Virus record (IMG/VR): IMGVR_UViG_3300022707_001487
Coordinates: 1-36,779 of that record
Strand: one strand, 5' to 3'
DNA length: 36,779 bases
Origin: a virus
Shown here: piece by piece, positions 1 through 36,779 of the stretch
How the letters are laid out: each line of letters opens with the position of its first letter
Position numbering within the stretch: the stretch's first letter is position 1
The notes under the pieces: model-generated
Seen by the model: the letters and a program-made list of their open reading frames with translations, nothing else
Told to the model about the DNA's origin: nothing
The model's database searches: none
Position numbers and translations under genes: made by a program

Positions 1-20
1 ATTTTTCTTGCGTAGTTAGT
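1..20. repeat. Terminal 20-bp direct repeat (circular assembly overlap)
   Basis: The first 20 bases are identical to the last 20 (36760-36779). A minus-strand gene continues in frame across the join (212 down to 1, then 36759 down to 36501). The repeat is therefore best read as the overlap left when a circular or circularly permuted genome is written linearly, not as a biological terminal repeat or att site. Confidence 0.9.
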
Positions 21-212
21 GTTGGTCACTTCGGCTGTATTTCCATCAGCTTCAATTGCAGCAAGCGTATCTAAATCCTTAATGACCGAATCAGCAGAAG
101 AGGTATTAAAAGCAGCTATCACAAAAACAGAATTCGCAGGGTCATTGGTATCAATATTAATGTACCATTGAGTACCGCGCCCTAGTGCTATGTTAGGAAT
201 TATATCTCCCAT
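1..212 (-). CDS. Conserved phage virion-type protein, N-terminal part (gene crosses the map join)
   Basis: The ATG at 212 lies 5 bases after the stop of the upstream gene, and a GGAGG ribosome site overlaps that stop. The frame stays open to base 1 and continues at 36759-36501, giving 156 residues in all. It starts MGDIIPNIALGRGTQWYIN and ends with a stretch containing TPNGGDITMQIG. The pattern (GRG near the start, TNxxYARK mid-protein, DDTNDRVD, ADSDIVPW, TPNGGDI) is one I recognise from many siphovirus late regions, where it sits among virion accessory genes with no known biochemical function. It is followed by the FN3 gene in the same late operon. Recognition of the family is from memory; the frame across the join is seen directly. 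Confidence 0.8.
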   Translation of the reverse strand, partial: MGDIIPNIALGRGTQWYINIDTNDPANSVFVIAAFNTSSADSVIKDLDTLAAIEADGNTAEVTNTNYARK

Positions 213-216
213 CGTC

Positions 217-621
217 TTAACCCTCCACTTGAGTAGCGTAAAAATCTTTGTACAGATAGCCTGAAGGATTAGCTTTAGGATCTGGTGATTTCTTTCCGCT
301 GTGTTCTGCTTTGATGTGTTTTCTTACACCTAAACCGGTTCTATCGCTTTCAATTTTTTGGTTGCAATGTAAACATTCATAACCTGGGACATCAAGTATT
401 TTAAACTTAACGTCACTAATGGTAATGTGAGTTTTATCAATGCTAAGCCAACCCTCATCAACGCCCCGCTTTACTAGCTTAGGAGTTATTTTCTGCAAGC
501 CATTTGCAGGCAGTCGTTTAATTTGGATGCCACTAACAACAGGGACTAGCCGAGCTTCAGAGTCTTTGACATAGACCAAAACGTCACTAGTATCTTTTTT
601 GTATAACTTTTTAAGTTCCAT
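217..621 (-). CDS. Small late protein with a C2H2-like zinc motif
   Basis: This 134-residue protein of unknown function is in the late operon between the holin and a virion accessory gene. Residues about 82-107 contain YECLHC, then about 16 residues later a KHIKAEH pair. The C-x2-C ... H-x4-H spacing could bind zinc like a classical finger. The N-terminal half is a mixed hydrophobic and basic region with no recognised domain. The start follows a purine-rich GAGGATCG stretch 12 bases after the holin stop. A virion accessory or host-takeover role is possible; no function is assigned. Confidence 0.75.
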   Translation of the reverse strand: MELKKLYKKDTSDVLVYVKDSEARLVPVVSGIQIKRLPANGLQKITPKLVKRGVDEGWLSIDKTHITISDVKFKILDVPGYECLHCNQKIESDRTGLGVRKHIKAEHSGKKSPDPKANPSGYLYKDFYATQVEG

Positions 622-632
622 TATTCGATCCT

Positions 633-1046
633 CTATTTTTTACTTTCGTTGTGTCTGACTAGACCATATGAGCCAAAGAAAAAGATAATTATTGCTGTTG
701 TACCGCCAAACATTACACCTGATGAAGCTACCTTAAAATAGAATTCTGCCAGGGGCATATTCCATGGTGCGGCTATACAAGCCATTAAAACTATACCTAA
801 TTCACATTTAATCCAAAGTATAGCAACCATTCGTCTTGCCTTAGAGCGTTCTGTATTCTCACTCATGGTAGCTGCAACAAATTTTTGAACGGCAGTAACA
901 CAACTGGCATTAAACTTTATGACTTCTTCAGCAGTTAGCTTCATATTACCAATCCAACCGCCAACCTGAGCTAATAAACCTGTATCTTTATCCAGGATGT
1001 TATCAGCTGCTTTTTCGCCCCAACTAAATGGATTATACCAAGCCAT
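633..1046 (-). CDS. Putative holin (3TM holin-like membrane protein)
   Basis: This 137-residue protein opens with MAWYNPFSWG, a start common to phage and gene-transfer-agent holins of the three-TM class. An amphipathic region (about 20-65) is followed by two hydrophobic spans: about 73-92 (VAILWIKCELGIVLMACIAA) and about 106-128 (FKVASSGVMFGG... IIIFFFGSYG). The tail is charged (RHNESKK). It would form the inner-membrane lesion that releases the adjacent M23 endolysin. The ATG follows GAGGG and overlaps the endolysin gene's end by 14 bases, so the two are translated together. The call rests on topology and position in the lysis cassette. Confidence 0.75.
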   Translation of the reverse strand: MAWYNPFSWGEKAADNILDKDTGLLAQVGGWIGNMKLTAEEVIKFNASCVTAVQKFVAATMSENTERSKARRMVAILWIKCELGIVLMACIAAPWNMPLAEFYFKVASSGVMFGGTTAIIIFFFGSYGLVRHNESKK

Positions 1047-1479
1047 TAGATGCCCTCTTTAAATATTCCAGTGGATTAAAATAAATTTTCTTACCTTTCA
1101 CCAGTTCAAATATTTCAAGGTGAATGTGGTTTGTAATTGGGTTTTCATGTTTGCTGTTTTTGGGGTATCTGTTTTGCAGTGTTTGAGATAGTCCTAACAC
1201 TGATTTTTTATTAACTTTTGAACCTACAGCAATGGTCGGGCTAATGTAAAACACTCTAGCAAAATGACCGTTAGTCATTTCTACTTCAATGTATCTAAAT
1301 GATAAATCATCACCATAAGCATATCCTAGCTTCGTTACAATGCCGTATACAGGCGAACAAACCGCTGAACCAGGATAACAGCAATAATCAACTCCATTAT
1401 GTTTCCTGTTGCCTCTAGGAGCAAGGTACTGGCCTGATCCATAATCATCTTGTCCTCTAATGGGCGGTTTAATTATCAT
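1033..1479 (-). CDS. M23-family peptidase, probable endolysin
   Basis: This 148-residue single-domain protein lacks a signal peptide. It carries the zinc ligands of LytM/M23 metallopeptidases: KHNGVDY (H-x3-D) at about residues 27-33 and NHIHLEIF (H-x-H) at about 117-124. Between them lie the usual glycine-rich strands (VCSPVYGIVTKLG) and a variable loop. M23 enzymes cut peptide cross-bridges of peptidoglycan. Its place between a spanin-like membrane protein and a holin makes a lytic role more likely than a virion entry role. The start at 1479 lies 2 bases past the upstream stop, which implies translational coupling. Confidence 0.85.
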   Translation of the reverse strand: MIIKPPIRGQDDYGSGQYLAPRGNRKHNGVDYCCYPGSAVCSPVYGIVTKLGYAYGDDLSFRYIEVEMTNGHFARVFYISPTIAVGSKVNKKSVLGLSQTLQNRYPKNSKHENPITNHIHLEIFELVKGKKIYFNPLEYLKRASNGLV

Positions 1480-1481
1480 AA

Positions 1482-1796
1482 TTATTCGTCCGGTAGTTTG
1501 CCAAGTATTTTAATTAATAGGCGTTGCTGCTCTCTATTAACTGCTCTTTGCTCAACCTGAAATTCTCTTTGATTTAACTTGATTTCGTTGATATTTTCTT
1601 CAATTGCTTCGAGCTTGGTGTCTCTGACAGCTAAAAGTTGATTAACACTTTCTTTGGTTACATGTTGTGTCGATGCAGTTTCGACTATTTCGATTGTTTT
1701 CTGAGTTTTACCGTAGGCCATAGATCCAGCAATTATTGCTAAAACTAAAACTACCATCGTTCCGTATGATATGCCTTTAGATAATTCTAAGCTCAT
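1482..1796 (-). CDS. Membrane-anchored coiled-coil protein, possible i-spanin or lysis accessory
   Basis: This 104-residue protein has one N-terminal transmembrane helix (about 10-28, YGTMVVLVLAIIAGSMAYG) and then a long charged helix rich in E, Q, K and N (about 45-100). That is the topology of an inner-membrane spanin (Rz-like), which fuses inner and outer membranes in the last step of lysis. No embedded o-spanin lipoprotein was found in another frame, so the call is tentative. It is the first gene of the late operon, directly downstream of a strong terminator and a possible promoter, and it is followed at once by the endolysin. Confidence 0.6.
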   Translation of the reverse strand: MSLELSKGISYGTMVVLVLAIIAGSMAYGKTQKTIEIVETASTQHVTKESVNQLLAVRDTKLEAIEENINEIKLNQREFQVEQRAVNREQQRLLIKILGKLPDE

Positions 1797-1828
1797 ATGA
1801 TTCTACTTGTTAGATGAAGTAGTATGTA

Positions 1829-1837
1829 ATTCTAGCA
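1829..1837 (-). promoter_or_regulatory. Possible late promoter (extended -10)
   Basis: On the minus strand TGCTAGAAT reads as TGn plus a 5/6 match to TATAAT. It lies between the terminator (1841-1872) and the first late gene (start 1796). No convincing -35 lies 17 bases upstream, where the terminator stem sits. An extended -10, or activation by a phage protein, would be needed. The support is positional: a promoter is required here because the terminator closes the preceding operon. Confidence 0.35.
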
Positions 1838-1840
1838 CAT

Positions 1841-1872
1841 AAAAAAGACCAGTGTTGATTCTGGTCTTTTTT
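1841..1872. terminator. Strong bidirectional intrinsic terminator
   Basis: A perfect 12-bp stem (AAAAAAGACCAG with CTGGTCTTTTTT) encloses an 8-base loop, with a T tract on either strand. On the minus strand it lies about 30 bases past the stop of the 1903-2256 gene and so ends the early leftward operon. The late operon starts just beyond it. Confidence 0.93.
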
Positions 1873-1902
1873 TAATCGTTGTAACTAATTCAATTGCTTA
1901 AC

Positions 1903-2256
1903 TTATATTCGGTAACTAACAACTAGCACTCGATCAAAGTTATTGTTCTGCATCACAGCCATTTTCGTTAGCTTAATCGAAGTATGGATGAATTCAGTGG
2001 CGCTCTCTAGTTTGTCCGGTTTCAGTTTATCCTGGTTTTCAATGTATGTTCCACGTGGAACAATCATATTATTTGCACTGTAAGCAATTTCTACTATTGC
2101 TTGAAATCCTGACTCTGTTACTTCAGAACCAGAATATCCAGCGTACTGTGCAAAGGATGGATCAGAATAAGCTTTGTAGCCAACATCTGAAGCTGAAACC
2201 GACATACAGAAAAGTAACGTTGTAGCAATCAATAAATACAATCTTGATTTTAACAT
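1903..2256 (-). CDS. Secreted or periplasmic protein with signal peptide, function unknown
   Basis: This 117-residue protein starts MLKSRLYLLIATTLLFCMS: a positive n-region, a hydrophobic core of about 15 residues, and then an SVSAS stretch that fits signal peptidase I cleavage near residue 23. The mature part (YKAYSDPSFAQYAGYSG...) is polar and unlike any family I know. AAGGAAAC precedes the ATG. It is the last gene of the early leftward operon, right before the terminator. Single secreted proteins in this position are often superinfection-exclusion or envelope-modifying factors; here that is only inference. A 16-bp parS palindrome lies inside the gene (2047-2062) and encodes VPRGT in this frame. 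Confidence 0.7.
   Translation of the reverse strand: MLKSRLYLLIATTLLFCMSVSASDVGYKAYSDPSFAQYAGYSGSEVTESGFQAIVEIAYSANNMIVPRGTYIENQDKLKPDKLESATEFIHTSIKLTKMAVMQNNNFDRVLVVSYRI
2047..2062. promoter_or_regulatory. parS-like site 1 (perfect 16-bp palindrome)
   Basis: TGTTCCACGTGGAACA is a perfect palindrome matching the chromosomal parS core GTTCCACGTGGAAC recognised by ParB in Pseudomonas. It differs from the B. subtilis site only at the symmetric T-to-C position. A second copy of the 14-bp core is at 29296-29309. No ParA or ParB is encoded, so the host ParB would be the binder. Binding is inferred. Confidence 0.7.
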
Positions 2257-2414
2257 GATGTTTCCTTTGTCGGTTGATTGAATGGCTCAAAGCCACGGTT
2301 AAATATACCTTTTACCCACTTTTTATACAAGAATGTTTTCCACTTCTTGCAATAGGGATCGTTAATGTGAGCATTTTGTTTAGATTGAGATCTGTTTCTT
2401 GTCCTCCTTTTCAT
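2250..2414 (-). CDS. Small basic protein, unknown
   Basis: This 54-residue protein begins MKRRTRNRSQSKQNAHIN and is strongly basic at the N-terminus, followed by an aromatic part (YCKKWKTFLYKKWVKG). The ATG overlaps the stop of the HNH-like gene (ATGA), and its own stop overlaps the start of the secreted-protein gene, so it fits tightly in the early leftward operon. The frame is open further upstream, but that would overlap the HNH gene by about 80 bases without a clear ribosome site. It may bind nucleic acid, given its charge; nothing more can be said. Confidence 0.6.
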   Translation of the reverse strand: MKRRTRNRSQSKQNAHINDPYCKKWKTFLYKKWVKGIFNRGFEPFNQPTKETSC

Positions 2415-2830
2415 ATTAACATTAACTGAGGATTCATTTCTAAATACTCGTTTATTTCTTTGTGCCTTACTTGATGGTGTTTTCTGCATAACCAATTAAC
2501 CTCAAGAGGTTCATTATAATCTTCATGATGAGCTTCAGACCTTATAGAACTGCAGACCTCACAAGGCTGCTTTATTAATTGACCTGATTTTATAGCCTGT
2601 TGCACTATCCTATGAACCTGCTTTTTGTCTTTGTTGCTTAACTGCCATTTAATTGTAGATAACTTTTGAGCTATAATGCTCTTGGTGGTCTTTTCATATC
2701 CAATCTTATACTCAGCATGACATTTTCTGCATCCAGGTTGTAGCCCATCATGCGTAGACTTGGCAAGGTTAAATTCAGTGATGTGCAATAGGTTCTTGCA
2801 CATGCTGCAAATTTTAGTTGCTTGAGCCAT
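2411..2830 (-). CDS. HNH-like zinc endonuclease or nucleic-acid-binding protein
   Basis: This 139-residue protein has two parts. Residues about 8-45 hold a zinc knuckle (CSMCK ... GCRKCHAEY, two C-x2-C pairs) with the F-x-x-x-x-DGLQ spacing seen in many phage HNH-associated proteins. Residues about 90-125 hold a second zinc/HNH element: CEVCSSIRSEAHHEDYNEP followed by WLCRKHHQ. The HH-ED-N ... CRKHH pattern fits the beta-beta-alpha-metal fold of HNH nucleases. It could be a mobile free-standing nuclease or a phage DNA-processing enzyme. It lies in the early leftward operon, 4 bases after the upstream gene. Confidence 0.72.
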   Translation of the reverse strand: MAQATKICSMCKNLLHITEFNLAKSTHDGLQPGCRKCHAEYKIGYEKTTKSIIAQKLSTIKWQLSNKDKKQVHRIVQQAIKSGQLIKQPCEVCSSIRSEAHHEDYNEPLEVNWLCRKHHQVRHKEINEYLEMNPQLMLI

Positions 2831-2833
2831 TAT

Positions 2834-3175
2834 CTAACCAATCATGTATTTAGGTGGAGTATTATAAATAATGTTCTGCTCTCTCCATAAATGAAGGCAG
2901 CTTTTATGGACATTAACATATTCACTTTTAGGTGGATGAAACTGAATAACACAATCTTCATCATCCCAAAACAAATCTTTGATTTTGCACATTTCGCCCC
3001 ATGATGGACATCTTTTATTGTTTGGAAGTGATACAGAAACATGCTCCCATCCATCACCTTCTGAGGCTATAACAAATAATCCTGTTACTTTAAATGCTCC
3101 ATTATTTCCATAGGACGAATCAGAAAACAATCTACCTGGTTTGGTTATTCGGTAATGCTCTGGTACTTTAAACAT
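2834..3175 (-). CDS. Conserved phage protein, DUF7694-like
   Basis: This 113-residue protein is counted from the ATG at 3175, which has AAGGA 8 bases upstream; an earlier start would overlap the previous gene. The C-terminal half has a pattern I recognise from many phages: WEHVSVSL, CPSWGEMCKIKDLFWDDED, FHPPKSEYVNVH, CLHLWR. This family is small, of unknown function, and usually found in early or nin-type regions. Its gene directly follows a coiled-coil gene in the leftward operon. The family name is from memory; the motif pattern is clear in the sequence. Confidence 0.75.
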   Translation of the reverse strand: MFKVPEHYRITKPGRLFSDSSYGNNGAFKVTGLFVIASEGDGWEHVSVSLPNNKRCPSWGEMCKIKDLFWDDEDCVIQFHPPKSEYVNVHKSCLHLWREQNIIYNTPPKYMIG

Positions 3176-3176
3176 T

Positions 3177-3464
3177 TTAATTTTCCTTAAATAGTTCATC
3201 TTGTATCTGGAGCATCTTTTCAGCTTCTAGCTTTCTGATTTTTTGAAGCTGTTGAGAATATCGTCTATTGCATTCAGTTCTCATTTCAATAACTTGCCTT
3301 TTTAGTTTGGTTATTTCAACGTCCCGACTTTCAAAAACGTCCTGAACAATATTTTCAATCTGCGCATACTGACATCTAACTGAGTACTGAGCGCCAAGTT
3401 CAATATTAACACCATGCTTGGCAAGTAGTTTTATAGCCATTTCTTCTGCTAATTTAGTTTCCAT
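3177..3464 (-). CDS. Small coiled-coil protein, unknown
   Basis: This 95-residue protein has an N-terminal region (METKLAEEMAIKLLAKHG) followed from about residue 45 by a long charged helix with heptad-like spacing (SRDVEITKLKRQVIEMRTE...), ending DELFKEN. It probably forms a dimeric coiled coil. AAGGATAATAAA precedes the ATG. The stop is 2 bases before the start of the DUF7694-like gene. It belongs to the early leftward operon; the function is unknown. Confidence 0.65.
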   Translation of the reverse strand: METKLAEEMAIKLLAKHGVNIELGAQYSVRCQYAQIENIVQDVFESRDVEITKLKRQVIEMRTECNRRYSQQLQKIRKLEAEKMLQIQDELFKEN

Positions 3465-3589
3465 TTTATTATCCTTGTTAAATATTTATATGAAATGACC
3501 CTCTGGCTGCAAAGTAACTGTTCGACTAGTTCAGTAACCCTTTTTACTTCAGCATTCGCCCTTAGTCTGGGAATCTTGAAGGTCGCCAC
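3449..3589 (-). CDS. Possible small protein (GTG start), uncertain
   Basis: A 46-codon frame starts at a GTG with no clear ribosome site: MATFKIPRLRANAEVKRVTEL and onward to a KYLTRIIKWKLN end. It overlaps the next gene by 16 bases. The helix-like composition is plausible for a protein, but without a good start signal this may be a remnant. The rest of 3590-3674 holds no supported gene. Confidence 0.25.
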   Translation of the reverse strand: MATFKIPRLRANAEVKRVTELVEQLLCSQRVISYKYLTRIIKWKLN

Positions 3590-3674
3590 ATATAAATACT
3601 TTTAAAGCGTCCCTGATTGCTTTCATAATGCGCGAGTGTATGATCACCCTACAGGGAGGCTATTCTTGAAACGC

Positions 3675-3839
3675 TTACTCAGGCTTAGATTCTATTTTTA
3701 CAATAAAATCACTTCCGTTGTGGTCAGAACTGTTAAGCATTGCCATGTCTTCGCCTTCAGCTACCCCGACAAAACCATAAGCCGACTGTAGCTTTCTTTT
3801 CGCGTATTCTTTAATATCTTCTAGAATTTCGTTTTTCAT
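3675..3839 (-). CDS. Small acidic protein, unknown
   Basis: This 54-residue protein, MKNEILEDIKEYAKRKLQS..., ends IVKIESKPE. The ATG has GGAG 9 bases upstream. The N-terminal 20 residues look like an amphipathic helix, followed by a GFVGVAEGEDMAMLNSSDHNG segment that could form a short beta unit. It lies in the early leftward operon after the protein with the DEIPF tail. No family is recognised. Confidence 0.55.
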   Translation of the reverse strand: MKNEILEDIKEYAKRKLQSAYGFVGVAEGEDMAMLNSSDHNGSDFIVKIESKPE

Positions 3840-3880
3840 TGCTGTAGCTCCATTTATTAATTATGTTCTTTCACCTAGAA

Positions 3881-3899
3881 AGCCCCGACTAGCGAGGCT
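3881..3899 (-). terminator. Hairpin after the DEIPF-tail gene, weak terminator or attenuator
   Basis: On the minus strand AGCCTCG, a CTAGT loop and CGGGGCT form a 7-bp stem with one G-U pair, followed by TTTCT. It lies 24-42 bases past the stop at 3923. The U tract is short, so partial termination or mRNA processing is more likely than a full stop. Confidence 0.4.
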
Positions 3900-3922
3900 G
3901 TTTAATATTGCGCTAACAAATA

Positions 3923-4327
3923 TTAAAAAGGTATTTCATCACGTTCAGCTTCCCATTCCTGGGCCCACTGGTTATGCCCATACACTTCGCCTGCTTCGTT
4001 AAATGGATTTTCACTTATTGAGTGTCCAGCATTATAAGCGACTCTTCCTAAAACAGGGACATTGTATTTATCGCCATAATGACTGTCTAATTCAACTAAT
4101 GCCTTGCGTAGTAATTGACGTAAATCTTTCTTACCCCAAAATGTGACAGCTGCCGAATCATCGTCCCCTGGATGGTGCATAAACTTACCTTGAACCTGTG
4201 TGCCATCTGGCAATGTAACCGGTAAATACATATACATTCTTAAACCGGTAAACTTTCCGTCTGGTGTTGTTTTTTCGATTATTTCAATATCGGTTGATAA
4301 TTCTTCTGCATAAATGTTAATTCTCAT
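3923..4327 (-). CDS. Phage recombination-module protein with SSB-like C-terminal tip
   Basis: This 134-residue protein begins MRINIYAEELSTDIEIIEKT, the signature start of a widespread phage family found next to recombination genes. A beta-rich body (GLRMYMYLP, GKFMHHPGDDDSAAVTFWGK) precedes a helical segment. The protein ends AERDEIPF, very close to the DDDIPF tip by which bacterial SSB recruits its partners. It lies between a coiled-coil protein and small genes, downstream of the Rad52-like annealase. A role as an ssDNA-binding or SSB-mimic protein is inferred from the tip and neighbourhood; an OB fold is not obvious from the sequence alone. Confidence 0.65.
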   Translation of the reverse strand: MRINIYAEELSTDIEIIEKTTPDGKFTGLRMYMYLPVTLPDGTQVQGKFMHHPGDDDSAAVTFWGKKDLRQLLRKALVELDSHYGDKYNVPVLGRVAYNAGHSISENPFNEAGEVYGHNQWAQEWEAERDEIPF

Positions 4328-4347
4328 AATGTCTTCCTTAATATTCT

Positions 4348-5454
4348 TTAAATCAATCCACGCTCTTTCAAACCAGCTGACAATTCAGCATAAGCAAGTT
4401 TATCAATGCCCCATGCAGACTGCCAATCATCAACAAATTCAAGAAGAGGAATTAGTTCTAATGACGTGGTTTCTTCTTGATCAACAAATTTCATATCATC
4501 TTCAGGTTGCTCTGTAATTACCTCGGTAACTTTTTCAATAACTGTTTCAGTAGATAGATCATGCTTTTCAATAGTTTCCTTTAATTCAGCCTCTTCCCTA
4601 GCTATCCTGTCAGCTTGTTCCTGCTTTACTACTTCTGCTGCCTCAACCGTTTTTTGCTGATTTTCCATTGCTTCAAGTTGAGAGACAACAGTTTTCACAG
4701 CGTCCTTTGCTTCGCCTGTCATGTCTCCAAACGCCTCAGACGATATTTCAACATTTATAAGATTAGCGATTTTCATGCCAATATCTTCAGATGATTTACC
4801 AAACATAGTAGTAGGTATCATTTTCAGGCCGTTCAGCCGTTCAACAATAACCGCTTTCTTTTCAGATGCTGCTGTTTCTTCTGCTAATTTTTCTCGCTCA
4901 GCATCAACCGCCTCACGGTTTTTAGTTAATGATAGCAAGGCGTCCAACTTTCCAAGCGTTGATTTTTTAACATCCATAGCCTCATGAATTAACTCTTTAT
5001 CGAAGTGATCAACTTCAATGAGATCAACCGATTCAATAATACGCGATATTTCTTGGCTTGATTTACCAATAGCAGAATCATAGAAGTTGGCAATATCTTT
5101 AATCTGTGCTAATTCTAAATCCAGTAGAGCTTGTTTTTCTTTAGCAGCTTTTTCAGCCTCTACTTTTCGCCTCTCATTTTCAGACTCAAAAGGAAGGGTA
5201 ACAACATCGTAAATATTGCCAATGGTATCGATAACACCGTCTGAATAATTCTTCAACTCAGCGGTAACATCAAGCCGCCTTCGATTAATTGCCTCAACCA
5301 GTTTGTTTCTTTCTGTTCTGGTCTTTCTGGCTGCTTTAAATTCAGCGTCATTAGACATATCAACTTTTAGATCTTCAGGATACTTTACCCTTAGATCTTC
5401 AAGACCCTTTTTAGTGATCTCTTGCTCGAAAACCATTTCAACTAAATTATTCAT
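4348..5454 (-). CDS. Coiled-coil protein of a recombination module
   Basis: This 368-residue, very acidic and helical protein starts 2 bases after the Rad52-like gene. The N-terminal 100 residues (VDMSNDAEFKAARKTRTERNK, then INRRRLDVTAELKNYSDGV) match the layout of a family that sits beside Rad52, Erf or RecE in many phages and is often misnamed TolA-like. Coiled coil runs through about 80-120, 180-205 and 270-325, with Glu/Lys-rich stretches. A compact C-terminal segment (FVDDWQSAWGIDKLAYAEL) follows. It probably acts with the annealase, but its biochemical role is not known. Confidence 0.65.
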   Translation of the reverse strand: MNNLVEMVFEQEITKKGLEDLRVKYPEDLKVDMSNDAEFKAARKTRTERNKLVEAINRRRLDVTAELKNYSDGVIDTIGNIYDVVTLPFESENERRKVEAEKAAKEKQALLDLELAQIKDIANFYDSAIGKSSQEISRIIESVDLIEVDHFDKELIHEAMDVKKSTLGKLDALLSLTKNREAVDAEREKLAEETAASEKKAVIVERLNGLKMIPTTMFGKSSEDIGMKIANLINVEISSEAFGDMTGEAKDAVKTVVSQLEAMENQQKTVEAAEVVKQEQADRIAREEAELKETIEKHDLSTETVIEKVTEVITEQPEDDMKFVDQEETTSLELIPLLEFVDDWQSAWGIDKLAYAELSAGLKERGLI

Positions 5455-5456
5455 AT

Positions 5457-6449
5457 CTATCTCCGTGTTAATTCTGCTAATCGATTAGTGTAATATTTTT
5501 CCAGCACCCGAAGAAGATCAACAACATCAAGTCCCTTATCAATACACTTTTCAGTAATACCCTTTGCAAGGCGTTTTTTTGCTAGTTTTAATACTGATTC
5601 ATTATCAGCACTCATAATTTCATCTGTTACAGCACGTTCAAGCCATCTTCTGATAGTCATTAAATCGGCTTCATCTTCTTTGTTTGAGTCTACTGTTAAC
5701 TGAGACTTTCTTTTGTCCTTTGCTTCAGTAATTTTCATAACCAGGTCGCCACGCTTAAAAGAGTTGGCATATTTACATGCTATGGAAAAAGCAACTCGAA
5801 GAGCGATTAAATCAGTAGCATTTTTTATCTGCTCTATTAGAGCTTCACTTTTAACATTTGGAAGCGCCCATTCTGGCATTGGTGGAGGAAGCCATTCGAG
5901 TTTAATTCTATTAACTTTGGGTTTGGCTTTGTCTAGTGGTATTTCAATGTAAGTTGCAAATTCAGAAACATCCCACTTGCTATCTACAGGCGTACAATCA
6001 ACGAACACAACCTCAAAGTGATAGAGATATCGAGCAATTCCTAGTTGCACTGCTGCTCGCTTAGATGCACCTGATAAACCACCCTTAAAGGGCTCAATAG
6101 CAGTCTCTTCAGCACCGTCCCATTTAGTAACCCGTTTATCACCATCAATAACAGTAATCCCACAAAGCCAGTTGTTAACCAGTTTATCTTTTTTAACTTT
6201 CTCACCATCAACCCACTCTGTGACAGTTATTAAAGATTGCCTAGCCTCTTTAAAGGCGTTTTCCCACCCGAATACACCAAAAACATCATCAAGTCGCTGT
6301 TCGACTGCTCTGCTAGTAATGTATGGAATAAGCATTACCCATGGCTTACTTTGGCTAGTCATGCCAGATTGTTGGACTCTCCATTTAACATCGGTGGATT
6401 CAAAAGGATCTGAAAGTAATTTCACGAAATCTTTGGTTTCTTTGCTCAT
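5457..6449 (-). CDS. Rad52/Rad22-family single-strand annealing protein
   Basis: This 330-residue protein has its Rad52-type domain at about residues 10-180: DPFESTDVKWRVQQSG, then KPWVMLIPYITSRAVEQRLDDVFG, then GWENAFKE, a WLCGITVIDGDKRVTKWDGA strand pair and GLSGASKRAAVQLGIARYLY. That order and spacing is characteristic of phage Rad52-like annealases, which anneal complementary single strands for recombination and concatemer formation. The C-terminal half is a poorly conserved helical region. The next genes downstream are the coiled-coil partner and the DEIPF-tail protein, forming a recombination set. No dedicated 5'-3' exonuclease is seen beside it, so a host nuclease may supply the ends. 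Confidence 0.88.
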   Translation of the reverse strand: MSKETKDFVKLLSDPFESTDVKWRVQQSGMTSQSKPWVMLIPYITSRAVEQRLDDVFGVFGWENAFKEARQSLITVTEWVDGEKVKKDKLVNNWLCGITVIDGDKRVTKWDGAEETAIEPFKGGLSGASKRAAVQLGIARYLYHFEVVFVDCTPVDSKWDVSEFATYIEIPLDKAKPKVNRIKLEWLPPPMPEWALPNVKSEALIEQIKNATDLIALRVAFSIACKYANSFKRGDLVMKITEAKDKRKSQLTVDSNKEDEADLMTIRRWLERAVTDEIMSADNESVLKLAKKRLAKGITEKCIDKGLDVVDLLRVLEKYYTNRLAELTRR

Positions 6450-6610
6450 TGTTCCACTACTCCATTATTAGTTAAATCTTTCTCATCATAAGTTAGGAAA
6501 TCAGCACAACAACAAACTGATACATAAAAGCTAGAATAATTACCAACTTGTTCGATATCGCAATCACACTTGCATTCTAAACAGTAATGCTCTTTTTCTG
6601 GTGAACTCAT
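6446..6610 (-). CDS. Small cysteine-rich protein
   Basis: This 54-residue protein, MSSPEKEHYCLECKCDCD..., has seven cysteines, including CLECKCDC and CCC. They could form a zinc ribbon, although the spacing is unusual. The ATG overlaps the stop of the 37-residue membrane protein gene (ATGA), and its own stop overlaps the Rad52-like start, so it is embedded in the leftward operon with overlapping joints. The function is unknown. It is too short for many gene callers. Confidence 0.55.
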   Translation of the reverse strand: MSSPEKEHYCLECKCDCDIEQVGNYSSFYVSVCCCADFLTYDEKDLTNNGVVEQ

Positions 6611-6720
6611 CCATTCCACCACTCATGGCCTGCAATAATCCCTGCACCAATACACATAAACGTTACTATAGATATGGCACAAAGGAATAAAACAAAGTCG
6701 TAGGTTTTTTGATATTTCAT
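6607..6720 (-). CDS. Tiny membrane protein (37 aa)
   Basis: MKYQKTYDFVLFLCAISIVT and onward: one hydrophobic span (about 8-30) and a short tail ending GHEWWNG. The start overlaps the stop of the 64-residue gene (ATGA) and the stop overlaps the next start, with GGAG 15 bases upstream. The single membrane span and coupled position in an early operon suggest a small membrane factor. The role is unknown. Confidence 0.5.
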   Translation of the reverse strand: MKYQKTYDFVLFLCAISIVTFMCIGAGIIAGHEWWNG

Positions 6721-6911
6721 AACTTTGGTAACTCCTTTAATAACCACCTTACTGTTGATTCATCTAGCAAGTGTAAAGCTTTAACATTAGATACATGTCT
6801 ATCGTCATGGATAACCAGCAAATATTGACCATCAAAATCACCTGAATTTATTTTCTTTATTTCAATACGCTCGTTCTGAGAGTTGATTAAAGATGTTATA
6901 GGAATAGTCAT
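6717..6911 (-). CDS. Small hypothetical protein
   Basis: This 64-residue protein is MTIPITSLINSQ..., with a predicted alternating beta pattern (IEIKKINSGDFDGQYLLVIHD) and a C-terminal helix (DESTVRWLLKELPKL). The start overlaps the stop of the upstream gene by 4 bases. It is in the early leftward operon, before the tiny membrane protein. No family is recognised. Confidence 0.6.
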   Translation of the reverse strand: MTIPITSLINSQNERIEIKKINSGDFDGQYLLVIHDDRHVSNVKALHLLDESTVRWLLKELPKL

Positions 6912-7141
6912 AATTTAGTTACCTGACACCCAAGCTCAGTTTCATAGCCAGGACACCAATAATCCAATGCTCTCTTTGCTTCTTTTCTTGAAGTTGATTT
7001 AAAAGCTACTTCTGATGTGCATCCGTCTGAATATTCAAGAGTGAATTTATATCTACTTATTACTGGCAATATATCGCATCCGAATATTTTAGCGCCTGCC
7101 TGGTTTAAGTGATTTGTTATTGTTGTTTCTGCGTTGTTCAT
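6908..7141 (-). CDS. Small hypothetical protein
   Basis: This 77-residue protein is counted from the ATG at 7141 (MNNAETTITNHLNQAGAK...), which has AAGGCGG about 7 bases upstream. A longer in-frame start would overlap the preceding gene by 74 bases and is less likely. The body has a strand-rich part (VISRYKFTLEYSDGCTSEVAF) followed by a helix with SRKEAKRALDYWCPG. It is the second gene of the leftward early operon. The function is unknown. Confidence 0.6.
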   Translation of the reverse strand: MNNAETTITNHLNQAGAKIFGCDILPVISRYKFTLEYSDGCTSEVAFKSTSRKEAKRALDYWCPGYETELGCQVTKL

Positions 7142-7151
7142 GTTAGCCGCC

Positions 7152-7490
7152 TTAATAGTCGAATATGCGTTGAGGTGGCATTGTGTTGTCAAACATAGGC
7201 GTATAAAACAATCCATCAACATCAACGTATGTTTTATCGTCTAATAACATTTTAAAGATCTCATTACCGCGCGTATCAATATGCTTTCCATTATATTGGC
7301 GAAACAATTTAGCGCCTAGTTCTCTTGATAAATTTAACATAGTAGAAAAAGATGCTTCAATAATGTCTTCCTGCTTTAGTGGCTCTTTATCTGTTCTACC
7401 GAATGGATGATCTTCAATTAAGTTATCGTTACACTTTATATGATAGCAAGTCATAAGATATGTCTTTCTTAGGAATTTACATTTTTTCAT
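7152..7490 (-). CDS. First gene of the leftward early operon, hypothetical
   Basis: This 112-residue protein starts MKKCKFLRKTYLMTCYHIKC and ends MPPQRIFDY. The start follows AAAGGGGTAAGAATA, and it is the first frame downstream of the leftward promoter at 7522-7550. It shows no recognised domain; the mid part (SFSTMLNLSRELGAKLFRQY) looks helical. First genes after an early promoter often act on the host or regulate the operon; that is only positional inference. Confidence 0.6.
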   Translation of the reverse strand: MKKCKFLRKTYLMTCYHIKCNDNLIEDHPFGRTDKEPLKQEDIIEASFSTMLNLSRELGAKLFRQYNGKHIDTRGNEIFKMLLDDKTYVDVDGLFYTPMFDNTMPPQRIFDY

Positions 7491-7521
7491 TATTCTTACC
7501 CCTTTATTAACTTACCCTACT

Positions 7522-7550
7522 AATATAAACTTATAGTTAATTTATGTCAA
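7522..7550 (-). promoter_or_regulatory. Leftward early promoter
   Basis: On the minus strand TTGACA (7550-7545) is followed by a 17-base spacer and TATATT (7527-7522), a near-consensus sigma-70 promoter. It would drive the recombination operon starting at 7490. Its -35 overlaps the dyad at 7547-7561, so the same repressor could act on it. Confidence 0.8.
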
Positions 7551-7561
7551 GCAACACTTGA
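7547..7561. promoter_or_regulatory. Operator-like dyad between the divergent promoters
   Basis: TCAAG, a 5-base spacer CAACA and CTTGA form a perfect inverted repeat that touches the -35 boxes of both the leftward (7545-7550) and rightward (7558-7563) promoters. It is the natural candidate site for the Cro-like protein encoded next door. Confidence 0.6.
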
Positions 7562-7586
7562 TAAAATAAATGAAATAGTTTAATAT
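7558..7586 (+). promoter_or_regulatory. Rightward early promoter
   Basis: TTGATA (7558-7563), a 17-base spacer and TAATAT (7581-7586) form a good sigma-70 promoter. Transcription would begin near 7593, inside the second dyad (7588-7602), and enter the Cro-like regulator and the replication genes. Confidence 0.75.
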
Positions 7587-7587
7587 C

Positions 7588-7602
7588 GTTAAATATCTTA
7601 AC
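7588..7602. promoter_or_regulatory. Second operator-like dyad at the rightward start site
   Basis: GTTAA, spacer ATATC and TTAAC form a perfect 15-bp inverted repeat lying just downstream of the rightward -10 and over the likely start point. It has the same 5-5-5 layout as the dyad at 7547-7561 but a different half-site sequence, so binding by the same protein is uncertain. Confidence 0.5.
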
Positions 7603-7615
7603 ATTGGAGTGTATG

Positions 7616-7813
7616 ATGAATATAGGAAAGGCAATTAAAATAGCCCTTATTAATAATGATAAAAATCAAACATGGCTTGCCATTGAGCTTGATATATCAA
7701 GACAGGCTGTTAGTCAGTTATGCAGCAAAGAGAGCGCCCAGATTGAATTAATTGGAAAGGTGGCAGATAAATTTAAAATGCCAGTTGCTGATCTTATTGC
7801 CCTTGGTGAGTAG
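7616..7813 (+). CDS. Cro/XRE-family helix-turn-helix regulator
   Basis: This 65-residue protein is a single HTH domain. QTWLAIELDISRQAVSQLCS (about 18-37) is a clear XRE helix-turn-helix with the A-x3-D-I-S-x2-A-V-S core; the rest forms the five-helix bundle (AQIELIGKVADKF, PVADLIALG). The ATG at 7616 has GGAG 6 bases upstream. As the first gene of the rightward operon, downstream of two dyads, it probably binds them and tunes both early promoters, like lambda Cro. No opposing CI-like gene is present. Confidence 0.88.
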   Translation: MNIGKAIKIALINNDKNQTWLAIELDISRQAVSQLCSKESAQIELIGKVADKFKMPVADLIALGE

Positions 7814-7815
7814 TA

Positions 7816-8442
7816 ATGAAAATAAGAAATTGGGATAAATGGCAGACCTTTAGAAGAGATCGCGGCGCTCCTCCCTGGATAAAAATATACCGGAATTTGT
7901 TGAGCAATGAAGAATGGGTTTCTTTGTCTGATGCTGAAAAAGGCCAGTTAATATCTATGTGGATACTCGCTGCTGACAAAGAAGGTGCCATTCCTGACAA
8001 TCCAGTGATGATCCAACGCATGTGCATGCTAGAAGATAAACCAAACCTTAGTAAATTCATAGAGTTAGGGTTCTTGTCAACCACTTGCCAACCACTTGCC
8101 AACCAAGAAACAGCTAGTTGTCTGCAAGTTGACTCACCAGAGGAGAGGAGAGTAGATAAGAGTAGAGTAGATAAGATCATACTGTTTGAGCGATTATGGA
8201 CACTCTATGAAAAGAAGGGAAATGCAAAAACAAGTAGAGCCCGTTTTATTAAACTAAGAAATGCCGATATTGAAAAGCTATTGGTTCACTTACCATTATA
8301 TATTAAATCAACACCGGACAAGCAATACAGAAAAGGATTTGAATCGTACATCACAAAAGAATGTTGGAACGATGAAATAATCACTAAAGATAGTAACGAT
8401 TTGGACTTTAATAGCCTGGGATGGAGTGTACGGGATGAGTAA
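7816..8442 (+). CDS. Replication initiator-like protein (lambda O position)
   Basis: This 208-residue protein starts right after the regulator (TAG then TAATG). The N-terminal ~90 residues (MKIRNWDKWQTFRRDRGAPP, WIKIYRNLL, WVSLSDAEKGQLISMWILAAD) match the winged-helix type domain common in phage replication proteins that load helicase at an origin. A low-complexity middle (about 88-122) coincides with repeats and a purine-rich tract at DNA level, then a helical C-terminal domain follows (LYEKKGNAKTSRARFIKL). Directly downstream is a P-like helicase loader gene, as in lambda O-P. The initiator role is inferred from domain and order. Confidence 0.7.
   Translation: MKIRNWDKWQTFRRDRGAPPWIKIYRNLLSNEEWVSLSDAEKGQLISMWILAADKEGAIPDNPVMIQRMCMLEDKPNLSKFIELGFLSTTCQPLANQETASCLQVDSPEERRVDKSRVDKIILFERLWTLYEKKGNAKTSRARFIKLRNADIEKLLVHLPLYIKSTPDKQYRKGFESYITKECWNDEIITKDSNDLDFNSLGWSVRDE
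8079..8177 (+). other. Candidate replication origin inside the O-like gene
   Basis: Two exact tandem copies of AACCACTTGCC (8079-8089, 8090-8100) plus a partial third are followed, after about 40 bases, by a C-free, purine-rich tract (8139-8177). That tract contains two copies of AGTAGATAAGA (8151-8161, 8166-8176). Iterons next to a strand-asymmetric, easily melted tract inside an initiator gene is the layout of the lambda origin. Confidence 0.5.
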
Positions 8443-8938
8443 TTCAAAAGAAATAACATACAGTGAAAAATCAAATGAAGTTGCTGTAGTTAATAGCAAT
8501 CTTGAATCTGAAGCTGTTTTGAATATAGTGCTAATGAAATTGAAGGGTATTTTTCCTGCTTGGAGAAATGCTATTAAGTCACAAACTGAGTTAGATAATA
8601 TTAAAAGAGAATGGCTAACTGCATTCATCGATAACAATATTAGAACTGACGATCAAATTAAAAAAGGCTTGAGCTTATGCAGAAAATCAACATCATCATT
8701 TATCCCATCATTGGGCCAGTTTATTGAATGGTGCAAAATACCATCTGGATTTGAGCATATTGAATTAACAAATCTTGGGAATGTGAAAAAGCTAACTCCT
8801 GAACAGGTATCTAAAAAGCTCAAAGATGATTGCCCATGGTATAAGCCAAACAAAGTAGCTGAACCTGAGCCCGAGAAATCAGAGAAACAAATACAGTATG
8901 AAGCAACAGGCAGTTACCACTATCAAAAACCAGAGTAA
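8435..8938 (+). CDS. Lambda P-like replication protein (helicase loader)
   Basis: This 167-residue protein is counted from the ATG at 8435, which has GGAG 8 bases upstream and overlaps the O-like stop. The central part fits the phage replication protein P family: LKGIFPAWRNAIKSQTELDN, then KREWLTAFIDNNI, GLSLCRKSTSSFIPSLGQFIEWC. P proteins bring the host DnaB helicase to the initiator at the origin. The C-terminal ~40 residues are charged and variable. O-then-P order and overlap support the call. Confidence 0.82.
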   Translation: MSNSKEITYSEKSNEVAVVNSNLESEAVLNIVLMKLKGIFPAWRNAIKSQTELDNIKREWLTAFIDNNIRTDDQIKKGLSLCRKSTSSFIPSLGQFIEWCKIPSGFEHIELTNLGNVKKLTPEQVSKKLKDDCPWYKPNKVAEPEPEKSEKQIQYEATGSYHYQKPE

Positions 8939-8940
8939 AG

Positions 8941-9126
8941 ATGATGAAAACCTTAAATAGCAATGAATCTAAATATATCCATAAACTTCTAATGAAGGTT
9001 GCCAAAAGGATGGCTAAATTAGGTTTCGAGGGATGTAAGACTATTCCTAATGATTTAGATGATTATGATGTATTGGTTACAATTCGCGTAAAGGAAAAAC
9101 AGAATGACAGTTCACAACATATTTAA
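8941..9126 (+). CDS. Small hypothetical protein
   Basis: This 61-residue protein is MMKTLNSNESKYIHKLLMKV..., with a basic helical N-terminus and a strand-like DDYDVLVTIRVKEK near the end. A second ATG one codon downstream is an equally possible start. It begins 2 bases after the P-like stop and overlaps the next small gene by 23 bases. No family is recognised. Confidence 0.55.
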   Translation: MMKTLNSNESKYIHKLLMKVAKRMAKLGFEGCKTIPNDLDDYDVLVTIRVKEKQNDSSQHI

Positions 9127-9268
9127 TCTATTTTTAATATTGGTAATGATTATATTTGTCACAACTTACTTTGAACGATTTGAAAGGATTGAAGTGATTT
9201 CTCATTATATATTCTTAGCCATTATGTCTGGTGTTTTAATATATTTATGTACGCGTAAACCAAAATAA
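9104..9268 (+). CDS. Small two-span membrane protein
   Basis: This 54-residue protein, MTVHNIFNLFLILVMIIFVT and onward, has hydrophobic spans at about 5-21 and 33-48 separated by a charged turn (ERFERIEV), ending CTRKPK. The start overlaps the previous gene (GGAAAAACAGA upstream), and the next gene follows after 10 bases. It resembles the many small membrane proteins of phage early regions; the role is unknown. Confidence 0.5.
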   Translation: MTVHNIFNLFLILVMIIFVTTYFERFERIEVISHYIFLAIMSGVLIYLCTRKPK

Positions 9269-9278
9269 GGATTGAATT

Positions 9279-9518
9279 ATGAGTATTTTCGAACAGGGTC
9301 AAAGGGTTACCGCTATATTTTTTAATGATGAACAACTACACAGGGTAGGTGAAACTTGCGAATCTATAATTGTTAGCATGGAAAATGGGCAAATGGCGGA
9401 GGTTCCTTGGTTTGTCGTTACTGACAATATAGGCAAAGCAACAATGTGGAATGGTGCTTTACTTGAGGGCGTGGAATTGCTCCCTAAACCTCCAGAGGTA
9501 AGTAATGATGAAACCTAA
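9279..9518 (+). CDS. Small hypothetical phage protein
   Basis: This 79-residue protein is MSIFEQGQRVTAIFFNDEQ..., predicted mostly beta (CESIIVSMENGQMAEVPWFVV), ending PPEVSNDET. AAGGATTG precedes the ATG. The compact beta fold and length fit a small regulatory or inhibitor protein, but no family is recognised. Its end overlaps the next start by 14 bases. Confidence 0.65.
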   Translation: MSIFEQGQRVTAIFFNDEQLHRVGETCESIIVSMENGQMAEVPWFVVTDNIGKATMWNGALLEGVELLPKPPEVSNDET

Positions 9519-9804
9519 TATTACAGAGTGGTCAAATAATAAACTAACTAAAAGCATTGCTGAATTTATATATCCTGATGCGATAAAACTAGGTAATACA
9601 AATTGTTCTTGGGATGTGGACAAGGTGTGGGTTCTTTTGGAAGTTAGAAATGGATTTAATGTTGACTACTGCAACAACTGGAATCACTTAATTCCCTTAA
9701 TGATTAAACATGACGTTTATTACCCAATAAGCAGTAAAGCCAATCAAATAGAGATGTGTATTGCGTTGTATACTGTGCTACTGGCTAAATCGGAGGAAGG
9801 ATGA
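9505..9804 (+). CDS. Small hypothetical phage protein
   Basis: This 99-residue protein is MMKPNITEWSNNKLTKSIAE..., with an alpha-helical pattern and several tryptophans (NCSWDVDKVWVLLEV, DYCNNWNHLIPL). The start is inside the end of the previous gene and the stop overlaps the next ATG (ATGA), so translation is coupled. It is part of the rightward early operon. No domain is recognised. Confidence 0.65.
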   Translation: MMKPNITEWSNNKLTKSIAEFIYPDAIKLGNTNCSWDVDKVWVLLEVRNGFNVDYCNNWNHLIPLMIKHDVYYPISSKANQIEMCIALYTVLLAKSEEG

Positions 9805-10106
9805 TGGATGAAGAATTTTCAGCACGTTGGAAGAGTAATATAAAGCAACTAATCACAGAAGAAATAATGTGTAATTCTAACGGTGCAGGATTGGTTATGC
9901 CTTGGAGGATTACATTTCTTATACTATTACAAGTTGCTAAGACCGCGATAAGAATAGATGACCCTGAACTAAATAGATTGATGTGTGATTTATCTCTTTA
10001 TACTGTTGCCGATGGCTACCATAAAGACTTCGATCAGAAAATCGTAACCGAAGTAGACAAACTATCGCATGAGTTTTTAGCGCAACTAAGGAAAGACAAT
10101 GAGTGA
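9801..10106 (+). CDS. Small helical hypothetical protein
   Basis: This 101-residue protein is MMDEEFSARWKSNIKQLITE..., helical throughout, with a GLVMPWRITFLILLQVAKTA segment that is hydrophobic but probably buried rather than membrane-spanning. GGAGGAAGG lies just upstream. It ends 8 bases inside the next gene. The function is unknown; it sits in the rightward early operon among other short genes. Confidence 0.6.
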   Translation: MMDEEFSARWKSNIKQLITEEIMCNSNGAGLVMPWRITFLILLQVAKTAIRIDDPELNRLMCDLSLYTVADGYHKDFDQKIVTEVDKLSHEFLAQLRKDNE

Positions 10107-10536
10107 ATATTCAATATGCTGCACTTGTGGCACTAAATGGTTAACTGGACAAGATGGATCACATTCTTGCACTGAAAATCTTCAATCTGAAATAGCTGAA
10201 CTGAAAGAACAGTTCACCGGAATATTCAATCTTTTAGGAATTGGCGAAAAAGTAAGAACAATAGGAGTGCTAAGGACATGTATAGAAAATGCAGTAAGAC
10301 GCTCAGATTGCCTTGGTAGGGTTGAGTCAATTATGTCCTATAAAGAACTTGATGAAGATGGCAATGAGTGTTTGGAGTCGTTTCTTAATTGGGGTGAGTC
10401 ACCAGATACCTATAAAAACACCTTTATTAAATCACTAGTCAAGCATGATGCTGAGGTTATTCGAGAGATGCTTAACAGTGAACCAAATATAACAAGACAC
10501 AATGTTGAATACTATCTAAATAACCTGGATCAATAA
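10099..10536 (+). CDS. Hypothetical protein with N-terminal zinc motif
   Basis: This 145-residue protein starts MSEYSICCTCGTKWLTGQDG and has C-C-x-C followed by H-x-C (SHSCTEN), a possible zinc site in the first 26 residues. A coiled-coil stretch follows (SEIAELKEQFTGIF), then a helical C-terminal domain (DTYKNTFIKSLVKHDAEVIR). It may be a small nucleic-acid-binding factor. The start overlaps the previous gene by 8 bases and the next gene begins 2 bases after its stop. Confidence 0.6.
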   Translation: MSEYSICCTCGTKWLTGQDGSHSCTENLQSEIAELKEQFTGIFNLLGIGEKVRTIGVLRTCIENAVRRSDCLGRVESIMSYKELDEDGNECLESFLNWGESPDTYKNTFIKSLVKHDAEVIREMLNSEPNITRHNVEYYLNNLDQ

Positions 10537-10538
10537 CA

Positions 10539-10922
10539 ATGTCTAAAGTTATCTGTCCATACTGCAACAACCCTGCAAAACTAATGACCGGTGAGAAAAT
10601 GTATCCACACAGGAAAGATTTATTTAGTAGATACTTCTGGCAATGCAAGCCCTGTAAAGCCCATGTAGGGTGTCACAGGACTAGCAGTCACCCAAACGGC
10701 AGAACAGGAACTAAACCGCTTGGTACACTAGCCACAGCTAATCTTAGGTATATGCGTTCAAGATGTCATAGGTTATTCGATCCACTTTGGCGAGATGGCA
10801 AGATAAGGCGCAGAAACGCTTATAAAATACTTGCTTGTAAGTTAGAGATAACAACTAAAGAATGTCACATATCTTGGTTTGATGAATCTATGTGCAAAAA
10901 AATGATTCAATTATATAAATAG
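10539..10922 (+). CDS. Zinc-finger-containing phage protein (DUF3268-like)
   Basis: This 127-residue protein has two cysteine pairs, CPYCNNPA at about 6-13 and CKPCKAHVGCH at about 36-46, enclosing KMYPHRKDLFSRYFWQC. It continues with a conserved-looking GTLATANLRYMRSRCHRLFD and a C-terminal ECHISWFDESMC. This pattern matches a small zinc-finger family common in phage early and nin regions. A role in replication or recombination is often supposed but not shown. The gene lies 2 bases after its neighbour in the rightward operon. Confidence 0.75.
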   Translation: MSKVICPYCNNPAKLMTGEKMYPHRKDLFSRYFWQCKPCKAHVGCHRTSSHPNGRTGTKPLGTLATANLRYMRSRCHRLFDPLWRDGKIRRRNAYKILACKLEITTKECHISWFDESMCKKMIQLYK

Positions 10923-10931
10923 GTGAATGTT

Positions 10932-11111
10932 ATGAATAAATTAACTCTGAGCGATGAATGGAAAGAACCTACAGCAATGCTTCAAGCGTTTCATGAAGCT
11001 CTGAGGGGCCCACGAAAAGACAAAGGAAATCCACCTGTTACGATTGACTATGGAAACCTTAAAGTAGGGCAGGAAGTTACTGTAAAGCTCGGAAGGAAAG
11101 ACCATGACTGA
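10932..11111 (+). CDS. Small hypothetical protein
   Basis: This 59-residue protein is counted from the ATG at 10932 (MNKLTLSDEWKEPTAMLQAF...), which has AGGTGA about 7 bases upstream. It begins with a helix and ends in a charged beta-like segment (YGNLKVGQEVTVKLGRKDHD). The end overlaps the next gene by 8 bases. No family is recognised. Confidence 0.6.
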   Translation: MNKLTLSDEWKEPTAMLQAFHEALRGPRKDKGNPPVTIDYGNLKVGQEVTVKLGRKDHD

Positions 11112-11334
11112 AGGTGAACAAATAATTAAGTTATTAAATGCCCTTAGTATTAGCGCAAACAAAAGTGCTAAAAAGTTCGAAGCTCTTGGCATGTCCCTAA
11201 CTGTATTGCAATGGTCTGCTTATTCAGAAATACCCAAAGCGACCATTTCCGTCCGACTCTTACGAGGGTGGAATGTGGAGAGAGCCGTAACTCAAACGGC
11301 CACTTGTGGAAATAATCAATTTTTAATCTATTAA
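11104..11334 (+). CDS. Small protein with homeodomain-like HTH motif
   Basis: This 76-residue protein has residues about 28-62 (MSLTVLQWSAYSEIPKATIS, then VRLLRGWNVERAVTQ) in a pattern seen in many phage proteins and in DNA-binding tails of homing endonucleases: L-x-x-W-x3-x-IP-xATI-x-x-RL-xRGW-x-VE-xA. It probably forms a helix-turn-helix. AAGGTGAA lies just inside the start. The protein could be a free-standing regulator or a remnant of an endonuclease DNA-binding domain. Confidence 0.65.
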   Translation: MTEGEQIIKLLNALSISANKSAKKFEALGMSLTVLQWSAYSEIPKATISVRLLRGWNVERAVTQTATCGNNQFLIY

Positions 11335-11343
11335 GGAATAATA

Positions 11344-11508
11344 ATGACTGATTCTTGCCCATCACACAAATATGCGCTAAAGGTAGCTCTAGACCATACC
11401 AGGATAGTGTTTGCTGAAATGGATGGTTGCCTACCTGAAGAAGTTCCACCATTCCACCCAGGCGAAGAAGAGTTGGAATTTGATCAGAAGGATTTATTTA
11501 ATGATTGA
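11344..11508 (+). CDS. Small acidic hypothetical protein
   Basis: This 54-residue protein, MTDSCPSHKYALKVALDHTR and onward, ends in a very acidic tail (HPGEEELEFDQKDLFND). AAGGAATAATA precedes the ATG. The stop overlaps the methyltransferase start by 8 bases. No family is recognised; position and tight coupling support it being expressed. Confidence 0.5.
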   Translation: MTDSCPSHKYALKVALDHTRIVFAEMDGCLPEEVPPFHPGEEELEFDQKDLFND

Positions 11509-12136
11509 GTTATTAAATGTTAATTGCATGGATTACATGGCTATATGTGAAGACAATGAATTTGACTTGGCTATTGTTGATCCGCCTTATGGGACTGGTG
11601 AAGATTGGAAAAAATCATCAACCGGCGTTCATTTTAAGCATAATTCATCATATAAAAACAATTCTATTCCCCCTCGATGCTATTTTAATGAATTGTTTCG
11701 GGTGTCAATAAATCAAGTTATATGGGGCGGCAATTACTATACTAAGTTTTTGCGGCCGAGCAATAATTGGATTATATGGGATAAAAAAAGAGATGTGGAT
11801 AAAACATTTATGTCTGAAGCTGAACTTGCGTGGACGAGCTTTAAAAAACCTATGAGGTTTTACCGTCAACAATGGAACGGCGCCGCAAAAGGTCAAGATT
11901 CAGGTATTAAAAAAATACATCCACACCAAAAGCCAGTGGATCTTTATAAATGGATTTTAAACAAGTACTCGAACCCTGAACAACGAATCCTAGACACTCA
12001 CTTAGGTAGCGGTTCCAGCGCCATAGCAGCGCATTACTTTGATTGTGATTTTGTAGGTTGTGAATTAGACGAAGATTACTACAACGCCGCTAAAGAACGA
12101 TTTGATAACGAAACCAAACAAAAGGCAATGTTCTAA
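11501..12136 (+). CDS. Beta-class DNA (N4/N6) methyltransferase, orphan
   Basis: This 211-residue protein has catalytic motif IV, DPPYG, at about residues 27-31 (IVDPPYGTGEDW), and the SAM-binding motif comes later as DTHLGSGSSAIAAHYFDC at about 165-182. Motif IV before motif I, with a central target domain, marks the beta class of amino methyltransferases. The ATG at 11501 overlaps the previous gene; longer in-frame starts lie inside that gene. No restriction enzyme lies nearby, so it is probably an orphan that marks phage DNA against host restriction. The target sequence cannot be read from the protein. Confidence 0.88.
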   Translation: MIELLNVNCMDYMAICEDNEFDLAIVDPPYGTGEDWKKSSTGVHFKHNSSYKNNSIPPRCYFNELFRVSINQVIWGGNYYTKFLRPSNNWIIWDKKRDVDKTFMSEAELAWTSFKKPMRFYRQQWNGAAKGQDSGIKKIHPHQKPVDLYKWILNKYSNPEQRILDTHLGSGSSAIAAHYFDCDFVGCELDEDYYNAAKERFDNETKQKAMF

Positions 12137-12315
12137 TGATTAGCAATCGAGATTTCGACTGGATAAAAAGCGAACTTGAAACCGGAAAAGTATGTGCCAT
12201 AGTTGCCAACAAAACCATCCAAGCCCTAGAAAACCAACAACGGCACATATCTGAATTACAAGATCAATTGAAAAACTGTCAAAGTAAATGTCAATATTTA
12301 AGGTCTATAGCATGA
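12136..12315 (+). CDS. Small hypothetical protein
   Basis: This 59-residue protein is MISNRDFDWIKSELETGKVC..., with a C-terminal coiled-coil stretch (QQRHISELQDQLKNCQSK). Its ATG shares a base with the methyltransferase stop (TAATG) and its stop overlaps the next ATG (ATGA), so it is clearly part of the operon. The function is unknown. Confidence 0.55.
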   Translation: MISNRDFDWIKSELETGKVCAIVANKTIQALENQQRHISELQDQLKNCQSKCQYLRSIA

Positions 12316-12731
12316 AAATGGTAGTCAATTCAGAGCGAACACTTGAAGAGGCTCAGGGTAAATTAGCCAGAGAGTTTGATAAATATAAGTTCCTTTCTGT
12401 TAAGACCGATACTCAAAAACGGTCAATTATTTCAAACGCTCTACAATTCCATTGGTACAAAGAATTAGAGACTCAAGGAGATATGACAGCAAATGAGTAT
12501 AGAAGATACTGCAAATACCACTTTGGTTGTGCGCTCAGGGCTGCTAGTGATGATTTCTTTGCTAATACGCTTAGAGATGTGTTTAATCAATATCCTTACG
12601 AGGACAGGCTTAAGATGATGGATTTCATTGATGTTACCAGCACATTTAACAGGCCGACAATGAGTGTTTATCTAAATGAAATTAAATTACACTTTACTAG
12701 TTTTGTTTTAACCAACTCCGATGATTTATGA
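12312..12731 (+). CDS. Nin-region recombination-type protein (NinB-like candidate)
   Basis: This 139-residue protein is MKMVVNSERTLEEAQGKLAR..., with the pattern TQKRSIISNALQFHWYKELE, then EYRRYCKYHFGCALRAASDD and YEDRLKMMDFIDVTSTFNRP. A Q-x-x-x-x-x-N-A-L-x-x-W core and the following CKxxFG segment recur in a phage family of nin regions whose position equals NinB/Orf, which assists recombination. The similarity to lambda NinB itself is loose, so the name is tentative. It closes a tightly overlapping run of genes; the next gene is a mobile endonuclease after a 96-base gap. Confidence 0.5.
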   Translation: MKMVVNSERTLEEAQGKLAREFDKYKFLSVKTDTQKRSIISNALQFHWYKELETQGDMTANEYRRYCKYHFGCALRAASDDFFANTLRDVFNQYPYEDRLKMMDFIDVTSTFNRPTMSVYLNEIKLHFTSFVLTNSDDL

Positions 12732-12743
12732 TATAGTCATTTT

Positions 12744-12790
12744 ACGGCTGAGGGTTGCTCCTTTTATCAATTACACCGATTGACAGCCGT
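12744..12790 (+). other. Bulged inverted repeat upstream of the AP2/HNH gene
   Basis: ACGGCTG (12744-12750) pairs with CAGCCGT (12784-12790), and TCAAT (12767-12771) pairs with ATTGA (12779-12783) directly stacked on it. This gives a 12-bp helix with a 16-base bulge and a 7-base loop. It fills the gap between the 12312-12731 gene and the endonuclease gene. It may be a regulatory RNA structure or a flank of the inserted element. Confidence 0.4.
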
Positions 12791-12827
12791 TTTAATCTTT
12801 TCTCGGTGATTAACTAAGGTGATAGTT

Positions 12828-13457
12828 ATGGAAGAAGTTGTAGTCATATCAACAAAACGCATAAATAAAAGAACGATTGCCACTGCCATTTGCCCGACCT
12901 GTGAAGATGAATATGAAACAAGGTTAGATCATCTTGTCGCAAAAAAATATAAAACAGAATGCAAATCATGTTCTTGTAGAAGGAAGAATTTAAAACATGG
13001 AGAATCCGACTCTAAACTAAATAGAGTTTGGATATCAATGCGTAGCAGATGTCAAAGTAATACTGATGCAAACTATAAAAACTATGGTGGTAGAGGTATA
13101 AGTGTTTATGGTGGTTGGGATGATTTTTCTTTATTTAGAGAATGGTGCATTAATAACGGTTACCGAGAAGGATTAACAATCGATAGGGTTGATAATGATA
13201 AAAGGTATTCTCCTGATAATTGTAGATTTGTTGATAGGTTCACACAAAACCAAAACACCAGAAAGCTATCGATTAGAAATAAAACAGGGTATCGAGGTGT
13301 TTGTTATAACTCCAATGCTAAAAAATACATGGCAGAAGTTACAGCTTTTGGTAATAAATATTATTTAGGGTTGTTCGAAACTGCCTTAAGTGCAGCCAAA
13401 GAATATGATGATTTTGTTATTTTTAACGGCTTTGGGAATACACTTAATAATGTTTAA
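12828..13457 (+). CDS. HNH homing endonuclease with AP2 DNA-binding domain
   Basis: This 209-residue protein has, near the N-terminus, a zinc knuckle (CPTCEDEYETRLDH ... CKSCSCRR). The centre holds the HNH-type core shared by AP2 endonucleases: LNRVWISMRSRCQS, NYKNYGGRGISVYGGW, LTIDRVDNDKRYSPDNCRFV. The C-terminus has an AP2-type three-strand unit, TGYRGVCYNSNAKKYMAEVT, then GLFETALSAAKEYDD. Such free-standing endonucleases cut related genomes and copy themselves in. The ATG at 12828 has AAGGTGAT upstream, and a structured 90-base gap precedes it. The gene probably inserted between nin-type genes. Confidence 0.88.
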   Translation: MEEVVVISTKRINKRTIATAICPTCEDEYETRLDHLVAKKYKTECKSCSCRRKNLKHGESDSKLNRVWISMRSRCQSNTDANYKNYGGRGISVYGGWDDFSLFREWCINNGYREGLTIDRVDNDKRYSPDNCRFVDRFTQNQNTRKLSIRNKTGYRGVCYNSNAKKYMAEVTAFGNKYYLGLFETALSAAKEYDDFVIFNGFGNTLNNV

Positions 13458-13545
13458 TAAATTCAAAGATTGTGATGAATACACAGTAATCGTCCATAGA
13501 GGTGATGAAATACCCATATACGACAAGTTAAGGAGTTTCTTCTAG
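13450..13545 (+). CDS. Tiny hypothetical protein (31 aa)
   Basis: MFNKFKDCDEYTVIVHRGDE and onward, ending KLRSFF. It overlaps the end of the AP2/HNH gene by 8 bases and its stop overlaps the next GTG. No ribosome site is obvious, so coupling would be needed. It could be a real micro-ORF or the 3' remnant of a gene split by the endonuclease insertion. Confidence 0.3.
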   Translation: MFNKFKDCDEYTVIVHRGDEIPIYDKLRSFF

Positions 13546-13700
13546 TGATTAAATACAGAACGATGAATAAAACTAAGGCCGATAGAATTAGAGAATTGTA
13601 TTTCAATAAGTATTTCGCATACAAGCAGGGTGAACTGGCTACCATGTTCTTTATGTCTCAGAGTTCAATCAATCGAATTATAAATAATGAGGTTTGGTAA
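13545..13700 (+). CDS. Small helix-turn-helix protein, possible late regulator
   Basis: The frame is 51 residues from a GTG at 13545, or 45 from the ATG at 13563. It reads MNKTKADRIRELYFNKYFAY and then KQGELATMFFMSQSSINRII. The segment ELA-x3-MSQSSINRII is a textbook HTH recognition unit, like region 4 or XRE helices (ELA ... VSQSTISRI). AAGGAG lies 12 bases before the GTG. A small HTH near the distal end of the rightward early operon is in the position where phages often keep a late-gene activator or a nin regulator; that role is inferred. Confidence 0.6.
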   Translation: MIKYRTMNKTKADRIRELYFNKYFAYKQGELATMFFMSQSSINRIINNEVW

Positions 13701-14083
13701 TGAGAAACCCTGATGTGATCATAAATGGCAACTATCTCCAACGATGGTTTATTATTCCAAGAAATAGATTCTTCAATATCTATCTGCATTGCTTTACCGG
13801 TTCAGATGACGATAGGGCATTACATGATCATCCATGGTGGAGTTTATCATTTTTATTGAAAGGTGAACTAGTTGAACATAGTTTCAGCGGGAAAAAGCAT
13901 ATTTATAAATATCTGCCAGTTGTTAGATCAGCAAAATTCTCTCATAGGTTAGAATTAATTAAAGGCCCAGCTTGGACGATATTTATAACCGGCCCTAAAA
14001 TTAGATCATGGGGATTTCATCATCCTGTTGATGGGTGGCTTCCATGGAGAAAATTTCTAGAGGGGTATGAAGATGAACGGTAA
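13700..14083 (+). CDS. Cupin-like phage protein
   Basis: This 127-residue protein contains DDDRALHDHPWWSLSFLLKG (about 38-57), a double-stranded beta-helix (cupin) entrance with paired histidines. It is followed by a YLPVVRSAKFSHRLEL strand and, near the end, a WGFHHPVDGWLPWRKF motif. These are shared by a family found in phage early regions and environmental bacteria. The metal ligands (H-D-H) look intact, but the substrate is unknown. The ATG shares its A with the stop of the upstream HTH gene, so the two are coupled. Confidence 0.7.
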   Translation: MRNPDVIINGNYLQRWFIIPRNRFFNIYLHCFTGSDDDRALHDHPWWSLSFLLKGELVEHSFSGKKHIYKYLPVVRSAKFSHRLELIKGPAWTIFITGPKIRSWGFHHPVDGWLPWRKFLEGYEDER

Positions 14084-14423
14084 GCCAACAGCAGAACAAA
14101 AACTATTTCATCAATGGTGTAGGGATTACGGATGCATTTTAACCCATCAATCAAGTGCTTCAATTCACCATATACGTGGATCGAAATTAAAATTAAAAGG
14201 TTGTGTGAATCCTGGTGAATGGTATGTTTTGCCGATTTGTTTTTACTGGCATCAAGATTTATCTAATCCATCAGCAATACACACTAACAGAAAGCAGTTT
14301 GAAATATGGTGGAAAACAAACGAAAAGAATTTATGGCTTAATTTGATTATGGCTTATGAAAGCGAATTTGGATACAAACCATTACCTGAGCATGAATATC
14401 AAATAATAGTAGATAGGGCTTAA
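14067..14423 (+). CDS. Ref-like (RecA-dependent) nuclease family protein
   Basis: This 118-residue protein starts MKMNGKPTAEQKLFHQWCRD, the usual opening of phage Ref-like proteins, then HQSSASIHHIRGSKLKLKG, a VLPICFYWHQDLSNPSAIHT stretch and a C-terminal helix. The HHI ... WHQ arrangement matches the HNH-like site of P1 Ref and its nin-region relatives, which nick at RecA-bound D-loops. The usual CxxC before HHI is absent (CILTHQSSAS), so zinc binding may differ. It is the last gene of the rightward operon, overlapping the late operon's end by 4 bases tail to tail. Confidence 0.65.
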   Translation: MKMNGKPTAEQKLFHQWCRDYGCILTHQSSASIHHIRGSKLKLKGCVNPGEWYVLPICFYWHQDLSNPSAIHTNRKQFEIWWKTNEKNLWLNLIMAYESEFGYKPLPEHEYQIIVDRA

Positions 14424-17400
14424 GGATGGTCACCGGAACCATTTATATATCTAGCAGCTGTATCACCAAAGAATGTAACAGTTGCACCATTATCAATAAC
14501 ACCAGATCCAGATGCTCCACCAGTTGCATCATTATTAGCACCAGCAACACCCCATGGGCCACTCGTTGAACCGTCAATACCATTATCCCCATCTGTTCCT
14601 GATGGTGGGATTTCAACATGTCCACCTTGACCACCTTTCCCTGGGTTAATTCCGTTACCACCATCGCCACCATCGCCACCAATACCTACAGGATTGCCAT
14701 CTGTGAATATTCCATTAAACCCACCATCACCACCTGAAGGGGCGCGGATAAATCCATCAGCTGTAGGAAAAGCCGTTGATGGTGTTGCCCCACTAAAGTG
14801 AATATCAGTATCTATGCCTTGTGCATCATAAACAATTGCACCTGTTGAGCCATTATCAGCGGGGAAATCTATATCCCATGTAGAGCTTTCAAAGTCGAAA
14901 GATATACTTTGACCATTACCACCCCGACCGCCTTTTGATTGGAGATCAGCACCATTAGCAAGAATGATAATTATCTTACTAGCTGGATCAAAGTTACCAG
15001 CAACAATAGCCGCTAATCCGCTAGTGCTTCCAAGAACTGCAGCATCAAAAACAAAGGTCATTTCAACAGCATCAACCGGCGCACCGACATGAGTATGGAG
15101 ATTTAGATTAAATATATTACCTGTGATGATAATTTCACTATCACCAAGGACAGGCTCATAACTCAAAGCTGTTACATTGTATACTCTGCCGACTCCTCCA
15201 TAAGTTGGCTTAATGCTCATTATTTGAGCGCGACTTCCTGACTCTGTTGAACCATTAAAATCTACATCACCATTAGAAACTATATTGACTACATCACCAA
15301 CATCGAAATTCAGCTTTCTTTCTTGTGTGTTCCACTTGTAACTATGGGGATTTACATTCCTGGAAACATACCGGTTAACTAATAAATCAGCAGAGTTCTT
15401 GGTCAGTAAAAATGAAGATTCAAATCGCTTTGTTTTTATCTCACCAAATGCACCAACCCCTTCGAGATCAGTTCTTTTAAATAATGATGCTTTCCTGAAA
15501 TTCTCAACGCTATCATCTTTTGCCAGAAATCTTTTATCGTAGACAACCAGTGCCCTGGTGTATCTTAGGGTTTCTTCTTTCATTCTTCTGATGGTTTCAA
15601 AGTCTATTTCATTGCCTTCAGTGATTGTAATACTTGCTTCTTTCCATTGACTAACTGCAGATAATTTTATTTCACGGGCAACCGGATCAAACCACATATC
15701 CATGAGGAAATCACCTAGTACTCTTTTTAGAACTTCTAGTGTATCCAATGACTCAATCCACAAGGTATTGATTTTATCATTTGGATGCCAGTCTGCAATT
15801 TCAGCAGCCCAATCAGCAGTGGGAATAAATGAGGCATCAACACCAACATCAATCAAAACACGCGCTAGAAATATGTCGATATCTTCATTGTCCGACACAT
15901 CACAAATAAATACTTCATCGCCACTTTCATGTGAATCAGTATCTGTCTTTGATAATGTATTGGTATAAGTTATATCGTTTCCTCTGGTGATAACGGTTAA
16001 ATCATTGACAGAGATGCTGATTATCTTCATTAGCTCACTACCAATGCGGAAAGTACCTGCAACAGCAAACTTAGTGCCATCATTAACAGGAATTATTATG
16101 GCGGAGTCATTTATAGCAGCTGTTAATGTTGTCTCACTTGATGGAGGGAAAATAGTTTCATCTAGATTAACACGGCTTAACTCATCCTTAATTCGGATAC
16201 CCCATTTATCACCGCCAAGATTATCAAAGGACTCAATAATATAATGTCTGGTTTCAGCGCCTGCCGCTAAATCCATACTTTCATCAGCTTCAAGCCGATA
16301 GTTTTTTATTCTTAGATCACGGTTGGTTAATATATTTCTAGCATCGAGCTTTGCCAAGAATGTACTTGAGGCTATAACTTCATCGGTTACTTCTGATGCA
16401 TTAGGATTTGGATCGCCTTTAAAATCAACCATTGTGATCTGCCCACTGCCTCGGCTTGCTAATCCTGCTTGTGGGCTTAGTTTGGCTACAGTCTCATTAA
16501 TGCTATCAATATTTCTAAAAATGCCACTCTCGGTTAACCCAGGAGCATCACTGGTAGTAAATTTATAAGTTCTTGTTCCTGTTATTGCGTCTTCACTTGA
16601 TAATGGTGTGCCAAATCCCTCTACCGCAGAAAGATCACCGTTCCACCAACCATAATTAGATAGCCTTTGTTCATCGGTTATAGCTTTTAGGTAAATAGCG
16701 ACTTCATCAACTTTTCCATTCCAAATGTTAGAACCTGATTCACCATCTGCACCAATAGTGAATATAGATGAAAAATCCTGACGCCAATCACCAGACCACG
16801 TTGAAACGTCAACAGATAAAACCTCAACGCCGTCTATTTCACATGTAAGCAAACCGGTTCCAGAAAAATCCATTCTAACCGAGAGGTAATGAGAATCGCC
16901 ATTAGCAGTGACACCATCAGAGCTTAAATCACTACTTAATTCTGTTTCTCTATCGGTATTATCAAACTGAAATAAATCAAGAACTAGGACATTATTGTCT
17001 GCTGTATCGAGTCTTATTGCATACTCAATTGTGTTGGTCATTTTCCCAAGCAAGTGCATATTAAGAGTAGCTGTATCTATTGTAAAAGCACACTCAATTG
17101 TGAAGTCTGGACTTGTTAGACTTCCTGACTCAAACAATACAGCACCACTGTTTAAGTGATCGCTTATAACTTCATCGTTTGATATAGCACGATCAAAATA
17201 TTGAGGCTCGTCAATAGTCGCTTCAAGATAATTAGCGGATTCAGTCCTTCCTATCTCAAAAGAAACTACATTTGTAAGGTTAAGAGCCTGTGTTTCTTCT
17301 TGTGCCTTGACCAAAGCACCATCTACATATATTTTTACATTAACTTCATCATACGTTAATACAATTCTATAAAAAATATCATCATCATAAGATAAGTCTG

Positions 17401-18133
17401 TTGTAACTGTAAAAATTGGAGTAGCTGATTCATCATAAGCGTTAAATCGTATCTTCCCTGCGGAAGTCATTATTAACTCCCATCCTTTAGAAGTTGCACC
17501 AGTACTTCTAAATGACCAAATACCTGCATAAGCAGATATAGACGGTATCTTAGCTGCGATTAATAAGGATATATTTGCTGCCCTATAAGAAGTTAATACT
17601 TGTGCAAATCCATATTGATTTATGCCATCAAATTCAACGCCTTCTTCTATCCAACCTGATATTAAGACAGTAGGTGAATTCCCAAACAATAGTGTTTTGT
17701 TGGATGTAAAAGTAGTGTCAAGAGCTCTAGCAGGAGTGGGATCGTCTCCACCAGCTACCTCGTCATTGAATGTCCAAGCCACTAAGAAGTCTATAGGTAT
17801 AGCAGTTCCATTATCTGTAACTGGTGAATTATCAAAAATCTGCCTTGCTGAATCTCCATCAATATCTTTCGCTTGACCATCTACAAAGGTTGATAATGAA
17901 GAAACTGAATACCCTGCTGTATTTGCATTAGATTCATATTCTAGATCGCCATTACTCTTTTCATCGACTGCTATAATCCCGCTAGTTTCATCAAGCCGCC
18001 AATACCATTCAGGATCTGGATCTTCAATAGAGGCGCTAAAGTTTACATGTGATTCAACAATAGGGACATCAAACTCAACCACTGTAAAATGGTATTGACT
18101 GAATAAATCTCTTGATGCCTCAAATGTACTCAT
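14420..18133 (-). CDS. Large tail-tip/fibre protein with LamG domains and glycine-rich tip
   Basis: This 1237-residue protein is the last gene of the late operon. Residues about 30-90 and 160-315 look like LamG/concanavalin-type modules (WIEEGVEFDGINQYG ... GALVKAQEET ... IDEPQYFDRAISNDEV), and a second full module spans about 330-490 (NIWNGKVDEVAIYLKAITDE). A hub-like middle follows (about 540-1000; DVLKRVLGDFLMDMWFDPVA, RALVVYDKRFL). The last ~140 residues are glycine-rich (GGRGGNGQ, GGDGGDGGNG, GKGGQGG), as in phage adhesin tips. It probably contacts the host surface. The start overlaps the previous gene by 4 bases. Receptor binding is inferred from position and composition. Confidence 0.75.
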   Translation of the reverse strand: MSTFEASRDLFSQYHFTVVEFDVPIVESHVNFSASIEDPDPEWYWRLDETSGIIAVDEKSNGDLEYESNANTAGYSVSSLSTFVDGQAKDIDGDSARQIFDNSPVTDNGTAIPIDFLVAWTFNDEVAGGDDPTPARALDTTFTSNKTLLFGNSPTVLISGWIEEGVEFDGINQYGFAQVLTSYRAANISLLIAAKIPSISAYAGIWSFRSTGATSKGWELIMTSAGKIRFNAYDESATPIFTVTTDLSYDDDIFYRIVLTYDEVNVKIYVDGALVKAQEETQALNLTNVVSFEIGRTESANYLEATIDEPQYFDRAISNDEVISDHLNSGAVLFESGSLTSPDFTIECAFTIDTATLNMHLLGKMTNTIEYAIRLDTADNNVLVLDLFQFDNTDRETELSSDLSSDGVTANGDSHYLSVRMDFSGTGLLTCEIDGVEVLSVDVSTWSGDWRQDFSSIFTIGADGESGSNIWNGKVDEVAIYLKAITDEQRLSNYGWWNGDLSAVEGFGTPLSSEDAITGTRTYKFTTSDAPGLTESGIFRNIDSINETVAKLSPQAGLASRGSGQITMVDFKGDPNPNASEVTDEVIASSTFLAKLDARNILTNRDLRIKNYRLEADESMDLAAGAETRHYIIESFDNLGGDKWGIRIKDELSRVNLDETIFPPSSETTLTAAINDSAIIIPVNDGTKFAVAGTFRIGSELMKIISISVNDLTVITRGNDITYTNTLSKTDTDSHESGDEVFICDVSDNEDIDIFLARVLIDVGVDASFIPTADWAAEIADWHPNDKINTLWIESLDTLEVLKRVLGDFLMDMWFDPVAREIKLSAVSQWKEASITITEGNEIDFETIRRMKEETLRYTRALVVYDKRFLAKDDSVENFRKASLFKRTDLEGVGAFGEIKTKRFESSFLLTKNSADLLVNRYVSRNVNPHSYKWNTQERKLNFDVGDVVNIVSNGDVDFNGSTESGSRAQIMSIKPTYGGVGRVYNVTALSYEPVLGDSEIIITGNIFNLNLHTHVGAPVDAVEMTFVFDAAVLGSTSGLAAIVAGNFDPASKIIIILANGADLQSKGGRGGNGQSISFDFESSTWDIDFPADNGSTGAIVYDAQGIDTDIHFSGATPSTAFPTADGFIRAPSGGDGGFNGIFTDGNPVGIGGDGGDGGNGINPGKGGQGGHVEIPPSGTDGDNGIDGSTSGPWGVAGANNDATGGASGSGVIDNGATVTFFGDTAARYINGSGDHP

Positions 18134-18903
18134 AATCCTGTGTAAGCCTTAAAGCCGATAGATAAACTATTTAGTGATCGGGTACTACTATGAGCCGAGG
18201 CAACATTGACGTTTAATTCATAACAAAGATAAGCTGATGGTGCAAAAGTTACACCAGCACCCGAATCAAATAATGAATCTCGTTCAAGTATAAAAAATGA
18301 ATTCAAGGTAGCAAATTCAAGGAAAGTCTGCCATTCAGATTCACTAAATGATCTCGATGCATTTGGTATGTTTAATCTTCCGCTTGTAGCTACTTTCTTT
18401 CTAACCATGGCAATAGGCTCAACCTCTGAACTAAGGGTTGTTTTATTCTTAAAGTTACGCTCTAAATATTTACGTTTATATCCTGATTGTTCTCCGCTAT
18501 TGGGAACGGTTAAAACTGCACCACCAGCAAGATATCTTACAATTGGAGCCTCATTGCCAGCACCATTAACAACAGTTACTATTAAATCGGTGAAGGTAGT
18601 TAGATCGAAATTAATTACTACTACTTGATTGGTATTAACTGTAATCCTTTTAATCTCAGTCACACCATCGTTAACAGCTACATAAGAAGTATTATCGGCA
18701 TTGCCTTTAATGTTCAATCCTGCAACAGCAACATAAGTCATTGCAGCCCTGGCACCAAATGACATAACCAAAGTCGAACTTGAAGAACTGGTATAAAATA
18801 CAGAAAAATCTGGATCGGTTATATTGGCAGCATCATCAGAACTAGCGCCCGTTGTAACAGAAGCTACTACATCAGCTAAAATATTGCTTTTAGTTATTAT
18901 CAT
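18130..18903 (-). CDS. Tail-tip-associated protein
   Basis: This 257-residue, beta-rich protein lies between the tape measure and the large tip protein. It opens MIITKSNILADVVASVTTGA and ends SLNSLSIGFKAYTGL. The stretch SGYKRKYLERNFKNKTTLSS, then SFSESEWQTFLEFATLNSFF, resembles a distal tail/baseplate protein in which a carbohydrate-binding-like half precedes a tail-tube-like half. I do not recognise a named family. In siphoviruses the gene after the tape measure usually codes the distal tail protein, which fits. Both ends overlap neighbours by 1-4 bases. Confidence 0.6.
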   Translation of the reverse strand: MIITKSNILADVVASVTTGASSDDAANITDPDFSVFYTSSSSSTLVMSFGARAAMTYVAVAGLNIKGNADNTSYVAVNDGVTEIKRITVNTNQVVVINFDLTTFTDLIVTVVNGAGNEAPIVRYLAGGAVLTVPNSGEQSGYKRKYLERNFKNKTTLSSEVEPIAMVRKKVATSGRLNIPNASRSFSESEWQTFLEFATLNSFFILERDSLFDSGAGVTFAPSAYLCYELNVNVASAHSSTRSLNSLSIGFKAYTGL

Positions 18904-20711
18904 TATGTTCGCCTGTCTCTGTTATTTAATCCATTAGCTATAGCTTCCAGCACCTCATCACCATCAGCAGCTACAAATGTTATGGTGATATTTTGTTGAC
19001 CGAGCTCACTTCTTTCAGTTAATTCAAGCGTAGAGGTTTCAATTTCTTCATCACTACCAGGAATAACCACAGTCGAACCACCACCGCCACCGGCTGATAT
19101 AGAGCCGCCGCCCTTACCAGCACCTTTAAGGTTAGCAAGTTGCGCAAGACCCATAGCAGCAGCAGCAACACCTGAAGGAAGTCCCCATGGTATACCACCA
19201 GAGTTTTTAACTGAAGTCACTACATTTTGTGCGGTTTCAGCGACAATTATTCCAGCACCAATAGCCTTGTTATCATCAAAAAGCGTCTGATTTAAAATCT
19301 TGGCATTACCTATTAACTCCTCCTTGCCTTTTTCTTCAGCCTTATTAAGTGAATCTTTCAACTTACCAGCGGCTTTATCTTGTTTAGCTTTTTCTTTTGC
19401 TGCTGCTTTCTCAGCCTTATCGATTATCGCTTGCTTTTTATCAACTCTCTCTTGCTCAATAGCAGCAATTTCTTCAGAAAATCTTTGTTCTATTTCAAGT
19501 AATAAAGCCTTTCTTTCTTCTAAATCTGGCACAGCAGCATCAAGCAATTCTTTATCACGGGCCAGTTTATCAGCTAACAATTCTTCTTGTGTTTTTAAGC
19601 TATCAATTAATGCCTCTAGTTCTTTCTGAAGCTTTACATCAATAGGTGATTCTTTATCTGGATCATCATCATTTTCAGATGATCCTGTTATTCCTTCTGA
19701 TAATCCGGCAGCAATTTCTTCGCCTTTTTCTTTACCTATCTCAAAGAAATCATCACCAAGCAATCCATTAATTGCCTCTCTTGATAAAGCAGCTCTTTCA
19801 GCTATTACAGCGTCCAGGGTATCCGTTCCATTAATAAAATCAGTAAAACCCGCCTGAGATATAGCGAGAAGATTACCAAGCCCCGTGGTAACAATATTAA
19901 AGGTGGCCGTAGATTTTTGAGCGAATAAAAGAACTGCATCAATACCAGCAATTAACTGTTCTGAATAATCAGCAATCAATTGTTTGCCTTGCGCACTGAA
20001 TACAGACGTTGCCTTGCTTAAGGCTTGACCAACATCTGTTATTTTATTAAGATCTGTTTCATTAATTACAGCACCTAGATCGTTAAATTCACTTGTTAAT
20101 CCATTGAGCTTTTTACCACCATCAACCAACAATGGGAGTAAATCGGTTGTATCAGACGCCATGCCTTCAAGTGCGAAACTCATTCTTTCAGTTGATACGC
20201 CAGCCGCTTCCATACGGTTAACCATTTCTTGAAGTACATCAGGGCCACTAAGTTTTTCAAATTCAACCGCCGCCTCTCTTGCTTCAATCGCACTTAATCC
20301 AATGACATCAGCAAAATCTTGAAATCCACCACCGCCTGTTGTTAGAAATTCACCAATTTTTTCGTTAGTGTCTTTGCCAATATCACCAAGTTTTTCCATC
20401 GAAATGCCAACGGTATTGGTAGCAAATGCTAGTGCTTGCATTCTTTCGACACTTTCGCCTGTTCGTGCAGCGGCTATTTTTACCTCTTTGGCAAACTCTG
20501 CTGCCTGGTTAATAGCCACGCCAATAGCAGCGGCCACAGCTGTAATGGCAACTGCTGCTGATGCTGCTGTTTGTTTGAAGTTAGCAAAGGATTCATCGGC
20601 TTTTTTGGTAGAGCCTTCGATGTTGTCAAGGTTTTTTTCAGTATTCTTTAAAGATTTATCAAGCCTGTCTGTTTCAGAATCCAGCACAATAATGAGTTTT
20701 TCAGTTGCCAT
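18903..20711 (-). CDS. Tape measure protein
   Basis: This 602-residue protein begins with a coiled coil (DSETDRLDKSLKNTEKNLDN). Hydrophobic segments follow at about 48-75 (AASAAVAITAVAAAIGVAIN) and about 495-535 (GAGIIVAETAQNVV, then GVAAAAMGLAQLANLKG), with a long Lys/Glu helical part at about 365-475. It follows the frameshifted chaperone genes, the classical place for the tape measure that sets tail length and enters the cell with the DNA. At about 1.5 angstroms per residue the tail would be near 90 nm. The ATG at 20711 overlaps the end of the frameshift extension. Confidence 0.88.
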   Translation of the reverse strand: MATEKLIIVLDSETDRLDKSLKNTEKNLDNIEGSTKKADESFANFKQTAASAAVAITAVAAAIGVAINQAAEFAKEVKIAAARTGESVERMQALAFATNTVGISMEKLGDIGKDTNEKIGEFLTTGGGGFQDFADVIGLSAIEAREAAVEFEKLSGPDVLQEMVNRMEAAGVSTERMSFALEGMASDTTDLLPLLVDGGKKLNGLTSEFNDLGAVINETDLNKITDVGQALSKATSVFSAQGKQLIADYSEQLIAGIDAVLLFAQKSTATFNIVTTGLGNLLAISQAGFTDFINGTDTLDAVIAERAALSREAINGLLGDDFFEIGKEKGEEIAAGLSEGITGSSENDDDPDKESPIDVKLQKELEALIDSLKTQEELLADKLARDKELLDAAVPDLEERKALLLEIEQRFSEEIAAIEQERVDKKQAIIDKAEKAAAKEKAKQDKAAGKLKDSLNKAEEKGKEELIGNAKILNQTLFDDNKAIGAGIIVAETAQNVVTSVKNSGGIPWGLPSGVAAAAMGLAQLANLKGAGKGGGSISAGGGGGSTVVIPGSDEEIETSTLELTERSELGQQNITITFVAADGDEVLEAIANGLNNRDRRT

Positions 20712-21329
20712 TTAACCACTCCTTATTAGCGCCATTTTGGATTCTTTCGAAATTTAACATAACACTAATATCAATGTTAGTTGTTTTTTCTAGTTCAAAT
20801 AAGTTATGCAATTCTACAAAGTCTAGCTGCCACGCTTCAGTAGGTGATATTTTTAGATCATTTACACATGATCTAAACCAATTCCAATATTCAAACTTAA
20901 AGGGCTTCAGTTTTCCTGATTGAGAGCCTTTGTATCCTTTTTTTTTACTGGAATGTTTTGCTCAAAATACTTGTTAACTTGAACCGCAATTCCCAACATA
21001 ACCATAGGCCAAGGCTCACTTAGTTCATCGGTTCGATCGCTTGGCAGCCAACTAACTCTAAACATTCCGTCCCTGATTTCATCTAATGGAATCGACTTAT
21101 TTTCTGTTCTAACTAATGCAAAAATTGCCTGTGCAGCAACTTCAAACTTAACAACTGCTAAAAATGCTGCAGTACGGGGCAGCAATGCAAGCCCCTTCGT
21201 ATCCATCGAGGCTTCTATATACTTTAGAAGGATATATTGTAAATCCTCGCCAGTGGCGTCATAGAAAGCCTTACAAGCTGCAAGGCTAATCTTGAAAGGG
21301 TACGTTTTATAACAGAGTTTGATTTCCAT
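20701..21329 (-). CDS. Tail assembly chaperone, -1 frameshift product (gpGT-like)
   Basis: At the nine-A run (20938-20946, minus strand) the frame-0 gene reads GTA AAA AAA AAG. Slipping -1 on A AAA AAG continues into an open frame that stops at 20701, 8 bases inside the tape measure gene. The product would be about 209 residues: the first 131 of the short form, then GYKGSQSGKLKPFKFEYWNW and onward to KEWLNGN. The extension has no start codon with a ribosome site and would otherwise be an orphan frame. Position, length and slippery site all match lambda G/GT, so programmed frameshifting is well supported but untested. Confidence 0.82.
20907..21329 (-). CDS. Tail assembly chaperone, short form (gpG-like)
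   Basis: This 140-residue protein starts MEIKLCYKTYPFKISLAACK. The fold pattern (short beta N-terminus, then helices: FYDATGEDLQYILLKYIE, AAFLAVVKFEVAAQAIFALV) is that of siphovirus tail chaperones that coat the tape measure during assembly. It lies between the tail tube gene and the tape measure and ends just after the A9 slippery run (VKKKDTKALNQEN). The short form should be the major product and the frameshifted form the minor one. Confidence 0.82.
   Translation of the reverse strand: MEIKLCYKTYPFKISLAACKAFYDATGEDLQYILLKYIEASMDTKGLALLPRTAAFLAVVKFEVAAQAIFALVRTENKSIPLDEIRDGMFRVSWLPSDRTDELSEPWPMVMLGIAVQVNKYFEQNIPVKKKDTKALNQEN
20938..20946 (-). promoter_or_regulatory. Slippery sequence for -1 frameshift
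   Basis: Nine A residues followed by G on the minus strand contain A-AAA-AAG in the frame of the chaperone gene, one of the most efficient bacterial -1 slippery heptamers. The -1 frame stays open for 78 further codons. No strong downstream pseudoknot was picked out by eye. Confidence 0.85.
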
Positions 21330-21745
21330 TAGGTAATTGCATCTGTATGACTGATTGTGCTACTCGATAGGAAAGTAATCGATGTTGATACCTTGTCTCC
21401 ATGAGGGATCGCGTCACTCAAGCCAGTAGGAACCATAGATGCACTAAATGATTCGTCTGTGGTAGCATCGCTTGTATATTCAACACTGTATGTTGCCTGA
21501 GTACCCGCTAAAGCATCGGCCCTGACTTGCCTGTAAACAGCATCATCATTATAGACAATAGTGCCTGATAACTGCAGCTGCTTACCTGCTAATTCGCCAT
21601 CTAGCAATGTTACAAAATCACCTGCTGATTTATTACTTATATCAATAGGTGTGCCGTTGTGAGTGAGGGTTGCTTCCATTTGGCCAACAATCTCAGAGCC
21701 ACCTTTTTTAATGATTACATTAGTGCCATTAATTTCGCCCGACAT
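21329..21745 (-). CDS. Tail tube protein, copy 2
   Basis: This 138-residue protein is MSGEINGTNVIIKKGGSEIV..., of the TP901-1 type major tail protein class: GQMEATLTHNGTPIDISNKS, then LLDGELAGKQLQLSG and a C-terminal PHGDKVSTSITFLSSS. It is the second of two tandem genes whose products are roughly 60-65% identical by eye over their full length. One copy forms the stacked hexamer rings of the tail tube; the other may be a minor tube or terminal-ring variant. It ends at the base where the chaperone gene starts. Confidence 0.82.
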   Translation of the reverse strand: MSGEINGTNVIIKKGGSEIVGQMEATLTHNGTPIDISNKSAGDFVTLLDGELAGKQLQLSGTIVYNDDAVYRQVRADALAGTQATYSVEYTSDATTDESFSASMVPTGLSDAIPHGDKVSTSITFLSSSTISHTDAIT

Positions 21746-21757
21746 AATATTATTCTC

Positions 21758-22171
21758 CTATACTGCTGCTGTGTGAGTGATTATACCACTTGATAGCAGC
21801 GTAATTGATGTTGAAACTTTATCTCCATGAGGGATCGCGTCTGACATCCCGGATGGAACCATAGACGCACTCAGTGTTTCTTGAGTAGTTGCTGCACCCG
21901 TATAGGTCATTGTATAAGTATCCTGTGTACCTATTAATGCATCGGCTCGCATTGATCTGTAACGAGCATTGCTATTATAAACGATGGAACCTGTTATTTG
22001 CATTTGCTTGCCAGATAACTGACCATCTATTAATGTAATAAGATCGGAAAATGATTTATTACTAATGTCGATAGGGGTGCCGTTAATCGTTAAAGTCATT
22101 TCCATTTGGCCTACTATATCACCCGTACCATCTGATAGTATGACTGTTGTGCCGTTGATTTCGCGTGCCAT
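21758..22171 (-). CDS. Tail tube protein, copy 1
   Basis: This 137-residue protein is MAREINGTTVILSDGTGDIV..., paralogous to the next gene downstream: both share EINGT, IVGQME, NGTPIDISNKS, IVYN and SDAIPHGDKVSTSIT. The composition and length fit the siphovirus tail tube fold. The strongest differences are in the surface-like loops (residues about 13-18, 67-75 and 88-100). It lies just after the tail terminator gene, where the major tail protein normally is, so this copy may be the main one. Confidence 0.82.
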   Translation of the reverse strand: MAREINGTTVILSDGTGDIVGQMEMTLTINGTPIDISNKSFSDLITLIDGQLSGKQMQITGSIVYNSNARYRSMRADALIGTQDTYTMTYTGAATTQETLSASMVPSGMSDAIPHGDKVSTSITLLSSGIITHTAAV

Positions 22172-22177
22172 GATCCT

Positions 22178-22597
22178 TTACCTCGATGTAAATGTTAAAT
22201 AATTAATTGAGATATCACGTTTGTGCCAGCTTTCGTTCTCGCTGCCCTCATTAACTGTTGACGTTAGTATATCAACAACCTGTCCATTTAGCGAAGCTTG
22301 GCTGTTGTAACTGAATTCTGATAAAAGGCTATCAATGGTTGTTAATAAAGTCACATTGAAATCATCTGCATTCTTTTCAATAAATACGCTGATTTGAAAA
22401 ATACCTTCTTGCTGATTTCTGCTGCCTGAATTCTTACCAAGCATTTCATCAGTAGCGGGTAGAAAATCAACGGCAAGCCAAAGCGTTTTCCCAGTAGGGT
22501 TAAACGATTTGTTTTCGAAGGAAATATCAGCAGATGGAACAATTTCAGAATTAATCAGTTTAGTTAATAGAGCATTTTGTGTATTTAGATAACTCAT
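22178..22597 (-). CDS. Tail terminator-like protein
   Basis: This 139-residue protein is MSYLNTQNALLTKLINSEIV..., with strands LWLAVDFLP and EGIFQISVFIE, a helix with NVTLLTTIDSLLSEF, and an end with SWHKRDISINYLTF. This fits the minor tail protein U/tail terminator fold (DUF4128-type), which caps the tail tube and joins it to the head. It lies between the neck protein and the tail tube genes and overlaps the upstream gene by 4 bases. Confidence 0.7.
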   Translation of the reverse strand: MSYLNTQNALLTKLINSEIVPSADISFENKSFNPTGKTLWLAVDFLPATDEMLGKNSGSRNQQEGIFQISVFIEKNADDFNVTLLTTIDSLLSEFSYNSQASLNGQVVDILTSTVNEGSENESWHKRDISINYLTFTSR

Positions 22598-23001
22598 ATT
22601 AGCTTAATCCTTTTCTGCATTCTCTTTAATGCCTTTCTAACCCATCCTTTAGGAGCAAGCCGACTGAATCCGCCGCTTGTTTTATCAGTGCTTTTTTTAG
22701 GAAAGCCACCGAACTCCAATACATTAATGTAAGGTAAGTTGTTAGAGAGAAATGTCTTTTTGCCTAACACCTGCCTAGGGATTTTATTTGCCTCGTTTGA
22801 TGGGCTCGTACTCTGAGTCGTTTTATTACTTGGCGTGTCTTGGCTAAGAAACCAATTCGCCCTAACTCTACCCGTATCAACAGGAGTTCCTATAATTACT
22901 TCAGAAAACGTTTGTATATATTGAGCGCGTAGCAAATCGTTCTTTCTACTAACGAGATCAGCAATAGCCTTGCTTACTTTTTTGCGTCCGATTAATGGCA
23001 T
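22594..23001 (-). CDS. HK97 gp10-like neck/tail-completion protein
   Basis: This 135-residue protein is MPLIGRKKVSKAIADLVSRK..., with the family hallmark GTPVDTGRVRANWFLSQDTP (about 38-57), a strand NLPYINVLEFGG and a basic helical end GWVRKALKRMQKRIKLI. These proteins help join head and tail in HK97-like siphoviruses. Gene order (adaptor, stopper, this gene, terminator) supports the role. Both joints overlap. Confidence 0.8.
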   Translation of the reverse strand: MPLIGRKKVSKAIADLVSRKNDLLRAQYIQTFSEVIIGTPVDTGRVRANWFLSQDTPSNKTTQSTSPSNEANKIPRQVLGKKTFLSNNLPYINVLEFGGFPKKSTDKTSGGFSRLAPKGWVRKALKRMQKRIKLI

Positions 23002-23378
23002 TACTTTTCCCTCACTTGAGAGATATAAGCAAGTACATCACTTGTTGGTGCCTTGGTGTCGGTTGCTACTACAATAAAATCAGTATCTCCTTGCCGGATA
23101 ATATCGCCCTCAGTTATTTCAACATCCGAATTACTAACTAATTTTTTATCACCAGCCTTGATGTTTTCGTTAAATTCTTTTGTTAGATAAGATTGAAATA
23201 TTGCATCAACTAACAGTATAGGTGTTTCATCAAAGACAGGTAGATCAATCGGAGTACTGCCACCGCCTGACCTAATCCTATCTATTTTGTATATTTTATC
23301 AGAATCAGTTGAACCAACAGCAGTAATGGCCTTTTTTAAACCAGCCTTAATTTTATCTCTAATGCTTGAAGCACTCAT
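23001..23378 (-). CDS. Head closure (stopper)-like protein
   Basis: This 125-residue protein is MSASSIRDKIKAGLKKAITA..., with a loop rich in Gly and Ser (RIRSGGGSTPIDLPVFDETP), then a beta-barrel-like end: KLVSNSDVEITEGDIIRQGD and VVATDTKAPTSDVLAYIS. The small barrel with a long loop between adaptor and neck genes is the usual pattern for the head-tail connector stopper (gp16/gpFII-like). The family cannot be named firmly from sequence alone. Confidence 0.65.
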   Translation of the reverse strand: MSASSIRDKIKAGLKKAITAVGSTDSDKIYKIDRIRSGGGSTPIDLPVFDETPILLVDAIFQSYLTKEFNENIKAGDKKLVSNSDVEITEGDIIRQGDTDFIVVATDTKAPTSDVLAYISQVREK

Positions 23379-23863
23379 GCTCTGATCAACCGACTAGGAT
23401 TTTTTAATAGGTTACTTAAATATGCATCAGCCTTTCTAGTTCTAATAGACTGAGAAGCACCACTTGAACCATATGTTTCAGAATAAACGCCTTGGACATT
23501 AAAGCCAGATAAATTATTAACAGTCTCATTAATCAAAACTTCTTCAGTCGATATCTGAAAAGCCAATTCCATCTGACCGTTTTTAAGTTCCTGGGGTATC
23601 GTATCAGAGGCTAAAATATAACCGTTCAAATCGACATTATATCGAGGAAAAGATAATAGCTGAGTCTGCGTGACTCGAATGCCTTTCCAACTCATTTCTA
23701 ATGATGCAAGGTAGTCCATTGCCTTTATCAACAGCACCTCTCTGTCGTCCTCTGAGGAAGGGATGGTTTCATTTCTCGCGGTTGTATAGATAGTAAATTC
23801 AGTATCTGTCACATAGCTATTTGCATTGTCTACTTCTGAACCATCCTCAATAATTAATGTCAT
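23375..23863 (-). CDS. Head-tail adaptor, DnaT-like family
   Basis: This 162-residue protein starts MTLIIEDGSEVDNANSYVTD. The pattern I-x-DGS-x-V-x-ANSYV, then AMDYLASLEMSWKGIRV, LSFPRYNV and IPQELKNGQMELAFQI is that of a family often annotated as putative DnaT-like ssDNA-binding protein, which structurally corresponds to HK97 gp6-type connector adaptors. In this position it is a virion connector, not a replication factor. The start overlaps the previous stop. Confidence 0.8.
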   Translation of the reverse strand: MTLIIEDGSEVDNANSYVTDTEFTIYTTARNETIPSSEDDREVLLIKAMDYLASLEMSWKGIRVTQTQLLSFPRYNVDLNGYILASDTIPQELKNGQMELAFQISTEEVLINETVNNLSGFNVQGVYSETYGSSGASQSIRTRKADAYLSNLLKNPSRLIRA

Positions 23864-24156
23864 TATTCAATCCTTATGTGAAATTTAACCACACCATGTT
23901 TAATAGTTATACCAACAGTGTACCCCTTAGCTCTAATCATCGTCACCATTCTATCGCAATCAATCGTTGATGTATCAGGCTGTGTAACTTCACGACCATT
24001 AATATTATATTCAATATAAATATCATATCTTGGTGGACTTTCTATTATTGCCGCTGCAATCTCAGCCTGGATAGCGTTCATGATAGAACTATCGTAATCA
24101 TAGTCTAATCGAGAATCAGCAATCGCTTTGTTGACTGAACTATCTTGTAATGCCAT
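23863..24156 (-). CDS. Small head-region protein, unknown
   Basis: This 97-residue protein is MALQDSSVNKAIADSRLDYD..., with an N-terminal helix (SSIMNAIQAEIAAAII), then strands (YDIYIEYNINGREVT) and an end GYTVGITIKHGVVKFHIRI. It lies between the DnaT-like adaptor and the 284-residue head gene, overlapping both by a base. It is probably a minor virion or connector protein; no family is recognised. Confidence 0.6.
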   Translation of the reverse strand: MALQDSSVNKAIADSRLDYDYDSSIMNAIQAEIAAAIIESPPRYDIYIEYNINGREVTQPDTSTIDCDRMVTMIRAKGYTVGITIKHGVVKFHIRIE

Positions 24157-25010
24157 TATATTTGTACCTCATGTCCTTGACCTGCCAACCCAAATTCAGT
24201 AAGACTTGGTTCATCTAACTTATCCTGAATAACAACTTGTATTTCTTCAAATAAACTCCCATCAAGGCGTTGAACGACTCCAAAGTTTTCTTGTCCACCA
24301 TAACCTAAACTCGATACAAATAACCTGACGCCATTGCCATTATTTGGTAAGAATTCATGGGCAAAAGATTTAGATACAAAATCACCATTGGTTTTGAAAT
24401 TAATCAAATTAATAAAATCACCATCGGGACGTTTAAAACGAATAACAACACCATTTGTTAGTGCTGGTAATGTGCCAAATGTTCCGCTGTCCATATTAGC
24501 AGTGCCTTCCATTCTTAATATTATCTTAACAATGTCTCCAATCTGTGCAGGTTCAGGTGATATTGAAAACACTTGAGGCGTTACCGAGCCGTCCACCTTT
24601 AAATCATCTGATTTAATAGCAACCAGTGTACCGCCAGAGAATGCTGATACCATCGGGCTATCTATTTCAATTGTGTCATCAACAATACCCTTTACTCTTG
24701 CTTGGATAAAAGTTGATTCAGAACCAATTTCAATAATATTACCTAGAGATATTAAAGAGCCTTCACCAGTCGCCACATCGAAAAATCTACTATCCCTAGT
24801 ATTCGCTCCATCAAGCGTTGTTGAATTAAGATCCTGAAGAAAGAGTAAATCTAGACTTTGTGTTGTTTGGTCTTGAACAAAGACGCCCAACGCAGTATTG
24901 CCACGAGCAGATGTTTCAAATGAAGCCTGCCAGAAGTCGAGAATATCACTCCATATACCTTGAACAACTGTTCTCGATTCTGGTACTGGCTTTAGGAATT
25001 TACCATTCAT
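24156..25010 (-). CDS. Unrecognised head-module protein (284 aa)
   Basis: This 284-residue, beta-rich protein starts MNGKFLKPVPESRTVVQGIW. The middle alternates short strands and turns (LISLGNIIEIGSESTF, VDDTIEIDSPMVSAF, VFSISPEPAQIGDIVKIIL). The last part has DGDFINLINFKTNGDF and ends GQGHEVQI. It lies between the small post-coat gene and the connector genes, where siphoviruses normally have only small proteins, so its size is unusual. A capsid decoration or neck-attached role is possible. I do not recognise the family. Confidence 0.6.
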   Translation of the reverse strand: MNGKFLKPVPESRTVVQGIWSDILDFWQASFETSARGNTALGVFVQDQTTQSLDLLFLQDLNSTTLDGANTRDSRFFDVATGEGSLISLGNIIEIGSESTFIQARVKGIVDDTIEIDSPMVSAFSGGTLVAIKSDDLKVDGSVTPQVFSISPEPAQIGDIVKIILRMEGTANMDSGTFGTLPALTNGVVIRFKRPDGDFINLINFKTNGDFVSKSFAHEFLPNNGNGVRLFVSSLGYGGQENFGVVQRLDGSLFEEIQVVIQDKLDEPSLTEFGLAGQGHEVQI

Positions 25011-25013
25011 TAA

Positions 25014-25253
25014 TTAATCTTCAGTGCCTTTGTCAAGCAGCGATTGAAGCTCGGCTTTATTATCGCCTGTATTGTAAACAATTCCAACTTCTTTTAATTG
25101 CTCTTGTAACCACGCTTTAGTGCCATGGTTAGAACCTTGGTTAGATTCATCAGCTTTAAATAATTCATGAACTGATCCATCGAAATCTGATTCGTTAATA
25201 ACAACAGGGCCATTCTCGGTTTCAATAGTTACTGTCTCACATCGCATACCCAT
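25014..25253 (-). CDS. Small head-region protein after the coat gene
   Basis: This 79-residue protein is counted from the ATG at 25253 (MGMRCETVTIETENGPVVIN...), which has AAGGA 8 bases upstream; a longer frame runs into the terminator hairpin. The C-terminal half (TKAWLQEQLKEVGIVYNTG, then KAELQSLLDKG) looks like a SAP/HeH-type helix-extended-loop-helix, a small fold common in phage head modules. It follows the coat gene and its hairpin. Confidence 0.65.
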   Translation of the reverse strand: MGMRCETVTIETENGPVVINESDFDGSVHELFKADESNQGSNHGTKAWLQEQLKEVGIVYNTGDNKAELQSLLDKGTED

Positions 25254-25272
25254 AATAATTTCCTTTAAATAG

Positions 25273-25296
25273 AAACAGGGCAATAAAGCCCCGTTT
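25273..25296 (-). terminator. Hairpin after the coat protein gene, partial terminator
   Basis: AAACAGGGC (73-81 of the 25200s) and GCCCCGTTT form a 9-bp stem with one mismatch and a 6-base loop, 24 bases after the coat protein stop on the minus strand. The U tract is interrupted (TTTCTATTT). It could let more coat mRNA than downstream mRNA accumulate, as in many phages. Confidence 0.5.
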
Positions 25297-25319
25297 TCGT
25301 TGGTTTAGCTGAGTCGATA

Positions 25320-26459
25320 TTAACCCAACAATATAGCTGAATGCTCAGTCTTGAAGTTTTGGAAACCCCAAGCGGCTGCAATCTCATAATGAACCTGTCT
25401 GTATTCTTTATACAGAGCAACTTCAAAACTAATACCAGAGCGCGGATCAGTAATCATCATTACATCAACCGCCATATCACCTTCTTCTGGTCTAGCTGGT
25501 GCGCGAGTAGCAAGTACTATTGCAGACCGGCTAAATGCCATGTTAGGGATATAATCAGCACCGATAGTCATAGCAACCGCTGAAGCTGCAATCGCTTCAC
25601 GCAAACCAGGGGCAGCCAATGTGATAGCACCAGGAGCAGCAATTCCAACATCGATCACATACTTATTGGTATCACCAGCAAAAGTAACTACATCACCTTG
25701 GATGACAGTACCAGAACCAGTGATTAAGGTAATAACCGTATCACCTATAGCATAGCCGGCTGTATCGGTAGTATATGAAGTACCAGTACCATTTGTGAAG
25801 GTATTGATCTGAGCCGATTCACGTATTTGCATTCCATGAATATCTAACAACACGCCTTGGCGAAGCAAGGAAGCATCAGCCGCCTCATTAGCCTTAGTTA
25901 ACTGTGTCAGAGTACGCATCTTGGCACCGGCAGTCGTATCAATCACTAACTGCATATCGGTTAAAGGAGCACCGTTATCTATTAAGATTTTACGGATGTT
26001 AGCGGTATCGGTAAGATCAGAAGCAAATGGAGTTGTACCAGCAGTACCAAAGGCTCGAGAAGTCAACTTGTGAAGTCCGGCTAAATCTGCTTCCATTTCA
26101 TTGGTTATAGTTCTCATACCTTGCTCAAATTGATTGCCTAATATGCTTCTATATCCAGGCCCATGATTAACGCCTTTCTGTTCTTCGCCATTCCATCGAA
26201 TAGGGACACCACGCGACTTGCTAATGGTAATAAACTTATTGCCAATAACTTGATCGCCAGTATTGGGTGGAAGCTGTCCTGGTACTATATCGGCAGCAGT
26301 CGCAGCAGGAGTGACAAAACTTCTCACCTTTTCACCAACAGCAGCACGAGCCACAGTTGCGTCAAGGGAAACTGAAGGAATGAAGCCTACAAGTTCTCTG
26401 GATACTACATCGAGGGCTGTGTATAGGTCGGGGATTAAATCGGTTAATGTATTGCTCAT
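25320..26459 (-). CDS. Major capsid protein, P22 coat-like
   Basis: This 379-residue protein starts MSNTLTDLIPDLYTALDVVS and matches the layout of P22 gp5-type coat proteins. The N-arm and E-loop region (VARAAVGEKVRSFVTPAATA) is followed by NEMEADLAGLHKLTSRAFG and an inserted beta-barrel (I-domain-like, YAIGDTVITLITGSGTVIQG, then VVTFAGDTNKYVIDVG, about 235-290). A C-terminal P-domain follows (MMITDPRSGISFEVALYKEY, YEIAAAWG). The HK97 fold is implied by family. A scaffold gene lies just upstream and a hairpin just downstream. Confidence 0.82.
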   Translation of the reverse strand: MSNTLTDLIPDLYTALDVVSRELVGFIPSVSLDATVARAAVGEKVRSFVTPAATAADIVPGQLPPNTGDQVIGNKFITISKSRGVPIRWNGEEQKGVNHGPGYRSILGNQFEQGMRTITNEMEADLAGLHKLTSRAFGTAGTTPFASDLTDTANIRKILIDNGAPLTDMQLVIDTTAGAKMRTLTQLTKANEAADASLLRQGVLLDIHGMQIRESAQINTFTNGTGTSYTTDTAGYAIGDTVITLITGSGTVIQGDVVTFAGDTNKYVIDVGIAAPGAITLAAPGLREAIAASAVAMTIGADYIPNMAFSRSAIVLATRAPARPEEGDMAVDVMMITDPRSGISFEVALYKEYRQVHYEIAAAWGFQNFKTEHSAILLG

Positions 26460-26476
26460 AATATTTGTCCTACAAA

Positions 26477-27190
26477 TTAGTCTATTATTTTGCCGCCTGA
26501 CTTAGTAAATTCCATCTTCTTAGATGCATCTAGATTGCCAAAGTCGGCTCTCGTTAAAACTTTACCTGTAGCACTGCCACTTTTACCACCAGGAGCACCG
26601 CTCCCAGATGACTGATTTCCTTTTAATAGTGAAATATATCGGCTATTATTTTTGAATTCAGTCTTTAAATCTTCGACAGTTGACACTGTTAACTGCCCGT
26701 TTATATCTAGTATCTTAACCTCATTATCACTAAACTTCAAACGCTTGGCAATATAGTCACTTAAAATAGCTGCGTTATCACCGTCAGCAAGCTCCATAGC
26801 GATTGTTTTAGCGATACTGCTTTCTTTATCTTTAGCTGTATTCAAGACCATGCCGTCAATATCGTTCTGCAACGATTCACGCGCTTGTTCACTAGAATGA
26901 TAAAGTTGTTCAAAGTTTCCATCATCATGGGCTTTTTTATCAGCTTCAATACGGGCATCCTCTGCTATTTGTTTTGCAGCATTTTTAGCCTTTTTGGTTT
27001 CACCAAGCAATTCATCCATTTTAGCTTTCATGGATGTGTTATCGTTTGCCATTGTTTTGTTTTCTGCTTGAAGTTTTTCAAAAGCTTCTTTAGTGAATTC
27101 GTTATCGTCAGAACCACCTGAACCACCACCATCACCACCATCATCACCGGCTTTGTCTTGGAATATATACCTATTTTTATTTACAAACAT
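26477..27190 (-). CDS. Scaffolding protein
   Basis: This 237-residue, highly charged and helical protein has a Gly/Asp-rich linker (GDDGGDGGGSGGSDDNEF) at about residues 16-33, then coiled coil (LQAENKTMANDNTSMKAKMD, about 40-110). The C-terminal part is SGSGAPGGKSGSATGK followed by VLTRADFGNLDASKKMEFTK. Composition, length and position directly before the coat gene are those of phage scaffolds, which guide procapsid assembly and then leave. It ends 17 bases before the coat start. Confidence 0.82.
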   Translation of the reverse strand: MFVNKNRYIFQDKAGDDGGDGGGSGGSDDNEFTKEAFEKLQAENKTMANDNTSMKAKMDELLGETKKAKNAAKQIAEDARIEADKKAHDDGNFEQLYHSSEQARESLQNDIDGMVLNTAKDKESSIAKTIAMELADGDNAAILSDYIAKRLKFSDNEVKILDINGQLTVSTVEDLKTEFKNNSRYISLLKGNQSSGSGAPGGKSGSATGKVLTRADFGNLDASKKMEFTKSGGKIID

Positions 27191-27235
27191 TATCTTATCC
27201 TTTTTTGATCACTAATCATGCACCCTCAAGGCGCG

Positions 27236-28288
27236 TTATATTGGCACTTCTATATTAGCTTTGCCAAATGCTATTGGCTCCAAAGCTTGTAACTGCTCTA
27301 GAGTAAAATTTCGTCCTGTCTCATCCCTAAATCGGTCAATAGATAATCCACCTGTTCTAAATAACTTGGCTTTTTCTAACCCGTCTGGAAACTGAGAAAA
27401 ATATTCATCTTGAAAATCGGCCGGTTGCCTTCTTAACCAACTATCAAATTTAGTCTTACTTGATGTAGTCCCTCTACCATCAGCTGCAATTTCTGGTCGT
27501 TTAGCACCCTGAGTGCCAATAGCAAATTCATCTTTAACCACTGGAACCCTAACACTTCGACAATTCCAATGAGCAGGAGGATATGGACCCCTACCAACGG
27601 GAAATATTCTACCATCACGACCAGCACAAATTAAAGTAGTATTACTATCTAATGTTGCAACCCATTCTTCACCCTTTAATAAAGCGGCATTCTGAGCGGA
27701 TATAGTTGCCCTGGCCATACTTGAAGCATGATTAATACTGGTTCTTACTAAAGTATTTATTTGAGCTTTATGCTTAGAACTAAAAACAGTCGAAATATTC
27801 TTAGTGATCTGCTGAGTGGTTTGGCCTGTTAATATCCCGTCATTAATAACTAAGGTTAGATCCACCATCTTCCTATCTTTAAAGGAAATTATAGCTTCAT
27901 TTAAGGTTAATGTATTGGCACCTATAGGAACATCCATACCCGACATCAAGACAGCTTGTTCTATCTGCGCTATATCTGGAGTGGATAAAATGACTTTAGA
28001 ATTGCTCTGAATAACGCCCTGAGAAAATAAAGTTTCAGCTTCTGCAAAGACAAGCGCTTCCTCAGAAATAAAACTACCGATTTCAATAAATCCCCTATCG
28101 AGAAGAGTTTCAATATCGTTTAATAATATTGTTAATCTGCCTTGTTGGAAGTCCGTATCTGCATTAAGAAGTTTAATGATTAATTTAGCATACAGGGATT
28201 CGAGCATATTTTCTGCTCTCATAGCCTGACTGCCTGAAAATCTCTGGATAAATATTTGACGTCTGATTAAGGCATCTTCAATACTCAT
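27236..28288 (-). CDS. MuF/SPP1 gp7-like minor head protein
   Basis: This 350-residue protein has a helical N-terminal half and a MuF-C type domain at about residues 180-290: LVRTSINHASSMARATISAQ, then EEWVATLDSNTTLICAGRDG and RIFPVGRGPYPPAHWNCRSV. The T-L-D-x-x-T-x-x-C ... P-P-x-H-x-N-C-R pattern is diagnostic. These proteins are packaged with the portal and help DNA exit or head morphogenesis. It overlaps the 95-residue gene upstream by 4 bases, and a 45-base gap precedes the scaffold. Confidence 0.88.
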   Translation of the reverse strand: MSIEDALIRRQIFIQRFSGSQAMRAENMLESLYAKLIIKLLNADTDFQQGRLTILLNDIETLLDRGFIEIGSFISEEALVFAEAETLFSQGVIQSNSKVILSTPDIAQIEQAVLMSGMDVPIGANTLTLNEAIISFKDRKMVDLTLVINDGILTGQTTQQITKNISTVFSSKHKAQINTLVRTSINHASSMARATISAQNAALLKGEEWVATLDSNTTLICAGRDGRIFPVGRGPYPPAHWNCRSVRVPVVKDEFAIGTQGAKRPEIAADGRGTTSSKTKFDSWLRRQPADFQDEYFSQFPDGLEKAKLFRTGGLSIDRFRDETGRNFTLEQLQALEPIAFGKANIEVPI

Positions 28289-28572
28289 GGTTTAGTTAAT
28301 CTTTCAACCTCTATTATTGCTTCCTCTAATTCTCCGCCATCATAATCACCCTCTTGAAATCCATCAAATTCAGTAGCCAATCTTCTAGCCGCCTGTTTCA
28401 GTGTTTGTTTTTCAAGTAACCTGTCATTTTCTTGCTTTGAGGGATTGCAATATTTACCTAACTTTATTAATTTTTCTCTTAACTGATGCCTATTAAAACT
28501 ATTAAAGTTTTCAAGGATTGAATTTAACCTGCGCTTTATGTTTTTAGCTTCTGCTTTACTTATAGGTTTCAT
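28285..28572 (-). CDS. Small hypothetical protein between portal and MuF genes
   Basis: This 95-residue, strongly helical and basic-then-acidic protein is MKPISKAEAKNIKRRLNSIL..., ending LEEAIIEVERLTKP. It contains a possible GKYCNPSKQENDRLLEKQ turn. No family is recognised. It may be a small head-assembly factor or an unrelated inserted gene. It overlaps the MuF gene by 4 bases and follows the portal after about 30 bases. Confidence 0.6.
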   Translation of the reverse strand: MKPISKAEAKNIKRRLNSILENFNSFNRHQLREKLIKLGKYCNPSKQENDRLLEKQTLKQAARRLATEFDGFQEGDYDGGELEEAIIEVERLTKP

Positions 28573-28602
28573 AATTTATCCTCACAAAGGATTGATGTTT
28601 AA

Positions 28603-30075
28603 TTAGACTAAAGGGCTAATGTTTTCAAGTTCTTCATCGATATCATCATCTGTTCTATCAGGAGCGATTACATTACTTTTTCTCAATCCAGAACGCACAT
28701 CAGACTTAGCAACAATACCTCTGTCAAGTAATTGAATATTAGCTATTATAAGTTGAGGGTTAACAGTGGCATCAAAGAACTGTCTATTGACCTCTAAAAT
28801 ATTGTCACCAGTAGCACCCATAAATTCCATAAGCCATTCAATAACCTGTAAAATAGCATCTTCAGCATTAGTTACCACCATGGCGAGCTTAGAGTTCTGA
28901 CCTGAGAATCTAATTTTAACTGCTTCGACTGTTTCAGTACCACTAGCATCGACAATGATTTTAGCACCTATTTTTATCATCTGTTCTTCTTTTATCTCCA
29001 TTCCCTTTGAAGGCATCTGATTAGGTGATGCTTGCAATAACTCTGCCGAGGCATCTGATGGCAATAGCAGAGCAGCACGGGATCCAATCATAATCCCATC
29101 TTTTAAAACTTCCTTTACCCATGTTTCTGTCAAGCCACTTATCACAGGCCAAGGTTGACCGACCATAAAACTGGACTCTTCGTAATCAGCACTGTTTCGA
29201 TAATGAGATATATTAATTTCTGACAGATCATATAACACTGGTTTTTGTGGTGTTGGTACGTTAGCTTCTGACCCTGCAAATACAAAAGGAATAATGTTCC
29301 ACGTGGAACCATCTGACTTTCTAGGAACAATGTCAGGATCAGGCTCTAGATTTTCATCAGCAAAAAAGATTAGCTTATCGTCCTCGTTATATATATTCTG
29401 CTTATAGACTCCATCAGTATCTAGAAATAGCACTCGATGAAATGTCAATTCCTCTGAAGAAAAACCGTCTGGGCTTTCTTTGCATACGATTTCAGCCAAT
29501 ACGACTTGAGTTAGAGTAGTTACGCCATCGATAACACTTTCAGTCCAGTTAATAATTGACTCTCTAGGATACTGCTTTGCTGTTGCTACGAGGTGGCTAG
29601 TCTGTGCCTGGGTGAGCCCTTCCTTGGTAATAGGAAAATCAGCCAATAGACCATAACCTCCGGCAATTAATAATTCACTAATAGTTTTATTGATCAGTTG
29701 CTTCAATTTCATACCAGCGCCATTGACGTTAGCTACCAGATAATCCACGCCTTCAACTAAATCAATTTCAGCTTTTCTACGGTTAATCATACCCATAAAT
29801 CCGTCTTTGGTTGCAGCAGTAAAATTAACAAAATTAGCCCGTTGTAAATAAGCCCTGTAGCGGTCTTGGTTTTCGATACTCTCATCACCTGGATTTGGTG
29901 GGGGTAGATACCTCGACCCAGCAATATTATGGATGCCTGTTCTATTTGAATTGGTGGTATTGGTATTTGTGCTTCTTCTCGACTTGATAGCATCTGAGCC
30001 TTCAACACAATCTCTGACTTTTTCTATTCTGCTGATCATCGGGGCATATAGCTTGTGCGTATCTGATACTGGCAT
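28603..30075 (-). CDS. Portal protein (DUF4055 family)
   Basis: This 490-residue protein starts MPVSDTHKLYAPMISRIEKV. DUF4055-type features are GSRYLPPPNPGDESIENQDR (about 53-72), YRAYLQRANFVNFTAATKDG, GMINRR, ELLIAGGYGLLADFP (about 140-155), and a C-terminal AEDAILQVIEWLMEFMGATG. Portals form the dodecameric ring at the capsid vertex used for packaging and ejection. It follows TerL and is followed by the MuF-like protein, the usual order. A parS-like site (29295-29310) lies in the coding sequence where it encodes STWN. Confidence 0.85.
   Translation of the reverse strand: MPVSDTHKLYAPMISRIEKVRDCVEGSDAIKSRRSTNTNTTNSNRTGIHNIAGSRYLPPPNPGDESIENQDRYRAYLQRANFVNFTAATKDGFMGMINRRKAEIDLVEGVDYLVANVNGAGMKLKQLINKTISELLIAGGYGLLADFPITKEGLTQAQTSHLVATAKQYPRESIINWTESVIDGVTTLTQVVLAEIVCKESPDGFSSEELTFHRVLFLDTDGVYKQNIYNEDDKLIFFADENLEPDPDIVPRKSDGSTWNIIPFVFAGSEANVPTPQKPVLYDLSEINISHYRNSADYEESSFMVGQPWPVISGLTETWVKEVLKDGIMIGSRAALLLPSDASAELLQASPNQMPSKGMEIKEEQMIKIGAKIIVDASGTETVEAVKIRFSGQNSKLAMVVTNAEDAILQVIEWLMEFMGATGDNILEVNRQFFDATVNPQLIIANIQLLDRGIVAKSDVRSGLRKSNVIAPDRTDDDIDEELENISPLV
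29295..29310. promoter_or_regulatory. parS-like site 2 (14-bp core perfect)
   Basis: TGTTCCACGTGGAACC contains the perfect 14-bp palindrome GTTCCACGTGGAAC, the same core as at 2048-2061; the flanking pair is T/C rather than T/A. Here it encodes STWN in the portal gene, whereas site 1 encodes VPRGT. The shared DNA in unrelated frames suggests selection on the DNA site. Confidence 0.7.
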
Positions 30076-30086
30076 TGTCTTTTACC

Positions 30087-32198
30087 TTATCTTGCAAACC
30101 TGGTAATGAGTTTAGTCACCGGTTTGATTATCGGGTAATCATACGCTATGAAATAGCCACCAGCATCATTAGTATGATCATTATCGTGCTTTTTATCTGG
30201 TTCACCAGCATCATTCCATGCCTGCTGTTCAAGATTGTCGGCGTATGTGGGACATCTATCGACATTTACCAGATATTTTCGAATGTCTTTATTATCGCAA
30301 AAAAGTTGATTCATTGCCAATACGCGATCTTTAACGAATGGATTCTTTTTATTAGCTATCACACTAAACCCAGCTTGCTCTAATAAACTGATGTCTGTCT
30401 TACTGGCATTTACTGATTTTCTTGAGTCACCAGAGGCATCAGGATAGATTCTAATAGTGGCTTTTTGATACCGTTGTTGGATGATGGTTATCATTTCAGG
30501 AGTATCATAAGCATTGATTATTTCATCTACTGCTATGGGGTTACCTTTACGCTTTACATGGATAATAGCGGCCATTTTACCTACGTTGAAATCCATACCA
30601 ATAAAGACCGGTTCCTCGCCATTCCATATTTCATCTGAATTATTCTTCTTTCTATCGAAATTATTATAGACCGTTCCTGTTTTGAGGTTAACGAATAACC
30701 CCATTACATAGGCTGCCACCAACTCTACAGGGTATGTCTCAAGCAAAGAATCAATATAATCATCAGGTAGATATTTTTCGTTTTCATAGGATGAGGCTTG
30801 CACCATTGAATAAGATGCTTTTGGATCTTTCTTGAATGTCTCATAGACGAACAAGAATCCCTCTGGTGTGGTGGTAACCCCTATGCCATTTTCAACACCG
30901 TCTATCTTGAGCCTCATACGTGCAATTATTTTAATCCACGCTAGGTTAGCTTTATCTTTTGGTAAAACATCTATCTCATCGACTAATGCACGCGCTATTT
31001 TAAATCCAATAATTGAGCCTGGGTTATCCATTGAACGGCAAATTACTGTCCCATAGTAACGGCCATTCCGGTATACGTGGCATTCTTTATTGCTTACTTT
31101 TATATCAACAGTAAAACCGAGCAGGTGACAGGCTTCTTCAAAGGTTGGATAAAAAATATCTCTAATAGCAGAATATGAAGGCGCGAAATATCCCTGTACA
31201 GTTCCAGGATGTAAGGAAAAGAAGTTAAGTAAATCGAGGCACCCGACAAACGTCTTGCCACTATTATGATGAATGAACCCATTTTCACAAACGTAATTAT
31301 TGGTATCTAATACTTGCATATCATAGTATGGTGACTCTTCCTCTACCTTAACCCCGATAACTTCAATAGGTGATAATGATGAATGTTCGTCAAGAGAATA
31401 TTGCTCAACATTGTAATGGTGTTCTAACGTCTCAACAGATAGCCGTTCTTTCTGGTGATAGCAAGAAGTATGTCCAACGAACAATGCTGCAATTTGATCT
31501 CCCAAGAAGGCGAAAAGGTTCAGCTTATGGATCGTTGAATGCTTCCTATAAAGGCGGTAGGCGAATCGATAGAGACGGTTATGTTTTAGTTTCAGCGCCA
31601 ATTGAGCACCCAAGCGCGAGAATGAGAAAGAACCGTAAAACAGGGGTAATGCTTGAACATCGCCTAATAATGGAACAGGAACTTTGTCGTTTTCTGACTG
31701 ACCTAGAAATTGTTGACCATATAGACGGGCTTCGCTTGCATAACCACCCAAGCAATCTTCGTTTATTTTCGTGTAATGCTGAACATCTAAAGGCAACGAT
31801 AACAGGTCAGATCCCTTCATGGAGCAAAGAAGGTCTTCAGCGCATGAACTCAAACAGTCACCAACGCGAAGCTGGTCGATCCGTAAATACTTATGGTCGG
31901 ATGAAAAAATCCGGTGATGCGCGCTTGATACAAATTCTCCATGCGTTGTTGAGACTCGGTAAAGATTCGCCCTACCTTTTGGGAACGAGCCGCCACTTAA
32001 AGAAAGCTGGAATTTTTGATTTCTCTGATTCCATGATAAAACTCGCATTGGTCGATGTATATCGGAAATACGAATAAGACCATGTTCTGTGAATATTTTG
32101 GTGTCAGGGTGAAGACATCCATAGCCGCCCACATATGCCCTGTATTTGGTATTTAATCCGTTCAGGAATATATTTTGTGGTGCACTAAGACTTGGCAT
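30087..32198 (-). CDS. terL: Terminase large subunit, interrupted by an intein in Walker A
   Basis: The precursor is 703 residues. The first 27 ([20 protein letters not shown], then AYVGGYG) and residues 313-703 ([12 protein letters not shown]...) join to a 418-residue TerL with a rebuilt Walker A GGYGSGKT. Walker B is [12 protein letters not shown]. The nuclease has acidic residues in [18 protein letters not shown] and HTNDAGGY. TerL drives DNA into the prohead and cuts the concatemer. The intein (28-312) splits the ATP-binding loop, so the phage cannot package without splicing. The start overlaps the TerS end by 14 bases. Confidence 0.9.
31263..32117 (-). mobile_element. Intein in TerL Walker A, 285 codons
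   Basis: It begins with Cys1 in [20 protein letters not shown] (block A). Block B is [15 protein letters not shown], where Ser takes the usual Thr place. It ends [16 protein letters not shown], then FIHHN (blocks F and G), followed by Ser+1 of the host protein. The usual block F His is Asn here. The central ~180 residues show no LAGLIDADG or HNH motif in this frame; instead an HNH gene lies on the opposite strand (31376-32077). Boundaries are set by GGYG/C and HHN/SGKT. Confidence 0.92.
31376..32077 (+). CDS. HNH homing endonuclease encoded antisense inside the TerL intein
   Basis: This 233-residue protein is counted from the ATG at 31376; a GTG at 31370 and an ATG at 31379 are alternatives. 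It has a perfect AGGTGAT ribosome site at 31368-31374. N-terminal residues suggest an HTH ([20 protein letters not shown]). The HNH_3-type core is [20 protein letters not shown], then [40 protein letters not shown]. The catalytic D-H and the downstream N residues are intact, and a basic C-terminal tail follows. It lies wholly inside the intein DNA on the other strand. It probably cuts intein-less terL genes and so spreads the intein. Confidence 0.85.
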   Translation: MMNVRQENIAQHCNGVLTSQQIAVLSGDSKKYVQRTMLQFDLPRRRKGSAYGSLNASYKGGRRIDRDGYVLVSAPIEHPSARMRKNRKTGVMLEHRLIMEQELCRFLTDLEIVDHIDGLRLHNHPSNLRLFSCNAEHLKATITGQIPSWSKEGLQRMNSNSHQREAGRSVNTYGRMKKSGDARLIQILHALLRLGKDSPYLLGTSRHLKKAGIFDFSDSMIKLALVDVYRKYE

Positions 32199-32679
32199 TA
32201 GTTACTGTGATTTCTTTCTTGGGCTCTGCAACAGTGTAAATGATTTCGAGAGGCTCTACGTTTTCAGTGTCCCTCGGATTATCATCTGTGTCCCTAAGCT
32301 TTAAATCCCTGGCAATAATATTAGGATTTAACAGTTCTGCTGCTGCTCCTGTAAACTTTTGATTGTATATAATTTCATCTGCGCGCGTAGTGACGTCCAT
32401 TAAATCTTTATTTTTCCGATACTTTCCCCATGTTGTTGGACACACATCGATGTAGATACAAAGCCCTGATATAGTCATTGCTCGCATCTTTGACACTTCA
32501 CAGGAAGTTACAGTTCCCTGATAATGAAATAGTTTTTCTTCTTTGAGGGGATTATCTTCTATCCAGTTGAAATACTCTACACAGGCGTTCCATAGGATAT
32601 GAGGTTTTGTGAATGTTGGTTTTCTACCATGAGTACTTCGCGCTTTCCAAAAGCGGTTCCCTTTAGTGGCCGGGCACAT
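32185..32679 (-). CDS. terS: Terminase small subunit (P22 gp3-like packaging family)
   Basis: This 164-residue protein has the recognised pattern [17 protein letters not shown], then [60 protein letters not shown] and [20 protein letters not shown]. TerS binds the packaging start site and activates TerL. This family is linked to headful (pac) packaging, consistent with a circularly permuted genome. Its ATG shares a base with the stop of the GIY-YIG gene (TAATG), and its end overlaps TerL by 14 bases. Confidence 0.88.
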
Positions 32680-33353
32680 TACAAGTACCTCATATTTGTT
32701 TTGTTCTTGTTTTGCCCTGACAACATAGCGCCTAAGGTAGTACGTTTAATTACTTCTTTTTTGGCTGCTTCTGTAAGACTGTAATAAACTGCTCCTGTTT
32801 TATCGTTAATCACCTGTTTACAGTTAACTGGAGGCATTCCTTTGGTGAGGGCATTCCCTTTCATTCTATCGCTCATTTTTTTTCTTGTTTTAAGGGAGAA
32901 TTTTCTGCCGATCATTTTTAGCCTTTGCTTCTCTGGCATCTTCCTTCCCATCCTGGACTTGCTCATTTTAGCTTTAGCTGCTGCGCTCGCTTTTTTCCCT
33001 GTGTTGGAACGTGCTATTTTTTCTCTGGTTTCATTAGAAAGCCTTCCAGACTTATCTCCATAGCCTGTTATTTTGCAATTGAGCCCTACTTTAGATGTCA
33101 CTTTATATTTATTCTGCCAGAATCTCTCCTTTTCATTCAGAGTGCATTCATTGTCACAATGTTCAATTAATTCGAACTTGTGGTTTTCTACTCCATATTT
33201 TAGAAAAGAGTTGTATAGCCTTGGCTGGCCATCACAGTGCATTCCTCTGTATTTTGCGAAACGTGAAAATATATCTACCGATTGACCGATATAAATACGT
33301 TTGCTTGGAGAAGTAATGCTATAGATCCCTTGATTTTTTTTCGGTGCTGCCAT
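32679..33353 (-). CDS. GIY-YIG homing endonuclease with NUMOD repeats
   Basis: This 224-residue protein has its catalytic domain at residues 8-95 ([20 protein letters not shown]), then SRFAKYRG with the family Arg, and [11 protein letters not shown] with the catalytic Glu. NUMOD3-type DNA-binding repeats follow ([50 protein letters not shown]), and then a NUMOD1-like end ([18 protein letters not shown]). It sits directly before terS, sharing a base with its start. It is a mobile free-standing endonuclease that probably cuts related phages near their packaging genes. Confidence 0.92.
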
Positions 33354-33421
33354 AAATGAACCTTACACAGTAATTGCAATACACAGTATCGCTTATTCAT
33401 TAAATATTGCTTAAATACTAA

Positions 33422-33760
33422 TTATCGACTAAATAAAGTAAACGGTGCCGATCTTCCTGCTAAATTCTTTGGTGTGCCATCGATATATATTCCGTAGACA
33501 GTCCAATTGTCACCGCTAGGGGTGAATAATCCAGCCTCGGATTCATATTCCCAATACTTGTTTGCAAAGAATGTTTGCTCTACACCATCAACCGTTGCCG
33601 TTGCATCTACCGTTGGGGCTGTTACTCCATCGACAGAGGATTTAGTGATTTGCGAACCATCGGTTTTAGTAAATACTAAACTCAGTTCAGTATTTCCAGA
33701 GAGATCGAAATCTGAATTAACTCGGATTATTTTTCCTACATCGTCTTCTTTAATGCTCAT
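33422..33760 (-). CDS. Small virion-type protein, BppU-like beta domain possible
   Basis: This 112-residue protein is counted from the ATG at 33760 (MSIKEDDVGKIIRVNSDFDL), which overlaps the previous stop as ATGA. It is beta-rich: NTELSLVFTKTDGSQITKSS, FANKYWEYESEAGLFTPSG, NWTVYGIYIDGTPKNLAG. This resembles the small N-terminal domain of baseplate upper proteins that describe a value on a scale (BppU type). Among late accessory genes it is probably a tail or capsid decoration part. Confidence in the family is low; that it is a gene is clear. Confidence 0.65.
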   Translation of the reverse strand: MSIKEDDVGKIIRVNSDFDLSGNTELSLVFTKTDGSQITKSSVDGVTAPTVDATATVDGVEQTFFANKYWEYESEAGLFTPSGDNWTVYGIYIDGTPKNLAGRSAPFTLFSR

Positions 33761-35229
33761 GCTGAATCCTCGCAAATTATGCTATTAAATCCCTCGGCAG
33801 TGGTTAGGATACCATTGAATGCTTCAATTAGGTTAATTTCGCTTTGCATTCCTTCAATAGTTATTACTCCTTGAAATGCTTCTACACAATCTGGACTTGG
33901 TACAACACCGGCAACCGTGATTGATTGAGCAATATTAGTTTCAACAACCTGACCGACCTCAATAGATACTGCACCGGTGACAGGTGTAATAGCCTGGGCT
34001 ATATTTGTTTCAATTACCTGAAGTACTGTAACAGCTATTCCTTGCAAGGCTGTCACGGGTTGGGCTGTGTTAAGTTCTGATACTTGGTTAACTGATATTG
34101 AAACACCGCCCACATCGACAGTGACAGGCTGTGCAGTATTATTCTCAACGACTTGAGTAACCAGTATTAAAGCGCCCCCAGTGTCCACTGTGACAGCATT
34201 AGCGGTGTTATTTTCCACAACTTGGTTAACTGGAACGTCAAGATTACCCGCTAATGCTGTAACAATTTGAGCCGTATTTGTTTCAACTACCTGACCGACT
34301 TCTATAACTAAAGCGTTTAACGGTGTAATGGGTTGTGCTATGTCGGTTTCAGTGACTTGACCAACTAGAATAGAAACAGCGCCAATACCGACAACGATGG
34401 CCTGGGCTATGTTTGTCTCAACAACTTGTGTTACTGGTATTGTCTGTCCTGCGTCTGCCTCTGGTATAAAATATGTTGGTAATTGCTTGGGTTTTAATAT
34501 TGTCCGCCAGAAATCACTATTAGATTTGAATATCTCTGATGCTGATAACTTTCTTCTCCAAATAGCAACACCAAATATACTGCCTGTCCAATGATTATCT
34601 GGTGAGCCAACCCTACCCAGCGCGCCCAGAGTAAATTGGTTTACTAAATCCCAGTTTGAGGGGGTTACATCGTTTGTTGCTGCAAATATACCATCTATAT
34701 ATATATCTACAGTAGCGCCATATTTCACAATAGTAAATATATGCGGAAGGCCATCATTTATAGTTACCCCTCCACTAAACTGATTACCACTATTATTCTG
34801 CGACCTTACAAAAGCTGTTCCTGTTGCGCCTCCTTGAAAATATACAACAGGAGTATCAGAAGCACTCGATCCAAATCCAGTAGCAAATCCAGAGCTGCTA
34901 GTTGTTTGGAAAACCCATGATATTGTTAAGTCACCATTACATATGTCAGCAAAGGGTGATTTAAAACTACCAGTGAACTGAGTTGCTTCATCACTACCAT
35001 TGTAGTCTACCTTACGACCCCGACCACCGATTGAATTTGTAGGTGAGTTTACAGGTACGCCGATATTACCAGATACAACATCAATAAACGTATTACCAAC
35101 AGGCAGTAAAATCGCATCTAAGCCCTTACCAAGACCGCTGAAATCTGCATTAACAACAGACGCCTTAGGGTTTGGCTTTGATTTTTTAAAGCTAGGGTGA
35201 AACCTTTTGGGCAGTATTATCAGCCCCAT
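33757..35229 (-). CDS. LamG-domain virion protein with eight tandem 22-23-aa repeats
   Basis: This 490-residue protein has residues about 65-235 that look like a LamG/concanavalin-type fold (VDYNGSDEATQFTGSF, GLPHIFTIVKYGATVDIYID, GSIFGVAIWRRKLSASEIF). Residues about 264-442 are eight repeats of the form (V/I)xVxQVVExN(T/I)AQ(P/A)(V/I)T. A short unrelated tail (VIT-IEGMQSEINLIEAFNG) ends the protein. LamG domains often bind glycans, so a receptor-binding or capsid-decorating role is plausible. The repeats probably form an extended stalk or solenoid. The gene starts 2 bases after its neighbour. Confidence 0.75.
   Translation of the reverse strand: MGLIILPKRFHPSFKKSKPNPKASVVNADFSGLGKGLDAILLPVGNTFIDVVSGNIGVPVNSPTNSIGGRGRKVDYNGSDEATQFTGSFKSPFADICNGDLTISWVFQTTSSSGFATGFGSSASDTPVVYFQGGATGTAFVRSQNNSGNQFSGGVTINDGLPHIFTIVKYGATVDIYIDGIFAATNDVTPSNWDLVNQFTLGALGRVGSPDNHWTGSIFGVAIWRRKLSASEIFKSNSDFWRTILKPKQLPTYFIPEADAGQTIPVTQVVETNIAQAIVVGIGAVSILVGQVTETDIAQPITPLNALVIEVGQVVETNTAQIVTALAGNLDVPVNQVVENNTANAVTVDTGGALILVTQVVENNTAQPVTVDVGGVSISVNQVSELNTAQPVTALQGIAVTVLQVIETNIAQAITPVTGAVSIEVGQVVETNIAQSITVAGVVPSPDCVEAFQGVITIEGMQSEINLIEAFNGILTTAEGFNSIICEDSA
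33905..34440 (-). repeat. Coding tandem repeats, eight copies of about 67 bp
   Basis: The protein repeats are QVVETNIAQAIVV, QVTETDIAQPITP, QVVETNTAQIVTA, QVVENNTANAVTV, QVVENNTAQPVTV, QVSELNTAQPVTA, QVIETNIAQAITP and QVVETNIAQSITV, each 22-23 residues apart. At DNA level the copies have diverged, so they are old and kept at protein level. They are not a CRISPR array. Confidence 0.85.
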
Positions 35230-35231
35230 GA

Positions 35232-35690
35232 TTATGCAGCTTTTGGACCAGCAGTTTTATCTGTATAGTGTATATCCCAACCGGCATCAATACTTTGTCC
35301 AGTTAAATTTTCGATAAACGGAATATACTCTTGTCCTGATTTAATGTTCTCTAAAGAAATATCAAGAGGTGAAAATTGATTTGTGGCTATATCCTTCAAG
35401 AAGAAAGTCCCAACATATACATGTGGAAAATTAGCACTAGGTTCTTCCGCATCATTAGTGGATACAATATTTAACGGTTGTAGAAATAGATTAACCGATG
35501 CACCAACATCTAAAGCAGCGGCTCCGTCAGCTTCGAGTACTACACTGGCCTGATCCACATCGCTACTAATTGTTACAGTCGATGTATCGCTTGCTATTGA
35601 AAATGCACCATCCGCAACGGCCGAGCTTGATGTGCCAAGGGCTGCTTGTGTCCCAAATTTATCAATTCGGTCATTAGTATCAATACTCAT
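35232..35690 (-). CDS. Conserved phage virion-associated protein
   Basis: This 152-residue protein is MSIDTNDRIDKFGTQAALGT..., a beta-rich protein of a family that recurs in siphovirus late regions (start with ND-x-I-x-x-FGTQ; middle VNLFLQPLNIVSTNDAEEPS; end TGQSIDAGWDIHYTDKTAGP). I recognise the pattern but know no assigned function; a minor capsid or tail decoration is likely. The genes on either side are accessory virion genes with near-zero spacing. Confidence 0.7.
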   Translation of the reverse strand: MSIDTNDRIDKFGTQAALGTSSSAVADGAFSIASDTSTVTISSDVDQASVVLEADGAAALDVGASVNLFLQPLNIVSTNDAEEPSANFPHVYVGTFFLKDIATNQFSPLDISLENIKSGQEYIPFIENLTGQSIDAGWDIHYTDKTAGPKAA

Positions 35691-36208
35691 TAGATTACTC
35701 CTGCATGACGTTTTTGCATCGCATTTTGAACATGTCCTGGTTTAAGCCCTGAAAAATTAAGAGACTCGACATCACCAATTGTTTTCATCTGATTAATGAA
35801 CGCGGTGGTAAATCCATGAGCACCTGATAGGCTTGCAATTTTTGACCTGAATTTTGAATCCTTTACATTGATCCCTTCAGAGTTAAAAGCATCATCAACC
35901 CATTGGGCTAATTTGTTATCAGCAATCGCTGATAGTATGTTGGTCTGTAATTTGTCAGCCACATCGAAACCACTTAACTGAGCAATACCCTTATAGGTAA
36001 CGAGGACTTTCGATGGTACTGTTAAGGTAGTTAAATCTTTAATAGCATCAAAGGCAGCTTGAACGGTTATATCATCCATGAATTTGCCATTACCCATTGC
36101 AGCTTGACCCTGTCTGTCTATGTATGTATATTCTTTATTTAGCTCAACCATACAGGCATCACTCTCTGCTTGTGGTATGGCATCTGCAATTTCTTTGTAA
36201 TTTACCAT
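35690..36208 (-). CDS. Internal start within the FN3 gene (short form)
   Basis: In frame with the FN3 gene, an ATG at 36208 is preceded by TTAGGAG with a 7-base spacer (36216-36222 on the minus strand), stronger than any start signal of the full-length frame. The 172-residue product (MVNYKEIADAIPQ... to AMQKRHAGVI) is helical and would be a protein of its own. It is either an alternative start or a formerly separate gene now fused to FN3. Confidence 0.5.
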   Translation of the reverse strand: MVNYKEIADAIPQAESDACMVELNKEYTYIDRQGQAAMGNGKFMDDITVQAAFDAIKDLTTLTVPSKVLVTYKGIAQLSGFDVADKLQTNILSAIADNKLAQWVDDAFNSEGINVKDSKFRSKIASLSGAHGFTTAFINQMKTIGDVESLNFSGLKPGHVQNAMQKRHAGVI

Positions 36209-36499
36209 TCCTATTCTCCTAATTATTTTTTCTGGATATATAATTTTACTGCCAATTGCTGATGGATCGCTCTCTACTCCTTCAGAGGTAAGAGCTGTAA
36301 CTGTGAAATACCAAATGCCCTCTGTTAAATCGTTAATGGTTACTGAAGTTGTTGGGTCACCTTCTTCTTCGATATAAATATACTCAGTTAAGTTATCAGG
36401 GTCTTGACCATATTCTACAATGTATCCAACTAGATCCGTCAGCGGTGAACCGTCAGTATTTTCAGTCGGATCAGTCCAACTTACTGTAGCCGTATCCAC
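35690..36499 (-). CDS. Fibronectin type III domain virion protein
   Basis: The frame runs from 36550 but has no good ATG. The likely start is the GTG at 36499 (VDTATVSWTDPTENTDGSPL), 1 base after the previous stop, giving 269 residues. Residues 1-85 form an FN3 module (YIVEYGQDPDNLTEYIY ... GIWYFTVTALTSEGVESDP). The rest is a helical domain of 172 residues that starts MVNYKEIADAIPQAESDACM and has its own AGGAG ribosome site 7 bases before its ATG at 36208. FN3 modules decorate phage capsids and tails. Two products, full length and short, may be made. Confidence 0.7.
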   Translation of the reverse strand: MDTATVSWTDPTENTDGSPLTDLVGYIVEYGQDPDNLTEYIYIEEEGDPTTSVTINDLTEGIWYFTVTALTSEGVESDPSAIGSKIIYPEKIIRRIGMVNYKEIADAIPQAESDACMVELNKEYTYIDRQGQAAMGNGKFMDDITVQAAFDAIKDLTTLTVPSKVLVTYKGIAQLSGFDVADKLQTNILSAIADNKLAQWVDDAFNSEGINVKDSKFRSKIASLSGAHGFTTAFINQMKTIGDVESLNFSGLKPGHVQNAMQKRHAGVI

Positions 36500-36500
36500 T

Positions 36501-36779
36501 TTACTGCGCTCTGAATATACCGTTAACACCAATCTGCATGGTAATGTCACCGCCGTTCGGCGTTACCACAAAATCCTGCCATATCCATGGAACAATGTCA
36601 GAATCAGCACCCCCTGTGGAATCAGCATCATAGGCTGTTAACATATCTGTCCAAGAATCACCCGCCTCAATAGCGGTAAATACTTGGTCGGGTATATCCA
36701 AATCGACTCTATCATTCGTATCATCAGGCGCAAATGCAACAATATCAGAATCATCTAATATTTTTCTTGCGTAGTTAGT
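36501..36779 (-). CDS. Conserved phage virion-type protein, C-terminal part (continues from the start of the map)
   Basis: This is the second part of the 156-residue protein whose ATG is at 212; 36760-36779 repeats bases 1-20. It reads on in frame: ILDDSDIVAFAPDDTNDRVD, then LDIPDQVFTAIEAGDSW and DSTGGADSDIVPWIWQDF, with a stop at 36501-36503. The apparent internal ATG at 36699 is not the real start. The next gene (FN3) begins 1 base after the stop by GTG or overlaps it. Confidence 0.8.
   Translation of the reverse strand, partial: TNYARKILDDSDIVAFAPDDTNDRVDLDIPDQVFTAIEAGDSWTDMLTAYDADSTGGADSDIVPWIWQDFVVTPNGGDITMQIGVNGIFRAQ
36760..36779. repeat. Second copy of the 20-bp terminal overlap
   Basis: Identical to bases 1-20. 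With it removed the circle is 36,759 bp and the split minus-strand gene becomes a single 471-base frame. Confidence 0.9.

Follow-up and report, generated by a model that had tools for sequence, protein, structure and literature searches.

An intein interrupts the terminase gene terL of the viral record IMGVR_UViG_3300022707_001487, and an HNH endonuclease gene lies on its opposite strand. The element is very probably a mobile intein of distinct architecture, in which the homing endonuclease gene is nested antisense inside the intein and not fused in frame with it. One stretch of DNA would code for a splicing protein on one strand and for a homing enzyme on the other. Conservation in the family is high enough to allow a direct measurement of how overlapping genes evolve; along a single element, the signal by codon position flips. 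The window, i.e., the whole 36,779-bp stretch analyzed, contains the following features of this locus.

30087-32198, minus strand: TerL reading frame, open over 703 codons
32118-32198, minus strand: TerL N-extein, ending in VGGYG directly before the intein
31263-32117, minus strand: complete 285-aa intein in the Walker A motif (Cys1...His-His-Asn, then Ser+1; Hint fold in the AlphaFold2 model)
31842-32117, minus strand: first (N-terminal) part of the Hint splicing domain, with blocks A and B
31398-31835, minus strand: intein linker, open in the sense frame, with weak protein conservation and mostly predicted to be disordered
31263-31385, minus strand: second (C-terminal) part of the Hint domain, with blocks F and G, mostly beyond the HNH overlap
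30087-31262, minus strand: TerL C-extein, starting with SGKT and containing Terminase_6N/6C
31368-31373, plus strand: putative Shine-Dalgarno site AGGTGA, 5 nt upstream of ATG 31379
31379-32077, plus strand: antisense HNH endonuclease reading frame, 232 aa plus stop (alternative in-frame starts ATG 31376 and GTG 31370)
31385-31513, plus strand: helix-turn-helix predicted at the N-terminus of HNH, its structural matches being FapR/Lrp-like at Z about 5
31655-31786, plus strand: beta-beta-alpha-metal core of HNH (EHR...DHIDG...N...N...H), facing intein residues about 112-155
31814-32074, plus strand: helical C-terminal region of HNH, on the strand opposite intein residues 16-102 (N-terminal Hint, block B)

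The original prediction, made from the DNA letters, of a complete intein in the TerL Walker A motif is confirmed by the open reading frame, the terminal residues, Pfam and the predicted fold. The insertion separates GGYG from SGKT exactly, and Pfam detects Terminase_6N/6C together with Intein_splicing (3e-7, slightly under the curated cut-off). An AlphaFold2 model built from a 65-sequence alignment predicts with confidence that residues 1-90 and about 245-285 adopt a Hint fold, and that a largely disordered linker joins them; its best structural match is the NpuDnaB intein (Z 19.2; 134 residues superposed at rmsd 1.4). Across the 65 sequences C1, H68, H283/H284 and N285 are invariant or almost so, and the +1 residue, Ser in the window, is Thr or Cys in some relatives; the window intein thereby holds the whole Hint catalytic set of Cys1, block B (S/T)xxH, terminal HN and a +1 Ser, Thr or Cys. 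It is an in-frame insertion with an intact intein-free counterpart, because TerL proteins 58-61% identical to that of the window carry VGGFG-SGKT uninterrupted, which represents the exact empty site. Judged by Hint fold, catalytic residues and empty homologue, the insert is an intein, and it would be expected to splice. The linker was said to lack any endonuclease motif in the sense frame, and indeed Pfam finds no endonuclease family there. In canonical large inteins the endonuclease and the splicing domain share one reading frame, whereas here the endonuclease is antisense: the other strand of the linker codes for the N-terminal region and core of the HNH protein.

How firmly can the antisense protein be assigned? 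Matched against HNH profiles, as had been proposed, the plus-strand frame 31370-32077 hits Pfam HNH_3 (7e-5; 22.8 bits, slightly below the 24.8 cut-off that its relatives surpass) and, over nearly its full length (residues 6-234), PHROG_10730 'HNH endonuclease' (2e-66). The HNH_3-type gene had been placed at 31376-32077; its identity stands, and its start is shifted to ATG 31379, which is the likely one because homologues open with 'MN' and because of the 5-nt spacing to AGGTGA. The ribosome site recognized at the outset also holds up: matches to the Shine-Dalgarno sequence of at least 4 bases precede 57 of 63 HNH starts and 219 of 888 control ATGs, a comparison that somewhat favors HNH, since each HNH start was picked as the best among a small number of in-frame candidates. 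The DHIDG...N...N residues, described as intact, belong to a core that is invariant in 59 sequences (E93, H94, D113, H114, N122, N126, N133 and H136), although this core faces a shorter part of the intein, residues about 107-155, than the residues 105-180 first given. A structure model from the 59-sequence alignment (mean pLDDT 89) predicts an N-terminal helix-turn-helix, the HNH core and a helical C-terminal region. The best structural match of the modeled core is the homing endonuclease I-HmuI, with a modest Z of 7.0, a strength that alone can arise by chance, and helix-turn-helix matches predominated in a Foldseek search. In a plus-strand promoter scan, promoter-like matches were not clearly above shuffled expectation. 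An HNH core with conserved His and Asn residues is what a homing endonuclease is expected to have, as is its coding inside a mobile self-removing element that shows sporadic presence, empty sites, transfer and decay, and the antisense gene has both.

The overlap comprises 234 of the 285 intein codons (14-247), as predicted, with block B inside and Cys1 of block A and blocks F and G outside; constraint on both proteins, however, is confined to a part of it. The register is fixed, HNH wobble positions facing intein second positions, and we followed divergence by codon position in 25 disjoint intein pairs that are 70-96% identical. Opposite HNH the fastest codon position is the HNH wobble, and at each non-overlapping end it is the intein wobble, both in 25 of 25 independent pairs. 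Divergence at intein codon positions 1/2/3 is 0.18/0.43/0.13 in the linker (HNH wobble) and 0.15/0.09/0.45 beyond HNH (intein wobble). Over the 25 disjoint pairs, intein codons 141-170 give 0.15/0.40/0.09, the HNH frame being selected there and the intein frame not, and the last 20 codons give 0.05/0.02/0.42, the intein frame being selected. Codons 14-70 have no free position and diverge little everywhere (e.g., 0.06/0.08/0.10 at codons 31-50), as both frames are selected; the helical C-terminal region of HNH, encoded opposite, is likewise constrained in both. About 75 codons (about 15-90) opposite the N-terminal splicing domain are doubly constrained, and the linker is just kept open in the intein frame. 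The HNH-frame wobble recurs in a divergent second set of relatives described below.

Permuting synonymous codons while preserving the protein and the codon set provides a measure of chance. Shuffled intein codons reached the antisense reading-frame length of the window in 0 of 400 trials and, across 74 inteins, in 143 of 29,600. When the HNH codons were shuffled instead, the intein frame remained open in 38 of 29,600 trials; shuffled HNH codons thus seldom leave it open, implying that the linker is maintained in sense despite its amino-acid drift. Coding on two strands far beyond chance, with both frames under selection, is confirmed. Within the linker, intein residues about 117-144 (window 31685-31768) are confidently predicted to form a sense-frame helix. 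We rejected this helix as a real domain, because codon positions there track the HNH frame, and it probably arises secondarily from the conservation of HNH on the opposite strand.

The suspicion that odd linkers in other phage terminases might share this arrangement proved correct, with more than 80 found, and so did the possibility of a wider class: a long antisense frame is kept in 81 of 82 distinct related inteins, always in one fixed register, the remaining alternative frames being typically short. Searching IMG/VR for close relatives with the HNH protein alone returned nothing, and alignment-based queries were required; scans recovered 74 loci with the HNH query and 80 with a separate sense-intein query. 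Of the latter, 79 have an antisense HNH by profile search, the exception being a 197-aa mini-intein (L168); the profile was made from HNH-bearing inteins, and 79 of 80 accordingly holds for that intein family and not for inteins at large. Antisense-HNH inteins occur in diverse TerL families, and every identified host gene of the close set is terL. The divergent second set (L028, L029, L048-L073) is also antisense, in matching register; its hosts are TerL where identifiable, along with an AAA protein (L066) and a clamp loader (L055), whose intein occupies the Walker A position as in TerL. Among annotated phages, the HNH is present in eight Pectobacterium/Dickeya phages (58%) and in Pseudoalteromonas phage PHS3 (48%), and all nine have the sense intein at the identical site; in the two inspected at sequence level, Taid and PHS3, an intact intein in the TerL Walker A motif holds the HNH on its antisense strand. 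Species genomes yielded seven HNH loci, six of them with an opposing intein (L024-L029), one being an Enterobacter cloacae prophage. In a sample of Enterobacteriaceae species genomes 1 of 295 was positive, namely a genome already found, which points to rarity in bacterial genomes. HNH matches in Streptomyces, Mycobacterium, Halobacterium and Vibrio phages were rejected as free-standing, with no intein opposite.

In the HNH tree, 60 close members form one clade (91/96); deep branches are weak, and common origin is supported for this core clade and not for all antisense HNHs. The tree label 'not_in_intein' denotes 'not antisense', and five loci so labeled are, by Pfam, conventional inteins with HNH in frame, at least three of them hosted by helicases:

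L080, 3248-5854: in-frame HNH_3 intein with helicase domains
L083, 3413-5644: in-frame HNH_3 intein with helicase domains
L085, 3728-5926: in-frame HNH_3 intein with helicase domains
L087, 2194-5016: in-frame HNH_3 intein
L088, 3008-6016: in-frame HNH_3 intein

In-frame and antisense intein layouts thus coexist among HNH_3 proteins. A large host frame in another locus (L150, 3878-7252) combines an antisense-HNH intein at Walker A with a downstream in-frame LAGLIDADG_3 match, which probably marks a second, conventional intein.

Several comparisons indicate that the element moves. The TerL gene of the E. cloacae DSM 26481 prophage differs from those of the intein-free E. coli ET729 and phage PHB10 by a single gap matching the 1008-bp intein, with extein identity of 91-97% close to the site and 79-94% farther away. 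Compared with the intein-bearing E. coli MEI003, its exteins are 74-78% and its intein 88-96.5% identical; this far greater likeness of the intein argues that the element moved between alleles. Similarity of element and host gene is discordant more broadly: the window and L027 share 61% in the exteins and 46% in HNH, and the window and PHS3 share 22% in the exteins, 67% in the N-terminal Hint half and 49% in HNH. In the divergent set, identity between L052 and L056 is 94% over the HNH region and 76% over the exteins. Broken antisense frames, which would speak against a functional gene, were seen only in decayed-looking copies: L019 has a single stop in HNH and an intact intein, L163 has lost the core of HNH, and L168 lacks HNH altogether, its antisense frame being riddled with stops. 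Six further loci (L136, L134, L162, L166, L155 and L043) have the N-terminal part of HNH deleted and the intein intact. These truncated or HNH-less relatives look like a decay series, the expected end of a homing cycle.

We envision a scenario whereby the sense strand would yield a TerL-intein precursor from which the Hint domain excises itself at little cost to TerL, and whereby a separate message from the antisense strand, with its own Shine-Dalgarno site, would give rise to a helix-turn-helix HNH endonuclease. This enzyme would cut the intein-free TerL Walker A codons of a co-infecting phage or prophage, and repair would copy the intein and the nested gene jointly. After fixation the endonuclease may decay while the splicing frame is retained, as in the truncated and HNH-less relatives. 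The homing logic would be that of ordinary inteins, the coding arrangement alone being different. A bolder extension, which we put forward tentatively and think rather doubtful, is that inteins with antisense endonuclease genes are an old self-standing mobile class, retained in a single codon register over dozens of diverged loci and in at least two kinds of host gene, their opposite strands serving as an expression switch that separates homing and splicing in time. The endonuclease would then be made upon transcription of the opposite strand, and TerL upon transcription of the late strand.

Might the antisense frame be a non-functional shadow of intein codon use? Long antisense frames arise by chance in GC-rich genes, and some unrelated loci showed them, but the codon-position pattern refutes this reading, to which we assign practically no weight: in all 25 independent pairs the substitution periodicity of the linker fits the HNH frame. 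Moreover, the protein has homologues among HNH proteins both free-standing and in frame, synonymous recoding destroys the frame, and the frame fills with stops once HNH is lost (L168), so that the intein sequence itself does not force it to stay open.

Other alternatives accept a functional protein and dispute its role. Some HNH proteins, e.g., HK97 gp74, stimulate terminase, and conceivably the window HNH is a packaging accessory nuclease of this type, placed in terL for co-regulation and not for homing, as the restriction of identified close-set hosts to terL might suggest. We hold this to be very unlikely, given that the antisense family also inhabits the clamp-loader gene at its Walker A position, that closely related phages without the whole unit still keep TerL, that HNH decays while TerL and the intein remain intact, that HNH and intein travel as one unit, and that the HNH core best matches a homing endonuclease. 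Alternatively, a former homing gene might by its transcript or product now mainly regulate TerL, for instance by delaying late gene expression; an antisense message across terL would converge with late transcription, and the layout is stable across large divergence. An intact HNH active site is unnecessary for regulation, however, yet the catalytic residues are retained in 59 diverse members, and sporadic distribution and recent transfer indicate current mobility, which renders this possibility improbable as well. A mobile intein with an antisense homing endonuclease gene hence remains our preferred reading.

The textbook intein is a single polypeptide with its endonuclease in frame. Canonical inteins contain an in-frame LAGLIDADG or HNH endonuclease, an example cited in PMC5050341 being the HNH intein of Dalgaard et al. 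1997. The window element shares with them the Hint domain, insertion in a conserved ATPase motif and a homing endonuclease, and its HNH is of the Pfam family found in the in-frame inteins L080, L083 and L085. The canonical endonuclease, however, belongs to the intein polypeptide and is freed together with it, whereas that of the window, encoded on the other strand, would be a separate product. Group I introns of nuclear rDNA are known to include some with an antisense homing endonuclease gene, such as Didymium L2066 (PMC9548176). There, too, a self-removing insert bears the gene on its other strand, and the gene is expressed independently, as would be the case in the window; in contrast, L2066 is an RNA intron of nuclear rDNA with a His-Cys enzyme, and its gene occupies a peripheral RNA segment with no two overlapping protein frames. 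The ShiLan element (PMC11855218), which our search matched, resembles the window element as a phage homing element with a hidden HNH of the same broad family overlapping an open frame. It is an out-of-frame HNH on the same strand of a phage methylase, with no splicing domain detected and no Shine-Dalgarno site, and is thought to stay in the methylase as an insertion. As defined there, the ShiLan type differs from the window element, which has a splicing domain and an antisense HNH. Mycobacteriophage TerL P-loop inteins are known and share the Walker A site (PMC5050341); a text search of that article returned no mention of an antisense gene in them.

An intein search of annotated actinobacteriophages found no close relative of the window intein. 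A 2025 preprint by Gosselin et al. (10.1101/2025.01.02.630785), cited in PMC11855218, reportedly deals with actinobacteriophage inteins of 'non-canonical architecture'; going by its title and citation, these are restricted to actinobacteriophages and possibly have overlapping frames. No description of an endonuclease gene antisense inside an intein was found in the literature searched, to which Gosselin 2025 and Gorbalenya 1998 did not belong. The antisense arrangement is apparently a new architectural variant of the homing intein, widespread and undescribed.

The records inspected reveal an annotation blind spot, in that HNH is missed or TerL is truncated, hypothetical or a pseudogene. In the Pectobacterium phages Taid and Ymer TerL is annotated 'hypothetical' and HNH is unannotated, and in PHS3 the TerL annotation is truncated. 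In E. coli MEI003 (L173, 1601-3888) RefSeq lists TerL as a pseudogene without N-terminus, and HNH is annotated on the other strand. Carriers include cultured phages (the Pectobacterium phages and PHS3) as well as prophages, and the arrangement is therefore directly testable.

Two other genes on the minus strand of the window deserve mention. Next to the small terminase gene lies a GIY-YIG/NUMOD3 endonuclease gene (32679-33353), a second homing-type endonuclease by the packaging genes. Farther along, 33757-35229 encodes a 490-aa protein, possibly of the tail or a fibre, whose C-terminal half contains QVVETNIAQ-like repeats.
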